Source: an uncultured Pelagibacteraceae bacterium (lineage in GTDB: Bacteria > Pseudomonadota > Alphaproteobacteria > Pelagibacterales > Pelagibacteraceae). From it: DNA of 64,000 nucleotides. Under the pieces are notes generated by a model. It was not told where the DNA came from, did not search any database, and saw only the letters and a list, made by a program, of their open reading frames with translations. The DNA is taken from the NCBI GenBank assembly GCA_902594675.1, contig CACJNE010000001.1, positions 1 through 64,000 of the forward strand, given 5' to 3'. Position numbers and translations under genes: made by a program. Of this stretch, positions 1 through 64,000 are shown one piece after another (within the stretch, counting starts at the first letter, position 1; every line of letters starts with the position of its first letter).

Positions 1-1
1 A

Positions 2-688
2 GTATCTGTTATAGTTCCTTTATTTAATGAGGAAAAAACAATTCTAAAAGTTCTGAAACAGCTTTCAGAAATTAAAAAGAAATTTAATAATTTAGAAGTA
101 ATTGTCATAAATGATGGATCAACTGATAATTCTATGAAAATTTTAAATAATCATGACTATCTTTATGACCAAATTATTATTAATTCTACCAATAAAGGGA
201 AAGGTCATGCAGTTAGAAAAGGCATGGAGAAAGCCAATGGTGAATATATCATTTTTCAAGATGCTGATTTAGAATATGATCCAAATGATTTTTACAAATT
301 TTTTAATCTTATAGAGAAATTTGATGCAGATTTAATTATTGGATCAAGATTTGTTTATTCAGAATTCACCAGATCGCACAATATTTTAAATAAATTTGGT
401 AACACATTTATTACATTGCTGTTTAATCTTACTTACAATACAACTTTTACAGATATTTATTCTTGTTATGCTTGTTTCAAAAAAGAATTAATAAACAGTA
501 AATCTTTAAAAACAGAGGGATTTGAACAACATGCTGAAATATTGTGTAAAGTTGTTAAAAAAGGAAATAAATTTTATGAGGTACCAATAAGTTATAATGG
601 TAGAAGCCATGAAGAGGGAAAAAAAATTAGATTTTATCACATATTTGCGGTTATATATCAAATCTTGATCGGAAAATTTAAGCAATAA
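2..688 (+). CDS. Family 2 glycosyltransferase, DPM1/GtrB-like (5' end cut off by window)
   Basis: Predicted to move a sugar from a nucleotide sugar to a polyprenyl phosphate or glycan at the inner membrane. The gene enters from the left edge: the frame is open from base 2, 44 codons before the first internal ATG at 134. The visible start reads VSVIVPLFNEE and later VINDGSTDN, the classical GT-A nucleotide-binding strands, followed by DADLEYDP (DxD-type metal site) and IIGSRF. No C-terminal membrane helices are seen, so it resembles soluble DPM1-type enzymes rather than the GtrB type with two helices. Its stop overlaps the next start (TAATG), so the two are probably co-translated in a surface-glycan operon. 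The substrate cannot be read from the sequence. Confidence 0.88.
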   Translation, partial: VSVIVPLFNEEKTILKVLKQLSEIKKKFNNLEVIVINDGSTDNSMKILNNHDYLYDQIIINSTNKGKGHAVRKGMEKANGEYIIFQDADLEYDPNDFYKFFNLIEKFDADLIIGSRFVYSEFTRSHNILNKFGNTFITLLFNLTYNTTFTDIYSCYACFKKELINSKSLKTEGFEQHAEILCKVVKKGNKFYEVPISYNGRSHEEGKKIRFYHIFAVIYQILIGKFKQ

Positions 689-3276
689 TGAAAAAAATAG
701 TTATAACAGGTGGCCTTGGTTACATCGGGACTGAACTGTGTAAAATTTATTCAGGTTATAGTTGGAACGATCAAATTACAGTAATAGATAATAGATTTGT
801 TTCTGAAAGAGTTAATCAAATTAGAAACTGGAATATGAATTTTGTTCAAGGTGATATTTTAGATAAAGACTTAATTAAAAAATATTGCTCAGATGCAGAC
901 ATAGTACATCATCTTGCTGGTGTAACAGATGTGCCAAGAGTTAAGAGCGAAAGTAGTGAAGAACATGATAAAAAAATAAAAGAAATTGGCGAAAAAGGAA
1001 CTCAAAATATTTTAGATGTGATAAGTGAAAGTTGTAAAATTATTATACCATCGAGCCATGTTGTTTATGAAGGTCTAAATGAAGTAAAAAATGACATTAA
1101 GGAATATGAGCCAACCTTTCCAATATTAGCTTATGGTAAATCAAAAGATTACAATGAAAAACAACTTAAAAACTCTGGTAAAAAATACATAATTTTAAGG
1201 TTGGGATCGGTTTATGGTTATTCAACAGACACTTCCAGAATTGATATTATGGTGAATTTTTTTTCAAAAATTGCATCTCAAAATGGTACTTTAAAACTTT
1301 TTGCAGGTGGAAGACAAATAAAAAGTCTTGTTCCATTAATTGATGTTGCAAGATGTTTTAAATTTATGGAAGAGCGAACTGATCTTAATTACGATATTTA
1401 TAATCTTACAAAAGATACTGTTTCAGTTAAAGAAGTGGCAGAAATATGCAAAAAATATAATCCCAAAATAAATTTAAAAGAAACAAATGATGAAGTTCCT
1501 AACATGGGTTTTTCACTTTCAAATGAGAAAATCTTAAAAACTGGATTTAAATTTTTATATGGTCTTGAGGAAAGCATTAAAGAAATGATATTAAAATGGT
1601 CAAAGCAAAAACTTATAAAAGATCTAGAATACGTTAGAGATGGAGAAAATGAATTTATTGATGAAAGAGGCAAAATAAGCAATCATGAATTAACTGAACC
1701 CATTAATTTAATAGGTTTGATAGATTCAAAAAAAGGAACAATAAGAGCAAACCATTATCATCCTCAACAGGAACAGAAATGTTTATTTACAAAAGGTCAA
1801 ATTATTGAAATTTTTCAGGATATTCTTAACCCAGATGCTCCAAAAATTACCCAGGTAGTAAATGAGGGTCAGCTATCTATTATTAAACCAAATGTTGCTC
1901 ACACAATGGTATTTACAAAAGATACAACCTTTTTAAATTTGGTGAGGGGTGAAAGAGACCATGAAAATTATGGAATTTCACATACTATAAGGCATAAGTT
2001 TGTTGATGAAAAAGAAAGAGACATGTTAATGAATTGCTATAAATTTGAATGCAGATCTTGTGGAGAAACAAAATTAAAAAGAGTAGTTTCTTTAGGATAT
2101 CAGCCACTAGCTAATAATTTACATAATAAAAAAAATCAACGAGCAGAACTTTATCCACTAGAGGTAAATTATTGCCCAAAATGTCATAATTGTCAATTAT
2201 CAGTAGCTGTTGAGGCAAAAAAAATGTTTTCAAATTATTTATACACTTCTTCAACATCTAAGAGTTTTAGAGATCATTTTAAAAACGCCGCAAATAAATA
2301 CATTAAAGAGTTCAAATTGAAAAAAAAATCTTTTATAATTGATATTGGTAGTAATGATGGTGTTGCACTAAAACCATTTATAAATAGTGGTTTAAAAAAT
2401 GTTTTAGGAATTGAACCTGCAAAAAATTTAGCAAAGTTAGCTAACAAAAATAAAATTAAAACCCTAAACATTTTCTTAGAAAAAAAACATATTAAGAAAA
2501 TAAAAAAGAACGCTGATTTAATATTAGCGTCAAACGTTTTTGCTCATTCAGATAATTTGAAAGATATGGCTGAATGTATGATTGAACTTTTAAGCAATAA
2601 AGGAATAATAATTATTGAGGTTCAATATTTAATGAATACTTTAAAAGATTTGACATTTGATAATATTTATCACGAACATTATAATTATTGGTCCTTAACT
2701 TCTTTAAATAATTTTTTTATGCAATTTAAAGTTAAATTATTTAAAGTAGAAAAAATTAGTACACATGGGGGATCAATTAGAATCTATATAAAAAAAGGTA
2801 AAAATATTAAAATTGAAAAAAGTGTTAAAGACCTACTTAATGAAGAGGAGAAATTTGGAATAAAAAAGTATAAGACATATCAAGATTTTGGTGAAAAAAT
2901 TGGCAAGATTAGAAATAACGTAAAGAAAAATATTTTAAACTTAAAGAAAAAAAATAAAAAAATAATTGGGTATGGAGCACCAGCAAAAGCAACTACTGCA
3001 TTAAATTATTTTAACATCAAAAATGAAATAGATTTTATTGTTGAAGATAATAAACTTAAACACAACAAATTTATTCCAGGTGTAAACATTCCTATATATG
3101 GTAAAGATAAAGTTAAAAAAAATGAAACAATATTAGTACTGGCCTGGAATTTTTTTAACGAAATTAAGAAAAACAATCAAAAATTGGCAAAAAACTTTAT
3201 TAATATTAAATCTCTAGAAAAAGAAGACCCAAACTATCATTTAGATATATCTCTATCAGATCAACAAAATACTTAA
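688..3276 (+). CDS. Three-domain sugar enzyme: NAD-dependent epimerase/dehydratase + cupin + C-methyltransferase
   Basis: An 862-residue fusion predicted to modify a nucleotide sugar. Residues 1-305 are an extended SDR: GGLGYIG at 8-14, SS at 122-123, catalytic YxxxK at Y149/K153. Residues about 310-445 look like a cupin sugar isomerase or epimerase with HYHP at 356-359 and a second histidine at 405. Residues about 450-862 are a TylC3-type sugar C-methyltransferase: zinc cysteines C455, C458, C496, C499, SAM motif DIGSNDG at 552-558, YHEH at 661-664 and the C-terminal GYGAPAKATT at 761-770. The three activities are usually separate proteins. It overlaps the upstream glycosyltransferase by one base, which fits a branched or deoxy-sugar pathway for surface polysaccharide. 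The exact sugar is unknown; the domain calls are firm. Confidence 0.85.
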   Translation: MKKIVITGGLGYIGTELCKIYSGYSWNDQITVIDNRFVSERVNQIRNWNMNFVQGDILDKDLIKKYCSDADIVHHLAGVTDVPRVKSESSEEHDKKIKEIGEKGTQNILDVISESCKIIIPSSHVVYEGLNEVKNDIKEYEPTFPILAYGKSKDYNEKQLKNSGKKYIILRLGSVYGYSTDTSRIDIMVNFFSKIASQNGTLKLFAGGRQIKSLVPLIDVARCFKFMEERTDLNYDIYNLTKDTVSVKEVAEICKKYNPKINLKETNDEVPNMGFSLSNEKILKTGFKFLYGLEESIKEMILKWSKQKLIKDLEYVRDGENEFIDERGKISNHELTEPINLIGLIDSKKGTIRANHYHPQQEQKCLFTKGQIIEIFQDILNPDAPKITQVVNEGQLSIIKPNVAHTMVFTKDTTFLNLVRGERDHENYGISHTIRHKFVDEKERDMLMNCYKFECRSCGETKLKRVVSLGYQPLANNLHNKKNQRAELYPLEVNYCPKCHNCQLSVAVEAKKMFSNYLYTSSTSKSFRDHFKNAANKYIKEFKLKKKSFIIDIGSNDGVALKPFINSGLKNVLGIEPAKNLAKLANKNKIKTLNIFLEKKHIKKIKKNADLILASNVFAHSDNLKDMAECMIELLSNKGIIIIEVQYLMNTLKDLTFDNIYHEHYNYWSLTSLNNFFMQFKVKLFKVEKISTHGGSIRIYIKKGKNIKIEKSVKDLLNEEEKFGIKKYKTYQDFGEKIGKIRNNVKKNILNLKKKNKKIIGYGAPAKATTALNYFNIKNEIDFIVEDNKLKHNKFIPGVNIPIYGKDKVKKNETILVLAWNFFNEIKKNNQKLAKNFINIKSLEKEDPNYHLDISLSDQQNT

Positions 3277-3476
3277 TGTACAAAAACTATAAAATATGGT
3301 TATTTTTCGGTGCTGCTGTAATCTTCCTTTACATAAGTATAGGAAAATACGAGGAGTTTAGTCTTCAAAAATCTATTTCAGCATGTGTATTAGCAAAAAG
3401 TAAAATAAAAAAAGATATGAGTCCTCAAGAGGCAAAAATAGCTTGTGAGGTAGAGATTAAACAAAAAAAGAAATAA
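3276..3476 (+). CDS. Small membrane-anchored protein, unknown function
   Basis: A 66-residue protein with one hydrophobic segment at about residues 8-24 and a basic C-terminus (QKKK), so probably an inner-membrane protein with a short soluble tail. The ATG overlaps the stop of the sugar-enzyme gene by one base (TAATG), which supports translation by coupling. Two cysteines (C37 and C57) lie in the soluble part. No family is recognised, and a link to glycan synthesis rests on position only. Confidence 0.55.
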   Translation: MYKNYKIWLFFGAAVIFLYISIGKYEEFSLQKSISACVLAKSKIKKDMSPQEAKIACEVEIKQKKK

Positions 3477-3502
3477 TTAAATATTTATAGAACACTATAT
3501 AA

Positions 3503-4441
3503 ATGAAAATAAAACTTACATTAATTTTTTTACTTTTTTTTTATAATTTTGCATTTGCTAAAACTAAATCTGAAATACGTTTTGAAAAAGATCTAATAAA
3601 AATTTCAAAATTAAATTTTTTTGTAGATAATAAAGGTAATCCTTATGATTTAGATGAAAATATTGATAAAGATAAAACTATTATTTTAATTTATACCCAT
3701 GGTGGGTGGGGTGGACAAAGAAAATTAAACGGTTGTAATAGACCATGGAGTAAAATACCTCCCATAATATATCAATTAGATGGAACTAAAATAAAAGATT
3801 TAACTATAAAAACATATCAATTGTGCTCTGGTGTAAAAGGGTGGACTCAGAATGAACAAGATAATTTTTGGGAAATGTACAATAAAAATAATCAAGATGT
3901 AAATAGTGTATTAGATCTTAAAGATAAAAATGGAGTTCTTTTAATAGACAAAAGTAAGGACAATCAAAAATCTAAAGTAATGAAGTTAAAAATTGATGAG
4001 TTTAAAAAAAAAGGTTTCAATAATATTGTATTATCTGGACATTCTGCCGGTGCTTATGGTTCTTTTATTTTAAAATCAAATTTTCCTCAGGAAATAAATG
4101 GAGTAATTTCTTTTCACATAGGATTTGGGGGCAAATTTGCAAAAGCAAAAAATCCAGACAAAGGTTGGATAAATTGGAGAAACTACAAAAAATCTCTTAT
4201 TAATTGGTCTGAGATAGGTGACGTTATACTATTTACTCATGATAAAGATTGGGCTGATACAAGAAAGACTTTAAGTTTTTTGACAGAATTTAATAATATT
4301 AAATTTTTTGATTTAAGTGACACGCAATGTAAAAAGAAAAAATTATTAGGTGACTACCATGGAATTGCTTTAACAAAATGTTTTGCAGAAAAGGATCCTA
4401 GAAGTAAAGAGGTAATTAGATATTTAGAAAAATTATTTTAA
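3503..4441 (+). CDS. Exported alpha/beta-hydrolase-fold protein
   Basis: A 312-residue protein with an N-terminal signal peptide (hydrophobic residues 4-18, likely cut after FAFA). The nucleophile elbow GHSAG lies at 179-183 (S181), an oxyanion-type HGGWGG at 66-71, and candidate acid and base residues occur in HDKDWAD (about 246-252) and DYHG (about 286-289). It is therefore predicted to be a periplasmic or secreted serine hydrolase such as an esterase, but the substrate is unknown. The gene follows the small membrane protein after 26 bases. Its last four bases overlap the end of the convergent dctM gene. Confidence 0.7.
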   Translation: MKIKLTLIFLLFFYNFAFAKTKSEIRFEKDLIKISKLNFFVDNKGNPYDLDENIDKDKTIILIYTHGGWGGQRKLNGCNRPWSKIPPIIYQLDGTKIKDLTIKTYQLCSGVKGWTQNEQDNFWEMYNKNNQDVNSVLDLKDKNGVLLIDKSKDNQKSKVMKLKIDEFKKKGFNNIVLSGHSAGAYGSFILKSNFPQEINGVISFHIGFGGKFAKAKNPDKGWINWRNYKKSLINWSEIGDVILFTHDKDWADTRKTLSFLTEFNNIKFFDLSDTQCKKKKLLGDYHGIALTKCFAEKDPRSKEVIRYLEKLF

Positions 4442-5703
4442 AGTAGACTTGGTAACCAAGTAGAAAATACAGGAAATAATATCATTAGTATTCCATAAAT
4501 TATTCCTATTATTGTAAACAATGGAACTTCTTTAAATGCATTAGCTGGGTTTTCTTTTATTACACCAGCAGCTGTATATATGCCTACGCAAACCGGTGGA
4601 GTTATCATTCCAATTCCAGCAAAAGCTACAAAAACAACATATAAGTGGAGCAAACTTTGATCAAAAGATAATGTTAATGCTGCAAATATTGGAACGGTTA
4701 AGTAAAATACTGGAACTATTTCTATAAATGTTCCTAAAATTAAACATATTGTTCCTAACATTATCCAAAATAAATTTACGCTCACACCCATATCTGTGAA
4801 GTAAGTTATAATTTTCTGAGGTGCTTGAGTGTAAGTAAGAACAACACTTAAAAAAGTTGCCGTGGCAATAATTGAAAATATAACAGCAGTAATTATAGCC
4901 GTATCTCTCAAACAACTTAATAAAGAAGAAAAAGTTAATTCTCTATAAATTAAAAATCCTATTGTAACTGCATAAACTCCTGCGATAGCTGCAGACTCTG
5001 ACGGAGTTAAAAAACCTGCATATATTCCACCCAATATTATTACTGGAGTTATCAATGCCGGAAGAGCTGCAATTAAAGAAGTTAATCTCTCTTTGAATGT
5101 GGCTTTTTTATCTGCTCTTATATGTCTGCACTTAAATAAAACCAACAGGACCATTAAAATTAGAAGAATAATTCCTGGTATTACACCAGCAGCAAATGTT
5201 TTGGAGACAGGAACATATGTAAGAGCACTAAATAAAATTGCTGCATTTGACGGAGGTATTAATGCTTCAAGAAGTGCAGCAGATGCAGCAAGTACGACCA
5301 CAAACGGAGTAGGGTAACCTTGTTCAATCATTTTGGGCATCATGATGGTTCCAACAGCAGTAATTGCAGCTAATATAGATCCACAAAAAGCTGCAAAGAA
5401 TCCCATTGCGATAACCATTGCAATTCCTAGACCTCCAGGCCAATGACCAACTAAAGTCGTTGCAAACCTTACAAGTCTTAGTGCTGCACCACCTTTAAGC
5501 ATCGCCATCCCACTAAAAATAAATAACGGCACAGCTATAAGTACATGCTTTGTTAGAGCCCCAAAAGATACTTGAATTAAAACAGACCAAGGGAGATTAA
5601 GTCCACCTATAGCAGCTACAGAACTACCTAAACCAAATACTAAAAAAATAGGAACAGAAATTATAAGAGTTACTAAAGATAATATAGATGCTAATGCAAA
5701 CAT
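4438..5703 (-). CDS. dctM: TRAP transporter large permease DctM
   Basis: The 12-helix, sodium-coupled translocation subunit of a tripartite ATP-independent periplasmic transporter in the inner membrane. The 421-residue length is normal. Family features include the repeated small-residue helices, the GSILAAITAVGTIMMP-type stretch and the ALIPPSNAAI loop near the middle, and ITPPVCVGIY near the end. It follows dctQ with a one-base overlap and dctP further upstream, giving the usual P-Q-M order on the minus strand. The ligand is set by DctP and cannot be read here. It is unrelated in close sequence to the second TRAP system in this window. Confidence 0.95.
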   Translation of the reverse strand: MFALASILSLVTLIISVPIFLVFGLGSSVAAIGGLNLPWSVLIQVSFGALTKHVLIAVPLFIFSGMAMLKGGAALRLVRFATTLVGHWPGGLGIAMVIAMGFFAAFCGSILAAITAVGTIMMPKMIEQGYPTPFVVVLAASAALLEALIPPSNAAILFSALTYVPVSKTFAAGVIPGIILLILMVLLVLFKCRHIRADKKATFKERLTSLIAALPALITPVIILGGIYAGFLTPSESAAIAGVYAVTIGFLIYRELTFSSLLSCLRDTAIITAVIFSIIATATFLSVVLTYTQAPQKIITYFTDMGVSVNLFWIMLGTICLILGTFIEIVPVFYLTVPIFAALTLSFDQSLLHLYVVFVAFAGIGMITPPVCVGIYTAAGVIKENPANAFKEVPLFTIIGIIYGILMILFPVFSTWLPSLL

Positions 5704-6194
5704 TAATTTTTTAATAAATTTACAATGTTGTCAAAAAGTAACTCTAATGAGGTTAGAGCTAATATCAAGAAACCAACAGGGAAAGCTAAAAACATCCACC
5801 ATATTGGAATACTAATTTCAATTTCCATAACTTGACCTAAATTGAAATACATAATTGTTGCATCAAGACCTGCTTTAAAAAAAATACAGGCTGATATTAA
5901 AGCGATTATATTTACAATTAGAAATAATATTTCTTTATTTTTTTTTGAGAGTAAGGGAGTTAAAAAATCAACTTTAATATGTTGTCCTTTTTTTAACAAT
6001 GGACCTAATAATGGAAAGACTAACCAACTAACTAAAACTGGTGGTAATTCAATAAACCAAGCAAATCCAGTACCTGTTATGAAACGAGTAGCTGCACTTA
6101 AAAATAAAGCAGCCACCATTATAAAAATGATAAACATTGCAAGAGCTAAAGAAGCTGAGGCCAAATAATTATTAACTACTCGCAATGTTTTCAT
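5703..6194 (-). CDS. dctQ: TRAP transporter small permease DctQ
   Basis: A 163-residue membrane protein with four predicted helices (about residues 12-35, 48-63, 86-107, 128-150), the standard topology of DctQ, which binds the large permease and helps dock the binding protein. It lies 27 bases downstream of dctP and overlaps dctM by one base. The dctP-dctQ gap contains no strong hairpin, unlike the other three binding-protein/permease junctions in this window. Confidence 0.9.
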   Translation of the reverse strand: MKTLRVVNNYLASASLALAMFIIFIMVAALFLSAATRFITGTGFAWFIELPPVLVSWLVFPLLGPLLKKGQHIKVDFLTPLLSKKNKEILFLIVNIIALISACIFFKAGLDATIMYFNLGQVMEIEISIPIWWMFLAFPVGFLILALTSLELLFDNIVNLLKN

Positions 6195-6221
6195 TTTGTT
6201 AGACTAAGCAAAAAACTTATT

Positions 6222-7238
6222 CTAATTATTCTTTGCGTACTCTTGTGCTGCTTTTAAAGCATCAGCATCAATCATTTTAGCCATAGCAGGCATAACTTTG
6301 TCTTTCATTAACTTATCAAATTTTGCTTTCTCAGCCCCTGAAAGAGTAGTTACAACACCACCTCTGTCTTGGAATTCTTTAAGAACAGTTTCACCATGAT
6401 CCATAATTCTGTCTGTTGAAAGTGTTCCTACCTCCTTACCAACATCCATGATTATTTTCTGTAAATCAGCAGGTAGACTATTAAACCAAGTAGAGTTAGC
6501 CATTATGTATGCATCTGCATAATATTGGTAAGGTTTTTGAGCGTATTTCAAAAATTCCCACCAACTATATGCTTTTATACTTCCTGGAGGACTGTTTATT
6601 GTATCAATCATTCCAGATTGTAAAGCATTATATACTTCTCCAGTTTTTAAAGATACACGATTTGCTCCAAGCGCATCCCACATTGGTTCTTCACTTTTAA
6701 GTAATCTTCTAGCTTTTAAACCCTTCATGGCATCAATACCAGTTAACTCTCTTGCACTTGAAATTGACATTACTGGCCCGACAGGATTGTACATTACTAA
6801 AGTTGAATTAGTTTTTTTTGTTAACTCTCCCCAAATTTCCTTTCCTTTAGAAGAATTTTGGAAAAAACCCCTTTGTTGTTCCCAAGAATCAAATAATCCT
6901 GGAAATGAAGCAACATTAAAGTTTTTGTTAATTGGTGGAAAACTTACCACACCAACAATTCCTCCTAGTTCAACAGCGCCTGAAGTTACAGCACCCATTA
7001 CTTCTCTGATACCAAATAGTTGTTTAGATGGATAAACTTCAATTTTAAGTTTGCCATTAGCTCTTTTATTTACTTCATCTGCAAATATTTGAGCATGCTT
7101 TGCACTATGATGTTTAGGACTCCAATGAACTGATAAACGTCCAACAATCTCAGCAAACGCTGCAGTTGAAGAAACTACAAATGAAATAATTAAAAAAAAG
7201 CTAACTAAACTTTTTGATAAAGTTTTAATTTTATTCAT
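6222..7238 (-). CDS. dctP: TRAP transporter substrate-binding protein DctP
   Basis: A 338-residue periplasmic solute receptor with a signal peptide (hydrophobic residues 10-28, likely cut after AAFA). The body is DctP-like: FADEVNKRANGKLKIEVYP near the N-terminus and the KGLKARR arginine region that usually binds a substrate carboxylate, followed by EVYNALQSGMID. It is the first gene of a dctPQM operon. The start is supported by an AGAGGG ribosome site a few bases upstream. A perfect 10-bp inverted repeat at 7271-7300 lies 33-62 bases before the start and may be an operator. The substrate is probably an organic acid, by family only. Confidence 0.92.
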   Translation of the reverse strand: MNKIKTLSKSLVSFFLIISFVVSSTAAFAEIVGRLSVHWSPKHHSAKHAQIFADEVNKRANGKLKIEVYPSKQLFGIREVMGAVTSGAVELGGIVGVVSFPPINKNFNVASFPGLFDSWEQQRGFFQNSSKGKEIWGELTKKTNSTLVMYNPVGPVMSISSARELTGIDAMKGLKARRLLKSEEPMWDALGANRVSLKTGEVYNALQSGMIDTINSPPGSIKAYSWWEFLKYAQKPYQYYADAYIMANSTWFNSLPADLQKIIMDVGKEVGTLSTDRIMDHGETVLKEFQDRGGVVTTLSGAEKAKFDKLMKDKVMPAMAKMIDADALKAAQEYAKNN

Positions 7239-7270
7239 ATTTTTCCCTCTCTTTTTTTTATTAATCTTAT

Positions 7271-7300
7271 TATTTTGATTTAACTAAGACAATCAAAATA
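7271..7300. promoter_or_regulatory. Perfect inverted repeat upstream of dctP, candidate operator
   Basis: TATTTTGATT at 7271-7280 and AATCAAAATA at 7291-7300 are exact reverse complements separated by 10 bases. The centre is about 48 bases before the dctP start. On the minus strand a TTGATT (-35-like) begins in one arm and an ATAATA (-10-like) follows the other arm after 17 bases, so a bound dimer would cover the promoter. The regulator is unknown, and in such AT-rich DNA a chance palindrome is possible. Confidence 0.4.
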
Positions 7301-7351
7301 AATCTACATAAGTTTGAATAATAAGTTCTAAATGTTATATTATGTGAAATC

Positions 7352-7810
7352 ATGATTTATAAATTATCAAAAAGCATATTATTGCTTTTTTTTATACTTC
7401 TATTGTCAAATTATTCGTACGGCGAGACTAAAATAGATGATGCTGTTGATAAAACTACAGATTTTCTAAAGTCTGTTTCAAAAAGAGGGTTAAACAAAAA
7501 CCAAACAGCTGAATTTTTAAATAATTATGCAATTACTCTTAAAGATGAAAGAACCGATGGCGAAGTAACATATATTTTTAATAGTGAGAGTTATAAAAGA
7601 TATAAGGATGGCAATATTATATCCGAAGATGGATGGAGATTTACAAAATTAGGAGCCTTAAGACTATTTAATGGTGATGTAAAACTTACATGGAAAATAA
7701 AAATTGGAAAAGATAATCTGATTGTTATTAAAACAAAATTTCAACCAATTGGTAAAGAATATCCATTTAATTATAAATTAAAAAAATTATTTTTTGAGGA
7801 GTTTCAATGA
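7352..7810 (+). CDS. Small exported protein, unknown function
   Basis: A 152-residue protein with a clear signal peptide (residues 1-24, SILLLFFILLLSNYSYG then ETK). The mature part is mixed alpha/beta with no cysteines and no motif I recognise. It is divergent from dctP across a 113-bp shared promoter region, so co-regulation is possible. The last four bases overlap the next gene (ATGA), which suggests the two are translated together. Confidence 0.55.
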   Translation: MIYKLSKSILLLFFILLLSNYSYGETKIDDAVDKTTDFLKSVSKRGLNKNQTAEFLNNYAITLKDERTDGEVTYIFNSESYKRYKDGNIISEDGWRFTKLGALRLFNGDVKLTWKIKIGKDNLIVIKTKFQPIGKEYPFNYKLKKLFFEEFQ

Positions 7811-7989
7811 ACCCCACAGATATCCTACTAAGTATTGCTATAGTTGGAATTTATACAACTATTTATGTTTATCTAAAATCTAAATACGATGATAATAAAA
7901 TTATTATAAAATTATTTGTGATTGGTTTTATTTATGCAACAATAATCACTGGCATTCTTTATTACTTAATAAAATTTATAGCTTCTTAG
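7807..7989 (+). CDS. Small two-helix membrane protein, unknown function
   Basis: A 60-residue protein made almost entirely of two hydrophobic helices (about residues 5-23 and 34-58) joined by a charged loop (KSKYDDNK). It overlaps the upstream exported-protein gene by four bases in an ATGA arrangement, and a GAGG motif lies just upstream. Function is not recognised; coding status is supported mainly by the overlap and the tidy topology. Confidence 0.5.
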   Translation: MNPTDILLSIAIVGIYTTIYVYLKSKYDDNKIIIKLFVIGFIYATIITGILYYLIKFIAS

Positions 7990-7996
7990 AATTAAA

Positions 7997-8683
7997 ATGA
8001 AACATAAATTAGAATTAATTTATTTCAAAATGAGAGCACTAGCAGAAGCTCCTCGTTTATTATTTCATTATACCGAAATTGAATATGATGATGTTATGTC
8101 ATGGGATTATTATGGAAAGGAATGGTCAGAGGTGAAACCAAATATTCCCTTTAAGCAACTTCCTATGTTAATAGTAGATAAAAAACATGAGATTTGTCAA
8201 AGCTTGGCAATTATGACATTTGTTGAAAAGTTGGCAGGCATTAATATTACTGATCCAATATTAAATGCAAAAGCAAATGCAATCATGCAAAGTGCTCAAG
8301 AGTTATTTATGCCACTGAATCCAACAGTCAATTTTGCAACTGGAGAAAAATTTATAAAAAAAAAAGATGATATGATGCCTTTTTTAAAATCTAGATTTGA
8401 GGACCTAGAGAAAGCAATAAAAGAAAATGAAAAAAAATTCTTTATTTATGATGAGCCAAGAGCATGTGATTTTGTCACGTTTCATCATTTAGATTTGTCT
8501 AAATTGTTAGATCCATCATTAATAAAAAAATTTCCTAGATTAGAAAAATTTCTTGAGAACATAATGTCAATTGAAAGTATAAGAAATTATTTAGAAAAGA
8601 GACCAAAATTGATAGATGTCAGCGTTGAACCAAAATTAGTAATAGATGGCATCACACATCCAACTGGAGTTAAAAGAACATAA
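7997..8683 (+). CDS. Glutathione S-transferase-like protein
   Basis: A 228-residue cytosolic protein with a GST thioredoxin-like N-domain: KLELIYFKMRALAEAPRLLFHYTEIEYDD at the start resembles sigma- or mu-type GSTs (YF..RALAE..R), and FKQLPMLIVDKKHEICQSLAIM matches the cis-proline plus glutathione-binding (E/Q)S segment. The C-terminal helical domain is present (about 85-210), but the last residues are unusual. Such enzymes conjugate or transfer glutathione. It starts eight bases after the preceding small gene. The substrate is unknown. Confidence 0.72.
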   Translation: MKHKLELIYFKMRALAEAPRLLFHYTEIEYDDVMSWDYYGKEWSEVKPNIPFKQLPMLIVDKKHEICQSLAIMTFVEKLAGINITDPILNAKANAIMQSAQELFMPLNPTVNFATGEKFIKKKDDMMPFLKSRFEDLEKAIKENEKKFFIYDEPRACDFVTFHHLDLSKLLDPSLIKKFPRLEKFLENIMSIESIRNYLEKRPKLIDVSVEPKLVIDGITHPTGVKRT

Positions 8684-8691
8684 TATATTTT

Positions 8692-8787
8692 GTGAAAATA
8701 ACTTTTCTTTTTTTAGTATTTTTCAACTTATTAATGTTTCAAAAATCAATTGCTCAAGAATTTGAATTTATTTCTTTAATAGTTTAA
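8692..8787 (+). CDS. Tiny exported peptide or decayed gene start
   Basis: A GTG-started frame of 31 codons begins with a convincing signal peptide (KITFLFLVFFNLLMF..SIAQ) but stops eight residues after the probable cleavage site. One extra T in the run near 8776 would extend it by another 14 codons (ending EPMECNF). It may be a remnant of a secreted-protein gene or a real micro-peptide. It lies directly before the metalloprotease gene, whose own signal peptide is also out of frame. Confidence 0.25.
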   Translation: MKITFLFLVFFNLLMFQKSIAQEFEFISLIV

Positions 8788-8822
8788 AATTAAATACAGA
8801 ACCAATGGAATGTAATTTCTAA

Positions 8823-10149
8823 ATGAGGAACGTACTTATTTTATTGATATTATTTGTATTTTTTTTTTAGTGATTCTAAAGCGGGATTAAAAGAACCTGG
8901 AAAAATAAATAACTTACAGTGTGCATTAAATGCCTTAGATGGATACAAAGAGGCACTAGAATATTTAAAAAAAAATCCAAAAAAAAATTCTGTTGTATAT
9001 TTAGCATGTCTTGATGGAGAATGGTCTTGGTACTGGTCAGGCTCAAATAAGATCAGCAAAGCACATAAAACTGCTTTAAAAAATTGCTCAAAAAATTCAA
9101 AAAAAAACGGGAATGGTGAGTGTTTTTTGTTTTCAGAAAATGATAAAATTGTTTGGGAGTTGTCAGAAGAAAAAAAAGTTTCTTTAAATCAAGTGATCAT
9201 AAAACTTAACAAACATGATGAAAATAAATATACTGGATGGCCTCATCCATATCAATTTGTTAATATAAATGACCCTAGATTTGTAAAGTATACTGATCAA
9301 AAAAAAAAATTAATCTACGTTAATCAAAATGATGATATTGAAGGAAGATATTTGTATGACCGAGAAGATAAATCAGATGATTTTCAAGTCCATGCGATAT
9401 ATGTTCTTGCCTCAGACTCAAAAGATAAAAAGTATGATGTTAATGGTGTAATAGAGAGAATTGTTCTCAAAGGTAACAAGCATTTAAAATATAAAACAAA
9501 AGAAAAAAGTTTTAGATTAGATTTTACTAAAGAGGGTAAGCTCGATGTCAGTTTCTTAAGACTTCCTATCACTAAAAAAGAACTAAATAATCATCAAGAT
9601 GGAACAACTCTTATAGCGGCTGAAGCTGTGAGAAATGGTTTTTATCATCCAAAAAAACTTTATTCAATTTTTTACCAAGATAAATATAAGAGAGAGTGGG
9701 GCCAAGTAGGTAGTGGTACAATTGAAACTCCCAATGGAGATGTTGAAATAGTTTCAGGTGTTGTTTATTTGGGAGGAGAGGGCAGAAGAGATGCTTACAT
9801 ACCCCATTTACACGAACTTTTTCATGCTCTAGGCTTTGTCCAGCTTTGCGCACCAGCTGCTGTAATAGAGAAAAACAGTAGGTGGGGAAAAAATGATCAT
9901 TTAACTTTTGCAGGAGATATTATGAGTAATAATGACAGTGGGAATGGAAATATAGATAGTAAAAGAAAACATTATTACGGTCACTCCATGAAAAATTGTC
10001 CAATGGATTTACGTAAAAGTGTATTTTTAGAACCAACTGAAAAAGATCCTCAACATGTACCAAGAACAGAAAATTGTTATAAAACGCAATGGGTTGAGGT
10101 ATATAATCATCAACGTTCTGTTGATTGTCTTAATAGATTAAATTTTTAA
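8823..10149 (+). CDS. Secreted zinc-metalloprotease-like protein, signal peptide out of frame at a poly-T run
   Basis: The main frame is open from 8854 (TTG) to 10149, 431 residues, but lacks a complete signal peptide. An ATG at 8823 encodes MRNVLILLILFVFFF in another frame and ends at TAG just after ten T (8859-8868). Removing one T would join the two and give a normal exported protein. A cysteine-containing N-domain (about 20-105) precedes a catalytic-type domain with HELFHALGF at 320-328 (HExxH zinc site; no clear third His at the metzincin position). The stretch around VHAIYVLASDS matches the paralogue at 34018-34887, as do the C-terminal cysteines. Target unknown. Coordinates here include the out-of-frame signal peptide. 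Confidence 0.65.
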
Positions 10150-10151
10150 GA

Positions 10152-10959
10152 TTAATTTTTACAAACTACAGGATAAGTATTTAAATTTAATTCATCCAAA
10201 ACTCTAATTCGATTAGGTATTTTTTTTAATACTTTTTCTTTTGTTTTTCCTTTTATTCTATCTTCATAACATCTTATTCCTACCCAAAATGCTATTGTTT
10301 CTGCGATGTCTTCAGCAAAATCAGTTCTGGCATAATCTGTAATATAAATTTTATCATCTTTTACAGCTTGAAACCATTTTTTACTGTTTTTGAGATGTTG
10401 CTGAATACTAGCGTGAGCTGCTTCATGAAGTAAAGTATAAAATATTTCAGGGTTTCCCTCAGGATACAGTGTGAATGAGTGGCCTTGATCACCAAATGGA
10501 TCTTCACCTAAATTATAGGTATATAAGTCCCTAGGTTCATCTAATTTTTCAATAGTTGCAAACGAGCTTTGTGAACTGCCGGGATGTACTGTAATTCTAT
10601 GTACTCTATAATGTTCAGTCATGGTTTTTGTTATTTTGTATCCATGTCTTAGGAAAAACGGCAGTTGTCCAAACATTAAACTATATTTTTTAACTAGTTT
10701 ATCAGCTTTATCTCTTTTAAATTCTTTATTTATTCTAAATTGGATAACATGGTCACAATTTGCATAAGTAACATTGTAAATATATGCATCAAATTTTATT
10801 GGAAAAAATTTAATTTTGTTTGTTTTGCGATTTCTTGGAATTCCTTTGAAACCATCAAGTTTTTTACCTGATGTTTGTTTAATAAATTTTATTTCTTTTA
10901 AAGCAGACGGGTCTTTTATATTTCGAAAAGTTAAATTTTTTTGATTTTTATAAACGAAT
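10152..10959 (-). CDS. Zinc-peptidase-like domain, 3' part of a frameshifted MORN-peptidase gene
   Basis: The first ATG is at 10676 (174 residues), but the frame stays open and protein-like upstream to 11033 with no usable start; the stretch includes DAYIYNVTYANCDHVIQFRIN. This suggests the domain is the C-terminal half of the protein begun at 11787. The frames differ by one base and meet at eight T (minus-strand A) at 10961-10968; deleting one A would join them. The active-site motif is HEAAH, followed about 45 residues later by AEDIAETIAFW, which could supply a glutamate zinc ligand (gluzincin type). The end is three bases from the convergent metalloprotease gene. Substrate unknown. Confidence 0.6.
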
Positions 10960-11787
10960 CTTTTTTTTCTTGATATTTTTTGCTTCTGATTTCCAATTAA
11001 AATTTCTATAATAGATTTTACTAGGATCTTTTTTTAAAATCTTACATTCATTATTGTTATCTTGAAAATCTTTTTGCCAAATAACTTCACCAATAGGTTT
11101 TTTTTTAGCAGATAATTCTGCTGTTTTTTTTATTACTTCATTAACTAACTCCCCTTTTTTCCATTGTCCTGATACTTTATCTCCATTAGCATAAATGTAG
11201 AGTCCAAAACCATCTGCTTGGTTATTTTTTCTATTACCAATATATTTATCTCCATTTGGCCAAGTTACCGTTCCTTCTCCATTCTGTAATCCAAATTCCC
11301 ATTCTCCGGAATATTTTGACCCATCAATCCATTCAAATGTCCCAATTCCATGATGTTTTCCATTTTTCCAACTACCGGAATATGTATCTCCATTTGGCCA
11401 AGTTACTGTTCCTTCTCCATTTACGCAATCACCTTCATGACATTCTGCTTTTATATTTGATTTTTTTACAATATTTGATTTTTTTTCTTGTCCAATATTT
11501 TCTAAAATTCTTTTTTTACCAATTGCAAAGAGTTTACATTCACCAGAAATTCCTTTAAGCTTTTTTTGTTTTTTACAATCACTTAAACCATCATTTTTTC
11601 CTGTTCCACGACCGTACTCACATCTTCCATCATTACCCATTACAACATAAAGATAATCATTAGATTTTTCTTTTAACAAATCTTGATATACTTCATCTAC
11701 AATCCATTTACATATTTGATTTGTTTTTGCATAAGACGCATTACTCCATAATAAACTGATTAACAAAATTATAAAAAATCTTATCAT
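10948..11787 (-). CDS. Exported MORN-repeat protein, 5' part of a probable MORN-peptidase fusion
   Basis: A 279-residue frame with a signal peptide (residues 1-20, FFIILLISLLWSNASYA). An N-terminal cysteine-bearing part (about 25-95) precedes three to four MORN repeats at about 118-205, seen as repeats of the type GEGTVTWPNGDTYSG, HGIGTFEWIDGSKYSGEW and ADGFGLYIYANGDKVSGQW. MORN repeats form beta-hairpin rods that bind proteins or lipids. The frame ends shortly after an eight-base A run; one base fewer would extend it into the HEAAH peptidase domain downstream. As it stands it would be a periplasmic MORN protein without the enzyme domain. Confidence 0.65.
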   Translation of the reverse strand: MIRFFIILLISLLWSNASYAKTNQICKWIVDEVYQDLLKEKSNDYLYVVMGNDGRCEYGRGTGKNDGLSDCKKQKKLKGISGECKLFAIGKKRILENIGQEKKSNIVKKSNIKAECHEGDCVNGEGTVTWPNGDTYSGSWKNGKHHGIGTFEWIDGSKYSGEWEFGLQNGEGTVTWPNGDKYIGNRKNNQADGFGLYIYANGDKVSGQWKKGELVNEVIKKTAELSAKKKPIGEVIWQKDFQDNNNECKILKKDPSKIYYRNFNWKSEAKNIKKKKIRL

Positions 11788-11821
11788 TTTATTAAAATAT
11801 ATTTATATTCTATTTTATTGT

Positions 11822-11849
11822 TTGAAAGAAAAAAAATAAGTAGTATAAA
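11822..11849 (+). promoter_or_regulatory. Promoter before the truncated tRNA-Met copy
   Basis: TTGAAA at 11822-11827 and TATAAA at 11844-11849 with a 16-base spacer, 16 bases before the tRNA-like sequence. The same promoter is repeated without change before the intact tRNA gene. It is probably active but would here transcribe a broken tRNA and possibly the genes inside the inserted element. Confidence 0.6.
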
Positions 11850-11865
11850 GCATCAACTTTTTGAT

Positions 11866-11928
11866 GGCGGGGTAGCTCAGTTGGTTAGAGCGCGGGACTC
11901 ATAAGCCCGAGGTCAGTGGTTCGATCCC
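11866..11928 (+). pseudogene. Truncated tRNA-Met(CAT) copy
   Basis: The first 63 bases of tRNA-Met (acceptor 5' strand, D-arm, CTCATAA anticodon loop, variable region, 5' half of the T-arm) are identical to the intact gene at 13162. After GGTTCGATCCC the sequence changes, so the 3' T-stem, the acceptor 3' strand and CCA are absent. It cannot fold into a working tRNA and marks the left junction of the inserted segment. Confidence 0.85.
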
Positions 11929-11965
11929 CTAGATTTCCTAATTAATTTAAGCAAACATTCATATT

Positions 11966-11983
11966 GGTCCACTGGTGGTCCAC
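11966..11983. repeat. Two GGTCCAC repeats at the left end of the element
   Basis: GGTCCAC occurs at 11966-11972 and 11977-11983, 11 bases apart (one helical turn). The same heptamer occurs at 13061-13067 and 13072-13078, again 11 apart, near the other end, with a variant GGTCCAA at 13050-13056. The equal spacing at both ends suggests binding sites for a recombinase or accessory factor. Confidence 0.5.
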
Positions 11984-11998
11984 TGATAAAGTAGATTT

Positions 11999-12787
11999 GT
12001 GAAAAAAATTATTTTTTTTGGATTAATAGTTCTTGCTATAATTGGCTATCAATATGATAAAAAAAATAAAGCAGAGATAAAAGCCAAAACAATTTGTACA
12101 GATCATTTTAAAACTGACGATAAAAGATGTTTAGAAAAGTATTGGAACTATATCTTTTATATTTCTAAAGATTTATCTGAAGAAAGATTTGAAGAATATA
12201 AGCTGCAAGTACGATCGGTTGAGAATAAAATAGATCAACTCATTAAAGAGAATGAAAATACTTTAATAAATGCTTTAGAATATAATATTGTTCCATTTCA
12301 TGAAATTAGAAGAGTTATTGGTGATGAAATAGTCGGCAAAAAAGTTATTTTGACTGGTGGAAATAAGGCGAGATTTGATTGGCCTTATTGCAGAGGATAT
12401 TTCAGCAAATATTACGTTTGCATGAAACAAAAAGGGTATGATTATGACTCAGATAAAGAAGTGGATGACAAACTTGAGGTAGGAATAATTAACATTGAAG
12501 ATTTTCCAAAAGTTAAAGAAATAATTGATGAATTAAGAAGTTTTAATTTAAATTATTATAAAATAACAGTTTATGGTGAAATGATGCAACAAGGATTTGA
12601 ACCTAAAATTGATGCAGATTTTATAAAACTTGAAAAAGTTTTGTTGGATGATGATGCATATATGGATGCATTAAATTCAGGTATATACGATACCTTGCAT
12701 GATAAGTTTGCCAAGTATTATAAGGAAAAGTTTCCTGATGAAAAAAAAGTTCCAAGACACGATTTAACTGTATATAATAAACCTTAG
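11999..12787 (+). CDS. Membrane-anchored protein of unknown function carried by the element
   Basis: A 262-residue protein starting at GTG. Residues 2-17 (KKIIFFGLIVLAIIGY) form a signal anchor; the rest is soluble and rich in charged residues, with cysteines at about 33, 44, 135 and 142 in the probable periplasmic part. It is the only sizeable gene in the tRNA-Met insertion. No recombinase, nuclease or phage motif is visible. Its codon use looks like that of the neighbours, so there is no compositional sign of recent foreign origin. Function unknown. Confidence 0.55.
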   Translation: MKKIIFFGLIVLAIIGYQYDKKNKAEIKAKTICTDHFKTDDKRCLEKYWNYIFYISKDLSEERFEEYKLQVRSVENKIDQLIKENENTLINALEYNIVPFHEIRRVIGDEIVGKKVILTGGNKARFDWPYCRGYFSKYYVCMKQKGYDYDSDKEVDDKLEVGIINIEDFPKVKEIIDELRSFNLNYYKITVYGEMMQQGFEPKIDADFIKLEKVLLDDDAYMDALNSGIYDTLHDKFAKYYKEKFPDEKKVPRHDLTVYNKP

Positions 12788-12847
12788 TCCTGATTTAGAA
12801 AATATCTCTACTTGCTGGGACTTTAAACACAACGCTAAAGGAGGCAA

Positions 12848-13015
12848 ATGAAAATAATAATACAATCAATAAAAAACTATTTTAAATCAAAGAAGGATAG
12901 GGGATTAGAACCTATATTTTTTGAAAAAATAGGTGATCAAAAAACATCAAGAGATGAGATGAAAAAAAATTTGATCAAAGCATTAGAAAAAAATGGTTGG
13001 ACTATAAAAAAATAA
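12848..13015 (+). CDS. 55-residue basic protein, unknown function
   Basis: ATG at 12848, stop at 13013-13015. It has a strong AAAGGAGG ribosome site at 12837-12844, among the best in the window, though only three bases from the ATG. The product is lysine-rich with a helical, partly amphipathic C-terminus (KKNLIKALEKNGWTIKK) and no signal peptide. It might bind nucleic acid, but no family motif is seen. The 60 bases before it (GCTGGGACTTTAAACACAACGC) look like an organised leader rather than random AT-rich spacer. It lies within the tRNA-Met insertion. Confidence 0.5.
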   Translation: MKIIIQSIKNYFKSKKDRGLEPIFFEKIGDQKTSRDEMKKNLIKALEKNGWTIKK

Positions 13016-13024
13016 ATAACGCAC

Positions 13025-13088
13025 GGGTTTCCACGTGACCAGAAATCCTGGTCCAAATTTGGTCCACTCACGGTCCACGAGGAAACCC
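13025..13088. repeat. Nested inverted repeat near the right end of the element
   Basis: GGGTTTCCACGTGACC at 13025-13040 pairs with GGTCCACGAGGAAACCC at 13072-13088 (one mismatch and one bulge). Inside lie a CCAAATTTGG palindrome (13053-13062) and GGTCCAC motifs. The stretch is clearly more GC-rich than its surroundings. It could be a recombination site, an RNA hairpin ending the small gene, or both. Confidence 0.6.
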
Positions 13089-13113
13089 TTATTAAAGACG
13101 TTTTCTTAATTTC

Positions 13114-13224
13114 TTGTTTGAAAGAAAAAAAATAAGTAGTATAAACCAACAATTATTTTATGGCGGGGTAGCTCAGTTGGTTAGAGCGCGGGACTCATAA
13201 GCCCGAGGTCAGTGGTTCGATCCC
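13114..13224 (+). repeat. Right copy of the 111-bp direct repeat
   Basis: Matches 11818-11928 at 106 of 111 positions, all differences being in the 14-base linker at 13146-13159. It contains the promoter and most of the intact tRNA-Met gene. Confidence 0.9.
13118..13145 (+). promoter_or_regulatory. Promoter of tRNA-Met(CAT)
   Basis: TTGAAA at 13118-13123 and TATAAA at 13140-13145, spacer 16 bases. It is identical to the promoter of the truncated copy although the linker behind it has drifted, which supports it as the functional element. Confidence 0.65.
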
Positions 13225-13238
13225 ACTTCCCGCTACCA
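13162..13238 (+). tRNA. tRNA-Met (anticodon CAT)
   Basis: A 77-base tRNA including an encoded CCA. The acceptor GGCGGGG pairs with TCCCGCT (G-U at both ends); the D-arm is GCTCAGTTGGTTAGAGC; the anticodon arm is CGGGA-CTCATAA-GCCCG with CAT at loop positions 34-36; the T-arm AGTGG-TTCGATC-CCACT is perfect. The body resembles alphaproteobacterial elongator tRNA-Met. A lysidine-modified tRNA-Ile(CAT) cannot be wholly excluded by eye, and the unpaired A-G at the base of the anticodon loop should be noted. Its promoter and 5' part appear to have been supplied by the upstream insertion. Confidence 0.92.
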
Positions 13239-13673
13239 TTAATCAAATTTTCTTAAAAATTCAGGATCAATGTGAATTACGTAATTTTCTAGTGCATTTG
13301 AAACAGTTGTTTCTTCCATTAATGATAAAAAAGCAATTTCTCCTAACAATTCAAAAGCCTTCAAGAATGCTTCATCTCCTTCGTATTTTAAAACATTTTT
13401 TGTTTCTTTAAAACAAACTGTTCCTAAAATATATTGTACATAATCAGCTACTGCAATTTCATGTTTGGTAAATTTACTCTTTGGAATATTGAACTCTTCT
13501 TTTAAGGCTGAATGGTGTGCCATTGCAGAAAATGCCCATCTCACAAGAACTATTTTGTCTCTTTCAGTAGTATTTTGCATCAGACAGTTTGCAAATTTAT
13601 CAGAATATTGTCCGGCAAGTGAAGTTGTTTGATAAAACGTTATTAAAATTAGAATGGTTATTAATTTTTTCAT
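13239..13673 (-). CDS. Small exported protein, unknown function
   Basis: A 144-residue protein with a signal peptide (residues 1-20, ITILILITFYQTTSLAG). The mature part is helical with two cysteines in the pattern of FANCLMQ and LGTVCF, which could form a disulfide in the periplasm. The stop is directly next to the tRNA-Met 3' end, so the genes converge. It is downstream of apt on the same strand with a 15-base gap and may share its transcript. No family recognised. Confidence 0.6.
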   Translation of the reverse strand: MKKLITILILITFYQTTSLAGQYSDKFANCLMQNTTERDKIVLVRWAFSAMAHHSALKEEFNIPKSKFTKHEIAVADYVQYILGTVCFKETKNVLKYEGDEAFLKAFELLGEIAFLSLMEETTVSNALENYVIHIDPEFLRKFD

Positions 13674-13688
13674 TTTAATACTTATTCA

Positions 13689-14216
13689 TTAATGACCAGG
13701 GAAGTCCATTAAATTTTCAACCTTGTAACCTTTTTTTAGAAGATTATCACAACCTCCCAAATCAAAAAGATTAATTACAAATATAAAGGCTGCTACATTT
13801 CCTTTTGAAAGCTCTACAAGTTTTGCTGCTGCTTCAGCAGTCCCACCTGTAGCTATCAAATCATCGATTATTAGTACAGAGTCATTTGTATCTATAGAAT
13901 CTTTATGAACTTCAATTGTAGCTGTACCGTACTCAAGTTGAAAATCCACTGAGTGAACGTCAGCAGGAAGTTTGTTTTTTTTCCTTAGTAATATAAATGG
14001 TTTTTTTAATATGTAAGAAACAGCAGAAGCAAATACAAAACCTCGTGATTCAATTGCAGCTATCTTATCCACCTTAAATTTTTTAGATTTTTCAATAATT
14101 TGATTAATTGCCTCCTCAAAAGCAGCCTCGCTCTTAATTAAAGTAGTTATATCTCTAAATAAAATACCTTTTTTAGGATAATCCTTAATTGAGCGAATAT
14201 AATCTTTTAAATCCAT
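13689..14216 (-). CDS. apt: Adenine phosphoribosyltransferase
   Basis: Cytosolic purine salvage: adenine plus PRPP gives AMP and pyrophosphate. The 175-residue length is typical. Visible motifs are FRDITTL at 20-26, ESRGF at 56-60, and the PRPP loop VLIIDDLIATGGTAEAA at 114-130. The gene is divergent from mtnP with 37 bases between starts. That placement is meaningful, since adenine is what MtnP releases from methylthioadenosine. Confidence 0.95.
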   Translation of the reverse strand: MDLKDYIRSIKDYPKKGILFRDITTLIKSEAAFEEAINQIIEKSKKFKVDKIAAIESRGFVFASAVSYILKKPFILLRKKNKLPADVHSVDFQLEYGTATIEVHKDSIDTNDSVLIIDDLIATGGTAEAAAKLVELSKGNVAAFIFVINLFDLGGCDNLLKKGYKVENLMDFPGH

Positions 14217-14253
14217 AATAGTACTTTATAAATACAATATAATTACTTTTTAC

Positions 14254-15126
14254 ATGTCAAACAATAAATTAGCAATAATTGGTGGCAGTGGTCTCTACGA
14301 TATTGAGGAATTCGAAGATAGAGAATTTCTAGATATAAATACTCCATGGGGAAAACCATCAGATAACATTTTAAAAACAAATTATAGCAATAAAGAAGTT
14401 TATTTTTTACCAAGACATGGGAAAGGACACTTTATTTCACCATCAAATATAAATTTTAGAGCAAATATTTGTTCATTGAAACAATTAGGTGTAACAGATA
14501 TTGTTTCAGTCTCTGCAGTTGGCTCACTCAAAGAGGATTTGCCTCCAGGTAAATTTGTTATTATTGACCAATTTATAGATAGAACTTTTGATAGAAATAA
14601 AACTTTTTTTGATGAAGAAATAGTTGCCCATGTATCAATGGCACACCCGACTTCTAAAGGCTTAATGGATGCATGTGAAGATGCAATTAAAAAAGAAGGA
14701 ATAGATTATCAAAAAGGTGGAACTTATGTAGTAATGGAAGGTCCTCAATTTTCAACTTTGGCAGAGTCAAATCTTTACCGATCATGGAAAGCTGATGTGA
14801 TTGGAATGACAAATATGCCTGAAGCAAAATTAGCAAGAGAGGCAGAGATTAGATATGCATCAATTTCAATGGTCACTGATTATGATTGTTGGCACCCTGA
14901 TCATGAAAATGTAGATGTCCAGCAAGTAATAAAAGTATTATTAGACAATGCTGAAAAGGCTAAGAGTATGATTAAAAACTTAATTCTTAACTTTGAAAGT
15001 CATATTGATCCGAATGATCCAACAAATAATTGTTTAGATGTTGCTATAATTACTGCTCCTGAAAAAAGGTCACAAAAAACAAAAGAAAAACTTAAGACAA
15101 TAGCTGGAAGAGTTTTAAATAAGTGA
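14254..15126 (+). CDS. mtnP: S-methyl-5'-thioadenosine phosphorylase
   Basis: Phosphorolysis of methylthioadenosine to adenine and methylthioribose 1-phosphate. The 290-residue protein has the phosphate site GGSGLYD at 10-16, PRHGKGH near residue 52, the MEGPQFST(L)AES region and GMTNMPEA, followed by TDYDCW, which is typical of MTAP rather than of purine nucleoside phosphorylase. It opens a tightly overlapping trio with the PhyH gene (GTGA overlap) and mtnA. Methylthioadenosine would come from the SpeD-SpeE protein encoded 4.6 kb downstream. Confidence 0.94.
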   Translation: MSNNKLAIIGGSGLYDIEEFEDREFLDINTPWGKPSDNILKTNYSNKEVYFLPRHGKGHFISPSNINFRANICSLKQLGVTDIVSVSAVGSLKEDLPPGKFVIIDQFIDRTFDRNKTFFDEEIVAHVSMAHPTSKGLMDACEDAIKKEGIDYQKGGTYVVMEGPQFSTLAESNLYRSWKADVIGMTNMPEAKLAREAEIRYASISMVTDYDCWHPDHENVDVQQVIKVLLDNAEKAKSMIKNLILNFESHIDPNDPTNNCLDVAIITAPEKRSQKTKEKLKTIAGRVLNK

Positions 15127-15914
15127 GTTTAAAATTATCTGATAAACAAATTTTAAATTATAAAAACGACGGAGTAATTTTAATCAAAGAAGCTTTTTCT
15201 CCCTGGATTGAAAAACTTAAAAATGGATTTCAAAAAGTAGTTGATAACCCAAGCTCACATGGCAGAGAAAATATTTCAAAACAAAAAGAAGGAAGATTTT
15301 TTGAAGATTATTGTAATTGGGAAAGAATTGAGGAGTTTAAAGATTTTATTTTTAACTCACCGGCAGCAGAAATTGTCGCTCAATCGACACAATCTAATAA
15401 AATTCAGGTTTTCCATGATCACATTTTCTTAAAGGAGCCTGGAACAAAAAAAGAAACTCCATGGCATCAAGATCTCCCATATTATTGTATAGAAGGTGAT
15501 GATACTGGAAGTTTCTGGATTCCGCTAGATGATGTCTCAAAAGATAATTCCCTTAAAGTTTTAAAAGGATCCCATAGGTTACCAATGCTAGTAAGACCCA
15601 CTAAATGGTCAAATGACTCATTATGGTATAAAAATAATAGGAGTTTTATGGACATGCCAAATATTGATAAAAATAGTATTTTTAGCACAGAGATGAACAA
15701 AGGAGATGCAATATTATTTAATTTTAAAGTTTTACACTCATCCTCAGGAAATAGTGAGAAAAAAAGTCGTAAAGCTTTTTCTGTGAGATTTATTGGAGAC
15801 GATGTAAGATATATTGATAGAAAAGGAGAAACTTCTCCGCCTTTTCTAGGAATAGATTTAAAACCAGGCGATAAAATGAGAAAGGATTGGTTTCCAGTGG
15901 TTTGGAGCAATTAA
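15123..15914 (+). CDS. Phytanoyl-CoA dioxygenase (PhyH) family Fe(II)/2-oxoglutarate enzyme
   Basis: A 263-residue double-stranded beta-helix oxygenase. The iron ligands appear as HQD (H115, D117) and H205 in VLHSSSGN, with an arginine around 216-222 likely to bind 2-oxoglutarate. Family members hydroxylate small metabolites or acyl chains. It is sandwiched between mtnP and mtnA: its GTG start overlaps the mtnP stop, and mtnA begins at the base after its stop. It should therefore act on something linked to methylthioadenosine salvage, but no known salvage route uses a PhyH enzyme at this step. The substrate is open. Confidence 0.85.
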   Translation: MSLKLSDKQILNYKNDGVILIKEAFSPWIEKLKNGFQKVVDNPSSHGRENISKQKEGRFFEDYCNWERIEEFKDFIFNSPAAEIVAQSTQSNKIQVFHDHIFLKEPGTKKETPWHQDLPYYCIEGDDTGSFWIPLDDVSKDNSLKVLKGSHRLPMLVRPTKWSNDSLWYKNNRSFMDMPNIDKNSIFSTEMNKGDAILFNFKVLHSSSGNSEKKSRKAFSVRFIGDDVRYIDRKGETSPPFLGIDLKPGDKMRKDWFPVVWSN

Positions 15915-16988
15915 ATGAGAATAAAGGGAAAAGAATATAGAACAATTTGGTATGAAAATAATGTAGTAAAAATAATTGATCAAACCAAACTTCCACATCA
16001 TTTTGTTATTAAAGATTTGAGGACAATAAAAGATGCAGTAAATGCAATAAAAACTATGGAGGTAAGAGGAGCACCTCTTATTGGTGGAACGGCTGCTTAT
16101 GGAATAGTTTTAGCCATACAGGAAAATAATAATTTAGATTTCATTAAAAAAAGTTCAGAGGAACTAGTTAATTCAAGACCTACAGCTATTAATTTACAAT
16201 GGGCAGTTCATAGAATGAATAACAAATTGTCATTTGTGAAGTCTAATGAATTATTGGAAGTGGCATTAAAAGAAGCAAAATTAATATGTGATGAGGATGT
16301 AAAATTTTGTGAGGATATAGGTCTTAATGGATTTAAAATTATAAAGGAAATCTATAATAAAAGTAATAAAACAGTAAATATTCTTACTCATTGTAATGCA
16401 GGATGGTTAGCAACTATAGATTGGGGGACTGCAACCTCGCCAATTTATCATGCTCATCAAAAAGGAATTCCTGTTCATGTTTGGGTTGATGAAACTCGAC
16501 CAAGAAATCAGGGTGCAAACTTGACTTCATATGAATTAAATGAAGAGAACATCCCAAATACTATTATAGCAGATAATACTGGCGGTATATTGATGCAAAG
16601 AGGAGAGGTCGATATGTGTATTGTTGGAACAGATAGAACATTATCGACTGGAGATGTATGTAATAAGATTGGAACATATTTAAAGGCATTGGCTGCTTAT
16701 GATAATAATATTCCTTTCTACGTGGCTTTACCAAGCTCAACAATAGATTGGGATATAAAAGATTTCAAAGATATTCCTATTGAGGAGAGAAATCCTGAAG
16801 AGTTGTCTTATATTGAAGGAAAAGATGAAAATAATAATATTAAAAAAGTTTTGATTTATCCAGAAACAAGCAGGTCAATGAATCTAGCATTTGATATAAC
16901 TCCTTCAAAATATGTCACAGGATTAATAACAGAAAAAGGAATATGCGAAGCTTCCACGGAAGGCTTAAAAAAAATGTTTAACAAGTAA
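15915..16988 (+). CDS. mtnA: Methylthioribose-1-phosphate isomerase
   Basis: Converts methylthioribose 1-phosphate to methylthioribulose 1-phosphate. The 357-residue protein has RGAPLIGGTAAYG at 51-63, the catalytic cysteine C160 in THCNAGW, and the acid D240 in VGTDR, at the numbers known for the Bacillus enzyme. It starts immediately after the PhyH stop. The later genes of the classical Met salvage route (mtnB, mtnC, mtnD, mtnK) are absent here, so the product may instead go to the aldolase encoded at 17600-19648. Confidence 0.95.
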   Translation: MRIKGKEYRTIWYENNVVKIIDQTKLPHHFVIKDLRTIKDAVNAIKTMEVRGAPLIGGTAAYGIVLAIQENNNLDFIKKSSEELVNSRPTAINLQWAVHRMNNKLSFVKSNELLEVALKEAKLICDEDVKFCEDIGLNGFKIIKEIYNKSNKTVNILTHCNAGWLATIDWGTATSPIYHAHQKGIPVHVWVDETRPRNQGANLTSYELNEENIPNTIIADNTGGILMQRGEVDMCIVGTDRTLSTGDVCNKIGTYLKALAAYDNNIPFYVALPSSTIDWDIKDFKDIPIEERNPEELSYIEGKDENNNIKKVLIYPETSRSMNLAFDITPSKYVTGLITEKGICEASTEGLKKMFNK

Positions 16989-17014
16989 TCAATAAAGTTT
17001 AAAATATATTATTT

Positions 17015-17041
17015 AAAAGACTGATGTGATTAGACTTTTTT
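17015..17041 (+). terminator. Weak hairpin after mtnA
   Basis: AAAAGACTGAT (17015-17025) and ATTAGACTTTT (17029-17039) form an 11-bp stem with one mismatch and one G-U pair around a three-base loop, followed by more T. It lies between the convergent mtnA and the membrane-protein gene. Low GC makes it a weak call. Confidence 0.3.
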
Positions 17042-17075
17042 ATTATTACTTTTCTGGCTATATGATTATATTTGC

Positions 17076-17420
17076 TTAATCTGACGACTGATTAGCTTCA
17101 CTTAAATTTTTTAAATAATTAAAATAAATTAATCCAAAAATTGCTCCGACAAAAATTAAAATATATTGATAAAACTTTAAAAGAACAAATACTACCGGTA
17201 AATCTTTTCCAGGATTTTGAGCAATGAAATTTTCAGTGCCATCTTTGTATAAATCAATAGGCCCAAAAGTTGCATAAAGACCATAAATAAAAATATAAAT
17301 ACATGGCAAAATTGAAATTAATAATAAAATTTTATTTTTTTTTATTAATTTTAATAAATTTGCTGATACACCAACTAATACAAGACCAATTAAAGATAAT
17401 ATTAATGGATTCATTGCCAT
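17076..17420 (-). CDS. Small membrane protein, unknown function
   Basis: A 114-residue protein with three predicted helices (about residues 4-22, 30-50, 78-100). It reads LILSLIGLVLVGVSANLLKLI at the start and ends in a short polar tail. No family recognised. It is convergent with mtnA and downstream of the aldolase-SDR gene and the broken gene at 17457-17596 on the same strand. Confidence 0.55.
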   Translation of the reverse strand: MAMNPLILSLIGLVLVGVSANLLKLIKKNKILLLISILPCIYIFIYGLYATFGPIDLYKDGTENFIAQNPGKDLPVVFVLLKFYQYILIFVGAIFGLIYFNYLKNLSEANQSSD

Positions 17421-17456
17421 ATACTTATCATAATTCTGTGCACTTTAGTATAACAT

Positions 17457-17596
17457 CTAGCCTTTAAGATAAATTCTAATAACATTGACATTTTCTTGGA
17501 TAGTAAAAGTTACTTCTGGATGATCTTTTTAACTTTTCTTGCACCATTTGGAGCAACCATCAAATTAGGGAGTTTTTTTGGTTGGTAAAATGGCAT
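17457..17596 (-). pseudogene. N-terminal remnant of a BKACE (DUF849) family gene
   Basis: ATG at 17594-17596, three bases after the stop of the aldolase-SDR gene. The frame reads LPNLMVAPNGARKVKK and then stops at 17510. One extra A in the AAAAAG run would continue into DHPEVTFTIQE. The pattern LMVAPNGAR..K.DHP...T..E is the characteristic N-terminus of the beta-keto acid cleavage enzyme family, which converts a beta-keto acid plus acetyl-CoA. The rest of the roughly 300-residue enzyme is missing and the sequence runs out at a stop at 17457. It is therefore a frameshifted and truncated gene. Confidence 0.6.
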
Positions 17597-17599
17597 AAA

Positions 17600-19648
17600 T
17601 TATCTTAAAGAAGCAGCAATATTTCCGCCATCAACTGTTAAAACAGCTCCGGTAGTTTTTTTGGAAACTGAAAGATGAAAAAATGCTTTTGCAACATCTT
17701 CGGCTTTAACTTCATTTAGAAGCAAATTACCTTTCATATAATCCTCAGTTGAAACTTCTCTTGCTTTAGCTCTAGATTTAATCATTTCATCATTTAATAG
17801 ACCGCTCCTAATTCTATCTGCGTTTACTCCATTAGATCTTATTCCATAGGAACCATAATCTAATGCATACTGTTTACATAAATTTAATAAGGCAGACTTA
17901 GGCAACCCATAAGGTCCAAAATTTTTACCAGGATTTACCGACTGTTTAGATATATTAAATAATAAACATCCCTCTATATTTTGAGTTTTCATTATTTTGG
18001 TAGCTTCAGCTGCACAATTTTGATGTGAAAAAAAATTATCTTCAAAGCTCTTTCTTAAAATTTTGTCATCAACTTCAGCGATAGGTCCTCCCAAAGCAGT
18101 TCCTGCATTTGATATTAGGATATCTACCCCTCCATACTTGGATGAAATTAAATTAAATGCCTTTTTAACACTTTCTTTGTTTGTTACATCACAATAAATA
18201 CAAAGATCGTTAATTTTTTTACTCATTTCATTAACTTTTTTCCTATCATTATCTATTAAAACTACCTCTGCTCCATATTTTTTAAATAATTTGTAAGTTG
18301 CCGTCCCAATTTTTCCAAATGCACCAGTAATAACGACAACATTACCTGCCAATTCTTTTGTCTCCTTTTTTATTTTTGCTTGTTCTAGGGACCAATATTC
18401 AACATCAAAAATATCTTTTTTTGATATGAATTTATATTTTGAAGTTTCTTCAACTGAGGAAATTACTCTAGCATTAGTTTCTGTTAAGTCTGCTGCTACG
18501 TTTGCTGCCTTTAGATTATCTCCTAAACAAAATACACCAATATTCTGTACTAGTATCACTCTTGGTGAACTATCTAACATCGTTTTCTTTTCTTTAACTT
18601 TTTTTTGATTCTGTTCAAAGTATTTCAAGTATTTTTTTTTATAATTAATAAAAGCTTTGGTTGCAGTTTTTTTAAAATCATCAATTGATGAGTTATTTTT
18701 AGGTTTAATTATTAAAGGGAAAGGCTTTACTCTAATGACATGGTCTGGCGTGGCTGTACCTTCTGTTGAATATCTCTCTACATCATTTCCGTTAGTGAAA
18801 TAATTTAAAATTTTATTATTTCTAAAGGTTAAAATAAACTTCTTCTCGGCACCTTTAGAAGCTAATCCTCTTAATATTGGTGCGATTTGAGAAGGAGTAA
18901 TTTTTGTATTTAATTTAGTTATTTGTTTAATTTTTATTCTTTTTAACTTTCTTAAAGCTTTTTCTGCGTCAGTTACATACTTTATCATGAGATCATAAGA
19001 CTCTTTTGCATCATTAGAAAAAGTAAATATTCCATGATTTAATAAGATAAGACAATTTATATTAGGGTTTTTATTATAAACCTCTTTTATTTTTTGAGCT
19101 AATCCATATCCTGGCATTACATAAGGAATTAAACTTACTTTTTTTCCAAATATCTTTTTACAAAAAGCATAACTATTTGGTCTATTAGTTACATTCATAA
19201 TTGCATCAGAATGTGTGTGGTCAACAAATTTAAATGGTAAAAAAGCATGCAGAAAAGTTTCTACTGATGGATTAGGCGATTTAATATTAATTAAATTCCT
19301 TTTTTGATATGCTACCATTTCTTCATCTGATAATTTTTTTTTATTCTTTAAAGCTAAAAGAGGGTTCAATTTTACTGCTGGTAATCCTTCTGGTTCAATT
19401 TCAGCCATATCCCATCCACTTCCTTTTACACACAAAACATCATAATTTTTTCCATCTAAATCTTTAATAGTTGTTTTAACAGAGGTGTTGCCACCACCAT
19501 GTAAAACTAGCTCACTATTTCTTCCAAGTAGCCTAGTCGTATAAACCCTTAGAGCCATATCCTTAGAATGACCAAGTTTCTTATATTTTAATATGTATTT
19601 TTTAGCCTCGTTATTTGACCAATTATTTTTCACAGCTTTATCCTTCAA
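17600..19648 (-). CDS. Bifunctional class II aldolase / short-chain dehydrogenase
   Basis: A 682-residue cytosolic fusion. Residues 1-400 are a class II (zinc) aldolase of the rhamnulose-1-phosphate aldolase type: HGGGNTSVK at 50-58, PSVE at 127-130, metal histidines HTH at 144-146 and H205. Residues 432-682 are an SDR with TGAFGKIG at 441-448, NAG at 514-516 and catalytic Y580/K584. The family is known from deoxy-sugar breakdown, where the aldolase yields DHAP plus a short aldehyde and the SDR converts the aldehyde. Here it lies between mtnA and speD-speE, so methylthioribulose 1-phosphate (or 5-deoxyribulose 1-phosphate) is a plausible substrate. A broken BKACE gene follows it. Confidence 0.9.
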   Translation of the reverse strand: MKDKAVKNNWSNNEAKKYILKYKKLGHSKDMALRVYTTRLLGRNSELVLHGGGNTSVKTTIKDLDGKNYDVLCVKGSGWDMAEIEPEGLPAVKLNPLLALKNKKKLSDEEMVAYQKRNLINIKSPNPSVETFLHAFLPFKFVDHTHSDAIMNVTNRPNSYAFCKKIFGKKVSLIPYVMPGYGLAQKIKEVYNKNPNINCLILLNHGIFTFSNDAKESYDLMIKYVTDAEKALRKLKRIKIKQITKLNTKITPSQIAPILRGLASKGAEKKFILTFRNNKILNYFTNGNDVERYSTEGTATPDHVIRVKPFPLIIKPKNNSSIDDFKKTATKAFINYKKKYLKYFEQNQKKVKEKKTMLDSSPRVILVQNIGVFCLGDNLKAANVAADLTETNARVISSVEETSKYKFISKKDIFDVEYWSLEQAKIKKETKELAGNVVVITGAFGKIGTATYKLFKKYGAEVVLIDNDRKKVNEMSKKINDLCIYCDVTNKESVKKAFNLISSKYGGVDILISNAGTALGGPIAEVDDKILRKSFEDNFFSHQNCAAEATKIMKTQNIEGCLLFNISKQSVNPGKNFGPYGLPKSALLNLCKQYALDYGSYGIRSNGVNADRIRSGLLNDEMIKSRAKAREVSTEDYMKGNLLLNEVKAEDVAKAFFHLSVSKKTTGAVLTVDGGNIAASLR

Positions 19649-19718
19649 TAAACTATTACCGTAGTTTTTTATTTGAAAGAAGTAAAAAATTAAAATACTA
19701 AAGTTATTTAATAATTAT

Positions 19719-20759
19719 ATGACTAAAGTTGGAGAACATATTACCTTAGATATAATAGGCACAAAAAAGGAGTATGATCCCGTCTTCTTTGAAAAATTAG
19801 TTTACAAAATTGCAAAAATAGCAAAAGTTACTGTACTCCAAATATCAAAATATAAGTTTGAGCCTCAAGGATTTACTTTAGTTGCTTTATTGGCAGAAAG
19901 TCACATTAGTTTTCATACATTTCCTGAAAAAGGAATTATTAGTTTCGATTTTTTTACATGTGCAAAAGTTTCTCCCTCTGTCGCTTTAGAGGTTATTAAA
20001 GATGAAATTGAACATACTCATATAATTAAAAAACAATTTAATCGAGATACCGTTGACCTCTATCATGACAATTATAGTTCACCAGGTTTAAAAAAATCAT
20101 ATGTTGTAAATAAAGTGTTCGAAAATTTTAAGTCAAAAGTTGGCCAACATATTGAGATATTAGAATTAGAACAATTTGGAAAAGCATTATTTATAGATAA
20201 TGAAATTCAAGTAGCAGAAAAAGATGAGCATCTTTACAGTTCTACATTTGTAAGCTCTGGACTAAGTTTAAACTCTAATAAAGAAAAAGCTGCTATTATT
20301 GGTGGAGGAGATGGAGGAGTTGCTAGAGAATGTATATCAAAAAATTTTGGATTTATAGATTGGTATGAATTAGATCCCGAAGTAGTAGAGGTATGTGACA
20401 AACATCTTGGAACGATTGGAGATAAAGCTACTGAAAAAAATTCTGTAAAATGTGTATGGGGTGATGCATTTGAAAGTATAAAAACTGTTAAAGATGATAC
20501 ATATGATCAAATATATGTAGATCTAAACGATGATCAATATTGCATTGATTTAGCTGCTAAAAATATGAATTCTCTTGTAAGAATATTAAAACCAAAAGGT
20601 GTAATTACTGCTCAAGTTGGGAGTCAAGATAAAAAGCCCACGCAAGTTGAAAATTGGTTAAATATATTTAATCAAAATTTTGGCAACACTAAATTATCTA
20701 GAGTTTATATACCTAGTTTTGATTGTTCTTGGAATTTTTCCTCTTCAATAAATCATTAA
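19719..20759 (+). CDS. speD-speE: S-adenosylmethionine decarboxylase fused to spermidine synthase
   Basis: A 346-residue two-domain polyamine enzyme. Residues 1-115 are a prokaryotic SpeD: the self-cleaving, pyruvoyl-forming ES at 60-61, H66 and C81 have the same spacing as S63/H68/C83 of the Thermotoga enzyme. Residues 120-346 are an aminopropyltransferase with FIDNEIQVAEKDE (159-171) and GGGDGGVARE (195-204). The usual DSTDP active-site loop is replaced by D268-LNDD. The fusion would decarboxylate SAM and pass the product on to aminopropylation, releasing methylthioadenosine. It stands alone, divergent from the aldolase-SDR gene with a 70-base gap. Confidence 0.92.
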   Translation: MTKVGEHITLDIIGTKKEYDPVFFEKLVYKIAKIAKVTVLQISKYKFEPQGFTLVALLAESHISFHTFPEKGIISFDFFTCAKVSPSVALEVIKDEIEHTHIIKKQFNRDTVDLYHDNYSSPGLKKSYVVNKVFENFKSKVGQHIEILELEQFGKALFIDNEIQVAEKDEHLYSSTFVSSGLSLNSNKEKAAIIGGGDGGVARECISKNFGFIDWYELDPEVVEVCDKHLGTIGDKATEKNSVKCVWGDAFESIKTVKDDTYDQIYVDLNDDQYCIDLAAKNMNSLVRILKPKGVITAQVGSQDKKPTQVENWLNIFNQNFGNTKLSRVYIPSFDCSWNFSSSINH

Positions 20760-20816
20760 ATTTTTCTTTTTAAATCAGAAAAATTGTGAAATAATTATTT
20801 TTTTAACGGAGGAAAA

Positions 20817-21644
20817 ATGAATGTAATAAAAAAAATATTTTTAACTTTTCTATTATCCTTATTTTTAATTAGCTCTGCTAATGCTGATAAAATTAGGATT
20901 GGAACTGAAGGTGCTTATCCTCCCTGGAATTCAAAAGATGCTTCAGGGAAATTAATTGGTTTTGAAGTAGAGTTAGCTTGGCAATTATGTAGATACATTG
21001 GTCAACAATGTGAAATAGTTGAACAAGACTGGGACGGTATGATACCAGCTTTAACCTCAAAAAAATTTGATGCAATAATGGCTGGAATGTCAATCACTGA
21101 GGAAAGAATGAAAACAATAAATTTTTCTCAAGGATACGCTGATGAAGTTGCATCTTTAGCAGTTATGAAGGGTTCAGATCTAGAGGGAATAGATACTCCT
21201 GATGCTGTAAATTTAAACCTTGGTGGATCAGCTGTAAATAAAGCAATGAAAACATTAACATCTGCTTTATCAGGAAAAACAGTTTGTACTCAAATTGGTA
21301 CAATCCACCAAAATTTTCTTGAGTCTGGAGACGTAGGAAAAATAAAATTAAAAACTTACAAGACACAGGATGAGGTTAATCTTGATTTATCTAATGGCAG
21401 ATGTGATGTAGCATTAGCTGCAGCGGTAGCATTTACTGACTACGCTGAAAAATCTGGAGAATCTGTTGTACTTGTGGGACCAACTTTTTCAGGTGGTGCA
21501 TTTGGTAATGGTGTAGGGGTAGGAATTAGAAAAGATGATACCAAACTTTTAAAAGCTTTTAACAAAGCCATTGATAAAGCAAGAAAAGATGGCCATATCA
21601 GCAGAATAGCCATTAAATGGTTCGGTTTTGACGCTTCTATGTAA
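20817..21644 (+). CDS. Amino-acid ABC transporter substrate-binding protein (HisJ/ArgT family)
   Basis: A 275-residue periplasmic receptor with a signal peptide (cut after SSANA at residue 23). The body starts IRIGTEGAYPPWN, with GFEVELAWQLC and QDWDGMIPALTSKKFDAIMAGMSIT, all typical of SBP_bac_3 receptors for basic amino acids (Lys, Arg, ornithine, His). A strong GGAGG precedes the start. It leads an operon with two permease genes; a perfect hairpin at 21658-21682 separates it from them and probably sets a higher receptor level. Confidence 0.93.
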   Translation: MNVIKKIFLTFLLSLFLISSANADKIRIGTEGAYPPWNSKDASGKLIGFEVELAWQLCRYIGQQCEIVEQDWDGMIPALTSKKFDAIMAGMSITEERMKTINFSQGYADEVASLAVMKGSDLEGIDTPDAVNLNLGGSAVNKAMKTLTSALSGKTVCTQIGTIHQNFLESGDVGKIKLKTYKTQDEVNLDLSNGRCDVALAAAVAFTDYAEKSGESVVLVGPTFSGGAFGNGVGVGIRKDDTKLLKAFNKAIDKARKDGHISRIAIKWFGFDASM

Positions 21645-21657
21645 TTAATTTTAGATA

Positions 21658-21682
21658 TGGCGACTATATTATATAGTCGCCA
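21658..21682 (+). terminator. Perfect 11-bp hairpin at the receptor/permease junction
   Basis: TGGCGACTATA (21658-21668) and TATAGTCGCCA (21672-21682) form an 11-bp stem with a three-base loop. It starts 13 bases after the receptor stop and ends six bases before the permease ATG (21689). No T tract follows, so it may protect the upstream mRNA end or block the ribosome site rather than terminate transcription. Confidence 0.7.
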
Positions 21683-21688
21683 ATCTAT

Positions 21689-22381
21689 ATGGAACTTCTT
21701 TCATTTGGAGATACTGGTTGGGGAGACGAACTATTTTTTGCAACCTTAATGACAATTGCTGTTTCTATAGGTGCAATGGCAATAGGCTTTTTGTTTGCTT
21801 TAATATTCACACCTTTAAAATTATCTAAAAACAAAACATTAAATATTATTGGAAATTGTTACACTACAATTATTAGAGGTGTTCCAGAATTGTTAGTAAT
21901 ATATTTATTATTTTTTGGTGGTACTGGAGCTGCAATGTATGTTGCGTCAATTTTTGGATATGATGGATATATTGAGATTAACGCCTTTATAACCGGTGCT
22001 CTTGCTATAGGCATTATATCTGGAGCTTACTCTACGGAGGTTTTTAGAGGAGCAATTTTATCAATTGATAAAGGCCAATTCGAAGCATCTAAAGTTTTGG
22101 GATTAAAGAAAAATATTCAATTTTATAAAGTTATTTTACCCCAAATGTTGAGATTATCTATTCCGAATTTAAGTAACGTATGGCAAATAACACTCAAAGA
22201 TACATCACTAATATCTGTAACTGGATTGGTAGAAATAATGAGACAGTCTTACATTGCTGCAGGCTCAACAAGAGACCCTTTATTTTTTTATTCTGTAGCA
22301 GCAGTTCTGTATTTAATTCTTACATTCTTAAGCATGAAAATAATTAACAAATTAGAAGTTAGATACAACAAAGGTTTTTAA
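21689..22381 (+). CDS. Amino-acid ABC transporter permease (HisQ type)
   Basis: A 230-residue inner-membrane permease of the His/Glu/Gln/Arg family with about five helices and the cytoplasmic EAA loop that contacts the ATPase (GQFEASKVLGLKKNIQFYKVILPQ). RGVPELLVIYLLFF is the typical N-terminal motif. No Shine-Dalgarno sequence precedes the ATG because the upstream hairpin occupies that position. It overlaps the second permease by one base. Confidence 0.92.
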   Translation: MELLSFGDTGWGDELFFATLMTIAVSIGAMAIGFLFALIFTPLKLSKNKTLNIIGNCYTTIIRGVPELLVIYLLFFGGTGAAMYVASIFGYDGYIEINAFITGALAIGIISGAYSTEVFRGAILSIDKGQFEASKVLGLKKNIQFYKVILPQMLRLSIPNLSNVWQITLKDTSLISVTGLVEIMRQSYIAAGSTRDPLFFYSVAAVLYLILTFLSMKIINKLEVRYNKGF

Positions 22382-23058
22382 TGGATATAAATTTGATGAT
22401 CAGTATTTTTCCAAGCTTGTTAAACGGGGCATTCATAACTTTAAAACTTCTTGTGTCTTCAATGTTTTTTGGATTGTTAATAGGTTTGCTTTTTGCAATT
22501 TTAAGGATAAATAAAAATCCGATAATAAATAAATTTGCTTATGGATACTCTTACTTCTTTAGAGGGACACCATTATTAGTTCAATTATATTTAATATATT
22601 ATGGGTTAGCTAACATTGAGTTTCTAAGAAATTCATTCTTGTGGGTAATTATCAGAGAGCCTTATTGGTGTGCAATTATCGCATTTTCATTAAATACTGG
22701 AGCATACACATCTGAAATTTTAAGATCAGCGTTTCAAACAATAAAAGAGGGCTACATAGAGGCTGCACAAAGTCTTGGTGTTACAAAAAAAATTACCTTT
22801 TATAAAATACAAATCCCAATTGCAATAAAACAGTCATTACCAGCTTATGGAAATGAAATAATTTTAATGCTTAAGGGGACATCTCTTGCAAGCGTTATAA
22901 CAATTATGGATTTAATGGGTGAGGCAAGAAAAGTAAATGTTTTAACTTTTAAACCATTTGAAGCTTTTATTACTGCAGGAATAATATATTTATTTCTAAC
23001 CTTTATTATACATAATATTGTAAAGTACTTAGAAAAAAAATATGGATTTCAAACATGA
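22381..23058 (+). CDS. Amino-acid ABC transporter permease (HisM type)
   Basis: A 225-residue partner permease. It carries FRGTPLLVQLYLIYYG, LNTGAYTSEILRSA and the EAA loop GYIEAAQSLGVTKKITFYKIQIPI. It should form a heterodimer with the preceding protein. The usual ATP-binding gene does not follow; instead a nitrilase-family gene overlaps its end by four bases. The ATPase must be encoded elsewhere or shared with another transporter. Confidence 0.92.
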   Translation: MDINLMISIFPSLLNGAFITLKLLVSSMFFGLLIGLLFAILRINKNPIINKFAYGYSYFFRGTPLLVQLYLIYYGLANIEFLRNSFLWVIIREPYWCAIIAFSLNTGAYTSEILRSAFQTIKEGYIEAAQSLGVTKKITFYKIQIPIAIKQSLPAYGNEIILMLKGTSLASVITIMDLMGEARKVNVLTFKPFEAFITAGIIYLFLTFIIHNIVKYLEKKYGFQT

Positions 23059-23840
23059 AAGTAGCTTGTATTCAGTTATCTAGTGGCGAAAATTACAATA
23101 AAAATTTTAAGGATATTATCAAATATATTAATCAAGCAATAAAGAATAAAGCTGATTTAATAATTACTCCTGAGACTTCTTCATTAATGTCTGCTGACAA
23201 GAATAATTTATTTAAATATTCATATGAAATGAAAAATGATCCAATAATAAAAAAAGTAAAATTTATAGCTAAAAAAAAGAGGAAATGGATACTTATTGGA
23301 TCAATGTGTGTTAAAGAAAAAAGCAAATTAAGAAATAGATCTATTCTTATCGGACCTAAGGGTAAAATAATTACTTATTACGATAAAATAAATATGTTTG
23401 ATGTTAAAGTTTCAAAAAAAGAACAACATAAAGAAAGTAAAGTATTTAAGGCAGGTAAAAAATTAGTATCAGCTAAGTTGCCATGGGGAAAAATAGGTTT
23501 TTCAATTTGTTATGATTTAAGATTTCCAGAACTTTACAGAAACTTATCAAAAAGAAATTTAAGTTTTATAACAGTTCCATCTGCATTTACTAAAACAACT
23601 GGTCAAAGACATTGGTTAACTTTGTTAAAAGCAAGAGCAATTGAAAACTTTTGTTATATTTTCGCTCCTAATCAAACAGGAAAAAATACAATTAAAAGAG
23701 AAACTTTTGGACATACTGTAATTATATCACCTGATGGTAAAATTATGGCTCTTAAGAAATTTGGAAAAGGAATTATATATTCAAATATAAAACCAAAAAT
23801 GGCTATGGATTTGAGAAAAGTTATCCCCAGTATGCTTTAA
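23055..23840 (+). CDS. Carbon-nitrogen hydrolase, Nit1/omega-amidase-like
   Basis: A 261-residue cytosolic amidase of the nitrilase superfamily. The Glu-Lys-Cys triad appears as TPETS, YYDKINMFD and SICYDLRFPELYR; PSAFT..TGQRHW..LLKARAIE and FGHTVIISPDG are typical of Nit1-type enzymes, which remove ammonia from deaminated glutathione or related omega-amides. It overlaps the ABC permease by four bases, so an amide taken up by the transporter is another possible substrate. It converges with the DUF6165 gene, the two ends overlapping by four bases. Confidence 0.88.
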   Translation: MKVACIQLSSGENYNKNFKDIIKYINQAIKNKADLIITPETSSLMSADKNNLFKYSYEMKNDPIIKKVKFIAKKKRKWILIGSMCVKEKSKLRNRSILIGPKGKIITYYDKINMFDVKVSKKEQHKESKVFKAGKKLVSAKLPWGKIGFSICYDLRFPELYRNLSKRNLSFITVPSAFTKTTGQRHWLTLLKARAIENFCYIFAPNQTGKNTIKRETFGHTVIISPDGKIMALKKFGKGIIYSNIKPKMAMDLRKVIPSML

Positions 23841-24226
23841 TAGTTTGTGTATTGCTTAATTTCTTTTATTTTTGAACCAGTTTGATTGTTTATCGCTAAT
23901 TTTATTTTTGCTCTATCATCATTTAAAAAATGAACATCTCTTGATAGTTTTATAAAATTTTCACCAAAATCAATATTTTTTTCGCACATTCTTTTGTTGT
24001 CTTCAATATCCCAAAGTTTTGTATTAATTGCCTTTAATTCTTCATAAAGTTTTTTTAATTCATCATTTAAAGTTATGTTTTCATCCAATTGTTTCTTTAA
24101 AATTAGATATTCATCATTTATAAATTTTAATTTATCTAAGTCTTTAATTTTTCCTTTTTTGATTTCTAAAATTGAAATTTTATCTAATAGTTCACCAACT
24201 GAAACTTCAATTAAAATTTTATTCAT
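23837..24226 (-). CDS. DUF6165-like protein
   Basis: A 129-residue, highly helical cytosolic protein. It begins ILIEVSVGELLDKISILEIK and later shows LWDIEDN, FGENFIKLSRDVHFLNDDRAKIK and IN, the pattern of DUF6165. Members often sit beside glycosyltransferase and surface-glycan genes, and here a GT9 gene diverges 32 bases away. Biochemical role unknown. Confidence 0.75.
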   Translation of the reverse strand: MNKILIEVSVGELLDKISILEIKKGKIKDLDKLKFINDEYLILKKQLDENITLNDELKKLYEELKAINTKLWDIEDNKRMCEKNIDFGENFIKLSRDVHFLNDDRAKIKLAINNQTGSKIKEIKQYTNY

Positions 24227-24258
24227 AAATAAAGATAGTGTGTTAAGTTGTTTAAAAT

Positions 24259-25200
24259 ATGTCTAATATTCTTATAATCAAACATGGTTCTTTAGGTGAT
24301 ATAGCCCAAGCAAGCGGTGCAATTCAAGATATTTCTGATTTTCACAAAAATGATAAAGTCTATTTATTAACAACTAAGCCTTACATTGTTCTTTTTAAGC
24401 AAAATCCATATTTAGAGGACGTGATTTTAGATAAGAGATTATCAAGATTTAATTTGTTTTATTTATTTAATCTTATGCGAAAATTGAAAAAATATAAATT
24501 TATAAAAATTTTTGATTTACAAAATTCATCTAGATCAAGTTTCTATAAAAAAATATTGTTTCCTAATGCTGGCAATCTTATTTGGTCATCTTCTGAAACT
24601 ACATTGCCAAAAGATAAATCTAAAGATGAATTTGATAAGAACCCTGTTTTAGATAGATTTAAACATCAATTAGAAACCTCAGGCATAAAAATTAAAAAAA
24701 CTATGTTTCCTGATTTTAATTGGGCTTGTTCCAATATTGAAAATATAAAAAAAAAATTTGATTTAAATAAATACATAATTTTATTCCCTTTTTGCTCTCC
24801 ACACTTGAAAATAAAAAAATGGCCTTATTACAATGAACTTATAGATTTAATAAAAAAAAAATTTAATAACGAATACAAAATAATTATTGCACCAGGTCCT
24901 AATGAATTAAATATGAAAAATGATATTAATGCAATTTCAATTTTAAATGAAAATAAATCATTAAGTATCGTGGAACTTGCAACATTAATAAAAGATAGTT
25001 CTTTCGTGGTATCTAATGATACAGGTCCAGCTCACATGGCTGCCCATTTAGACGCCAGAGGTTTGGCTTTGTTTGGTTCTCATACTACCGCATATAAAGT
25101 AAGTATAGAGAGACAAAATTTCAAAGCAATACAAGTTACAGATCTTAATAAACTTTCACCTGAGAAAGTTTTTGAATATGTAATTAAATCTTTAAATTAA
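24259..25200 (+). CDS. Family 9 glycosyltransferase (heptosyltransferase-like)
   Basis: A 313-residue GT-B enzyme predicted to add an ADP-heptose or similar sugar to lipopolysaccharide core at the cytoplasmic face. The start ILIIKHGSLGDIAQASGAI and the C-terminal SNDTGPAHMAAHL are characteristic GT9 motifs; IIAPGPNE lies between. It is slightly short but complete. The stop overlaps the TauE/SafE start (TAATGG). Confidence 0.9.
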   Translation: MSNILIIKHGSLGDIAQASGAIQDISDFHKNDKVYLLTTKPYIVLFKQNPYLEDVILDKRLSRFNLFYLFNLMRKLKKYKFIKIFDLQNSSRSSFYKKILFPNAGNLIWSSSETTLPKDKSKDEFDKNPVLDRFKHQLETSGIKIKKTMFPDFNWACSNIENIKKKFDLNKYIILFPFCSPHLKIKKWPYYNELIDLIKKKFNNEYKIIIAPGPNELNMKNDINAISILNENKSLSIVELATLIKDSSFVVSNDTGPAHMAAHLDARGLALFGSHTTAYKVSIERQNFKAIQVTDLNKLSPEKVFEYVIKSLN

Positions 25201-25943
25201 TGGAAATTAATTCCCTTTTTTTTATAAGTGTAGTACCTGCAATAATTTTATATGGGATTGCAAAATCTGGTTTAGGTGGATCGATATCACTTATTTCTGT
25301 TCCTTTGATGACCATTGTAATGCCTTTGCAACAAGCTCTAGCAATCATTTTACCCATTTTAATATTTTCAGATATTATAGCTGTATATAGATTTAGAAGA
25401 GAGTTTGATTTCAGCATTTTAAAAATAATCGTACCATTTGCAGCAGTAGGTATTTTAATTGGCTCTTTTACATTTAATAATTTCTCAGAAGACTTGCTTA
25501 AACTAATAGTTGGGGTAATGGGTTTTTTATTTGCTGGACATTATTTTTTATTCAAAAAAGAAAAGACAGTTCCAGCTAAAAAGAATTTTATTAAAGGAGC
25601 GATCTGCTCCGCAATCGCAGGATTTTCAAGCTTTTGCGTTCATGCTGGTGGAACACCTACCAGTCTTTATCTTCTTCCTCTAAGATTGAAAAAAGAAGTT
25701 TACGTTGGAACAAGAATTATTTTTTTTAGCTGTGTTAATCTGATAAAATTACCCCTGTACATTTATTTATCTATGATGAATTTTGATACTCTGTATCAAT
25801 CTATTTCTCTTTTTCCCTTAGCTATAATTGGGATATTTATTGGATATAAATTATTAAAAATTATAGAAGAAAATTTATTTTATAATATCCTTTATGCATT
25901 AATTCTTTTAAGCAGCACTAAACTTATAATAGACTTTATTTAA
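25200..25943 (+). CDS. TauE/SafE family anion transporter
   Basis: A 247-residue membrane protein with seven to eight predicted helices. The KSGLGGSISLISVPLM motif near the N-terminus and SSFCVHAGGTPTSLYLLPLRL in the middle match the two-repeat TauE/SafE family, which exports sulfite, sulfoacetate or related organic anions. A second family member occurs at 47195-48025. It overlaps the GT9 gene by one base, but a shared function is not evident. Confidence 0.85.
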   Translation: MEINSLFFISVVPAIILYGIAKSGLGGSISLISVPLMTIVMPLQQALAIILPILIFSDIIAVYRFRREFDFSILKIIVPFAAVGILIGSFTFNNFSEDLLKLIVGVMGFLFAGHYFLFKKEKTVPAKKNFIKGAICSAIAGFSSFCVHAGGTPTSLYLLPLRLKKEVYVGTRIIFFSCVNLIKLPLYIYLSMMNFDTLYQSISLFPLAIIGIFIGYKLLKIIEENLFYNILYALILLSSTKLIIDFI

Positions 25944-25948
25944 ATACT

Positions 25949-27019
25949 TTAAGAACTATCACTAAATTTTTTAAGTATAATTGGAAGAAAAGCTACAATT
26001 ATTAATATTCTCAAAAAATGGTGATAGCTCACAAAAATTGGATCAATATTATAAGCTACACTTATTACTACCATCTCATGTATGCCTCCTGGAGCAAAAC
26101 TTAAAAATGTTGGAATGAAATCAAAGCCAAGAAATTGTAAAAAATATGCAGTTACCATTGCAACAATTACAAGTATAGAACTGACTATAACTCCGTGAAA
26201 TATATAAAAAAATAATTCTTTCAATTTTAAACCATTCAATCTACTTCCAAGCGCTGTTCCTAAAAAAATAAAAGCAATATTTATTATAAAATCAGGAAAT
26301 CTAGCATTAACAATTTCAAAAGTATAAAATAATCCAGATAAAGCCATTGCACCCACAAGAATAGGAGAAGGAATTTTAAGTTTCTTTAAAAATAGCGAAA
26401 ATAAATAGCAAATAAAAATTAAAAATATTATTTCAAAATAATATCTATGATTATAGATGTTATCGTAATTATATCCTTCGATTTCCGAAAAACCTAAATT
26501 ACTTATAAATAAAATTGGCACAAAACTAACGATAAAAATTACTCTTGTTGCTTGTGGTATTAATACTTGCTTATGATTATCTTTTTTACCATATTCTAAA
26601 AGTGCTGCTGCAATTGGAACAAATGCACCTGGCAGAGCTGCTAAAGTAGCAATAAATTTATCAAATTTACAAACTTTAACAAAATATAAACCAGCCAATA
26701 TTGTACTTACAATTGTACATACCAACATTGCTACAGATGAAAATACCCACAAATGTATTTTGTATAATAAAGATACATTTAGTGTCCCGCCAAGAATTAT
26801 TCCAACCATTAAAAAAATAGGATTTAATAATTTTGTGGGAAACTTTATGTCAAATTTTGTAAAAGCCACACAAAGATTCAAACCAAGAGAACCTAATAAC
26901 CATGGCAAAGGCAGCCCAATTATAGTCCCAACATAACCACCTATAATACCAATAGCTAGAGCTTTATAGCTGGCACCCAAATCTTTAAAAAAATTTTGAA
27001 ATGATAAAGTATTTAACAT
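25949..27019 (-). CDS. AbrB-type membrane protein (PF05145-like)
   Basis: A 356-residue protein with about ten to eleven helices in two repeats: GIIGGYVGTIIGLPLPWLLG at the start of one and LKIPSPILVGAMALSG in the other, with LAALPGAFVPIAAA and FAPGGIHEMVVISVAY in equivalent places. This duplicated pattern (P..LG...; PGG..EM) is that of the AbrB/'ammonia monooxygenase-like' family of putative transporters or regulators. It is divergent from tctC, and members often neighbour TTT transporters. Substrate unknown. Confidence 0.82.
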   Translation of the reverse strand: MLNTLSFQNFFKDLGASYKALAIGIIGGYVGTIIGLPLPWLLGSLGLNLCVAFTKFDIKFPTKLLNPIFLMVGIILGGTLNVSLLYKIHLWVFSSVAMLVCTIVSTILAGLYFVKVCKFDKFIATLAALPGAFVPIAAALLEYGKKDNHKQVLIPQATRVIFIVSFVPILFISNLGFSEIEGYNYDNIYNHRYYFEIIFLIFICYLFSLFLKKLKIPSPILVGAMALSGLFYTFEIVNARFPDFIINIAFIFLGTALGSRLNGLKLKELFFYIFHGVIVSSILVIVAMVTAYFLQFLGFDFIPTFLSFAPGGIHEMVVISVAYNIDPIFVSYHHFLRILIIVAFLPIILKKFSDSS

Positions 27020-27033
27020 TTACGTAATCATTA

Positions 27034-27064
27034 TTGACACCAAATATAAATCTATGTTTAATAT
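27034..27064 (+). promoter_or_regulatory. Probable promoter of tctCBA
   Basis: TTGACA at 27034-27039, 17 bases, then TTTAATAT at 27057-27064 (TTTAAT or TAATAT as -10). The dctP gene at 41998 has the same arrangement: TTGACT, 17 bases, TTTAATAT. It lies 33-63 bases before the tctC ATG. Confidence 0.5.
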
Positions 27065-27096
27065 CAGGTATTATAATTATAATAAGAGAGGAAATA

Positions 27097-28077
27097 ATGA
27101 AACTAATTAAATCTTTAATTACAGTTTTATTCTCAACTTTACTTTTAATTTCAGCAACAACTTCAAGCTCAGTAGCAATGGATAAATTGCACTTTGTAAT
27201 CGGTGGTGGTGCTGGAGGTGGTTGGGATGGAACTGCTAGAGGAACAGGAGAAGCTTTAACAAAAGCTGGAATGTTAAAAAGCGCATCATTTGAAAATATG
27301 TCAGGTGGTGGAGGTGGAAAAGCTTTAGCTTATATGATTAACACAAAGCCAGCTAATACAATTCTAGTTCAATCAACACCATTAGTCTTAAGATCAATCA
27401 CAAGACACAAAGGTTATGTAAAAGGTAATGGTACTTTATCTTATAAAGATGTTGTGCCAATTGCTGGAGTTATTGGTGATTATGGAGCTATTGCAGTAGC
27501 AAAAAGTTCACCTTTTAAAAACTTTAAAGATGTAGTTGATGCATACAACAAAGATCCTAATTCAGTTAAGATGGCTGGTGGTTCTGTAAGAGGAAGCATG
27601 GACCATTTGATTGGTGCTTTAGCATTTCAAGCTGCAGGAGCTGACCCGAATGCAGTTGCATATATACCATATGATGCTGGAGGAAAAGCATTAGCTGGAC
27701 TTTTATCTGGGGAAACTCAAATTATATCAACAGGCTTAGGTGAATTGATGGGTGCAAGAGACCAAGTAAGAATTATTGGTATTACTGCTCCATCAAGAGT
27801 ATCTGATGCTCCAGATGCACCAACATTAAAAGAACAAGGATATGATGTACAATTCGTTAACTGGAGAGGTTTTTTTGGACCTCCAGGAATGAGCAATTCT
27901 GATAAATCAAAAATTGCTAAAATGTTAGGTGATGTACAAAAAACTCCTGAATGGGAAACTGTAAGAGCAAGAAATGCATGGGTAAATATTTATAACCCAG
28001 AAGGAAAGTTTGTTTCTTTCTTAGAAAAACAAACTGAAGAAATGACAGCTCTTATGAAAAAACTAGGAGTAATTTAA
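27097..28077 (+). CDS. tctC: Tripartite tricarboxylate transporter receptor TctC
   Basis: A 326-residue periplasmic binding protein with a signal peptide ending near SSVA. Family features are the FVIGGGAGGGWDGTARG start (glycine-rich anion loop), NMSGGGGGKALAYMI, GDYGAIAVAKSSPFKNFKD and SDAPDAPTLKEQGYDV. The start is placed at the ATG at 27097 because AAGAGAGG lies six bases upstream and the signal peptide begins there; the frame extends back to a TTG at 27034, but that codon is part of the promoter. It heads the tctCBA operon. A carboxylate ligand is likely; identity unknown. Confidence 0.93.
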   Translation: MKLIKSLITVLFSTLLLISATTSSSVAMDKLHFVIGGGAGGGWDGTARGTGEALTKAGMLKSASFENMSGGGGGKALAYMINTKPANTILVQSTPLVLRSITRHKGYVKGNGTLSYKDVVPIAGVIGDYGAIAVAKSSPFKNFKDVVDAYNKDPNSVKMAGGSVRGSMDHLIGALAFQAAGADPNAVAYIPYDAGGKALAGLLSGETQIISTGLGELMGARDQVRIIGITAPSRVSDAPDAPTLKEQGYDVQFVNWRGFFGPPGMSNSDKSKIAKMLGDVQKTPEWETVRARNAWVNIYNPEGKFVSFLEKQTEEMTALMKKLGVI

Positions 28078-28093
28078 TCTTTTAGATTATTTG

Positions 28094-28146
28094 AAAAAAG
28101 AGCAGTGAATATAAATACCACAAAAATTATATCACTGCTCTTTTTT
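28094..28146 (+). terminator. 15-bp hairpin with T tract overlapping the tctB start
   Basis: AAAAAAGAGCAGTGA (28094-28108) is the exact reverse complement of TCACTGCTCTTTTTT (28132-28146); the loop is 23 bases. The structure has the form of an intrinsic terminator for tctC. The GTG start of tctB (28105) lies in the left arm and the right arm encodes tctB residues 10-14, so it can also hide the tctB start in mRNA. Confidence 0.75.
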
Positions 28147-28575
28147 ATTTTCTCAGCATTCTATTTATATACTGCATACCAAATTCAAGTTTTTGCATTT
28201 GACGAAAATGCACCATTCAATGCTAGAACATTTCCAATCTATTTAGGTTATGCAGGATTATTTTTTTCTGGGTTAAAGTTTATTCTACCTGAGCCTAACA
28301 CCATAAAAGTAGACCATAAAAATTTAGAGTATAAAAAAACAGCGATACTTATAGTAATTGCAATTATTTATGGAGCTACAATTTTAAAAGTTGGATACTT
28401 TTTAACAACATCTTTATTTTTGTTTTCATCTTATTATTTTTTAGGTGAGAGAAGATGGGTCTTGATGTTTTTGTTATCATTTCCCTTCGTGGCAGCTTTT
28501 ATGTACCTTCTTCATGGTATTCTTGATATTTATTTAAGAGATCCATTTTTACAATCAATTGGAGTTATGGGATGA
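28105..28575 (+). CDS. tctB: Tripartite tricarboxylate transporter small subunit TctB
   Basis: A 156-residue inner-membrane protein with four predicted helices (about residues 6-24, 40-53, 75-92, 110-140), the standard TctB form. It begins at GTG with no ribosome site and inside a terminator-like hairpin. The N-terminal helix IISLLFFIFSAFYLYTAYQI is needed for the family topology, so the true start cannot be far downstream. The last four bases overlap tctA. Confidence 0.88.
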   Translation: MNINTTKIISLLFFIFSAFYLYTAYQIQVFAFDENAPFNARTFPIYLGYAGLFFSGLKFILPEPNTIKVDHKNLEYKKTAILIVIAIIYGATILKVGYFLTTSLFLFSSYYFLGERRWVLMFLLSFPFVAAFMYLLHGILDIYLRDPFLQSIGVMG

Positions 28576-30068
28576 TCGAAGGAATTTTAATTGGATTAAC
28601 CACAGCTCTTACACTTCAAAATATTTTAATGGTAATGGTAGGTTGTTTTTTTGGAACTATTATTGGAATGTTGCCTGGACTTGGCCCAATGACTGCAATT
28701 GCTTTAATGATACCAATTACTTATGGCTTTGATCCTGCTACAGGATTGATACTCATGGCTGGAGTTTATTATGGTGCTGTATTTGGTGGCTCGACTTCCT
28801 CAATTTTGCTTAACGCACCTGGTGTTCCAGGGACTGTTGCTACCTCCTTTGATGGTTATCCAATGGCACAACAAGGAAAGGCAGGTAAGGCTCTAGCTAT
28901 TGCTGCTTGGAGTTCTTTTGCAGGAGGCACATTATCTGCAATTTATCTTTTATTTATGGCACCCAGTTTGTCTAAAGTAAGTTTGTCATTCAGATCGCCA
29001 GATTATTTCGCTTTAATGATTTTAGGTTTAACTGCTATTGCTGCTTTTTCTTCTAAAGGTCAATTTTTAAAAGCAATGATGATGGTAGTATTAGGTTTAA
29101 TGTTAGCTTCAGTTGGTCAGGATAGCTTATCGGATATTACAAGATTTACATTTGACAATATGAACTTAACAGATGGAATTAGCTTTGTATTAGTTGTAAT
29201 GGCAACTTTTGCAATGAGTGAAGCGCTTACGATAATATTAAAAAGAAATGATCCCACAAGTGCTGCAAAACAAGTTTCATTAACAGAACTTGGTTCGATT
29301 AAAATCAACAAAGAAGAAAGAACCAAAATGTATAAGACGATACCAAGATCATCAATAATTGGATTTTTAATTGGCGTATTACCAGGTGCTGGAGCAACAA
29401 TTGCATCTTTCTTAGCTTATGGAATGGAAAGAAATGTAGTTAACGACGAAGAAAAAGAAAAATTTGGTAAAGGAAGTGTAAATGGTTTGTCAGCTCCTGA
29501 AACTGCAAATAATGCAGCTTGTTCTGGTTCATTTGTACCCATGTTGACACTAGGTATACCAGGAAGTGGAACTACAGCGGTTATGTTAGGTGCACTATTA
29601 GGTTTTGGAGTTCAGCCTGGACCAAGATTATATATGACAAATCCAGAAATTTTTTGGTCAATAATAATGTCAATGTATATAGGTATGGTTATATTATTGA
29701 TTTTAAATCTTCCTTTAATTCCATATATTGCAAGAATTCTAGCTGTCCCTAAAAATTATTTAATACCTTTAATATTATTTTTCTCAGTTACAGGAATTTA
29801 TGTAATGTCCTTCAATAACTTCGATATTTATTTAATGATTGGAATTGCAGTTGTCGCAACATTTCTAAGATTATATGATTTTCCTATGCCACCTTTAATA
29901 CTCGCTTTTGTTCTAGGAGGTCTTATGGAGGAAAATTTAAGACGATCTTTGCTATTAAGTAACGGATCATGGGAGTTTCTATGGGACAGAACACTTACAT
30001 TGTGTATTCTTTTAACGACAATTTTAATAGTTGTCTGGCATTTTTATAAATCTATAATAAGGAAATGA
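28572..30068 (+). CDS. tctA: Tripartite tricarboxylate transporter large subunit TctA
   Basis: A 498-residue, 11-12-helix permease. The GTIIGMLPGLGPMTAIALMIP motif near the start and its repeat IGVLPGAGATIASFLAYG in the second half are diagnostic; so are GSTSSILLNAPGVPGTVATSFDGYPMAQQGKAG (read across about 75-107) and ETANNAACSGSFVPMLTLGIPGSG. It moves carboxylates in with a cation gradient together with TctB and the receptor TctC. It overlaps both tctB and the amine-oxidase gene by four bases. Confidence 0.95.
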   Translation: MIEGILIGLTTALTLQNILMVMVGCFFGTIIGMLPGLGPMTAIALMIPITYGFDPATGLILMAGVYYGAVFGGSTSSILLNAPGVPGTVATSFDGYPMAQQGKAGKALAIAAWSSFAGGTLSAIYLLFMAPSLSKVSLSFRSPDYFALMILGLTAIAAFSSKGQFLKAMMMVVLGLMLASVGQDSLSDITRFTFDNMNLTDGISFVLVVMATFAMSEALTIILKRNDPTSAAKQVSLTELGSIKINKEERTKMYKTIPRSSIIGFLIGVLPGAGATIASFLAYGMERNVVNDEEKEKFGKGSVNGLSAPETANNAACSGSFVPMLTLGIPGSGTTAVMLGALLGFGVQPGPRLYMTNPEIFWSIIMSMYIGMVILLILNLPLIPYIARILAVPKNYLIPLILFFSVTGIYVMSFNNFDIYLMIGIAVVATFLRLYDFPMPPLILAFVLGGLMEENLRRSLLLSNGSWEFLWDRTLTLCILLTTILIVVWHFYKSIIRK

Positions 30069-31414
30069 TAAATAGAAGAAAATTTCTAAAAACATCTTTA
30101 TCGTCATTAGCATTATTAAGCCTACCTAAAATATCCCTTGCACAAAATAATTACGACGTTGTAGTAATTGGTGCTGGAGCATCTGGATTAGCTGCAACTT
30201 CAAATTTAATGGCATCGGGCAAATCCGTACTATGTATTGAAGCAATGAGTAGAAAAGGGGGAAGATGCCACACTGATAATTCTATTTTTGGCGTTCCATA
30301 TGATATGGGTGCTCACTGGTTACATCAATACAGTAAAAACCAAATAGCAGAATTTGGCAAAAAACATAAAGATAAATTTAATATCTACAAAGCTAAAGAG
30401 CCTTTGATGATTTATGATGGAGAAAAGAAAATTAAGGGCTTTAAGCTTGGTTCACTGTATTCAAAGGTTGAAAAGAAACAATGGAAAAAAAATGATATTC
30501 CGTCAAAAGATGAGCCTTTTATGAGCCAAATTCCAGAAAAATGGAAAAAAAATAAATGGTTTCATTCTGTCCACCAATTGCTTGGTCCGTGTCAGCCAGC
30601 TGTGGACTTTGATGATTATACTTTAAACGATGGTCATACTAATGGGACACATCAAGGCGAGGGAGATGGATATGTAAAAGAGGGATATGGAACTTTGCTT
30701 GCTTATTACAGGAGAAATGTACCAGTTAAATTAAAAACTGTAGTAAATGAAATTAAATGGGGCGGTAAAGGTGTGCAAATAGAGACAAATCAAGGAACTA
30801 TAAGTGCAAAAACATGCGTGGTAACAGTTTCAGTAGCAGTATTAAATGCTGGAAAAATAAAATTTAGTCCTGCACTACCCCTAGGAAAATACGAAGCATT
30901 TGATGGCATAAGATTAGGAACTTACAATCACATTACATTTCAGCTAAAAGATGATTTTTATAAAGAATACAAAGTGAAAGATGACACATATTTTGTAAAT
31001 AGAATTGAAAATACAATAAACGGATCTCCTGCTGGTTCTTGTGCAACGCTTAAAATTTCCGGGACTAATATTTCATATTTTGATGTAGGAGGAAAATTTG
31101 CTCAGCATTTAGAGGCTGAGGGTAAAGATGCTTCTATTGATTTTGTATTAAATAGGCTTCGTTCAGCATTTGGGTCTAAAATTGATAAATATTTCATAAA
31201 AGCACATGTAACAGCATGGGGAAAAAATCCATTTACATTAGGATCATATTCAAGCGCTAAACCTGGAAAATCTCATTTAAGAAAAAAATTAAAAATACCA
31301 GTTGCAGATAAATTATTTTTTGCTGGGGAAGCGACCACAGGAGTTTATGCAACATGTCATGGAGCAGATCTAAGTGGCGAAAGAGCTGCGAAACAAGTTT
31401 TAAATTTTATTTAA
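30065..31414 (+). CDS. Exported flavin amine oxidase family protein
   Basis: A 449-residue FAD enzyme. The N-terminus MINRRKFLKTSLSSLALLS is a twin-arginine signal, so it is exported folded with its flavin. Residues 29-50 hold the Rossmann motif VVVIGAGASGLAA, followed by GGRCHTD and the second FAD signature FAGEATTGVYATCHGADLSGERAA near the end. It oxidises an amine, probably in the periplasm, giving an aldehyde, ammonia and peroxide. It overlaps tctA by four bases, so an oxidation product could be linked to uptake by TctCBA, but this is inference. Confidence 0.88.
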   Translation: MINRRKFLKTSLSSLALLSLPKISLAQNNYDVVVIGAGASGLAATSNLMASGKSVLCIEAMSRKGGRCHTDNSIFGVPYDMGAHWLHQYSKNQIAEFGKKHKDKFNIYKAKEPLMIYDGEKKIKGFKLGSLYSKVEKKQWKKNDIPSKDEPFMSQIPEKWKKNKWFHSVHQLLGPCQPAVDFDDYTLNDGHTNGTHQGEGDGYVKEGYGTLLAYYRRNVPVKLKTVVNEIKWGGKGVQIETNQGTISAKTCVVTVSVAVLNAGKIKFSPALPLGKYEAFDGIRLGTYNHITFQLKDDFYKEYKVKDDTYFVNRIENTINGSPAGSCATLKISGTNISYFDVGGKFAQHLEAEGKDASIDFVLNRLRSAFGSKIDKYFIKAHVTAWGKNPFTLGSYSSAKPGKSHLRKKLKIPVADKLFFAGEATTGVYATCHGADLSGERAAKQVLNFI

Positions 31415-31830
31415 GTAATATAAATTTTATCTGATAAACCGTAACAAAGTATAGCCATCATAATTAAAAAGACTGTAGGCGCTATAAGCCCTTCATTTGT
31501 AACTTTTTCATTAAGACCAGTTTTATCAATTTTAAGCGAGTAGAAATTTGTTCCTAAAACACATGCATGTATAATAAATATTAAATTAAAAAATGCCCAA
31601 GTACCTTCAACTCCATTTGGTCTTACAAACATTATATAAATAGCCATTATTACCCAACCAAGCATTAGTGCTCCAACAAACCTAACCATTACAGCTGCAC
31701 TATGATCTATACCAAACTTATCCATAAATTTTTTGGTTCCAACAATTGTTTGAAAACAATATGTAGCTATTCCTATAAAATGTGCAAGAAAGATAATTAA
31801 GTAAAAAATATTGTTAAACTTTGCAATCAT
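31411..31830 (-). CDS. Four-helix membrane protein, unknown function
   Basis: A 139-residue protein with four predicted helices (about 7-27, 43-65, 78-97, 114-133). Histidines and a cysteine lie in the first helices (HFIGIATYCF, DHSAA), but no family is recognised with confidence. It is convergent with the amine oxidase (overlap four bases) and lies downstream of the glycosyltransferase gene on the same strand. Confidence 0.6.
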   Translation of the reverse strand: MIAKFNNIFYLIIFLAHFIGIATYCFQTIVGTKKFMDKFGIDHSAAVMVRFVGALMLGWVIMAIYIMFVRPNGVEGTWAFFNLIFIIHACVLGTNFYSLKIDKTGLNEKVTNEGLIAPTVFLIMMAILCYGLSDKIYIT

Positions 31831-31839
31831 ATTTATATT

Positions 31840-32922
31840 TTATAAGATTCTCTTATATTTTTCAATTATCTTATCCCATAGAAAGTTTGTAGAATTAATT
31901 TTTGCTTCTTTGCCATACTCTAGATATTTATTTTCTTTAAAAAGAGTATCTATACTTGCGTAAATATCTTCTAGTTTGTTACCATCGCATATTAAACCAG
32001 TTTTTTCATGAATTATTGCATCTGAAGCTCCTCCATCTTTACCTCCAATAGACGGAATACCATATTGGGCAGCTTCGACGTAAGCAATACCAAATCCCTC
32101 AACAGATTTTTTATAAATTACTGAAGGCATTACAAAAATATCCGACTTAGAAATAAGAGCATTTTTTAAATCTGAAGGAATATCTTTTAAGAAAGTTACT
32201 TGTTCTTCTAATTTAAGCTCAATTACTAATTTTTTTAATTTTTCCTCTTCCTCACCGTATCCGATACATGTATAGACAATTTCGGGATAAATTTCTTTTA
32301 GATTTCTAACAGCCATAATTACTTTTTCATGATTTTTTCTTTTATCAAATCTTGAAACTGTAATTAGTCTATTTTTCTTACCCTTTAATATTTCTTCAGC
32401 TTCATCTAAATATTTTTTTGGAACTTCAATTACTGGATCAATTCCAGGATTTATAACAACTATTTTTTTTTCATCTACGCCTAAGTCTATTGCTAAGTTT
32501 TTTGTATAATTTGAATTAGCAACAACATGATCTACATTATTTAAAACTGATAAAACTTTCTTATTTAATCCAGAGCCTTTAGGGTGATTTATTTCTTTTG
32601 AATGAATTAGACAGATTCTCTTTTTATTTGTTTTAATTAGTTCTAAACTTTTCCAATGATCAGCAATCAAACATTCTACATTTTTATTATTTTCAAGATA
32701 ATCATTTATCAAATAAGATTTTCGATATTTTCTTATTAGTTTCATTCCACTAACTCTTTCAATAGAAAATGAAACAGAGCTATCAAATTCTTCATGATTT
32801 TCGTGATAATCTGCAAATACTTTTATTAAGTTAAGTTTTGCAAGAGATCTTGCCAATCCCCACATGAGATTTTGCATACCCCCTAACTCTGGAGGAAAAG
32901 TTCTAGTAATTAATAAATACAT
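31840..32922 (-). CDS. Family 4 glycosyltransferase
   Basis: A 360-residue GT-B enzyme. The start LLITRTFPPELGGMQNLMWGLARSL and the C-domain features ITVSRFDKRKNHEKVI, CIGYGEEEEKL and EGFGIAYVEAAQYGIPSIGG (with the E..FG...EA pattern) match GT4. It transfers a sugar from a nucleotide sugar onto a lipid-linked or surface glycan. It sits six bases after the thioredoxin-like gene; the acceptor is unknown. Confidence 0.92.
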   Translation of the reverse strand: MYLLITRTFPPELGGMQNLMWGLARSLAKLNLIKVFADYHENHEEFDSSVSFSIERVSGMKLIRKYRKSYLINDYLENNKNVECLIADHWKSLELIKTNKKRICLIHSKEINHPKGSGLNKKVLSVLNNVDHVVANSNYTKNLAIDLGVDEKKIVVINPGIDPVIEVPKKYLDEAEEILKGKKNRLITVSRFDKRKNHEKVIMAVRNLKEIYPEIVYTCIGYGEEEEKLKKLVIELKLEEQVTFLKDIPSDLKNALISKSDIFVMPSVIYKKSVEGFGIAYVEAAQYGIPSIGGKDGGASDAIIHEKTGLICDGNKLEDIYASIDTLFKENKYLEYGKEAKINSTNFLWDKIIEKYKRIL

Positions 32923-32928
32923 TATTTA

Positions 32929-33480
32929 TTAAAGCCACTTGATACTGCAGCCCATACTTGGAAACTGTTCATTTGGACCTTTGTTGGATTTTGCAATCAT
33001 TTTCATAGCTTTTTTAAGTTCACTGTCTCCATTTTTAGAAGGTTTTAAGTTTTTTAGTTCTCTTATTCTTCCTCTGTATTGAAGCTCAAGATCTTTATTG
33101 TATCCAAAAAAATCAGGAGTACAGACTGCACCATAAGTTTTTGCTACTTCTTGGGTTTCATCAATTACATATGGAAAATTAAAGTTATGATTTTTTGAAA
33201 ATTTAACCATATTGTCAAATGAGTCTTCCTCGTATCTTTTTGGGTCATTTGACATTATTGCTATAGATTTAATTCCATCAATTTCTAATTCTTTGCAGTC
33301 CTCAACAACATTTTTAATAACTGCCAAAACATAAGGACAGTGATTACAAATAAACATTATTAATGTTCCATTTTCACCTTTTACATCATTCAATGAAATT
33401 ATTTTATTATCTATTGATTTAAGTTCAAAGTAATCAGCTTTTTTACCAAAGTCACAAATTGGTGTTTTAGTTAATGCCAT
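32929..33480 (-). CDS. Thioredoxin-fold redox protein (AhpC/TSA-like)
   Basis: A 183-residue thioredoxin-fold protein. Residues 15-50 hold the AhpC/TSA-type beginning (ADYFELKSIDNKIISLNDVKG), followed by the active motif CNHCPYV. This CxxC with HCPY is typical of a peroxiredoxin-like/thiol-disulfide subgroup that begins with FKLKG-type strands and includes KTYGAVCTPDFFGYNKDLELQYRGRIDD-like stretches. There is no signal peptide, so it acts in the cytosol. It is divergent from the gamma carbonic anhydrase gene with 20 bases between starts. Confidence 0.85.
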   Translation of the reverse strand: MALTKTPICDFGKKADYFELKSIDNKIISLNDVKGENGTLIMFICNHCPYVLAVIKNVVEDCKELEIDGIKSIAIMSNDPKRYEEDSFDNMVKFSKNHNFNFPYVIDETQEVAKTYGAVCTPDFFGYNKDLELQYRGRIRELKNLKPSKNGDSELKKAMKMIAKSNKGPNEQFPSMGCSIKWL

Positions 33481-33500
33481 GATAAAAGACTATATAATTT

Positions 33501-34013
33501 ATGTTTTATGATTTAAAAGATAAAAAACCAAAAAACCTTGGCGAAAATTGGGTAGCGCCTAATGCTGTTATAATTGGAGACGTAACATTAGAAAAAAACT
33601 CCAGTGTCTGGTTTAATGCAACTCTTAGAGGTGATATCGAAAATATACACATTGGAGAAGGTTCAAATGTACAAGATGGAAGTGTTTTACATACAGACCC
33701 AGGTTACCCTTTAAAAATTGGGAAGAACGTAACCATCGGTCATATGGTTATGCTTCATGGTTGCACAATTGACGATAATTCTTTAATTGGGATTGGAGCA
33801 GTAGTTCTTAACAGAGCAAAAATTGGAAAGAATTGTATAATTGGTGCTAAATCATTAGTAACAGAGAGAAAAGAAATTCCTGATAATTCTTTAGTAATGG
33901 GTTCACCTGGAAAGATTATTCGTCAGTTAACTGATGATGAAATTGAAGCAGTAAAACAAAATGCTATTAGATATCAACAAAACTGGAAAAAATATTCAAA
34001 ATCTGTATTTTAA
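33501..34013 (+). CDS. Gamma carbonic anhydrase family protein
   Basis: A 170-residue left-handed beta-helix protein. Hexapeptide repeats run from about residue 20 to 130. The zinc histidines are in HTDPGYPLKIGKNVTIGHMVMLHGC, as in the YrdA/PaaY group. Members hydrate CO2 or act on thioesters; several lack measurable anhydrase activity, so the reaction is only probable. The next gene's signal peptide begins four bases after the stop. Confidence 0.9.
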   Translation: MFYDLKDKKPKNLGENWVAPNAVIIGDVTLEKNSSVWFNATLRGDIENIHIGEGSNVQDGSVLHTDPGYPLKIGKNVTIGHMVMLHGCTIDDNSLIGIGAVVLNRAKIGKNCIIGAKSLVTERKEIPDNSLVMGSPGKIIRQLTDDEIEAVKQNAIRYQQNWKKYSKSVF

Positions 34014-34017
34014 AAAA

Positions 34018-34887
34018 ATGAAAAAAATAATTATATTTTTTATAATATTTTTATATTCATCCTTCTCTTTTGCCTCAGACGAAAAACCTGGAAGATTTTT
34101 TGAAGATCAACCAGATGTTACTGATGAACCTCAAGTTCATTTTATTTATCTATTAAACAAAGATAGCGAGGATAGAGAATGGGATATCAATGGAAAAATG
34201 GAGAAGGAATTATTGGAGGCCAATGAAAAAATGCTCGAAATGACAAAGGGTAATCAGAAGTTTAGGTATGACTTAAGGGAAGATGGCAAATTAGATATTT
34301 CTTTTGTTAGATTGGATAAACAATATAAAGGAAATTATAATATGGAATACCCTGATGCATATTTGACAAAATTAGGTTTTAATAATCCTAATAAATTGTA
34401 CTTTTCATGGGTTGATGTAGGACATAGAGATGGGGGACAAGGAGCTGTACACCATGGATATATTTTTTTAAAAAGTAAATATAACACAAACAAAAATAAA
34501 AGAATTTTAATTACCTTACATGAATTAATGCATGTAAATGGATTTGCTTGGCCATGCACAAAAGGAGCTAAAAAATCACACAAGTTTGGGACAATAATTG
34601 GAGGGCCTGACGGGGGAGACAAGTATAATTTGGGCTCATCATTGTATAATCTTAAAGATCCTACTTGTCCTGATTTTAAAGATTCTGTCTTTTTAGATCC
34701 GACTTCTAGTACACCATTTAATCCTGTTTACTTAAAATGTGCAATGGCTGCAGAAGTTGGTCGAGGTATTTCTCCTGATAGTAATTATGAATGGAGAGAT
34801 AGATATTCTCATAAAAAACTAAAAAAAATTAAAAAGAAAAGAACCTGGTGCACATATAATTTATATAAAGATTTCAAAAATTTCTAG
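34018..34887 (+). CDS. Secreted zinc-metalloprotease-like protein
   Basis: A 289-residue protein starting at 34018, where a signal peptide begins (KKIIIFFIIFLYSSFSFAS); the frame extends further up but only through the end of the preceding gene. The mature part contains PQVHFIYLLNKDSEDREWDING and a HELMH zinc motif in LHELMHVNGFAWPC, closely parallel to VHAIYVLASDS and LHELFHALGFVQLC in the protein at 8823-10149. It lacks that protein's N-domain. Cysteines near 184, 221 and 242 suggest disulfides. It is first in a run of four exported proteins. Substrate unknown. Confidence 0.75.
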   Translation: MKKIIIFFIIFLYSSFSFASDEKPGRFFEDQPDVTDEPQVHFIYLLNKDSEDREWDINGKMEKELLEANEKMLEMTKGNQKFRYDLREDGKLDISFVRLDKQYKGNYNMEYPDAYLTKLGFNNPNKLYFSWVDVGHRDGGQGAVHHGYIFLKSKYNTNKNKRILITLHELMHVNGFAWPCTKGAKKSHKFGTIIGGPDGGDKYNLGSSLYNLKDPTCPDFKDSVFLDPTSSTPFNPVYLKCAMAAEVGRGISPDSNYEWRDRYSHKKLKKIKKKRTWCTYNLYKDFKNF

Positions 34888-34889
34888 AG

Positions 34890-35474
34890 ATGAAAATATT
34901 GCTGATAATTTTAATAGCTTTATTTCCACAATTCTCCCAAGCTTTTGAAAGATTTATACCTTTAGAGCTTTTCACAGGTGGAAAAATTAGAAATGATACA
35001 GAAATTAAATTTACAAAAGCTAATTTAATATTTGGCGAAAAGAAAAAAAAGAAAATTATAGGTCCTGAAGATTGGTATCATCCAGAAACTGGAGAAAAAA
35101 TAAAAGTTTATAAAAGAACAAGAAAAGGGCAAAGTGGTCTCAAAACCCAACTATTTACTATAACTAACGATGGTCAATGCATAGGAAGAATTTGGGATAG
35201 TAGACGTGGTGGTAGAATAATTGAAAATGGGTGTAAATTTCCCTTGGGAATTTGGAAAGAGGGAGAAACAAGGTCTTTTGAAGGGTCTTCTGGGGGGAAA
35301 CCTAGAAAAATTGAATTAACAATTTTAAAATTAGGAAAAAATCAAAATAGCAATCTTAAATTTAATTGGAAATTATATAATATGAAAAATGGAAAATTAA
35401 TGGATGATAACGATTATACTTTTGCTCCAGGAAAAGCGATGATAGAATTAAATGACAAAAATATAACTAAATGA
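34890..35474 (+). CDS. Exported protein of unknown function in the metalloprotease cluster
   Basis: A 194-residue protein with a signal peptide (residues 1-18, ILLIILIALFPQFSQA). The mature part is rich in glycine, lysine and beta-type sequence, with a cysteine pair in DGQCIGRIWDSRRGGRIIENGCKF that could form a disulfide loop. No catalytic motif is visible. It starts three bases after the metalloprotease stop and its end overlaps the next gene by four bases, so it is part of the same operon and could be an inhibitor, partner or substrate of its neighbours. Confidence 0.6.
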   Translation: MKILLIILIALFPQFSQAFERFIPLELFTGGKIRNDTEIKFTKANLIFGEKKKKKIIGPEDWYHPETGEKIKVYKRTRKGQSGLKTQLFTITNDGQCIGRIWDSRRGGRIIENGCKFPLGIWKEGETRSFEGSSGGKPRKIELTILKLGKNQNSNLKFNWKLYNMKNGKLMDDNDYTFAPGKAMIELNDKNITK

Positions 35475-36340
35475 GAAAAGTATTTATAATTTTTATCGCT
35501 TTATTAATATCTCTGAATACTGCAGTAGCTAATGAAAAATTTGAGTTTAGATACAATATTCATGAAAATTTACCAAAAAAATGGGTAACTGAATTCAAGA
35601 ATATAATGGATGTTTTACAAGAAGTTCTACCTATTCAAATTAATATGAATGATTATCTCAAAAGTCCAGGAATGGATATCTATGCTTGGAAAAGAACAAA
35701 AAATCCTTTTCCAGAAGTTAAGAATAATATGAAAGGTTCATGTATTTGTGGTGATGGTTCAACTAGATGGATGCAGATAGAAATACCAAGTAAAGAATTA
35801 GCAAAAAAATATATACACCGTTATTCTGTAATTGCTCATGAATATTTTCATGTTTATCAAATATCACTTTCAGAAAATAAACTATCAGACAAAGACACAC
35901 CAAAGTGGTTAACGGAGGGAGGAGCAAAAGTTTTTGAAGAAATGTATGTGAAACAATATTATGGAAAAGACAGTTTAAAAAAAGATCTTCAAAGAAAAGA
36001 AATGTGGAGTAAAAAGGTTTTAAAAGAACCGAGCCTTTACGAAAAACACAAAACATCAAATAAAAGAGGAATGGATGACAATTATACAGGCTCTGCCTTT
36101 ATGGTGCTAGTATTAGTAAATGAACTGAAGAAAAATAATATTTCTGAACAACAAGCGTTTCAATTAGTTTTTAAAGATTTTTGGATTGAGAGATCAAAGC
36201 ACAGAAAATGGGAAAAAGCATTTGAGCAGACTTTTAAAATGAGTGCTGGAGAATTTTATGAAAGTTTAAGTAAATATAAAAGAGCCGTAAAAAAAATCTT
36301 ACCGAGTAAGAACTTAAAAATTCAAGATATTTTTAGCTAA
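35471..36340 (+). CDS. Secreted gluzincin-like metallopeptidase, tandem copy 1
   Basis: A 289-residue exported protein (signal peptide 1-20, ending NTAVA). The zinc site is HEYFH at 123-127; E149 in WLTEGGAKVFEE, 22 residues later, is a likely third ligand, giving the gluzincin (MA clan) arrangement. A cysteine pair (C91, C93) occurs only in this copy. The start overlaps the upstream gene by four bases. It is clearly homologous to the next gene (for instance HENLPKKWVTEFKNIM in both). The target protein or peptide is unknown. Confidence 0.72.
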   Translation: MRKVFIIFIALLISLNTAVANEKFEFRYNIHENLPKKWVTEFKNIMDVLQEVLPIQINMNDYLKSPGMDIYAWKRTKNPFPEVKNNMKGSCICGDGSTRWMQIEIPSKELAKKYIHRYSVIAHEYFHVYQISLSENKLSDKDTPKWLTEGGAKVFEEMYVKQYYGKDSLKKDLQRKEMWSKKVLKEPSLYEKHKTSNKRGMDDNYTGSAFMVLVLVNELKKNNISEQQAFQLVFKDFWIERSKHRKWEKAFEQTFKMSAGEFYESLSKYKRAVKKILPSKNLKIQDIFS

Positions 36341-36349
36341 AGTTAATTA

Positions 36350-37282
36350 ATGAAAAAAATATTTATAATTTTTATCGCTTTAGTTTTTTATTCTACATCA
36401 GTAGTTGCTGTTGAAAAATTTAAGTTCAAATATAACTTACATGAAAATTTACCAAAAAAATGGGTAACTGAATTCAAAAACATAATGAATATTGTGCAAG
36501 AAGTTATGCCTATAAATGAGAATACTAACGATTGGGTTAAGAATCATATTAAATTGATGAATATGAAACAGGGCTATAGTATGGATATCTATGCTTGGAA
36601 AAGCACAAAGAATCCTTTTCCTGAAAAGCGTGCTAATATGAAGGGCTCAACTCTTGAAAATACTAATTCACCTGAACCATGGATGCAATTAGACATATAT
36701 CCACAAGATTTATCAAGTTCAAGAAATAGAATTCGCACTTATTCTGTTATTGTTCATGAGTATTTTCATGTTTATCAAAGATCACTTTCCAAAAGCACAA
36801 GGGCTCTATCTGATATCAATCCGAAATGGTTAGTCGAGGGAGGTGCTAAAGTTTTAGAAGAGATTTATGCGAGGCAACATTATAAAAAAGATCTTTTAAA
36901 GATCGACATTCAAGAGAGACAAAGATGGAGTATTAAAAGGGTTACTAAAGAACCTCATTTATACGAAAAACATAAGACATCACCAAAAAAAAATGGATTT
37001 GATAGCATGTACACTGGCTCTGCATTCATGTTGCTGGCTTTAGTTAACGAATTAAAAAAAAATAATATTTCTGAAGAAGAAGCATTTGAGTTAGTTTTTA
37101 GAGAATACTGGGTACAGAGGGCCAAATATACACCATCAGGGACGGCTTGGAAGGTGGCTTTTAAAGATACTTTTGGCATGAGTCATGATGAATTTTACGA
37201 AAGATTAAGTAAGTACAAAAGAAAAGATCTTAAAAAAATACTCCCAAGTAAGACATTAAAGATACAAGATATTTTTAGTTAA
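36350..37282 (+). CDS. Secreted gluzincin-like metallopeptidase, tandem copy 2
   Basis: A 310-residue paralogue of the preceding protein, nine bases downstream. Signal peptide 1-20; HEYFH at 136-140; third-ligand candidate E163 in WLVEGGAKVLEE; shared C-terminus LPSKTLKIQDIFS. Differences are concentrated in an insertion near residues 60-75 and in the loss of the CxC motif before the active site. Conserved catalytic residues in both copies argue that both are functional with different targets. Confidence 0.72.
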   Translation: MKKIFIIFIALVFYSTSVVAVEKFKFKYNLHENLPKKWVTEFKNIMNIVQEVMPINENTNDWVKNHIKLMNMKQGYSMDIYAWKSTKNPFPEKRANMKGSTLENTNSPEPWMQLDIYPQDLSSSRNRIRTYSVIVHEYFHVYQRSLSKSTRALSDINPKWLVEGGAKVLEEIYARQHYKKDLLKIDIQERQRWSIKRVTKEPHLYEKHKTSPKKNGFDSMYTGSAFMLLALVNELKKNNISEEEAFELVFREYWVQRAKYTPSGTAWKVAFKDTFGMSHDEFYERLSKYKRKDLKKILPSKTLKIQDIFS

Positions 37283-37296
37283 TCCTTAACTGATCT

Positions 37297-37497
37297 TCAG
37301 AAAAGAAGGTCATTAACTGAGTAAATAATTAATCCTAAAATAATTAGAAAAAATATTATAAAAGCTATTTGCTCACTAATTTTTTTAGTAACTTTGGTTT
37401 CACCTTTTTTAAATTTTCTGATTTGAAATATTCCAAACCTCATAACAGCCAATCCACCTAAAACAAGTGCTACAGCAATAATAAATCCACTTAGCAT
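37297..37497 (-). CDS. Small two-helix membrane protein
   Basis: A 66-residue protein with two helices (about residues 2-20 and 44-64). The frame extends to 37569 (90 residues), but that would lie 71 bases inside the upstream flavoprotein gene; the ATG at 37495-37497 falls right after that gene's stop and before the first helix, so it is preferred. No clear ribosome site. It resembles short DUF-type inner-membrane proteins, but no family is claimed. Confidence 0.5.
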   Translation of the reverse strand: MLSGFIIAVALVLGGLAVMRFGIFQIRKFKKGETKVTKKISEQIAFIIFFLIILGLIIYSVNDLLF

Positions 37498-37498
37498 T

Positions 37499-38104
37499 TT
37501 ATGGGACAAGCCAGTTTTGTTTATTATTTGAGATATCAAATCTTGCTCTTCTATGACCTTTTGCTGCAAGATATAACCATTCTATACTCTCAATATTGCA
37601 TTGAATTACAGTAAAGTTTTTATAGCCTTCTTCACTTTGTTCCATTGTAAAACCAGATTTTTCAATTTCCTCACTTAAACCAGAACTAGGCTCATCAATT
37701 TCAGTGCCAGGACCATTATTTACTAAATAGCATTTTCTACTTACATGGGCTGTTTTTGACCATGATAGTTCTGTAATTTCATTATCATGATTAACAACAC
37801 AATTCACTTTAACTCTAAGCTGAATCTTTTCTTCTTTGTCATAGAATATTAATACTGCACTGCTATTTTTTTTTAATTTTGGAATTTTGTCAGATCGTAT
37901 ATCGCTATGAAACTGGAGAAGATTATTTGATTGGTCAGATTTTCTAAGAACTACTATCCTTCCATCAAAGTCTGATTGATCACCACAAACAAAAACTGGA
38001 ATTCTAAAAGGAGATGATCTATTAGTCACTGCATCATCAAGCATTGACCATATTTTTTTCTTTATTTCGGAAAAGTCCTCATAGTATGGGACGGTATTTG
38101 ACAT
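37499..38104 (-). CDS. PNPOx-like flavin-binding split-barrel protein
   Basis: About 201 residues from ATG 38104; a longer start at 38134 would overlap the upstream gene by 26 bases. The sequence RIPVFVCGDQSDFDGRIVVLRKSDQSN and FHSDIRSDKI matches the pyridoxamine-phosphate-oxidase-like FMN-binding barrel (DUF2470/Alr-type subgroup): R-V-V-L-R....L.F.TD.RS.K. The normal PNPOx C-terminal substrate residues are not evident, so it may not make PLP. It follows the dehydrogenase gene on the minus strand, probably in the same transcript. Confidence 0.8.
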   Translation of the reverse strand: MSNTVPYYEDFSEIKKKIWSMLDDAVTNRSSPFRIPVFVCGDQSDFDGRIVVLRKSDQSNNLLQFHSDIRSDKIPKLKKNSSAVLIFYDKEEKIQLRVKVNCVVNHDNEITELSWSKTAHVSRKCYLVNNGPGTEIDEPSSGLSEEIEKSGFTMEQSEEGYKNFTVIQCNIESIEWLYLAAKGHRRARFDISNNKQNWLVP

Positions 38105-38108
38105 TGGT

Positions 38109-38984
38109 TTATTTCTTTTTTTTAAGTCTAGCAATCAGACTAGAGCTATCCCAACGGTTACCACCCATTTTTTGAACATCAGCATAATATTCATCAACTA
38201 TTTCAGTAATTGGGACCGGTGAACCATTTCGTTTCGCTTCTTCAATTACAATTTTTAAATCTTTTCTCATCCAATCTACTGCAAAACCGTAATCAAATTT
38301 ATCTTCAACCATAGTTTTATATCTATTTTCCATCTGCCAAGATTGAGCTGCGCCTTTTGAAATTGTTTCCATCACTTTATCAATATCTAAACCTGCATTT
38401 ATTCCAAAATTAATAGCTTCTGATAGACCTTGTACAACGCCTGCAATACACATTTGGTTCATCATTTTTGTAAGTTGACCACTTCCTGATGGACCAATTA
38501 ATTTTACTTTTTTACTATAGCAATCAATTACTGGTTCTGCTTTTTTGAAAACTTCTTCATCACCACCAACCATAACTGTAAGAATTCCGCCTTCAGCACC
38601 TGATTGACCTCCAGAAATTGGTGCATCTAAAAATGCAAATCCTTTTTCTTTCGCTTTATTATAAAGTTCTCTCGATACTTCTGCTGATACAGTTGAATTA
38701 TCTACGTAGATTGAACCCTCTTTAGCGCTATGAAATAATCCGTTTTCACCTAAAGTAACTTGTTTCAAATCCTCATCGTTACCCACACAAGTAAAAATAA
38801 AATCAGCACCTTCCGCAGCTTCTTTTGGTGTTGAAGCCATTTTACCTTTATATTCAGTAATCCATTTTTCAGCTTTAGCAGTTGTTCTATTAAAAACAGT
38901 TACATTGTGCCCAGCTTTTGATATATAACCAGCCATCGGATAACCCATTACCCCGAGACCTATGAAAGCAACATTACAAGTCAT
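38109..38984 (-). CDS. 3-hydroxyisobutyrate/2-hydroxy-3-oxopropionate-type dehydrogenase
   Basis: A 291-residue beta-hydroxyacid dehydrogenase. The Rossmann motif is VAFIGLGVMGYPMAGYI at 5-21, the substrate site is DAPISGGQSGAEGG near 120, the catalytic lysine is in the GSGQLTKMMNQM stretch, and DKVMETISKGAAQSWQM follows. It oxidises or reduces a small beta-hydroxy acid with NAD(P). The substrate (hydroxyisobutyrate, glycerate semialdehyde or similar) cannot be settled by eye. It diverges from the MFS gene 11 bases away. Confidence 0.92.
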   Translation of the reverse strand: MTCNVAFIGLGVMGYPMAGYISKAGHNVTVFNRTTAKAEKWITEYKGKMASTPKEAAEGADFIFTCVGNDEDLKQVTLGENGLFHSAKEGSIYVDNSTVSAEVSRELYNKAKEKGFAFLDAPISGGQSGAEGGILTVMVGGDEEVFKKAEPVIDCYSKKVKLIGPSGSGQLTKMMNQMCIAGVVQGLSEAINFGINAGLDIDKVMETISKGAAQSWQMENRYKTMVEDKFDYGFAVDWMRKDLKIVIEEAKRNGSPVPITEIVDEYYADVQKMGGNRWDSSSLIARLKKKK

Positions 38985-38995
38985 AAATTATTTAT

Positions 38996-40204
38996 ATGTT
39001 TAAAAGTTTAAGTTTAAAAGTAATTATTTTCGGATTTATTTTTACATTTTTTTCATGTTTTGGACAGAGTTTTTTTATAGGTTTATTTAATTCAAGCATC
39101 AGAGAAACACTTTCTATTACACATGGACAATTTGGCACGATTTATGCATCTGCTACTCTATTTAGTAGTTTACTTCTAATATGGATTGGAAAAAAAATTG
39201 ATGATGTAAACGTGCTTAAATTTGCAATTTTTGTTACTATACTTTTATCATTTTCTTCTTTTTTCTTTTCCAAAACATCTTCAGTAGCTTTTCTATTTGT
39301 TGCAATTTTTTTAATGAGGTTTTCTGGACAAGGATTAATGTCTCATACAGCTTCAACTACTATTTCAAGATATTTTACAAAATCTAGAGGCAAAGCATTA
39401 AGCATTATTTGGTTTGGTTTATCCTCTGCAGAGTTCATAATGCCTGTATTAATCGTTTATCTTTTAACACTAATTGTTTGGCAGGATTTATGGGTAATCT
39501 TTTCTTTAATAGTTTTAATTTGCTTGCCATTGGCATCTTATATTTTAGTTAAAGATGTCAAATTAGATACTAGAGAGGGTAATCAAAACAAAATTTTGAA
39601 AGAAGAAAATATTAAAAACTGGAAAAGAATAGAGGTTCTTAGAGATTATAGATTTTACATTGTCTCATTAAATATGTTGGCAATGCCCTGGATAGCTACA
39701 GGAGTATTTGTATATCAATCATTCGTCACTAATTCAAAAGGGTGGGGTGAATATACAATTGCACAATCTTTTATGTCTTACTCAATTTTTTCTGTAATTA
39801 CTTTAATTGTTGCTGGTTATTTGATTGATAAGTTTACAAGTAGAAAATTACTAATCTATATGAATATTCCATTATTTTTAGGAACTTTAGTAATCATATA
39901 TTTTGATGCTCCACAAACTGCTTTTTTATTTCTTGGATTGGTAGGAATATCAAACGGTCTAGCAAACTTATTAGGATCATCAACGTGGGCAGAAATTTAC
40001 GGGGTAAAATATATTGGATCTATTAAAGCTTTGACTACTGCTTTAATGGTATTCGCAACTGCTTTTGGTACAGCATTATTTGGCTTTTTTATAGATGCTG
40101 GATTTTCAATTGAAAAAATCGCATTAATTGCAGCAATTGCTATAGCATGCTCAATAGCCTTACTTTTCACTATAAGAAAAAAATTAAATCCAGTTTATCT
40201 CTAA
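38996..40204 (+). CDS. MFS transporter
   Basis: A 402-residue inner-membrane carrier with 12 predicted helices and a central charged loop (about 190-212). The loop 2-3 motif appears as WIGKKIDDVNV, and the start FSCFGQSFFIGLFNSSIRETLSITHGQFGTIYASATLFSS is typical of major facilitator proteins of the oxalate/formate-like group. Substrate unknown. It lies between the dehydrogenase and rpoZ. Confidence 0.88.
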   Translation: MFKSLSLKVIIFGFIFTFFSCFGQSFFIGLFNSSIRETLSITHGQFGTIYASATLFSSLLLIWIGKKIDDVNVLKFAIFVTILLSFSSFFFSKTSSVAFLFVAIFLMRFSGQGLMSHTASTTISRYFTKSRGKALSIIWFGLSSAEFIMPVLIVYLLTLIVWQDLWVIFSLIVLICLPLASYILVKDVKLDTREGNQNKILKEENIKNWKRIEVLRDYRFYIVSLNMLAMPWIATGVFVYQSFVTNSKGWGEYTIAQSFMSYSIFSVITLIVAGYLIDKFTSRKLLIYMNIPLFLGTLVIIYFDAPQTAFLFLGLVGISNGLANLLGSSTWAEIYGVKYIGSIKALTTALMVFATAFGTALFGFFIDAGFSIEKIALIAAIAIACSIALLFTIRKKLNPVYL

Positions 40205-40246
40205 TACTGCTTGATTTTTTTATGATCGAGGTGTATCTAACCGACC

Positions 40247-40765
40247 ATGGCAAGAGTTACTGTAGAAGATTGTATAGATAAAGTTGATAGTCCTTACGAA
40301 TTAGTATTAGTTGCAAAGGAGAGAGCAACGCAACTTAATTCAGGGTTGGAACCTACTTTAGATAGAGATAATGATAAAAACACTGTCATAGCATTAAGAG
40401 AAATAGCTGAGGAAACAATCAAAGTTCCTGATTTAACAGATGCTGCAGTTTATAAGTTAAGAAAACATGTCGAGCAAATTGATGATACTTCAGAGGACGA
40501 AGATGATATTGGCGATGATTTTGAAAATCTTTACAAAGGTGAAATTTCAAAAAGTGGTGTACCAATTCTTCCATCTAAGAGAGCTAGAAAAATTCCAGAA
40601 AAAATTCAAGTTTCTAAAGATGATTTAGCTGAGTTACAAAATACAGCTGAACAACCTTCATCTGAACCTGTTGAGGACATGCAAGAAGAAGAGACTGATG
40701 TTTCACTGGACGAAATGAAAGATCAAGAAGAGACTGTATCAGACGAAACAGAAAACCAAGAATAA
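40247..40765 (+). CDS. rpoZ: RNA polymerase omega subunit with long acidic tail
   Basis: Assembles beta' into RNA polymerase. Residues 1-65 are the omega domain: [29 protein letters not shown], then the typical [15 protein letters not shown]. The protein is 172 residues, about twice the Escherichia coli length (91), because of an acidic, Glu-rich C-terminal extension (about 85-172, ending [21 protein letters not shown]). Alphaproteobacterial omegas often carry such tails. A GAGG lies upstream of the start. Confidence 0.93.
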
Positions 40766-40766
40766 A

Positions 40767-41909
40767 TTAACTAAATTCCTTTATTATTTTTTCCCTGTGC
40801 TCATCTAAATCAGGAATATTACCCCTAGTATTTTCATCTTTGTAGGTAGACATTTTGATAGGGTTTCCTGCAGATTTAAATTCACCAATAATTTTATGGT
40901 ATGATTTTACAATCATATTTCTTTCTTGAATTTGAGGATTTTCTACAGCTTGTTTTATATTAAAAATTGGCCCACATGGAATTTTCAATTCTTCCATTTC
41001 TTTAACCCATTCATCTGTAGATTTGGAGCTCAATTGTTTTTCAAAAATTTCTTTTAAGTGATCCATGTTTTCACATCTTAGTGAATTAGAATTAAATCTT
41101 TCATCATTTGCAGTTTCAGGAATTTTTAATACGTCACAAAGTTTTGTAAAAAGTTTATCATTTCCTGCAGCAATAATTATATAACTATCTTTCGTTTTAA
41201 AAGCTTCAAAGGGAGCAATAGATGGATGTCTTGAACCCATTGGTCCTGGTATTTCATTCTTGGACAGATATCTTGCAATTGCATTTTCTAAAATTGCTAT
41301 TTGGCAATCTAACATTGAGACATCTATAAAAGCTCCTTTACCAGTTTTTTGTCTATCGTATAAAGCTGCATTAATTCCAATTGCTGTAAACAGACCTGCT
41401 GTGATATCACCAATTGAGGTTCCAACTCTTGTTGGTTCTGATTTTGGATGGCCAGTTACACTCATCAAGCCCCCCATACCTTGAACGACCATGTCGTATG
41501 CTGGTAGTTCTTTTAAAGGTCCAGTTTGGCCAAACCCTGATGCCGATGCATAAATTAATTTAGGATATTTTTTATTAACATCTTTCCAGCCAAAACCCCA
41601 CTTTTCTAATGTTCCAGGTTTAAAGTTTTCTACTAAAATATCTGCTTTTGATAATATTTTATCAAATATTTTTTTATCTTCATCGTTCTTCAAATTCAAA
41701 GCGATACTTTCTTTTCCTCTATTTAACGACATAAAGTATGCAGAATAATCTTTAACAAAAGGTCCAAATTTTCGAGAGTCATCACCTGTTTCAGGTGCCT
41801 CAATTTTTATAACTCTCGCCCCTAAATCTGAGAGTATCATTGTACAATAAGGTCCTACCAAAACCCTTGTTAAATCAACAACTAATAAATTTTTTAGTGG
41901 TCCATCCAT
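40767..41909 (-). CDS. Family III CoA-transferase (CaiB/BaiF)
   Basis: A 380-residue cytosolic CoA-transferase that moves CoA between acyl-CoA and a carboxylic acid. The N-terminus LLVVDLTRVLVGPYCTMILSDLGARVIKIE, VENFKPGTLEKWGFG and GKGAFIDVSMLDCQ (with the catalytic Asp) are family hallmarks, as is the GMGGLMSVTG stretch. It is divergent from a TRAP operon that ends with malonyl-CoA decarboxylase. It may thus activate the imported acid (possibly malonate) to its CoA ester. Confidence 0.92.
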   Translation of the reverse strand: MDGPLKNLLVVDLTRVLVGPYCTMILSDLGARVIKIEAPETGDDSRKFGPFVKDYSAYFMSLNRGKESIALNLKNDEDKKIFDKILSKADILVENFKPGTLEKWGFGWKDVNKKYPKLIYASASGFGQTGPLKELPAYDMVVQGMGGLMSVTGHPKSEPTRVGTSIGDITAGLFTAIGINAALYDRQKTGKGAFIDVSMLDCQIAILENAIARYLSKNEIPGPMGSRHPSIAPFEAFKTKDSYIIIAAGNDKLFTKLCDVLKIPETANDERFNSNSLRCENMDHLKEIFEKQLSSKSTDEWVKEMEELKIPCGPIFNIKQAVENPQIQERNMIVKSYHKIIGEFKSAGNPIKMSTYKDENTRGNIPDLDEHREKIIKEFS

Positions 41910-41935
41910 AATAAAATATACGACATTTCCTTATA

Positions 41936-41966
41936 TTGACTCTTACCCTTAAGTTCAATTTAATAT
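41936..41966 (+). promoter_or_regulatory. Probable promoter of the second dctPQM operon
   Basis: TTGACT at 41936-41941, 17 bases, then TTTAATAT at 41959-41966. This is the same layout as the tctCBA promoter at 27034-27064. The ATG follows 32 bases later with AGAGGGG as ribosome site. Confidence 0.5.
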
Positions 41967-41997
41967 CATTATTAAATTAATTTAAAGAGGGGAAATC

Positions 41998-43008
41998 ATG
42001 TTAAAAAAAATAAGTTTTTATTTCACAACATTATTTTTAGCTTTCTCATTAATTGGATCAGCATATGCTGTGACACTAAAAGCAAGTCACCAATGGCCAG
42101 GAACGCCTAGAGCAGATGGTTCTTACGATCCAAGACATGAAATGGTTCAAATAATTGCAGATGAAGTAAAAAAAGCAGGAGTAGATTTAGATATTAGAAT
42201 TTACCCAGCAAAATCATTATATAAACCAAAAGAACAATGGAAACCAATGACAACTGGTCAATTAGATATTTCAGCATTTCCATTAGCGTACGCATCAAAA
42301 TTTCATCCAGAATTTGATGCAACTTTAATGCCAGGAACAGTTAAAAATCATGACCACGCATTAAGATTTAATAAAGGTCCAATGATGACTGAAATTAAGA
42401 GAATTATTAATGATGCTGGTGTTGTTGTTCTATCAGATGCTTGGCTTGGTGGTGGTTTTGCATCTAAGTCAAAATGTATTAAAAATCCGTCAGATGCTAA
42501 AGGACAAGTAATGAGAGCAGCTGGTAAAGCTTTTAACCAAATGTTAGAGGCAGCTGGTGCTGGTATTCAAAGTATGCCTTCATCAGAAATTTACACTGGA
42601 TTACAAACTGGAGTATTAACAGGTGCAAACACTAGTTCTGGAAGTTTTGTAAGTTACAAAATTTATGAGCAAGTAACATGTGCCACACCTCCAGGAAAAT
42701 TTGGATTGTGGTTTATGTACGAGCCAATTTTGATGTCAAAAATGAGCTTTGATAAATTAAATTCAAAACAACAAGACGCTTTAATGAAAGCTGGTAAAGT
42801 TGCTGAAAAATATATGACTGCGCAAGTTGAAAATTTAGATAAAAAATTTGAAGACGCTTATAAAGCAGCAGGAGTAAAATTAGTATATATGGATGCAAAA
42901 GACCATGCGGCTTGGGTAGAGATTGCTAAACAATCTTCTCACAAAGCATTTGCTGAAAAAGTTCCAGGTGGCGATAAGCTAATGGAAATGGCTTTGGCAG
43001 TAAAATAA
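41998..43008 (+). CDS. dctP: TRAP transporter substrate-binding protein DctP (second system)
   Basis: A 336-residue periplasmic receptor; signal peptide residues 1-24 (ends SAYA). It shows HQWPGTPRADG near the mature start, DIRIYPAKSLYKPKEQW, the arginine region AKGQVMRAAGKAFNQML and EIYTGLQTGVLTGANTS. This is a different branch from the receptor at 6222-7238 (sequence only generally alike). A perfect terminator-like hairpin directly follows and probably keeps its expression above that of the permeases. The context (CoA-transferase, malonyl-CoA decarboxylase) points to malonate or a related dicarboxylate. Confidence 0.92.
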   Translation: MLKKISFYFTTLFLAFSLIGSAYAVTLKASHQWPGTPRADGSYDPRHEMVQIIADEVKKAGVDLDIRIYPAKSLYKPKEQWKPMTTGQLDISAFPLAYASKFHPEFDATLMPGTVKNHDHALRFNKGPMMTEIKRIINDAGVVVLSDAWLGGGFASKSKCIKNPSDAKGQVMRAAGKAFNQMLEAAGAGIQSMPSSEIYTGLQTGVLTGANTSSGSFVSYKIYEQVTCATPPGKFGLWFMYEPILMSKMSFDKLNSKQQDALMKAGKVAEKYMTAQVENLDKKFEDAYKAAGVKLVYMDAKDHAAWVEIAKQSSHKAFAEKVPGGDKLMEMALAVK

Positions 43009-43022
43009 AAAGATATATAAAG

Positions 43023-43059
43023 AACCCCTATTTAAAATATTAAATAGGGGTTTTTTTTT
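43023..43059 (+). terminator. Intrinsic terminator between dctP and dctQ
   Basis: AACCCCTATTTA (43023-43034) and TAAATAGGGGTT (43041-43052) form a perfect 12-bp stem with a six-base loop, followed by T to 43059. The dctQ ATG starts at 43060, so the T tract touches the start codon and the only purine-rich ribosome site (AGGGG) is inside the stem. Partial read-through is needed for the permeases to be made. Confidence 0.85.
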
Positions 43060-43554
43060 ATGAAACAAAAATATTTAAAATTCTGTAATTATAGTTCACA
43101 AGCCTGTGGTGCTTTTGCTGTTTTAGCTCTGCTCCTGTCAATTTTGGTTATTGTAGAGTTAGTTTTTGAAAGATATTTCTTTCAAAGAGCGATTACATGG
43201 CAAACAGAGCTAGTGACGATGCTTTTAGTTGCTTCAACTTTTATAGGAAGTGCTTATGTTTTAAGCGAAAAAGCACATGTTAGCATGGAATGGATTTATG
43301 ACTTTTTGTCAAAGAAAAATATTCTTAGACTTAAAATTTTCACATCACTAATTAGTTTATTATTTTTTTTAATCTTATTTTATTTTGGGTATTTAATGGT
43401 GGAGGAAGCATTTACAAAAAACTATTCTACAGGAACCGTTTGGGATCCTCCCTTATGGATACCTTATTCATCAATGATGATAGGAGCAGCCTTAATGATC
43501 CTTCAATATATTGCTGAAATAATTAAACTTATAGACGAAGAAGGTAGCCACTAA
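43060..43554 (+). CDS. dctQ: TRAP transporter small permease DctQ (second system)
   Basis: A 164-residue four-helix membrane protein (about 16-36, 47-67, 90-113, 130-150) with the DctQ-typical RYFFQRAITWQTELV region after helix 1 and AHVSMEWIYDFL. The ATG directly follows the T tract of a terminator, with no free ribosome site. It overlaps dctM by one base. Confidence 0.9.
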   Translation: MKQKYLKFCNYSSQACGAFAVLALLLSILVIVELVFERYFFQRAITWQTELVTMLLVASTFIGSAYVLSEKAHVSMEWIYDFLSKKNILRLKIFTSLISLLFFLILFYFGYLMVEEAFTKNYSTGTVWDPPLWIPYSSMMIGAALMILQYIAEIIKLIDEEGSH

Positions 43555-44885
43555 TGGATCCGTTAATAATAGCAATAATTGTTGCAGTTTTCACTTTAGT
43601 GGTTTTATTTTCTGGAATACCAATTGCGTTTGGTTTGAGCTTTGTATCAATAACATTATTAGTTGCATTTGAAGGTTTTCAAATGTTGGATGTTTTTGCA
43701 GAAACATTTTATGCAGGACTAAACTCTTTTGTTTTGCTTTCAATTCCTATGTTTATATTAATGGGAATGGCAGTTGCTAACTCACCAGCAGGAAAAGATC
43801 TATATACAGGATTAGATAGATGGCTTTGGAGAGTACCAGGTGGATTAGTAATTTCTAATATAGGTGCTTGTTCAATATTTGCCGCATTAAGTGGATCAAG
43901 TCCTGCAACATGTGCCGCAATTGGAACTATGGGAATACCTGAGATGAGAAAAAGAGGATATTCAGATCAAATTGCAACAGGCACAATAGCAGCTGGTGGT
44001 ACGCTAGGAGTTTTAATTCCGCCTAGTATTGTTTTGATTGTCTATGGAATTGCTACAGGAACATCAATTGGAAGATTATTTTTAAGTGGTTTGATACCTG
44101 GATTTATGTTAGCAGGAATGTTTGCTATATGGGCTCTCATACATAGTTATTTTATTGACAAAGATTCAGCAAAAGCTTTAAAGAACAGAACACCTCCAAC
44201 TTTTAAAGAGAAAATTGAAGTCTTGCCTAGAATTTTACCTTTCTTAGCAATTATAGCTGGTGTTCTTTATGTTTTGTATGGTGGAGTAGCTACACCTTCA
44301 GAAGCATCTGGTGTTGGAGCTTTTTTAGTTTTCGTATTAATCGCTGTTGTTTACAAAATTTATCAACCAAAAAAAATCTGGAACATTGTCAAAGTATCTA
44401 TGAAAGAAAGTGTGATGATAATGTTTATCATCGCCGCGTCTTATCTTTTCGCATTCACATTATCACAGCTTTATGTAACTCAATCATTAGCACAAAGCAT
44501 GGTAGAGTTAAGCTCAAATAAATGGGTTGTATTTATTTTAATTAATATTTTTCTTTTAATTGCAGGTTTCTTTTTGCCACCAGTAGCAGTTATTGTTATG
44601 ACTTCAGCGATATTACTGCCAGTTATAACTACTTTGGGATTTGATCCTTATTGGTTTGCAATTGTATTTACGATAAATATGGAAATTGGTCTTATTACCC
44701 CACCTGTTGGATTAAATCTTTATATAATTAAAGGTATTACACCAGATGTTAGTCTGTCAGAAATATTAAAGGGATCTATACCATTTATGATAATTATGGC
44801 TCTAGCTATATTAATTTTGTGCATTTTTCCTGAAATAGTCACTTGGCTGCCTGATAAAATAATGGGTAAAAGTTTAGGTTTTTAA
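43554..44885 (+). CDS. dctM: TRAP transporter large permease DctM (second system)
   Basis: A 443-residue sodium-coupled permease with about 12 helices. Family motifs include IFAALSGSSPATCAAIGTMGIPEM, GGTLGVLIPPSIVLIVYG and LITPPVGLNLYIIKGI. The normal P-Q-M order is kept. The malonyl-CoA decarboxylase gene starts 15 bases after its stop, making co-transcription likely. Confidence 0.95.
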   Translation: MDPLIIAIIVAVFTLVVLFSGIPIAFGLSFVSITLLVAFEGFQMLDVFAETFYAGLNSFVLLSIPMFILMGMAVANSPAGKDLYTGLDRWLWRVPGGLVISNIGACSIFAALSGSSPATCAAIGTMGIPEMRKRGYSDQIATGTIAAGGTLGVLIPPSIVLIVYGIATGTSIGRLFLSGLIPGFMLAGMFAIWALIHSYFIDKDSAKALKNRTPPTFKEKIEVLPRILPFLAIIAGVLYVLYGGVATPSEASGVGAFLVFVLIAVVYKIYQPKKIWNIVKVSMKESVMIMFIIAASYLFAFTLSQLYVTQSLAQSMVELSSNKWVVFILINIFLLIAGFFLPPVAVIVMTSAILLPVITTLGFDPYWFAIVFTINMEIGLITPPVGLNLYIIKGITPDVSLSEILKGSIPFMIIMALAILILCIFPEIVTWLPDKIMGKSLGF

Positions 44886-44900
44886 TATATAAAAAATACC

Positions 44901-46208
44901 ATGCTAAATATAAAAAGAATTTTTGAGACTATTGCTGATGCCGGACAAAAGATTTTAGAAAAAAAATCTCTTAAAAGTATCACAAAAAAGAGAGATTTAA
45001 TTGATCTTTGTGATGACTTGTTGTCTACAAAAGGTGCAGCATTTGGAATTACTTTAGCAAGAGATATTTTATTTAGATATCAAAATTTATCTATTGAGGA
45101 AAAAAATAAATTTTTAATTCAGGTTAATGACAAATATAAACCTAATCCATTAAAAATTGATGAGGCGATTAAAAAATACAATAATACTAAAGACGATTAT
45201 TCAATTTTAAATTTATCTAGAGTAGCTTCTGGAATTAGAAAAGAGTTGTTTGTAAGACTAAACATGGCCCCAAACGGAACCTCAGAGATTGTATCTCTAA
45301 GAGAAGATTTACAAAGATTATTAACAGATAATCCTGAGTTAAAAAGTTTAGATTATGATTTGATAGATATATTTAAAAATTGGTTCAATCCAGGTTTTTT
45401 AAAATTAAGAAAAATTACTTGGGATACAAAAGCTGCAATCTTAGAAAAATTATTGAAATATGAAAAAGTTCATTCTATGAAAGATATGAATGAGTTAAAA
45501 AGAAGACTTGGCAAAGATAGAAGATTTTTTGCATATTTTCACCCTGCATTAGAAGACGAACCAATTATTTTTGTTGAAATTGCATTAACAAAAGGACTAA
45601 GTCAATCTATACAAGAATTAACTAGACCTTCTGAAGAAAAAATTAAAAATTATGATACAGCAACATTTTACTCAATCAGCAACTGTCAAGATGGACTATC
45701 TAGAGTAACACTTGGAAACTTTCTTATAAAAAGAGTTGTATATGAACTTCAAGAGGAGCTACCAGATGTAAAATATTTTGGAACATTGTCACCAATGGTT
45801 GGATTTGCTGATTGGTTTAAAAACATGGAAAGTTTCGAAGCTGCTGAAATACTTGGTGAAGCAAATAAAAGTAGTTTAGACTTTTTAAAGTCATCTGATT
45901 TAAAAATTGGTGACAAAAGAATTGCAGATAATAGAGCTTTGATAAGTAAATTAGCTGTAAATTATTTAGCAAAACAAAAAAATAATTTTGGATTTCCAAT
46001 TAATGATGTATGTAGATTTCACCTTAAAAATGGAGCTGATATAGATGATATAGCTATAAATGCTAATGTTTCAGAGATTGGATTTAAAAGGTCTTTTGGT
46101 GTGATGGTTAATTATCGATACGAATTAGCCAAAATTGAAAAGAACCATCAAGAGTATGTGAACGAAAAAAAGGTAAACATTTCAAATAAAATTAAAAAAT
46201 ATGTCTAA
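44901..46208 (+). CDS. Malonyl-CoA decarboxylase
   Basis: Converts malonyl-CoA to acetyl-CoA and CO2. The 435-residue length suits the bacterial enzyme: a helical N-domain (about 1-170) and a GNAT-like catalytic C-domain. Clear family stretches are FAYFHPALEDEPIIFVEIAL (about 211-231), TFYSISNCQDGLSRVTLGNFLIK and FGTLSPMVGFADWF. It lies directly downstream of a TRAP operon and opposite a CoA-transferase; together they would import malonate, attach CoA and decarboxylate it. It overlaps dusA by eight bases. Confidence 0.93.
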   Translation: MLNIKRIFETIADAGQKILEKKSLKSITKKRDLIDLCDDLLSTKGAAFGITLARDILFRYQNLSIEEKNKFLIQVNDKYKPNPLKIDEAIKKYNNTKDDYSILNLSRVASGIRKELFVRLNMAPNGTSEIVSLREDLQRLLTDNPELKSLDYDLIDIFKNWFNPGFLKLRKITWDTKAAILEKLLKYEKVHSMKDMNELKRRLGKDRRFFAYFHPALEDEPIIFVEIALTKGLSQSIQELTRPSEEKIKNYDTATFYSISNCQDGLSRVTLGNFLIKRVVYELQEELPDVKYFGTLSPMVGFADWFKNMESFEAAEILGEANKSSLDFLKSSDLKIGDKRIADNRALISKLAVNYLAKQKNNFGFPINDVCRFHLKNGADIDDIAINANVSEIGFKRSFGVMVNYRYELAKIEKNHQEYVNEKKVNISNKIKKYV

Positions 46209-47202
46209 AATTAACAGACTTGTATCAGTTGCTCCAATGATGGACTGTACAGATAAGCATGAAAGATATTTCTTGAGGTTAATCAGCAAAAACGTACTTC
46301 TCTATACTGAAATGATTGTTTCAGAAGCTATTGATAGGGGAGATAAAGATAAATTATTATCTTTTGATCTAAGAGAAAAACCTGTAGCTCTTCAATTAGG
46401 TGGATCTACACCCAAATTATTAGCAAATTCAGCAAAAATTGGCGAAGAATTTGGTTATGATGAAATTAATTTAAACTTAGGATGTCCAAGTAAAAAAGTT
46501 CAAAAAAATAAATTTGGAGCTTGTTTAATTAAAGAACCAAATCTCGTAGCAGATTGCTTATCAGAAATGATAAATTCTACATCGCTACCGGTCACTGTAA
46601 AAACTAGAATTGGTTACGATGATGTTGATGATTATGAACATTTTCATAATTTTATAAATACTCTTAAGACAACAGGAGTTACGACTTTTATTATTCACGC
46701 AAGAAAAGCAATGTTGGGAAAATTTACACCAAAACAAAACTTGAATATACCTCCTTTAAAATATGATTATGTCTATAAATTAAAAAAAGATTTTAAAGAT
46801 TTAGAAATAATAATAAACGGAGGAATTACATCAACAGATCAGATTAAAAATCATTTAGATAAAGTTGATGGTGTTATGATTGGAAGGTCTGTTTATCATT
46901 CACCATACCTTTTAGCGCAAATTGAAAATGAAATATTTAATAATTATGATATTAAAGATAGAGAGGAAGTTATAGAATATTTAATTGACTATGTAAAAGC
47001 TGAAGTCAAAAAAGGTACTAGAGTAAACCAAGTAATGAGGCATACTCTAGGATTATTTCATGGTCAAACAGGATCAAGCCAATGGAAAAGATTTTTAAGT
47101 GAAAATATGTGCGTAAGAGATGCGGATGTAAAAAAAATTGATCATATTATGGATAAAGTTAAACTTCATCCTAAATTACATTCGGTAGGTCAAATTGATT
47201 AA
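46201..47202 (+). CDS. dusA: tRNA-dihydrouridine synthase A
   Basis: FMN enzyme reducing uridines 20/20a in the tRNA D-loop. The 333-residue protein has SVAPMMDCTDKHERYFLR at the start, NLNLGCPSKKV at 90-100 and the catalytic cysteine C108 in FGACLI, followed by KTRIGYDD and INGGI. The C-terminal HTLGLFHGQTGSSQWKRFLSE is typical of DusA. Start overlaps the preceding gene by eight bases, the end overlaps the following TauE/SafE gene by eight bases. Confidence 0.95.
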   Translation: MSKINRLVSVAPMMDCTDKHERYFLRLISKNVLLYTEMIVSEAIDRGDKDKLLSFDLREKPVALQLGGSTPKLLANSAKIGEEFGYDEINLNLGCPSKKVQKNKFGACLIKEPNLVADCLSEMINSTSLPVTVKTRIGYDDVDDYEHFHNFINTLKTTGVTTFIIHARKAMLGKFTPKQNLNIPPLKYDYVYKLKKDFKDLEIIINGGITSTDQIKNHLDKVDGVMIGRSVYHSPYLLAQIENEIFNNYDIKDREEVIEYLIDYVKAEVKKGTRVNQVMRHTLGLFHGQTGSSQWKRFLSENMCVRDADVKKIDHIMDKVKLHPKLHSVGQID

Positions 47203-48025
47203 TACAATTCTTTCCAATCAGTACTACTTTTTAATTTTATTAATGATACTAACAGCATTTCCAGTTGGTTTTTTTGCAGGTTATTTTGGTATAGGTGGAG
47301 GTTTAATATCTGTTCCAGTTCTTTTTTTCATATTTGAGGCAGCAGATGTTGATAATAACTATTTAATGCATCTTTCTGTGGGTACCTCTTTTTCAATTAT
47401 AATTCTAACATCATTAGTTTCAGTTCTTACACATAAAAAACATAGCGCAGTGGACATGAATATTATTAAAATTTATGGTGCTTTTGTAATAATTGGTGTT
47501 TTTTCTGGAACATTAATGGCTGCATTATTAAAAACTAAATTTTTAGTATTATTTTTTGCTGTTGTTGTCTATTTTTTCGGTGGCTATTTGTTGCTAGTAA
47601 ATCAAGAAATAAAAAAAACTCACACTTTTAAGTTGTATCATAAAGTTATTTTTGGTTTTATTTCAGGATTTATTTCTGCTCCAATGGGTGTAACCGGAGC
47701 AATGATGAATGTTCCAATCCTTAGATATTTTGGATATCCTATAAGTGTTGCAATAGGTAGTGCTGCAACAATAGGACTCATAACCGCCTTTTTCGGATCA
47801 CTAGGTTTTATGATTTCAGGATTTGCATTAAATGTTAGTTTGCCAATGAGCATAGGCTTTATAAATATTCCTGCATTTTTAATATTTATTCCAATAACTA
47901 CTTTTATGGCTCGTTTTGGAGCAAATATGGTTCATACAACTGACAAAAACAAAACTCAAAGAATGTTTGGAGTTTTTTTATATGTAATAGGAACATTATT
48001 TTTGATCAGATTTCTTGATTTATAA
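47195..48025 (+). CDS. TauE/SafE family anion transporter
   Basis: A 276-residue membrane protein with about eight helices. GFFAGYFGIGGGLISVPVLF near the start and GFISAPMGVTGAMMNVPILRYFG in the second half are the paired family motifs. The TTG start overlaps dusA by eight bases; an ATG at 47243 lies inside the first helix and would shorten it, so TTG is kept. It probably exports sulfite or a sulfonate. It is a distant relative of the protein at 25200-25943. Confidence 0.86.
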   Translation: MINTILSNQYYFLILLMILTAFPVGFFAGYFGIGGGLISVPVLFFIFEAADVDNNYLMHLSVGTSFSIIILTSLVSVLTHKKHSAVDMNIIKIYGAFVIIGVFSGTLMAALLKTKFLVLFFAVVVYFFGGYLLLVNQEIKKTHTFKLYHKVIFGFISGFISAPMGVTGAMMNVPILRYFGYPISVAIGSAATIGLITAFFGSLGFMISGFALNVSLPMSIGFINIPAFLIFIPITTFMARFGANMVHTTDKNKTQRMFGVFLYVIGTLFLIRFLDL

Positions 48026-48061
48026 ATAGATTTTTTCTAATTTCTTACTTATTAATAAAAT

Positions 48062-48961
48062 ATGAGAAAAAATAAAATATTAATTTGTTTTTTATCTATC
48101 TTATTTTCCACATATTCAAGTGCAGATGATGCGAAAGAATTACTAAATAATAAATTTAATAAAAAGATAAATGATTTTTCTCACAAATTAACAAACAATA
48201 TTTCTAATAATCTAAAAAATCACGACAGAATAAAATATTTAGATTTTTCCATGAATTTTCAAGAAAATTATAAACCAACTATTGAAATACAAAGTGTAAA
48301 TAAATTAGAACATAGTGAAAACGAGTCTCTTTTTAATCAAACAAATCTTTTATCTCATGATGGAGATACAACTATAAATTTTGGTCTGGGCAAAAGAAAA
48401 TTATTTAAAAATGAAAAATTACTTTTAGGTTCAAATATATTTTTAGATTATCAGTTTGATGAGTCGCATCTTAGAAATGGTTTAGGTGTTGAGGCTATAT
48501 CTAATAAATTAGATTTGAGGGCAAATTACTACAATGCAATAAGTGGTTTTAAACAAACAGATAATGGCACAGAAAAGGCTTTGGATGGTTATGATATTCA
48601 ACTAGACTTACATTTTAAAGATACAGTTGATTCAAAAACTGATCTGTTTATTCAGACATTTGAATGGAAGAATCCAAATTCAACATTTAAAGAAAAAGGG
48701 GAGAAAGCAGGAATAATATCTCAGATTGGAAATTTAGCTTTAGAAGTAGGCTATTTAAATGATAATAAAAATAATGATGGATTTTTTGGTAGTGTGAAAC
48801 TTGTAATTCCATTGGGTGATATTAACGACAATAAAGATAAAAAATATTCATCAATGGGTAAAAGTATTAATTTGAGAGAAAAATTATTCTTACCAGTTAA
48901 AAGAGAAAACAAAATAAAAGTAGTTAAACTTTCTTCAGGGGTAAAAGTTGGTGGCTTTTAG
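48062..48961 (+). CDS. Inverse-autotransporter-like beta-barrel outer-membrane protein
   Basis: A 299-residue protein with a signal peptide (residues 1-21, ending SSADD). From about residue 80 the pattern resembles the inverse autotransporter barrel of intimin/invasin: DTTINFGLGKRKL, LLGSNIFLDYQFDESHLRNGLGVEA, LRANYYNAISGF and ALDGYDIQLDL, with alternating hydrophobic strands to about 262. Intimin-type proteins carry Ig-like passenger domains after the barrel; here the frame ends soon after, and a separate exported protein is encoded next, overlapping by 14 bases. The N-terminal 60 residues are helical. Confidence 0.7.
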   Translation: MRKNKILICFLSILFSTYSSADDAKELLNNKFNKKINDFSHKLTNNISNNLKNHDRIKYLDFSMNFQENYKPTIEIQSVNKLEHSENESLFNQTNLLSHDGDTTINFGLGKRKLFKNEKLLLGSNIFLDYQFDESHLRNGLGVEAISNKLDLRANYYNAISGFKQTDNGTEKALDGYDIQLDLHFKDTVDSKTDLFIQTFEWKNPNSTFKEKGEKAGIISQIGNLALEVGYLNDNKNNDGFFGSVKLVIPLGDINDNKDKKYSSMGKSINLREKLFLPVKRENKIKVVKLSSGVKVGGF

Positions 48962-49997
48962 TTTCATAAAAAAACATTGGAGAATAATATTTTTCGTATT
49001 TGGATTATTTCTTTCTTTTCAAAGTACTGCTAACGCCGAAACCTGTCATAGAAATGCAGATAACAAAATAGTAGTTGATGATACTTCTGCAAACCCAGTA
49101 TCACATGATGGTGGAAGTAATTTTGACAAAGATTACTGTAACGAAGAACCTTTGTTTTACAAAGTAAAAATTTTTGAAGTAATGATGTGTACATCTGATC
49201 CTTACGTTGCTGGCTCGGGTGATACGGGTGCAGATCCAAACTTTTCATCATGTGTAAATATTTTTACAAAAACTGCTGGAAAAGAAATTGAAATACAACC
49301 AAATGTTAAGGCTGATCTGTTCGATGGAAGTATAAGTCTACCAATTGGCTCTTTCTCATATTCAGTAATAGTTGTAGATAATGAATTAAAGATAAAACAT
49401 TATGAAACCTATATTGATAATGGCGGTAATGATGCTGATATAAGGGGGTACAAAGCTAGCGGATTTTCAACTGGAACTACTTGTTATACTCATAACAAAA
49501 CAACAACATACACAGGTTACACAGCTGCCACTGTCCATGGTAAGACAATAATTTCAGCCTCACCTGGAACAGGAAGTTCACTGGGATTGATATGTACTGA
49601 CTCTTTTGACCCATCAAATCCCCCTTCAGATTATGATTATACAACAGAGATACTTGATTCAATAGATGCTACCTGTGATAGTACTAACGACTGTGATTCA
49701 ACATTCAGACCTTATGTTGCATATATAGCAAATTCAGATATTCAAGGATCTTACGCTGGCGTATTAATGCAAAGTGACAGAAGAACTGTTGGAACAAATA
49801 GAAATAATTCAACAAACGTAGCTTATATAATTAATTTTGATAATCCACTTGTAATTACAGAAGATGTGAAAACCTTTGAAATGTTATTTGACACAAAAAC
49901 TTCTGTTAGCATTGACTGGGGTGAGGACTCAAGTGTTACAAACGCTGTAAAAATGGGTGTAGACCCATTTAAGGTAAAGTATGTGGTAAGTAACTAA
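48948..49997 (+). CDS. Exported cysteine-rich protein, unknown function
   Basis: A 349-residue protein with its own signal peptide (residues 12-31, IIFFVFGLFLSFQSTANA), so it is not simply a frameshifted tail of the barrel gene. The mature part is acidic, Thr/Ser/Asp-rich and predicted beta-rich, with about ten cysteines in pairs (for example ATCDSTNDCDST). It overlaps the barrel gene by 14 bases (GTG start), and is thus likely to be co-expressed and displayed or assembled at the surface with it. No family recognised. Confidence 0.6.
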   Translation: MVAFSFIKKHWRIIFFVFGLFLSFQSTANAETCHRNADNKIVVDDTSANPVSHDGGSNFDKDYCNEEPLFYKVKIFEVMMCTSDPYVAGSGDTGADPNFSSCVNIFTKTAGKEIEIQPNVKADLFDGSISLPIGSFSYSVIVVDNELKIKHYETYIDNGGNDADIRGYKASGFSTGTTCYTHNKTTTYTGYTAATVHGKTIISASPGTGSSLGLICTDSFDPSNPPSDYDYTTEILDSIDATCDSTNDCDSTFRPYVAYIANSDIQGSYAGVLMQSDRRTVGTNRNNSTNVAYIINFDNPLVITEDVKTFEMLFDTKTSVSIDWGEDSSVTNAVKMGVDPFKVKYVVSN

Positions 49998-51451
49998 TCG
50001 ATTTTTTGATCATATTTCCCAATTTTGCCAGTTTCTTGAAGTAAATTATCTATAAATTCAAATATTTTTCTTTTTCTTTCAACCGAAGTTGCACTTTCTG
50101 TTACAACAACTAATGACGGTTTATTAGATGAGGCTCTTATAAGGCCCCAAGAACCATCTTTAAATGTAAACCTTATTCCATTTACTGTAAGAACATGTAA
50201 AATTTCTTGACCATCAATTTTAATTTTATTTTCTTTTAAATCCTGAATTTTTTTTATTATATCATCAACAACTTGATATTTCTCATTATCTTTACAGAAA
50301 GGTGCCATAGTTGGTGATTGAAAAGTTACAGGTAATTCATTTATTATTTCACTTATTTTTTTTTCATTCATATTAAGTAGATGGCAAACTTGTATTGCTG
50401 AATTTATTCCATCATCATACCCATAGCCTAAGGGTTGGTTAAAAAAAAAATGACCACTTTTTTCAAAACCCGCTAGTGCTTGTTCTTGATTGACTTTTCT
50501 TTTAATGTGAGAGTGACCTGTTTTCCAATACAATGTTTTACACAAGTTAGTTTTTAAAACTTCATCAGTTGAATATAGACCGGTTGATTTTACGTCTACC
50601 ACAAATTTTGAATTTTTATGAGTATTTGATAGGTTTCTTGCGATCAATAGTCCAATTTTATCTGAATAAATTTCATTCCCTTTATTGTCTATAACACCGA
50701 CACGATCACCGTCACCATCAAATCCAAAACCGATATCTGCATGATTATCTATTACGCATTTGCTAATTGCATGTAACATTTCAAGATCCTCAGGATTTGG
50801 ATTATATTTTGGAAAAGCATAATCTAAATTACAATCAAGTTCTATTACTTCACAACCAATACCTCTTAATATTTCAGGAGCAAATACCCCTGCTGTTCCA
50901 TTCCCACAGGCAACAACAGCTTTAATTTTTTTATCAATTTTATTTTTTTTAATAAGATCTTCTTTATAAATATTTTGAAAGTTTGATATTTTTTTTTCAT
51001 TACCTTTACCTTCAATAAATTTTTTATTTATTGTAATATCTTTTAGCTCTTCCATTTCCTCAGGAGCGTGTGTCAATCCTTTTGTGATTCCCATCTTTAC
51101 TCCAGTCCATCCATTTTCATTGTGACTTGCTGTTACCATTGCTACTGCATCACTTTCTAAATTAAATTGTGCAAAATAAACCATAGGTGACAAAGACAAT
51201 CCTATATCTTCAACGTAACACCCAGTTGATATGAGACCTTTTTTAAGTGCTGTTTTTATTTCTTCACTATAAGATCTGTAATCATGTCCAACAATGATTC
51301 TTGGATTTTTTCTGTTTGTGTGACTGATAACTTGTGTTCCCAAACCTTTTCCCAAATTTGTCACACCTTCTAAATTTATGTCATCAGGGTATAACCATCT
51401 TGCGTCGTATTCTCTAAAGCCAAAAGGATCAATTTTTATTGAATTTTTCAT
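49994..51451 (-). CDS. Phosphomannomutase/phosphoglucomutase
   Basis: A 485-residue alpha-D-phosphohexomutase that interconverts hexose 1- and 6-phosphates for nucleotide-sugar and surface-glycan synthesis. Motifs: phosphoserine loop TASHNENGWTGVK near 112, metal loop GFDGDGDRVGVID near 243, sugar-binding GFEKSGHFFF, and the C-terminal RASSNKPSLVV phosphate loop. It is AlgC/ManB-like. Convergent with the exported-protein gene (four-base overlap), divergent from nrdA. Confidence 0.93.
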   Translation of the reverse strand: MKNSIKIDPFGFREYDARWLYPDDINLEGVTNLGKGLGTQVISHTNRKNPRIIVGHDYRSYSEEIKTALKKGLISTGCYVEDIGLSLSPMVYFAQFNLESDAVAMVTASHNENGWTGVKMGITKGLTHAPEEMEELKDITINKKFIEGKGNEKKISNFQNIYKEDLIKKNKIDKKIKAVVACGNGTAGVFAPEILRGIGCEVIELDCNLDYAFPKYNPNPEDLEMLHAISKCVIDNHADIGFGFDGDGDRVGVIDNKGNEIYSDKIGLLIARNLSNTHKNSKFVVDVKSTGLYSTDEVLKTNLCKTLYWKTGHSHIKRKVNQEQALAGFEKSGHFFFNQPLGYGYDDGINSAIQVCHLLNMNEKKISEIINELPVTFQSPTMAPFCKDNEKYQVVDDIIKKIQDLKENKIKIDGQEILHVLTVNGIRFTFKDGSWGLIRASSNKPSLVVVTESATSVERKRKIFEFIDNLLQETGKIGKYDQKID

Positions 51452-51525
51452 GTTGATATTTTTATATTTTTTTTATTTTTTTATTGATAATTTTTTTACA
51501 AGTTCTATAAATGTTCTATTGATTT

Positions 51526-51572
51526 GTTGGTTATATAGTGTAATTACCAAATCATCACACAACATCTAGTTG
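51526..51572. promoter_or_regulatory. Candidate pair of NrdR boxes upstream of nrdA
   Basis: GTTGGTTATATAGTGT (51526-51541) and ACACAACATCTAGTTG (51557-51572) partly match the NrdR box consensus ACACTATATATTGTGT; the first matches well in its right half, the second in its left half. Their centres are 31 bases apart, the usual three-turn spacing. They lie about 40-80 bases before the nrdA start. The matches are imperfect. Confidence 0.35.
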
Positions 51573-51609
51573 TTTTACTAAATTAAGTATAGTACAAAAA
51601 AGGAGATAA

Positions 51610-53547
51610 ATGAACAAGATTTTATCACAAGCTATCAGGAAAGCTGTCTCAGATTATACACCAAATGTGAGTCAAGATCCTAAAGATAAAAGATTAGATT
51701 TATTCTCTCTAAACAGTGAAACGGAACTATTTCAAAATTCAAAAGGCATTACAATTAAAATTGATAGAAGCAAAGATGACAACTTAACAGATTTTGGAAA
51801 AGCTACTCTTAAAGATAGATACTTAGGTGCTAACGAGTCTTTTCAAGACTTATTTGCAAGAGTTGCAAGTCATTATGCGGATAACAACTTACATGCTCAA
51901 AGACTTTATAATTACATCAGCAATTTGTGGTTTATGCCAGCAACACCGGTATTATCAAACGGAGGAACAACCAGAGGGCTACCAATATCTTGCTTTTTAA
52001 ATGAAGCTAGTGATAGCCTGAACGGTATTCTTGACCTATGGAGTGAGAATGTTTGGCTTGCTGCAAGAGGTGGCGGCATAGGAAGTTATTGGGGCAATCT
52101 TAGGTCAATAGGAGAGAAAATTGGAAGAGTTGGAAAAACATCAGGAATAATTCCTTTTATTAAAGTAATGGACTCATTAACAATGGCAATTAGTCAAGGC
52201 TCACTCAGAAGAGGTTCCGCAGCTTGTTATATTCCAATAGATCATCCAGAAATTGAAGAATTTATTGAAATGAGAAGACCTACTGGAGGAGATCCAAATA
52301 GAAAGTCTTTAAATCTTCATCATGGCGTTTTAGTTTCAGACGCATTTATGAGAGCTGTTGAGATGGATGAACAATGGGGACTTAAAAGTCCAAAAGATGG
52401 AGCGGTTCAAGCAACTGTCTCTGCAAGAAATTTATGGATAAGATTATTAACAGCAAGAATTGAAACTGGAGAGCCTTATATTGTTTTCATTGATACTGTT
52501 AATAGACAAATTCCTCAACATCATAAACTCGCTGGTCTTAATGTTAAAACCTCAAATCTTTGTAGTGAAATTACACTACCAACAGGAATTGATAAAGATG
52601 GAAGAGACAGAACTGCTGTATGTTGTTTATCATCTTTAAATGTAGAGAAGTATGAAGAGTGGAAGGATGATGAAAACTTTATTCAAGATGTCATGAGGTT
52701 CCTAGACAACGTTATGACTGATTTTATAGAAAATGCACCTGAGCAATTTAGTGATGCAACATATTCAGCAATGAGAGAACGAAGTGTTGGATTGGGTGTG
52801 ATGGGACTTCATTCTTATTATCAAAAGAAAATGATCCCAATCGAATCAGTTATGAGCAAAACTTGGAATAAAAGAATCTTTGAACATATTCACAAAAATG
52901 TAGATAAAGCATCTAAAGACTTAGCAGAAGAAAGAGGACCATGTCCAGATGCGGCGGATTACGGCATTATGGAAAGGTTTTCTAACAAAACTGCAATAGC
53001 TCCTACAGCATCTATATCAATAATATGTGGTGGAACCTCACCAGGTGTTGAGCCAATTGCTGCAAATAGTTTCACACATAAAACTCTTTCAGGATCTTTT
53101 AATGTACGTAACAAATATTTAAGAAAATTATTAGAAAAACACGGAAAAGACACAGATGAAGTTTGGTCAAGTATCACGACCAACCAAGGATCAGTCTCAC
53201 ATTTAGATTTTTTAACTCAAGATGAAAAAGATGTTTTTAAAACAGCTTTTGAGTTAGACCAAAGATGGCTTGTTGATTTGAGTGCAGATAGAACTCCACA
53301 TATTTCCCAAGCTCAATCTATTAACTTATTTTTACCCGCAGACGTACATAAAAAAGACTTACATCAAATTCACTTCCAAGCTTGGAAGAAAGGCTTGAAA
53401 AGTCTTTATTACTGCAGGTCTAAATCAATACAACGCGCTGAAAATGTTAATGACGCAAATTCAACTGACATTGCAGCAAACGTTTATAAATCAAAAGAAG
53501 AAAGTAATAACCAACAAGATTATGAGGAGTGTTTATCGTGTCAGTAG
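51610..53547 (+). CDS. nrdA: Class I ribonucleotide reductase alpha subunit
   Basis: Reduces ribonucleoside diphosphates to deoxy forms using the radical from NrdB. The 645-residue protein is shorter than Escherichia coli NrdA (761) because there is no N-terminal ATP cone, so dATP feedback at that site is absent. Active-site parts are present: PISCFLNEASD (first redox Cys), NLCSE (radical Cys plus Glu), RRGSAACYIP, PTASIS, and the C-terminal CLSCQ thiol pair. A GGAG ribosome site precedes the start. It overlaps nrdB by 10 or 19 bases depending on the nrdB start. Confidence 0.94.
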   Translation: MNKILSQAIRKAVSDYTPNVSQDPKDKRLDLFSLNSETELFQNSKGITIKIDRSKDDNLTDFGKATLKDRYLGANESFQDLFARVASHYADNNLHAQRLYNYISNLWFMPATPVLSNGGTTRGLPISCFLNEASDSLNGILDLWSENVWLAARGGGIGSYWGNLRSIGEKIGRVGKTSGIIPFIKVMDSLTMAISQGSLRRGSAACYIPIDHPEIEEFIEMRRPTGGDPNRKSLNLHHGVLVSDAFMRAVEMDEQWGLKSPKDGAVQATVSARNLWIRLLTARIETGEPYIVFIDTVNRQIPQHHKLAGLNVKTSNLCSEITLPTGIDKDGRDRTAVCCLSSLNVEKYEEWKDDENFIQDVMRFLDNVMTDFIENAPEQFSDATYSAMRERSVGLGVMGLHSYYQKKMIPIESVMSKTWNKRIFEHIHKNVDKASKDLAEERGPCPDAADYGIMERFSNKTAIAPTASISIICGGTSPGVEPIAANSFTHKTLSGSFNVRNKYLRKLLEKHGKDTDEVWSSITTNQGSVSHLDFLTQDEKDVFKTAFELDQRWLVDLSADRTPHISQAQSINLFLPADVHKKDLHQIHFQAWKKGLKSLYYCRSKSIQRAENVNDANSTDIAANVYKSKEESNNQQDYEECLSCQ

Positions 53548-54545
53548 CAGAAAAAATAAATAAAGAAATAATTCAACCAAAAAAGATGGGTTTATTAGTT
53601 GAGAACCCAGTTTACAAACCTTTTAGATATCCATGGTGTTATGATGCTTGGTTAACACAACAACGAATTCATTGGTTGCCTGAAGAAGTTCCATTAGGAG
53701 ATGACGTAAGAGATTGGCAAAAAAATTTATCACAACCAGAAAAAAATTTATTAACTCAAATTTTTAGATTTTTTACTCAAGCTGATGTAGAAGTTAACAA
53801 TTGTTACTTAAGACACTATACGACTGTATTTAAACCAACTGAAGTACTAATGATGATGACTGCATTCGCATCTATGGAAACTGTCCACGTTGCAGCTTAT
53901 TCACATCTTTTAGATACAATTGGAATGCCAGAATCAGAATATTCAGCTTTCATGAAGTACAAAGAAATGAAAGATAAATATGATTATATGCAAGGCTTCA
54001 ATGTAAATTCAAAAGAAGATATTGCAAAAACAGTTGCAGTTTTTAGTGCATTTACAGAAGGTCTACAATTATTTGCAAGTTTTGCCATCTTACTGAACTT
54101 CCCAAGACATAATAAGATGAAAGGGATGGGCCAAATTGTTACTTGGTCAGTAAGAGATGAAACTCTTCACTGCAATTCAATGATCAGAATATTTAAAGAG
54201 TTTATTAAAGAAAATCCTGAAATATGGACTCCAAAGCTTAAAAAAGAACTATATGAAGCATGCAGAACTATCGTAGAGCATGAAGACTCTTTTATTGATT
54301 TAGCCTTTGAGATGGGTCCTATGGAAGGTTTAACAGCAAGAGAAGTTAAAGATTATATAAGATTTATAGCCAATAGAAGATTGGATCAGTTAGGCTTAGA
54401 ACCTATATATGATGTTCAAAAAAATCCACTAACTTGGCTTGATACCATGTTAAATGCTGTAGAACACATGAACTTTTTTGAAGGTAGAGCAACAGAATAT
54501 TCTAAAGCATCTACAAGAGGATCTTGGACAGAGGCATTTAGTTAA
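53538..54545 (+). CDS. nrdB: Class I ribonucleotide reductase beta subunit
   Basis: Holds the di-iron/tyrosyl-radical cofactor. Metal ligands and the radical tyrosine are in place: with the longer start numbering D86, E117, H120 and Y124, matching the spacing of D84, E115, H118 and Y122 in Escherichia coli; ETLHC supplies the later Glu and His. GTG at 53538 (giving MSVAEKI) is preferred to GTG at 53529, since both overlap nrdA. The C-terminal tail ends TRGSWTEAF. Confidence 0.92.
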   Translation: MSVAEKINKEIIQPKKMGLLVENPVYKPFRYPWCYDAWLTQQRIHWLPEEVPLGDDVRDWQKNLSQPEKNLLTQIFRFFTQADVEVNNCYLRHYTTVFKPTEVLMMMTAFASMETVHVAAYSHLLDTIGMPESEYSAFMKYKEMKDKYDYMQGFNVNSKEDIAKTVAVFSAFTEGLQLFASFAILLNFPRHNKMKGMGQIVTWSVRDETLHCNSMIRIFKEFIKENPEIWTPKLKKELYEACRTIVEHEDSFIDLAFEMGPMEGLTAREVKDYIRFIANRRLDQLGLEPIYDVQKNPLTWLDTMLNAVEHMNFFEGRATEYSKASTRGSWTEAFS

Positions 54546-54564
54546 AAAACTTTAAAAATTAAAA

Positions 54565-54747
54565 ATGAAAATCTTAAAAGAATTAGATGATGCCAAATTA
54601 GTTATTGTTGATTTGGAAGTTAATTTAGGCAATGAAATTAGAAACGCACCCACATTATGCGCAAAGTATAAAGGAAAAATTATACCTCTTAACACTGCTC
54701 ATGATGGCAGGCCAATCCTTATGAAAGAAGAAAACTCGATAGAGTAA
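54565..54747 (+). CDS. Small conserved-looking protein, unknown function
   Basis: A 60-residue protein, 19 bases after nrdB and ending one base before the convergent prpC gene. The sequence is non-repetitive with proportionate composition (AKLVIVDLEVNLGNE, CAKYKGKIIPLN) and could be an alpha/beta mini-domain. It may ride on the nrdAB transcript. No family recognised. Confidence 0.45.
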   Translation: MKILKELDDAKLVIVDLEVNLGNEIRNAPTLCAKYKGKIIPLNTAHDGRPILMKEENSIE

Positions 54748-55872
54748 TTATCTTTGATTTAATTGAAGAACTCTTCTGTGTTTGTTGCCTTTGTAACTTG
54801 CAAGAGGTCTTATTAATTTATTTGCAGCGTGTTGTTCTATTATATGTGCTGACCAACCAGTAATTCTAGAAATTACAAATATCGGAGTGAAAAAATCAGT
54901 ATCAAATCCCATCAAATGATAAGTTGGACCAGTAGGATAGTCAACATTTGGATGAATATTTTTTCTATCAATCATTACCTTTTCTACAATATCATAAATT
55001 TTTTCAAACTTTTTATCTTTTTTTATTTTAGCAACTTTTCCAAAATATTCTCTCATAGTTGGAACTCTGGAGTCTCCACTTTTGTAAACTCTGTGTCCAA
55101 AACCCATAACTACATCTTTATTATCTAAAGCTCTATTTATCCATTTAAGTGCGTTCTCAGGTTTTTTAATTTTATTCATCATGTGCATCACTTCTTCGTT
55201 AGCACCGCCATGAAGAGGTCCTTTTAAACTAGCTATTGCGCCAGTTATTGCACCGTGAATATCTGATAAACTACTAGTTATTGTTCTTGCAGTAAAAGTT
55301 GAAACATTAAAACTATGCTCTGCATACAGAATAAGAGATACATCAAAAGCTTTTACTATGTCTTTATTTGGAACTTTCCCAAAACACATGTGAAAAAAGT
55401 TCTCAGAAAATGAGAGTTTGCTTTTTGGTGGTATAATTTTTTTTCCTTTTCTTGCTCTATAAAATGCAGCAAGTGCAACTGGCATTTTTGCAAAAATTCT
55501 CATAACTTTTCTCATATTGGCTTTAGGAGAGTTGTCCTTAGTCTCTTTATCCTCAAGTCCCATAATGCTCACTGCTGTTCTTGCTACATCCATAGGGTGA
55601 GCTTTTCTTGGAAACTTCTTAATATCATCTAATAATGTTTTAGATAATTTTCTCTCTTTTCTCTCTTCCTTTTCAAATTTTTTTAATTGTTTTTTGGTTG
55701 GTAATTCGCCATTTAGAATAAGGTAAGCTACTTCCTCAAATTTACATTTTGCACATAAATCTTGAGCAGCATATCCTCTATAAGTTAAAGAATTAATCTC
55801 TGGCATGACTTTGGAAACTTCTGTTTCGTCAACAACTATCCCAAGTAATCCTTTTTTGATTTCATCACTCAT
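54748..55872 (-). CDS. prpC: 2-methylcitrate synthase
   Basis: Condenses propionyl-CoA with oxaloacetate (citrate synthase family). The 374-residue protein has LHGGANEEVM, the catalytic GFGHRVYKSGDSR with histidine, and IHPNVDYPTGPTYHLMGFDTDFFTPIFVISRITGWSAH near the end with catalytic Asp. It overlaps prpB by one base; prpD lies upstream, forming prpDBC on the minus strand. By sequence alone a citrate synthase is possible, but the operon favours methylcitrate. Confidence 0.93.
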   Translation of the reverse strand: MSDEIKKGLLGIVVDETEVSKVMPEINSLTYRGYAAQDLCAKCKFEEVAYLILNGELPTKKQLKKFEKEERKERKLSKTLLDDIKKFPRKAHPMDVARTAVSIMGLEDKETKDNSPKANMRKVMRIFAKMPVALAAFYRARKGKKIIPPKSKLSFSENFFHMCFGKVPNKDIVKAFDVSLILYAEHSFNVSTFTARTITSSLSDIHGAITGAIASLKGPLHGGANEEVMHMMNKIKKPENALKWINRALDNKDVVMGFGHRVYKSGDSRVPTMREYFGKVAKIKKDKKFEKIYDIVEKVMIDRKNIHPNVDYPTGPTYHLMGFDTDFFTPIFVISRITGWSAHIIEQHAANKLIRPLASYKGNKHRRVLQLNQR

Positions 55873-56768
55873 TATTCGTGTCCATCTGTATTAAAATTAT
55901 AAATTTTTTCGTCTAAAGCATTGTATTTTTCGTATTCTACTAAATCATACAATCTTTTTCGAGTTTGCATTTTATCAATAACATTGTTTTGATGTCCATC
56001 AGTAAAAATGGCACGCAAACCATCCTCTACATTTTTCATTGCTAATCTTTGAGTAGAAACTGGATAAATAACAATATTGTACCCCAAGTTTTCAAGTTGT
56101 TTATAATTAAGTAGTTTAGATTTTCCAAACTCTGTCATATTAGCCAAAAGGTAACAATCAAGAGATTTTCTAACAAATTCAAATTCATTCTCATCTTTTA
56201 AAGCCTCCGGAAATATTACTTCAGCCCCTGCGTCTACATATGCTTTACATCTATCAATCATACTATCAATTCCTTCAACACTCTTAGCATCTGATCTAGC
56301 AATAATTTTAAAATTTTTGTCTTTTCTTGAGCTTACACATTCTTTTATTTTGGAAACCATCTTATCTTTTGAGATAAGTTCTTTATTATCTAAATGACCG
56401 CATCTTTTTTGTTCAATTTGATCTTCTAAGTGAACAGCAGCAATTCCAAATTCTTCAAATGTTTCAATCGTTTCTTTACATGATTTAAATCCAGTATCTA
56501 TATCAACAATTGTTGGAAGATTTGTTACTCTAGAAATTAAATAAGACCTTGTACTTACATCTTGAAGAGTTGTTAATCCAATGTCTGGAAAGCCTAAATC
56601 ATTTGCCATTACACCTCCAGATACATAGATCGCATCATAGCCGATTTCTTCTATTAACTTAGCTGTTAAAGGATTGTATGCACCAGGAACTCTTAGAATT
56701 TTATTGGATTTAAGTTTAGTATCTAAATCAATTCTTTTTTGGGTTAAATCTTTCTCAACAAAATGCAT
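55872..56768 (-). CDS. prpB: 2-methylisocitrate lyase
   Basis: Splits 2-methylisocitrate into pyruvate and succinate. The 298-residue (beta/alpha)8 protein shows AYNPLTAKLIEEIGYDAIYVSGG, the metal residues in DIDTGF and EDQIEQKRCGHLD with the KRCGH catalytic signature, and SDAKSVEG. It sits one base after prpD and overlaps prpC by one base. Confidence 0.95.
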   Translation of the reverse strand: MHFVEKDLTQKRIDLDTKLKSNKILRVPGAYNPLTAKLIEEIGYDAIYVSGGVMANDLGFPDIGLTTLQDVSTRSYLISRVTNLPTIVDIDTGFKSCKETIETFEEFGIAAVHLEDQIEQKRCGHLDNKELISKDKMVSKIKECVSSRKDKNFKIIARSDAKSVEGIDSMIDRCKAYVDAGAEVIFPEALKDENEFEFVRKSLDCYLLANMTEFGKSKLLNYKQLENLGYNIVIYPVSTQRLAMKNVEDGLRAIFTDGHQNNVIDKMQTRKRLYDLVEYEKYNALDEKIYNFNTDGHE

Positions 56769-58271
56769 TTAAAAAATACCTTTCTTATTATTTTTCTTTA
56801 AATATTTTTTACTTACCTCAATATTTAATTTATCGAGGCTTCCTTTTTTTAATTTTTTTAAATTTTGTACAGTCTTTAAAAATCTACTACTTTCTTTTCT
56901 TGTTAATATTTTAATAGTCAAAGTTAAAAATTTTTTAATATAATCTTTTCTTTGAAAAGGTCTTGCTCCGTATGGATGTGCATCAGCTCTTTCAAGCTCC
57001 TCAGATATTTTTTTACCATTATTTAAAGTAACAACAACTTTTGCTCCAAATGATTTCTTTTTTGGATCTGAATGATGATATTTTTTAGTCCATTTTTTGT
57101 CTTCATGTGTTGTTATTGATTTCCATATTTTTAAAGTACTTTTTTTGTTAGCTCTTGATTTTGTATATGATTTTACATGATGCCAGTCTGCATCCTCTAG
57201 AGCTACTGCAAATATATACATAATCGAATGGTCTAAAGTTTCTCTAGATGCATTAGGATCCATTTTTTGTGGATCATTGGCACCAGTGCCAATTACATAA
57301 TGAGTATGATGGCTTGTATAAATATCTATTTTTTTAATATTTCTTAAATCTGAAATTTTTTTATTTAATTTTTTTGCTATATCGATTAATGCTTGAGCTT
57401 GATATTCAGCAGAATATTCTTTTGTATATGTTTCTAGAATAGCTTTTTTGGTCTCATTCTTTTTTGGCAATGGAATATTATATTTTGCTTTCTTCCCATC
57501 TAATATTCTAGCAATAACGCTATCTTCTCCCTCATAAATAGGGCTTGGCGCACCTTCACCTCTCATTGCTCTATCAACTGCTTCTATTGCTAATTTACCA
57601 GCATGGGCAGGTGCATATGCTTTCCAACTTGAAATTTCCCCTTTTCTGGATTGACGAGTTGAAATAGAAACATGGAGAGCTTGTTGAACAGCTTGATATA
57701 TCGTTTCAGTATTTAGCTTTAACATTGATCCTATACCAGCAGCAACGCTTGGCCCTAAGTGAGCTATGTGATCAATTTTATGTTTATGAAGACAAATTCC
57801 TTTCACTAGATTAACTTGGACCTCATAAGCTGTAATAATTCCTCTTAAAAGATCTAACCCACTTTTTTTAAGTTTTTGTCCAACAGCTAAAATTGGAGGA
57901 ATATTATCACCTGGGTGACTATAATCAGCAGCTAAAAAAGTATCATGAAAGTCTAATTCTCTCACAGCAGTTCCATTAGCCCAGGCAGCCCATTCAGCAT
58001 CAAATTTAATTTTAGAACTTACTCCAAATAAAGTTGATCCATTATTTCTTACGTGTGCTTTTGCCATGTCACGAGCTGAAATAACTGGTTTTCTATTTAA
58101 TGAAGCAATTGCAACCGAAGCATTATCAATTATTCTATTAATAGACATTTCTATCGCATCATTATTTAATTTTACATTATCTGAAGCAATCTCTGCAATT
58201 TTCCAAGCAAGTTGTTTCTTCTTTGGAAGCTTTACTTTTGACGGGTATACTTTAACAGTTTTTAATAACAA
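56769..58271 (-). CDS. prpD: 2-methylcitrate dehydratase PrpD
   Basis: Dehydrates 2-methylcitrate to 2-methyl-cis-aconitate. The 500-residue MmgE/PrpD protein has [32 protein letters not shown] near 95-128, [15 protein letters not shown] and [12 protein letters not shown], all typical. It is first in prpDBC. No prpE or methylmalonyl route gene is seen in the window. No PrpR regulator is adjacent. Confidence 0.94.
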
Positions 58272-58324
58272 AATAATTCCTAGATTATAATTTTGTTTTA
58301 ATAGTTAAATCAAATATATCAATA

Positions 58325-58990
58325 TTAAAGATATTCAGTTATAATTTTTTCAATTCCTACAAAGTCTTTAACTAAGTGATTATGATAAATCTCATCAGAT
58401 TTTTTTTCAGTATATCCATATTTAAGTAAAATTATTGGGATTTCTGCAGCTTTGGCTGCATTTGCATCCGTTTCGCTATCTCCGATCATAATTGATTTAT
58501 TTATTTCGCCTTCTAAAATTTCTATAGTTGTAGTTAAGTGTCTAGGGTCCGGCTTGCAATATTCGTAAGTATTGTATCCTGCAACATATTCAAAATAATC
58601 ATAAATCCCAATTTTTTTCAAAAGATCAACAGCAAGATGTTCGGTTTTATTAGTACATACCGCCATAGAAATATTTTCGTTTTTGCACCAGCTTAAGAAT
58701 TCTTTTACTCCATTTATCAATTTGCTGTCATGATAAATATTTTTACCATAATAAGATAAAAATTCGTCAGTCATTTCATTTTGAATTTTTTCATCAAACC
58801 ATTTCCACTGACCATTGGCCTTAGCCATCATAGCTTTAGCACCTCTACCAACAGCATTTTTTAATTCACCTAAAGTTTTTGTTGGATAACCAAATTTTTT
58901 CATTACGTGATTATGAGCACGTATTAAATCAGGAGCAGTGTCAATTAATGTTCCATCTAAATCAAAGAGAATTGTAAATTTTTGAGTCAT
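58325..58990 (-). CDS. gph: Phosphoglycolate phosphatase-like HAD hydrolase
   Basis: A 221-residue HAD phosphatase. DxD motif FDLDGTLIDT at 9-18, motif II in CTNKT, motif III lysine in CKPDPRHL, and motif IV GDSETDANAAK. The cap is helical (type C1). It most likely removes phosphate from 2-phosphoglycolate, although substrate specificity in this family is loose. It diverges from the GlmU-like gene with a 69-bp gap. Confidence 0.88.
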   Translation of the reverse strand: MTQKFTILFDLDGTLIDTAPDLIRAHNHVMKKFGYPTKTLGELKNAVGRGAKAMMAKANGQWKWFDEKIQNEMTDEFLSYYGKNIYHDSKLINGVKEFLSWCKNENISMAVCTNKTEHLAVDLLKKIGIYDYFEYVAGYNTYEYCKPDPRHLTTTIEILEGEINKSIMIGDSETDANAAKAAEIPIILLKYGYTEKKSDEIYHNHLVKDFVGIEKIITEYL

Positions 58991-59059
58991 ATATAAAGTA
59001 TTATTAAGAAATATATTGTGAATTAATTAATTTAATACCCATATATATAAAAATATCAA

Positions 59060-59680
59060 ATGAAACTAAAAAATTTAAAAAATATCCAAACAAAGCTAAG
59101 GGATAAATTTAGTAAAAAAGGTGTCAAAATGATTGCACCTGAGACAGTTTTTTTTTCTAAAGATACCAAAATTGGAAAAAATGTAATTATTGATCCATAT
59201 GTTGTTCTTTTAGAAAATGTTTCGATAGGTAATAATGTGAGAGTTTTATCTTTCTCTCATCTAGAAGGAGTCGTAGTTGAGAATAATGTCAATATTGGAC
59301 CATATGCAAGGTTAAGACCTGGTACAATTCTTAAGTCTGGATCAAAAGTTGGAAATTTCGTTGAAGTTAAAAAAAGTACTATAGGAAAAAATTCCAAATT
59401 AAACCATCTTTCTTATGTAGGAGATTCTATACTTGGTAAAAAAGTTAATATAGGAGCAGGAACAATTACATGCAATTATGATGGAGCAAAAAAAAACAAA
59501 ACTATAATTAAAGATGATGTATTTGTGGGATCAAACACATCTTTAGTTGCACCAGTGAAGCTTGAAACTAAAAGTGTAATTGGAGCAGGATCAGTTATAA
59601 CAAAAAAAGTTTCAAAGAGAGCACTTGCATTAACTAGATCAGAGCAGATTGAAATAAAAAATTATAAAAGAAAAAAGTAA
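59060..59680 (+). CDS. Free-standing GlmU acetyltransferase domain
   Basis: A 206-residue left-handed beta-helix protein equal to the C-terminal half of GlmU. Hexapeptide repeats run from about 25 to 190. ARLRPGT, VEVKKSTIG, LSYVGDS and INIGAGTITCNYDG with SNTSLVAPV are the GlmU residues for glucosamine-1-phosphate acetylation. The N-terminal uridylyltransferase domain (about 230 residues) is absent: the first 20 residues are a helical leader. It should give GlcNAc-1-P, with UMP transfer left to another protein. glmS starts five bases later. Confidence 0.85.
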   Translation: MKLKNLKNIQTKLRDKFSKKGVKMIAPETVFFSKDTKIGKNVIIDPYVVLLENVSIGNNVRVLSFSHLEGVVVENNVNIGPYARLRPGTILKSGSKVGNFVEVKKSTIGKNSKLNHLSYVGDSILGKKVNIGAGTITCNYDGAKKNKTIIKDDVFVGSNTSLVAPVKLETKSVIGAGSVITKKVSKRALALTRSEQIEIKNYKRKK

Positions 59681-59684
59681 AGCA

Positions 59685-61505
59685 ATGTGTGGAATAGTAG
59701 GAATAATTAGTTCGAAAGAGGTTTCTAGCAGAATTATTAATTCACTAAAAAAACTTGAATATAGGGGTTATGACTCTGCAGGAATTGCTACATTAGTGAA
59801 TGGTGAAATTAATGAGGTAAAGTGTGAGGGCAGAGTCGATAGGTTAGAAAAAGATATAAATAATTTTAATTTAAAAGGCGAAATTGGTATTGGTCATGTG
59901 AGATGGGCAACTCATGGTAAGCCTAGTAAAATTAATGCTCATCCTCACTCTTCTGAGCAAGTTTCAATTGTACATAATGGAATTATTGAGAATTCAACAA
60001 TTTTAAAAAAATTTTTAGAAAAAAAAGGGTATCTATTTAAATCACAAACTGACACAGAGGTTATTGCTCATCTAGTAACTGACTACCTAAAAAAAAATTC
60101 ACTGAAAGATACAATTACTAAAGTATTAAAAAAACTTCACGGAAGTTTTGCTTTAGGAATTATATTTAAAGGTCAAAATGATCTTATTGTGGGAGCAAGA
60201 AGAGGCTCTCCTTTGGCCGTTGGTTATGGCCCAAACGAAAATTATTTGGGTTCAGACTCTTATGCTCTTAAATCCATGACAAACAAGATTTCTTACTTGG
60301 ATGATGGAGAAATTTGTTTTGTAAAAAAAGACCAAATTGAATTTTTTGATAGTAAGGGAAAAAAAGTAAATAAGAAAATTATGAACATGTCAAAAGACGA
60401 GCTTAATTATGATAAGGGTGATTACAAATATTTCATGGAAAAAGAAATCGATGAACAACCAGCAACTATTAAAGCATGTATTAACGAGTACATAGACAAA
60501 TTCAATAATCAAATAAATATTTATAATTTCCCATGGGAAATAAATTCTATTAATTCAGTTATGCTTATCGGTTGTGGAACAGCTTTCCACTCATGTTTAA
60601 TAACAAAATATTGGATGGAACAAAATACAAATTTAGACGTTAGCGTTGATATAGCCTCTGAATTTAGATATCGAAAAGTTAGATTTAAGAAAGATTGTCT
60701 ATATATTTTTGTTTCTCAATCAGGTGAGACAGCAGATACTTATGCAGCTTTAGATTTGTGTAAAAAAAATAAAGTAAAAACTTGTGCTGTAGTAAATGTA
60801 ATAGAGAGCTCAATTGCAAGAGATGCTGATTTAGTATTACCTATTTATTGTGGTCAAGAAATTGGTGTAGCGTCTACCAAAGCATTTATTGGTCAAATGT
60901 TAGTACTATATATCTTAACAACAAAGATTTCATTTGATCAAAAATTTATTAATTTGGATGAATACAAAGCAAAGATAAAAAATTTACTAAACTTGTCTAC
61001 CTATGCTAAAAAAACTCTAAAAATTGATCAAAAAATTTTAGATATAGGTAAAATTTTTTCTGAAGCAAAAGGATCGATGTTTTTGGGAAGAGGTTTTTCT
61101 TTTCCTATTGCTTTAGAGGGTGCACTTAAGCTTAAGGAATTAGCTTATGTTCATGCTGAAGGATATCCTGCGGGTGAAATGAAACACGGGCCTTTAGCAC
61201 TAATTGAAGAAGGTATGCCAGTAGTTGTTTTAGCTCCAAGAGATGAACATTACAAAAAAACTATTTCTAATATGCAGGAAGTTATAGCTAGAGGGGCTAA
61301 AGTTTTATTAATAACAAACAAAAATAAAGATGAAGTAATCTCTGAAAACATTTGGGAAATAATAGAAGTTGATCAATTAGAAGATGAGTTAATACCTTTT
61401 TTAATGACAATACCTTTGCAAAAACTTGCCTTTTATTCAGCATTAGAAAAAGGATATGACATTGATAAACCAAGAAATTTAGCAAAATCTGTCACTGTTG
61501 AATAA
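59685..61505 (+). CDS. glmS: Glutamine-fructose-6-phosphate aminotransferase
   Basis: Makes glucosamine 6-phosphate from fructose 6-phosphate and glutamine for peptidoglycan and LPS. The 606-residue length is normal. The glutaminase domain starts MCGIVGI (C2 nucleophile after Met removal) with LEYRGYDSAGI and HVRWATHG; two SIS domains follow (GCGTAFHSC, SQSGETADT; GRGFSFPIALEGALKLKELAYVHAEGY), ending KPRNLAKSVTVE. It is paired with the GlmU-type acetyltransferase gene. Confidence 0.97.
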   Translation: MCGIVGIISSKEVSSRIINSLKKLEYRGYDSAGIATLVNGEINEVKCEGRVDRLEKDINNFNLKGEIGIGHVRWATHGKPSKINAHPHSSEQVSIVHNGIIENSTILKKFLEKKGYLFKSQTDTEVIAHLVTDYLKKNSLKDTITKVLKKLHGSFALGIIFKGQNDLIVGARRGSPLAVGYGPNENYLGSDSYALKSMTNKISYLDDGEICFVKKDQIEFFDSKGKKVNKKIMNMSKDELNYDKGDYKYFMEKEIDEQPATIKACINEYIDKFNNQINIYNFPWEINSINSVMLIGCGTAFHSCLITKYWMEQNTNLDVSVDIASEFRYRKVRFKKDCLYIFVSQSGETADTYAALDLCKKNKVKTCAVVNVIESSIARDADLVLPIYCGQEIGVASTKAFIGQMLVLYILTTKISFDQKFINLDEYKAKIKNLLNLSTYAKKTLKIDQKILDIGKIFSEAKGSMFLGRGFSFPIALEGALKLKELAYVHAEGYPAGEMKHGPLALIEEGMPVVVLAPRDEHYKKTISNMQEVIARGAKVLLITNKNKDEVISENIWEIIEVDQLEDELIPFLMTIPLQKLAFYSALEKGYDIDKPRNLAKSVTVE

Positions 61506-61540
61506 TATAAAAACTCTGCTAGAACAATCTTAAGTTGAAT

Positions 61541-62920
61541 ATGAAAAAGTGGAAAGTAAATAGTTGGAGAAATTATCCAGTAAAGCACATCCCTGAATAT
61601 GAGGATGAGAATGAATTAAATTTGGTATTAAGTAAATTAAAAAATTTTCCTCCTTTAGTATTTGCGGGTGAAACTAGACATCTTAAAGAGCAATTAGCAA
61701 ATGTTGTGGATGGTAAAGCTTTTTTGTTGCAAGGTGGAGATTGTGCCGAGAGTTTTGCAGAATTTCATCCTGACAATATAAGAGATTATTTTAAATTAAT
61801 GTTGCAAATGTCGCTAGTGCTTACATATTCAGCATCTTTACCAGTTGTTAAACTTGGAAGAATTGCTGGACAATTTTCTAAACCAAGAAGTGCACCAACA
61901 GAAAAAATTGGAGATGTCGAATTACCTAGTTATTTAGGAGACAATATTAATTCCATAGAATTTACTGAAAAAGCAAGAGCTTACGATCCAAAAAGATTAT
62001 TCAGAGCCTATTCTCAATCTGCCTCAACTCTGAATTTATTGAGGGCATTTTCCAATGGTGGTTTTGCGGATTTAAAAAATGTTCACATGTGGAATTTAGG
62101 TTATATAAAGTCAGCTGCACAAGCAAAAAAATTTAAGGAATTAGAGGACAAGATAGCTGACGCCCTAGCTTTTATGGAAGCCTGTGGTATCACTTCTGAC
62201 TTTAATAGAAGACTCTACACAGTCAATTTTTGGACATCACACGAGGCTTTACATTTACCATTTGAAGAAGCAATGACTAGAATAGATTCAACAACTGGCG
62301 AATATCACGATACTTCAGCCCATTTTGTCTGGATAGGCGATAGAACTAGGCAAATTGATGGAGGACATGTTGAATTTTGTAAAGGAATTGAAAATCCAAT
62401 TGGAATTAAGTGTGGACCAACCTCGGACCCATCTGAAATTGCAAAAATATGTGAATTAATTAATCCAAAAAATGAAAAAGGCAAGATTACATTAATATCT
62501 CGTTTTGGACATGATAAAGTAGAAAAATTTTTACCTAAATTAATTAGAGGTATTAAAAAGGAAGGACTTAACGTTATTTGGTCATGTGACCCAATGCATG
62601 GAAATACAATTAAATCAACAACAGGATTTAAGACAAGACCATTTAATAATGTCTTGAATGAGGTAAAAAATGTATTTGGAGTTCATCAAAGTGAAGGATC
62701 TTACGCAGGAGGACTTCATATTGAAATGACTGGACAAAATGTGACAGAATGTACTGGGGGTGCACAAAAAATATCAGATACAGATTTGTCTAGTAGATAT
62801 CACACCCAATGTGATCCAAGATTAAATGCTAATCAAGCACTTGAATTAGCTTTTTTAATTTCTGATGAGATTAAAAAGAATACCTTGTATGCAAAAAATG
62901 GTATTAGAGCGGCATCTTAA
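61541..62920 (+). CDS. Class II DAHP synthase
   Basis: First step of the shikimate pathway: PEP plus erythrose 4-phosphate gives DAHP. About 459 residues from ATG 61541 (TTG at 61535 is two codons earlier). Class II features: FAGETRHLKEQLA, LLQGGDCAESF with the metal Cys, KLGRIAGQFSKPRS, RIDSTTGEYHDTSAHFVWIGDRTRQ, and the metal-binding GNTIKSTTGFKTRPF, HIEMTGQNVTEC and DPRLNA. It belongs to the plant-like AroH/class II type common in alphaproteobacteria. Confidence 0.95.
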   Translation: MKKWKVNSWRNYPVKHIPEYEDENELNLVLSKLKNFPPLVFAGETRHLKEQLANVVDGKAFLLQGGDCAESFAEFHPDNIRDYFKLMLQMSLVLTYSASLPVVKLGRIAGQFSKPRSAPTEKIGDVELPSYLGDNINSIEFTEKARAYDPKRLFRAYSQSASTLNLLRAFSNGGFADLKNVHMWNLGYIKSAAQAKKFKELEDKIADALAFMEACGITSDFNRRLYTVNFWTSHEALHLPFEEAMTRIDSTTGEYHDTSAHFVWIGDRTRQIDGGHVEFCKGIENPIGIKCGPTSDPSEIAKICELINPKNEKGKITLISRFGHDKVEKFLPKLIRGIKKEGLNVIWSCDPMHGNTIKSTTGFKTRPFNNVLNEVKNVFGVHQSEGSYAGGLHIEMTGQNVTECTGGAQKISDTDLSSRYHTQCDPRLNANQALELAFLISDEIKKNTLYAKNGIRAAS

Positions 62921-62957
62921 TCATTTAATTTTTTAAATTTATTATTATGTTTTTTAT

Positions 62958-63695
62958 ATGGAGACGAATAAAAAAGTTATATTTATCAAAGATTGGATAT
63001 TGAATTACGTAAATTCAATGCCAAAAAAAGCTAAGTCTTTAGTTATAGGAATTTCGGGTGGAATTGACTCTTCAGTTTCAAGCACCTTGAGTGCGATGAC
63101 AGGACTAAAAACTATAGTTTTGTCTATGCCAATAAAGCAAAAAAGCGCACAACATGATTTAAGCCTGAAACATCAGGAATGGTTGAAAAAAAATTTTAAA
63201 AACGTTGAAGGTATTACAGTTGAACTAGATAACCTTTTTTCTACCTTTGAAAATACACTAAAAGATTTTAATAGTTTGCATGGTATGGCAAATTCAAGAG
63301 CTAGATTAAGAATGACTACACTCTACCAAGTAGCTGCAGCCAATGATGGAATAGTTGTTGGCACAGGAAATAAAGTTGAAGATTTTGGTGTAGGTTTTTA
63401 CACTAAATATGGTGATGGTGGTGTAGACATATCACCGATTGCAGACTGTAATAAAACTGAAGTTTGGGAACTCGGTAAAGAATTGAACATTTTACAAGAA
63501 ATAATTGATGCTCCACCAACTGATGGATTGTGGGACGATGGAAGAACTGACGAAGGCCAACTTGGACTTAGTTACAAAGAACTTGAAGAAGCCATGGAAA
63601 ATGAAAATTCTAAAAATAGAGAAAAATATATTCAAATAAGAAACGCAAATTTGCATAAAATGGATCCAATTCCTGTATGCAAGATTCCCAACTGA
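62958..63695 (+). CDS. nadE: Ammonia-dependent NAD synthase
   Basis: Last step of NAD synthesis: deamido-NAD, ATP and ammonia. The 245-residue protein contains the ATP loop GISGGIDSSV near 30, RARLRMTTLYQVAA, GTGNKVEDFGVGFYTKYGDGGVDISPIADCNKTEV, and DAPPTDGLWDDGRTDE. It has no glutaminase domain, so it uses free ammonia or a separate source. It lies 38 bases after the DAHP synthase gene and 46 bases before cysS. Confidence 0.94.
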   Translation: METNKKVIFIKDWILNYVNSMPKKAKSLVIGISGGIDSSVSSTLSAMTGLKTIVLSMPIKQKSAQHDLSLKHQEWLKKNFKNVEGITVELDNLFSTFENTLKDFNSLHGMANSRARLRMTTLYQVAAANDGIVVGTGNKVEDFGVGFYTKYGDGGVDISPIADCNKTEVWELGKELNILQEIIDAPPTDGLWDDGRTDEGQLGLSYKELEEAMENENSKNREKYIQIRNANLHKMDPIPVCKIPN

Positions 63696-63740
63696 TCAAA
63701 TAGATTCACAAATCTAAAATTTAAGTATATTCCTAGATAA

Positions 63741-64000
63741 ATGAATAAAGATATTTTTTTGACAAATAGCTATGGTGGGAAGAAAGAAAAGTTTGAACCA
63801 ATAGATCATACAAATGTTAGAATGTATGTTTGTGGTCCAACAGTTTATGATGATCCACATATAGGTAACGCCAGACCATTGGTTATTTTCGATATCCTTT
63901 TTAAAGTTTTAAAGTGTAAGTATGGAAAAGATAAAGTTACCTACGTAAGAAATATTACTGATATTGACGATAAAATAATTCAAACAGCTAAAGATAAAGA
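63741..64000 (+). CDS. cysS: Cysteinyl-tRNA synthetase (3' end cut off by window)
   Basis: The first 86 codons are visible. Reading from ATG 63741: [20 protein letters not shown], then [18 protein letters not shown], which holds the zinc cysteine and the HIGH signature (HIGN), and [13 protein letters not shown], the usual next landmark. It charges tRNA-Cys. The rest, including the KMSKS motif, is outside the window. Confidence 0.95.

Follow-up and report, generated by a model that had tools for sequence, protein, structure and literature searches.

A 1.3-kb element without an integrase supplies the promoter and 5' part of tRNA-Met in SAR11 bacteria

Integration that rebuilds the front half and the promoter of a tRNA gene is the reverse of the usual pattern. 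Separately, some mobile elements are cis-mobilisable, with recombination sites at their ends, no recombinase of their own and a dependence on a helper. Described systems touch on one or other of these features. In the archaeal pTN3 integrations, the 5' half of a tRNA gene serves as attB and the promoter comes from the element, a mode 'seldomly encountered in bacteria' (PMC8371274), and dusA islands, IMEVchUSA3 and SXT in prfC provide their target gene with a new promoter and 5' end (PMC4482086, PMC8409611). The stated filters of Islander accept a 5' fragment upstream of the tRNA (PMC4383910), integrase-less hitchers are known in other forms, namely CALINs and phage satellites (PMC11389934), and tycheposons are described as elements of 4-200 kb that encode a tyrosine recombinase and occupy tRNA genes, tRNA-Met included, in streamlined marine bacteria (PMC10872708).

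Here we describe a 1,296-bp unit in the tRNA-Met gene of an uncultured Pelagibacteraceae bacterium (GCA_902594675.1, contig CACJNE010000001.1, positions 1-64,000 of the forward strand; this whole stretch of 64,000 nt is referred to as the window), a member of SAR11. These are the most abundant bacteria of the ocean. The unit resembles the pTN3 type (PMC8371274) in that the tRNA is rebuilt with a 5' half and a promoter from the element; pTN3-type integrations, however, are archaeal, bear an integrase and have their integrase gene split by integration, none of which is seen here. It is like dusA islands, IMEVchUSA3 and SXT in its insertion at the 5' end of a gene for which it supplies promoter and 5' end, yet those elements target protein genes, encode an integrase of their own and are far larger. 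With Islander-class islands (PMC4383910) it has in common a complete tRNA and a displaced fragment of the same orientation that together bracket foreign DNA, the fragment lies on the correct side, and for the family an empty site is known in two pairs of genomes; it differs from these islands in having no tyrosine integrase of its own and in that the 5' half and promoter are what is replaced. Like CALINs, phage satellites and cis-mobilisable elements, it combines recombination-type ends with the lack of a recombinase, its helper being hypothetical and its size much smaller than that of known phage satellites. The likeness to tycheposons as defined in PMC10872708 consists of tRNA-bounded cargo in streamlined marine bacteria with tRNA-Met among the sites, whereas the Met units measure 1.2-3.2 kb (1.3 kb in the window) and lack a recombinase. 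The Met element works like these known systems but, lacking an integrase and having a hypothetical helper, fits none of them fully. Units of this kind will escape island finders that demand an integrase, and a literature search found no publications on this SAR11 element family.

The repeat and the rebuilt tRNA gene

The locus is marked by a direct repeat of 118 nt at 94% identity (11811-11928 and 13107-13224), whose copies are spaced 1,296 bp apart and whose occurrence by chance has a BLAST E of about 1e-46. A preliminary description of this DNA had reported two copies at this spacing, and the finer layout that it gave can be seen in the sequence as well: the 32 nt at 11818-11849 recur at 13114-13145 without a mismatch (TTGTTT, 17 nt, TAGTAT), the following linker of 14 nt differs at five positions, and the next 65 nt, AT plus tRNA nt 1-63, are the same in both copies. 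ARAGORN calls a single tRNA-Met(CAT) among the two, the right one, and Rfam recognises in the left copy part of a tRNA, covering model positions 8-63. The left copy is incomplete and the right complete, as had been described, but the break is not inside the T-loop, where it had been placed; the left copy stops at tRNA nt 63, in the T stem, two bases into its 3' strand and just past the T-loop. The features of the locus are as follows:

11818-11849, + strand: host-side (displaced) tRNA-Met promoter, TTGTTT, 17 nt, TAGTAT, read directly; other filled genomes have differing host promoters at the same position
11866-11928, + strand: displaced 5' fragment (scar) of tRNA-Met, nt 1-63, matching these at 100% by BLAST; same end point in eight other genomes
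11929-13224, + strand: integrated element of 1,296 bp without an integrase, from repeat, ORF and family searches and from empty sites in relatives of the family
13114-13145, + strand: element-borne promoter, now ahead of the complete tRNA, from comparison of the right-side 60 nt across genomes
13162-13238, + strand: complete tRNA-Met(CAT), its 5' part element-derived and at least nt 64-77 host-derived (ARAGORN, BLAST, Rfam)

The usual setting of this gene, read from the flanks of relatives such as L042 and L053, is a GST gene followed by tRNA-Met and apt. Between the GST gene and the scar the window has three ORFs (8684-11787), one of 431 aa, one of 174 aa that is weakly zinc peptidase-like and one of 279 aa containing MORN repeats. 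In island-free relatives the GST gene appears to stand immediately ahead of tRNA-Met, without these ORFs, which are probably older insertions.

Relatives, empty sites and the two promoters

The preliminary description had proposed a search for the same unit elsewhere. We scanned one genome per species, 84,980 species in all, with a 25-nt probe taken from the arm stretch of the element's left end, and this search, like the other comparisons reported here, dealt mostly with incomplete single-cell or metagenome assemblies. It yielded nine loci, every one in Pelagibacteraceae, and these nine other SAR11 genomes share the left end of the unit. Conservation of the arms follows from selection by the probe, whilst the 36 nt that precede the probe stretch and the entire right end played no part in the selection. 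At eight of the nine loci, a tRNA-Met 5' fragment ending at nt 63 abuts the same left end, behind host promoters that differ; in one of these, L095, decay has affected the first nine bases of the fragment. At the ninth, L093, the left arms lie within a composite and no tRNA scar precedes them. The right end is readable in all but L090, where the contig ends first, and has the same order each time: GGTCCAC repeats, a conserved stretch, a TTGTTTG...TAGTATA promoter and the complete tRNA. Inserts range from 1,174 to 3,159 bp, and the cargo varies: L088 has an HNH nuclease, L096 an Mrr-type nuclease together with a TerB-like protein, and other loci have membrane proteins. A survey of all 32 tRNA genes in the complete genome G012 gave no scar, and the feature is therefore strain-specific.

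Internal left-arm repeats without a tRNA scar, each followed by a start codon, occur at L043 (7601-7658) and L093 (3561); both are composites that have lost the junction between two units.

The preliminary description had also asked for the tRNA-Met locus to be compared in relatives, and empty sites do exist, in two pairs of genomes. Filled G065 (L105) and empty G022 (L049) are flush on both flanks, at 73% over 714 nt on the left and 86% over 699 nt on the right, and so are filled G067 (L103) and empty G032 (L052), at 82% over 685 nt and 90% over 701 nt. Each empty site has a single tRNA and a single promoter. Among the relatives compared, none offered an empty site matching both flanks of the window's own locus. 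The relatives do not show the pattern named as contrary to the model, whether two full copies or the lack of any empty site, and for the family the empty/filled pairs rule out a tandem duplication with later truncation. Such a history, in which tRNA-Met was duplicated in tandem, the first copy was truncated and a random insertion fell in between, would suit the identity of promoter and tRNA in both copies so long as the window is taken alone; set against the empty sites with one tRNA, the differing left promoters elsewhere and the conserved ends with paired repeats, it is hardly credible.

The origin of the two copies can be read from the 60 nt ahead of the left fragment and ahead of the complete tRNA, which we compared in eight genomes including the window. 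The right (element) sides have a mean identity of 88% across these genomes and the left (host) sides 59%, against a shuffled baseline of 54%. Left versus right within one genome, identity is 57-62% in five of the eight and 75-85% in the other three, with the window highest (85% over 60 nt), and the window's host promoter is of the same type as that carried by many relatives. Since its two promoters are alike, the window alone would not settle where they came from; because the right sides agree across genomes to an extent that the left sides do not, comparison of the sequences traces the left copy to the 5' region of the host itself and the right copy to that of the element, with no drifting duplicate. 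It had been argued earlier that drift in the linker beside an identical promoter reflected selection on a captured att sequence. This argument fails, the copies being the host's and the element's versions, and the correction strengthens the conclusion that the argument had been meant to serve, namely that an element in tRNA-Met supplies promoter and 5' part: the same nt-63 junction is found in eight further genomes, with differing left promoters and a shared element promoter in the readable right ends.

Ends, cargo and a proposed exchange of promoters

Within the element we distinguish the following features:

11929-11989, + strand: left end of the element, CTAGATTTCCTAATTAATTTAAGCAAACAT...TGGTCCACTGGTGGTCCACTGATAA, with arm-like repeats at 11965-11972 and 11976-11983; conserved in other SAR11 genomes
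11999-12787, + strand: cargo ORF of 262 aa with an N-terminal hydrophobic segment, start codon 9 nt after TGATAA
12777-12860, + strand: candidate SAM-II-like riboswitch leader before the 55-aa ORF (Rfam RF00521, 26.3 bits, E 0.0021, under the gathering score of 36)
12848-13015, + strand: 55-aa ORF, common to several of these elements and to the tRNA-Ser island of the same genome, from ORF and sequence searches
13049-13078, + strand: right-end arm-like repeats TGGTCCAA, TGGTCCAC and CGGTCCAC, 11 bp apart each; same layout in other elements

The left end opens with CTAGATTTCCTAATT. Paired TGGTCCAC repeats at 11-bp spacing lie near both ends, at 11965 and 11976 on the left and at 13049, 13060 and 13071 on the right, a feature absent from the preliminary description; in place and spacing they look like the arm-type sites of tyrosine integrases, and they may be used as such. 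Searches of Pfam and PHROGs returned no integrase among the ORFs of the element and no family match for either the 262-aa or the 55-aa ORF, and the predicted structure of the 55-aa protein is of low confidence (pLDDT 60). The leader of the 55-aa ORF is nearly invariant: RF00521 scores 20-28 bits (gathering score 36) in twelve loci including the window, the others including L089, L092, L096, L115 and L121. In two genomes (L120, L121) the 55-aa gene adjoins tmRNA.

How would such a unit move? We consider it very probable that it is an integrase-less element in tRNA-Met which replaces the promoter and 5' part of the gene, and that it is moved in trans by the integrase of a hypothetical helper. 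The unit's attP would contain a tRNA promoter together with the 5' part of the gene; a phage or a larger element would provide, in trans, a tyrosine integrase that binds the paired TGGTCCAC arm sites at both ends, and site-specific recombination would then take place within the tRNA, probably at the anticodon loop. The host promoter and tRNA nt 1-63 would stay behind on the left as a scar, the complete tRNA on the right would join a promoter and 5' part from the element to the host's 3' end, and the host's old tRNA promoter would now be directed into the cargo gene. The anticodon loop is a usual place of crossover, and it is spanned by all the fragment limits from different tRNAs and by the 3'-type fragments at tRNA-Met in G061 (nt 31-77 and 33-77); in tRNA-Met itself, the crossover is placed only within nt 1-63 because the copies are identical there.

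In each of the 11 distinct left ends, TGATAA is followed at 9-11 nt by a start codon on the same strand. About 70 nt separate the scar from the first cargo gene, which lies downstream of the promoter that formerly served the host's tRNA, and no terminator-like site was found between the scar and the cargo start. Because the start of the cargo is fixed behind the arms, downstream of the old promoter and with no such site in between, the layout suggests that integration trades promoters, the element's going to the tRNA and the host's to the cargo. It is possible, and we put it forward tentatively, that SAR11 harbours a family of minimal gene-delivery units which work by this exchange, giving the tRNA a promoter of the element and placing cargo fixed behind the arms under the host's strong tRNA promoter, and which are moved in trans by the integrases of other elements. 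If this were true, streamlined genomes would gain genes without carrying mobility genes.

A deletion remnant is another way to account for the missing integrase: a full integrase-bearing phage or island would have lost the enzyme and most of its body in place, leaving the 1.3-kb unit as an immobile fossil. The tRNA-Gly element described below holds an integrase exactly where Met elements have their first cargo gene, and the composites with repeated left arms and lost scars (L043, L093) show that decay occurs. However, none of the ten Met units examined has an integrase in its readable part, and the units have differing cargo, intact ends and independent host backgrounds; separate decay, moreover, would not yield a start codon 9-11 nt from the arms every time. 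We regard a fossil as quite unlikely and continue to favour an element mobilised in trans.

Other tRNA genes and the source of the integrase

Replacement of the 5' half and promoter is recurrent in SAR11, being seen at tRNA-Met, tRNA-Ser and tRNA-Gly of one genome, and the units are mostly too small for an integrase. This recurrence offers a concrete and testable route of gene uptake for very streamlined, hugely abundant ocean bacteria, with a cargo that includes nucleases which could be defence genes, and it implies that strains exchange tRNA promoters themselves. On contig C5 of the same genome (L070), a 5' fragment of tRNA-Gly(GCC), nt 1-54 at 100%, lies 8.36 kb upstream; at its end come paired TGGGATGCA repeats with a spacing of 12 bp, followed by a tyrosine integrase of 316 aa, and similar repeats stand before the complete tRNA-Gly. 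This element has the same layout as the Met unit, but with its own tyrosine integrase. At 8.3 kb (L070, 4064-12491, genome G000), it also encodes a T5orf172 protein, a PDZ protein and a 423-aa ORF of PHROG 4756 (unknown function). On contig C12 (L005), two further copies of the 5' half of tRNA-Ser(TGA) lie upstream, one of 61 nt at 95% and one of 34 nt at 94%; they stop in the anticodon loop, and a second copy of the 55-aa gene sits between these 5' repeats. The two tRNA-Ser scars there stand in a row (4359-6715), and the 55-aa gene and the other small ORFs are all antisense to the tRNA. The tRNA-Thr(TGT) of the same genome has an ordinary 3'-type fragment.

The two successive 5' scars at tRNA-Ser, together with the composites at L043 and L093, would also agree with a different kind of movement, in which cargo travels with an adjacent full element (accretion) or is spread by homologous recombination through tRNA and end sequences. 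A further point in favour of such cis-mobilised or recombination-borne cargo is G061, where one tRNA-Met gene is used from both sides (contig C1, 240001-286000; L097-L099): upstream of it stands a 5'-type unit, and downstream, at 33.5 and 35.2 kb, come two 3'-type fragments, the farther of which adjoins apt. Yet an integrase-bearing partner was unseen at the Met sites examined, and the nt-63 junction in eight different host backgrounds argues for site-specific rather than homologous recombination. On balance this route is unlikely, if worth keeping in mind, and a site-specific integrase acting in trans is the reading that we carry forward.

From where could that integrase be drawn? Only two tyrosine recombinase genes are present in this genome, one of them within the tRNA-Gly element, and most genomes of the genus have one, of about 310-325 aa, and therefore no cognate integrase for the element. 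As the units are without an integrase and the genomes of the genus mostly have one tyrosine recombinase gene, the enzyme would have to come from elsewhere. Viral, phage and relative-genome searches returned no integrase or virus with TGGTCCAC arms, and viral contigs gave nothing for the exact end motifs, the tRNA core or the right-end pattern, and no relative of the tRNA-Gly integrase. Against phage proteins, this integrase matched only phage integrases at about 32-34% identity, and among the matches listed from phage DNA searches there were only tRNA genes or tRNA-like stretches.

Two near-identical units (L054, 5735-7266; L055, 6374-7901) have GATCACA repeats 11 bp apart and a protease-like ORF, with partial tRNA-Met pieces and a promoter, and are intergenic, away from any tRNA gene. 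We considered them as clean secondary-site insertions and rejected this: at that position the empty relative G018 (L127) is without a tRNA-like core, and the two units (in G011 and G027, respectively) were therefore left unused in placing the crossover.

In genome G010, an integrase 57% identical to that of the tRNA-Gly element (L108, 7526-8494) has as neighbours a displaced 3' part of a tRNA and a gene for a DNA methyltransferase; it is of the same family as the tRNA-Gly integrase and of the opposite (3') type.
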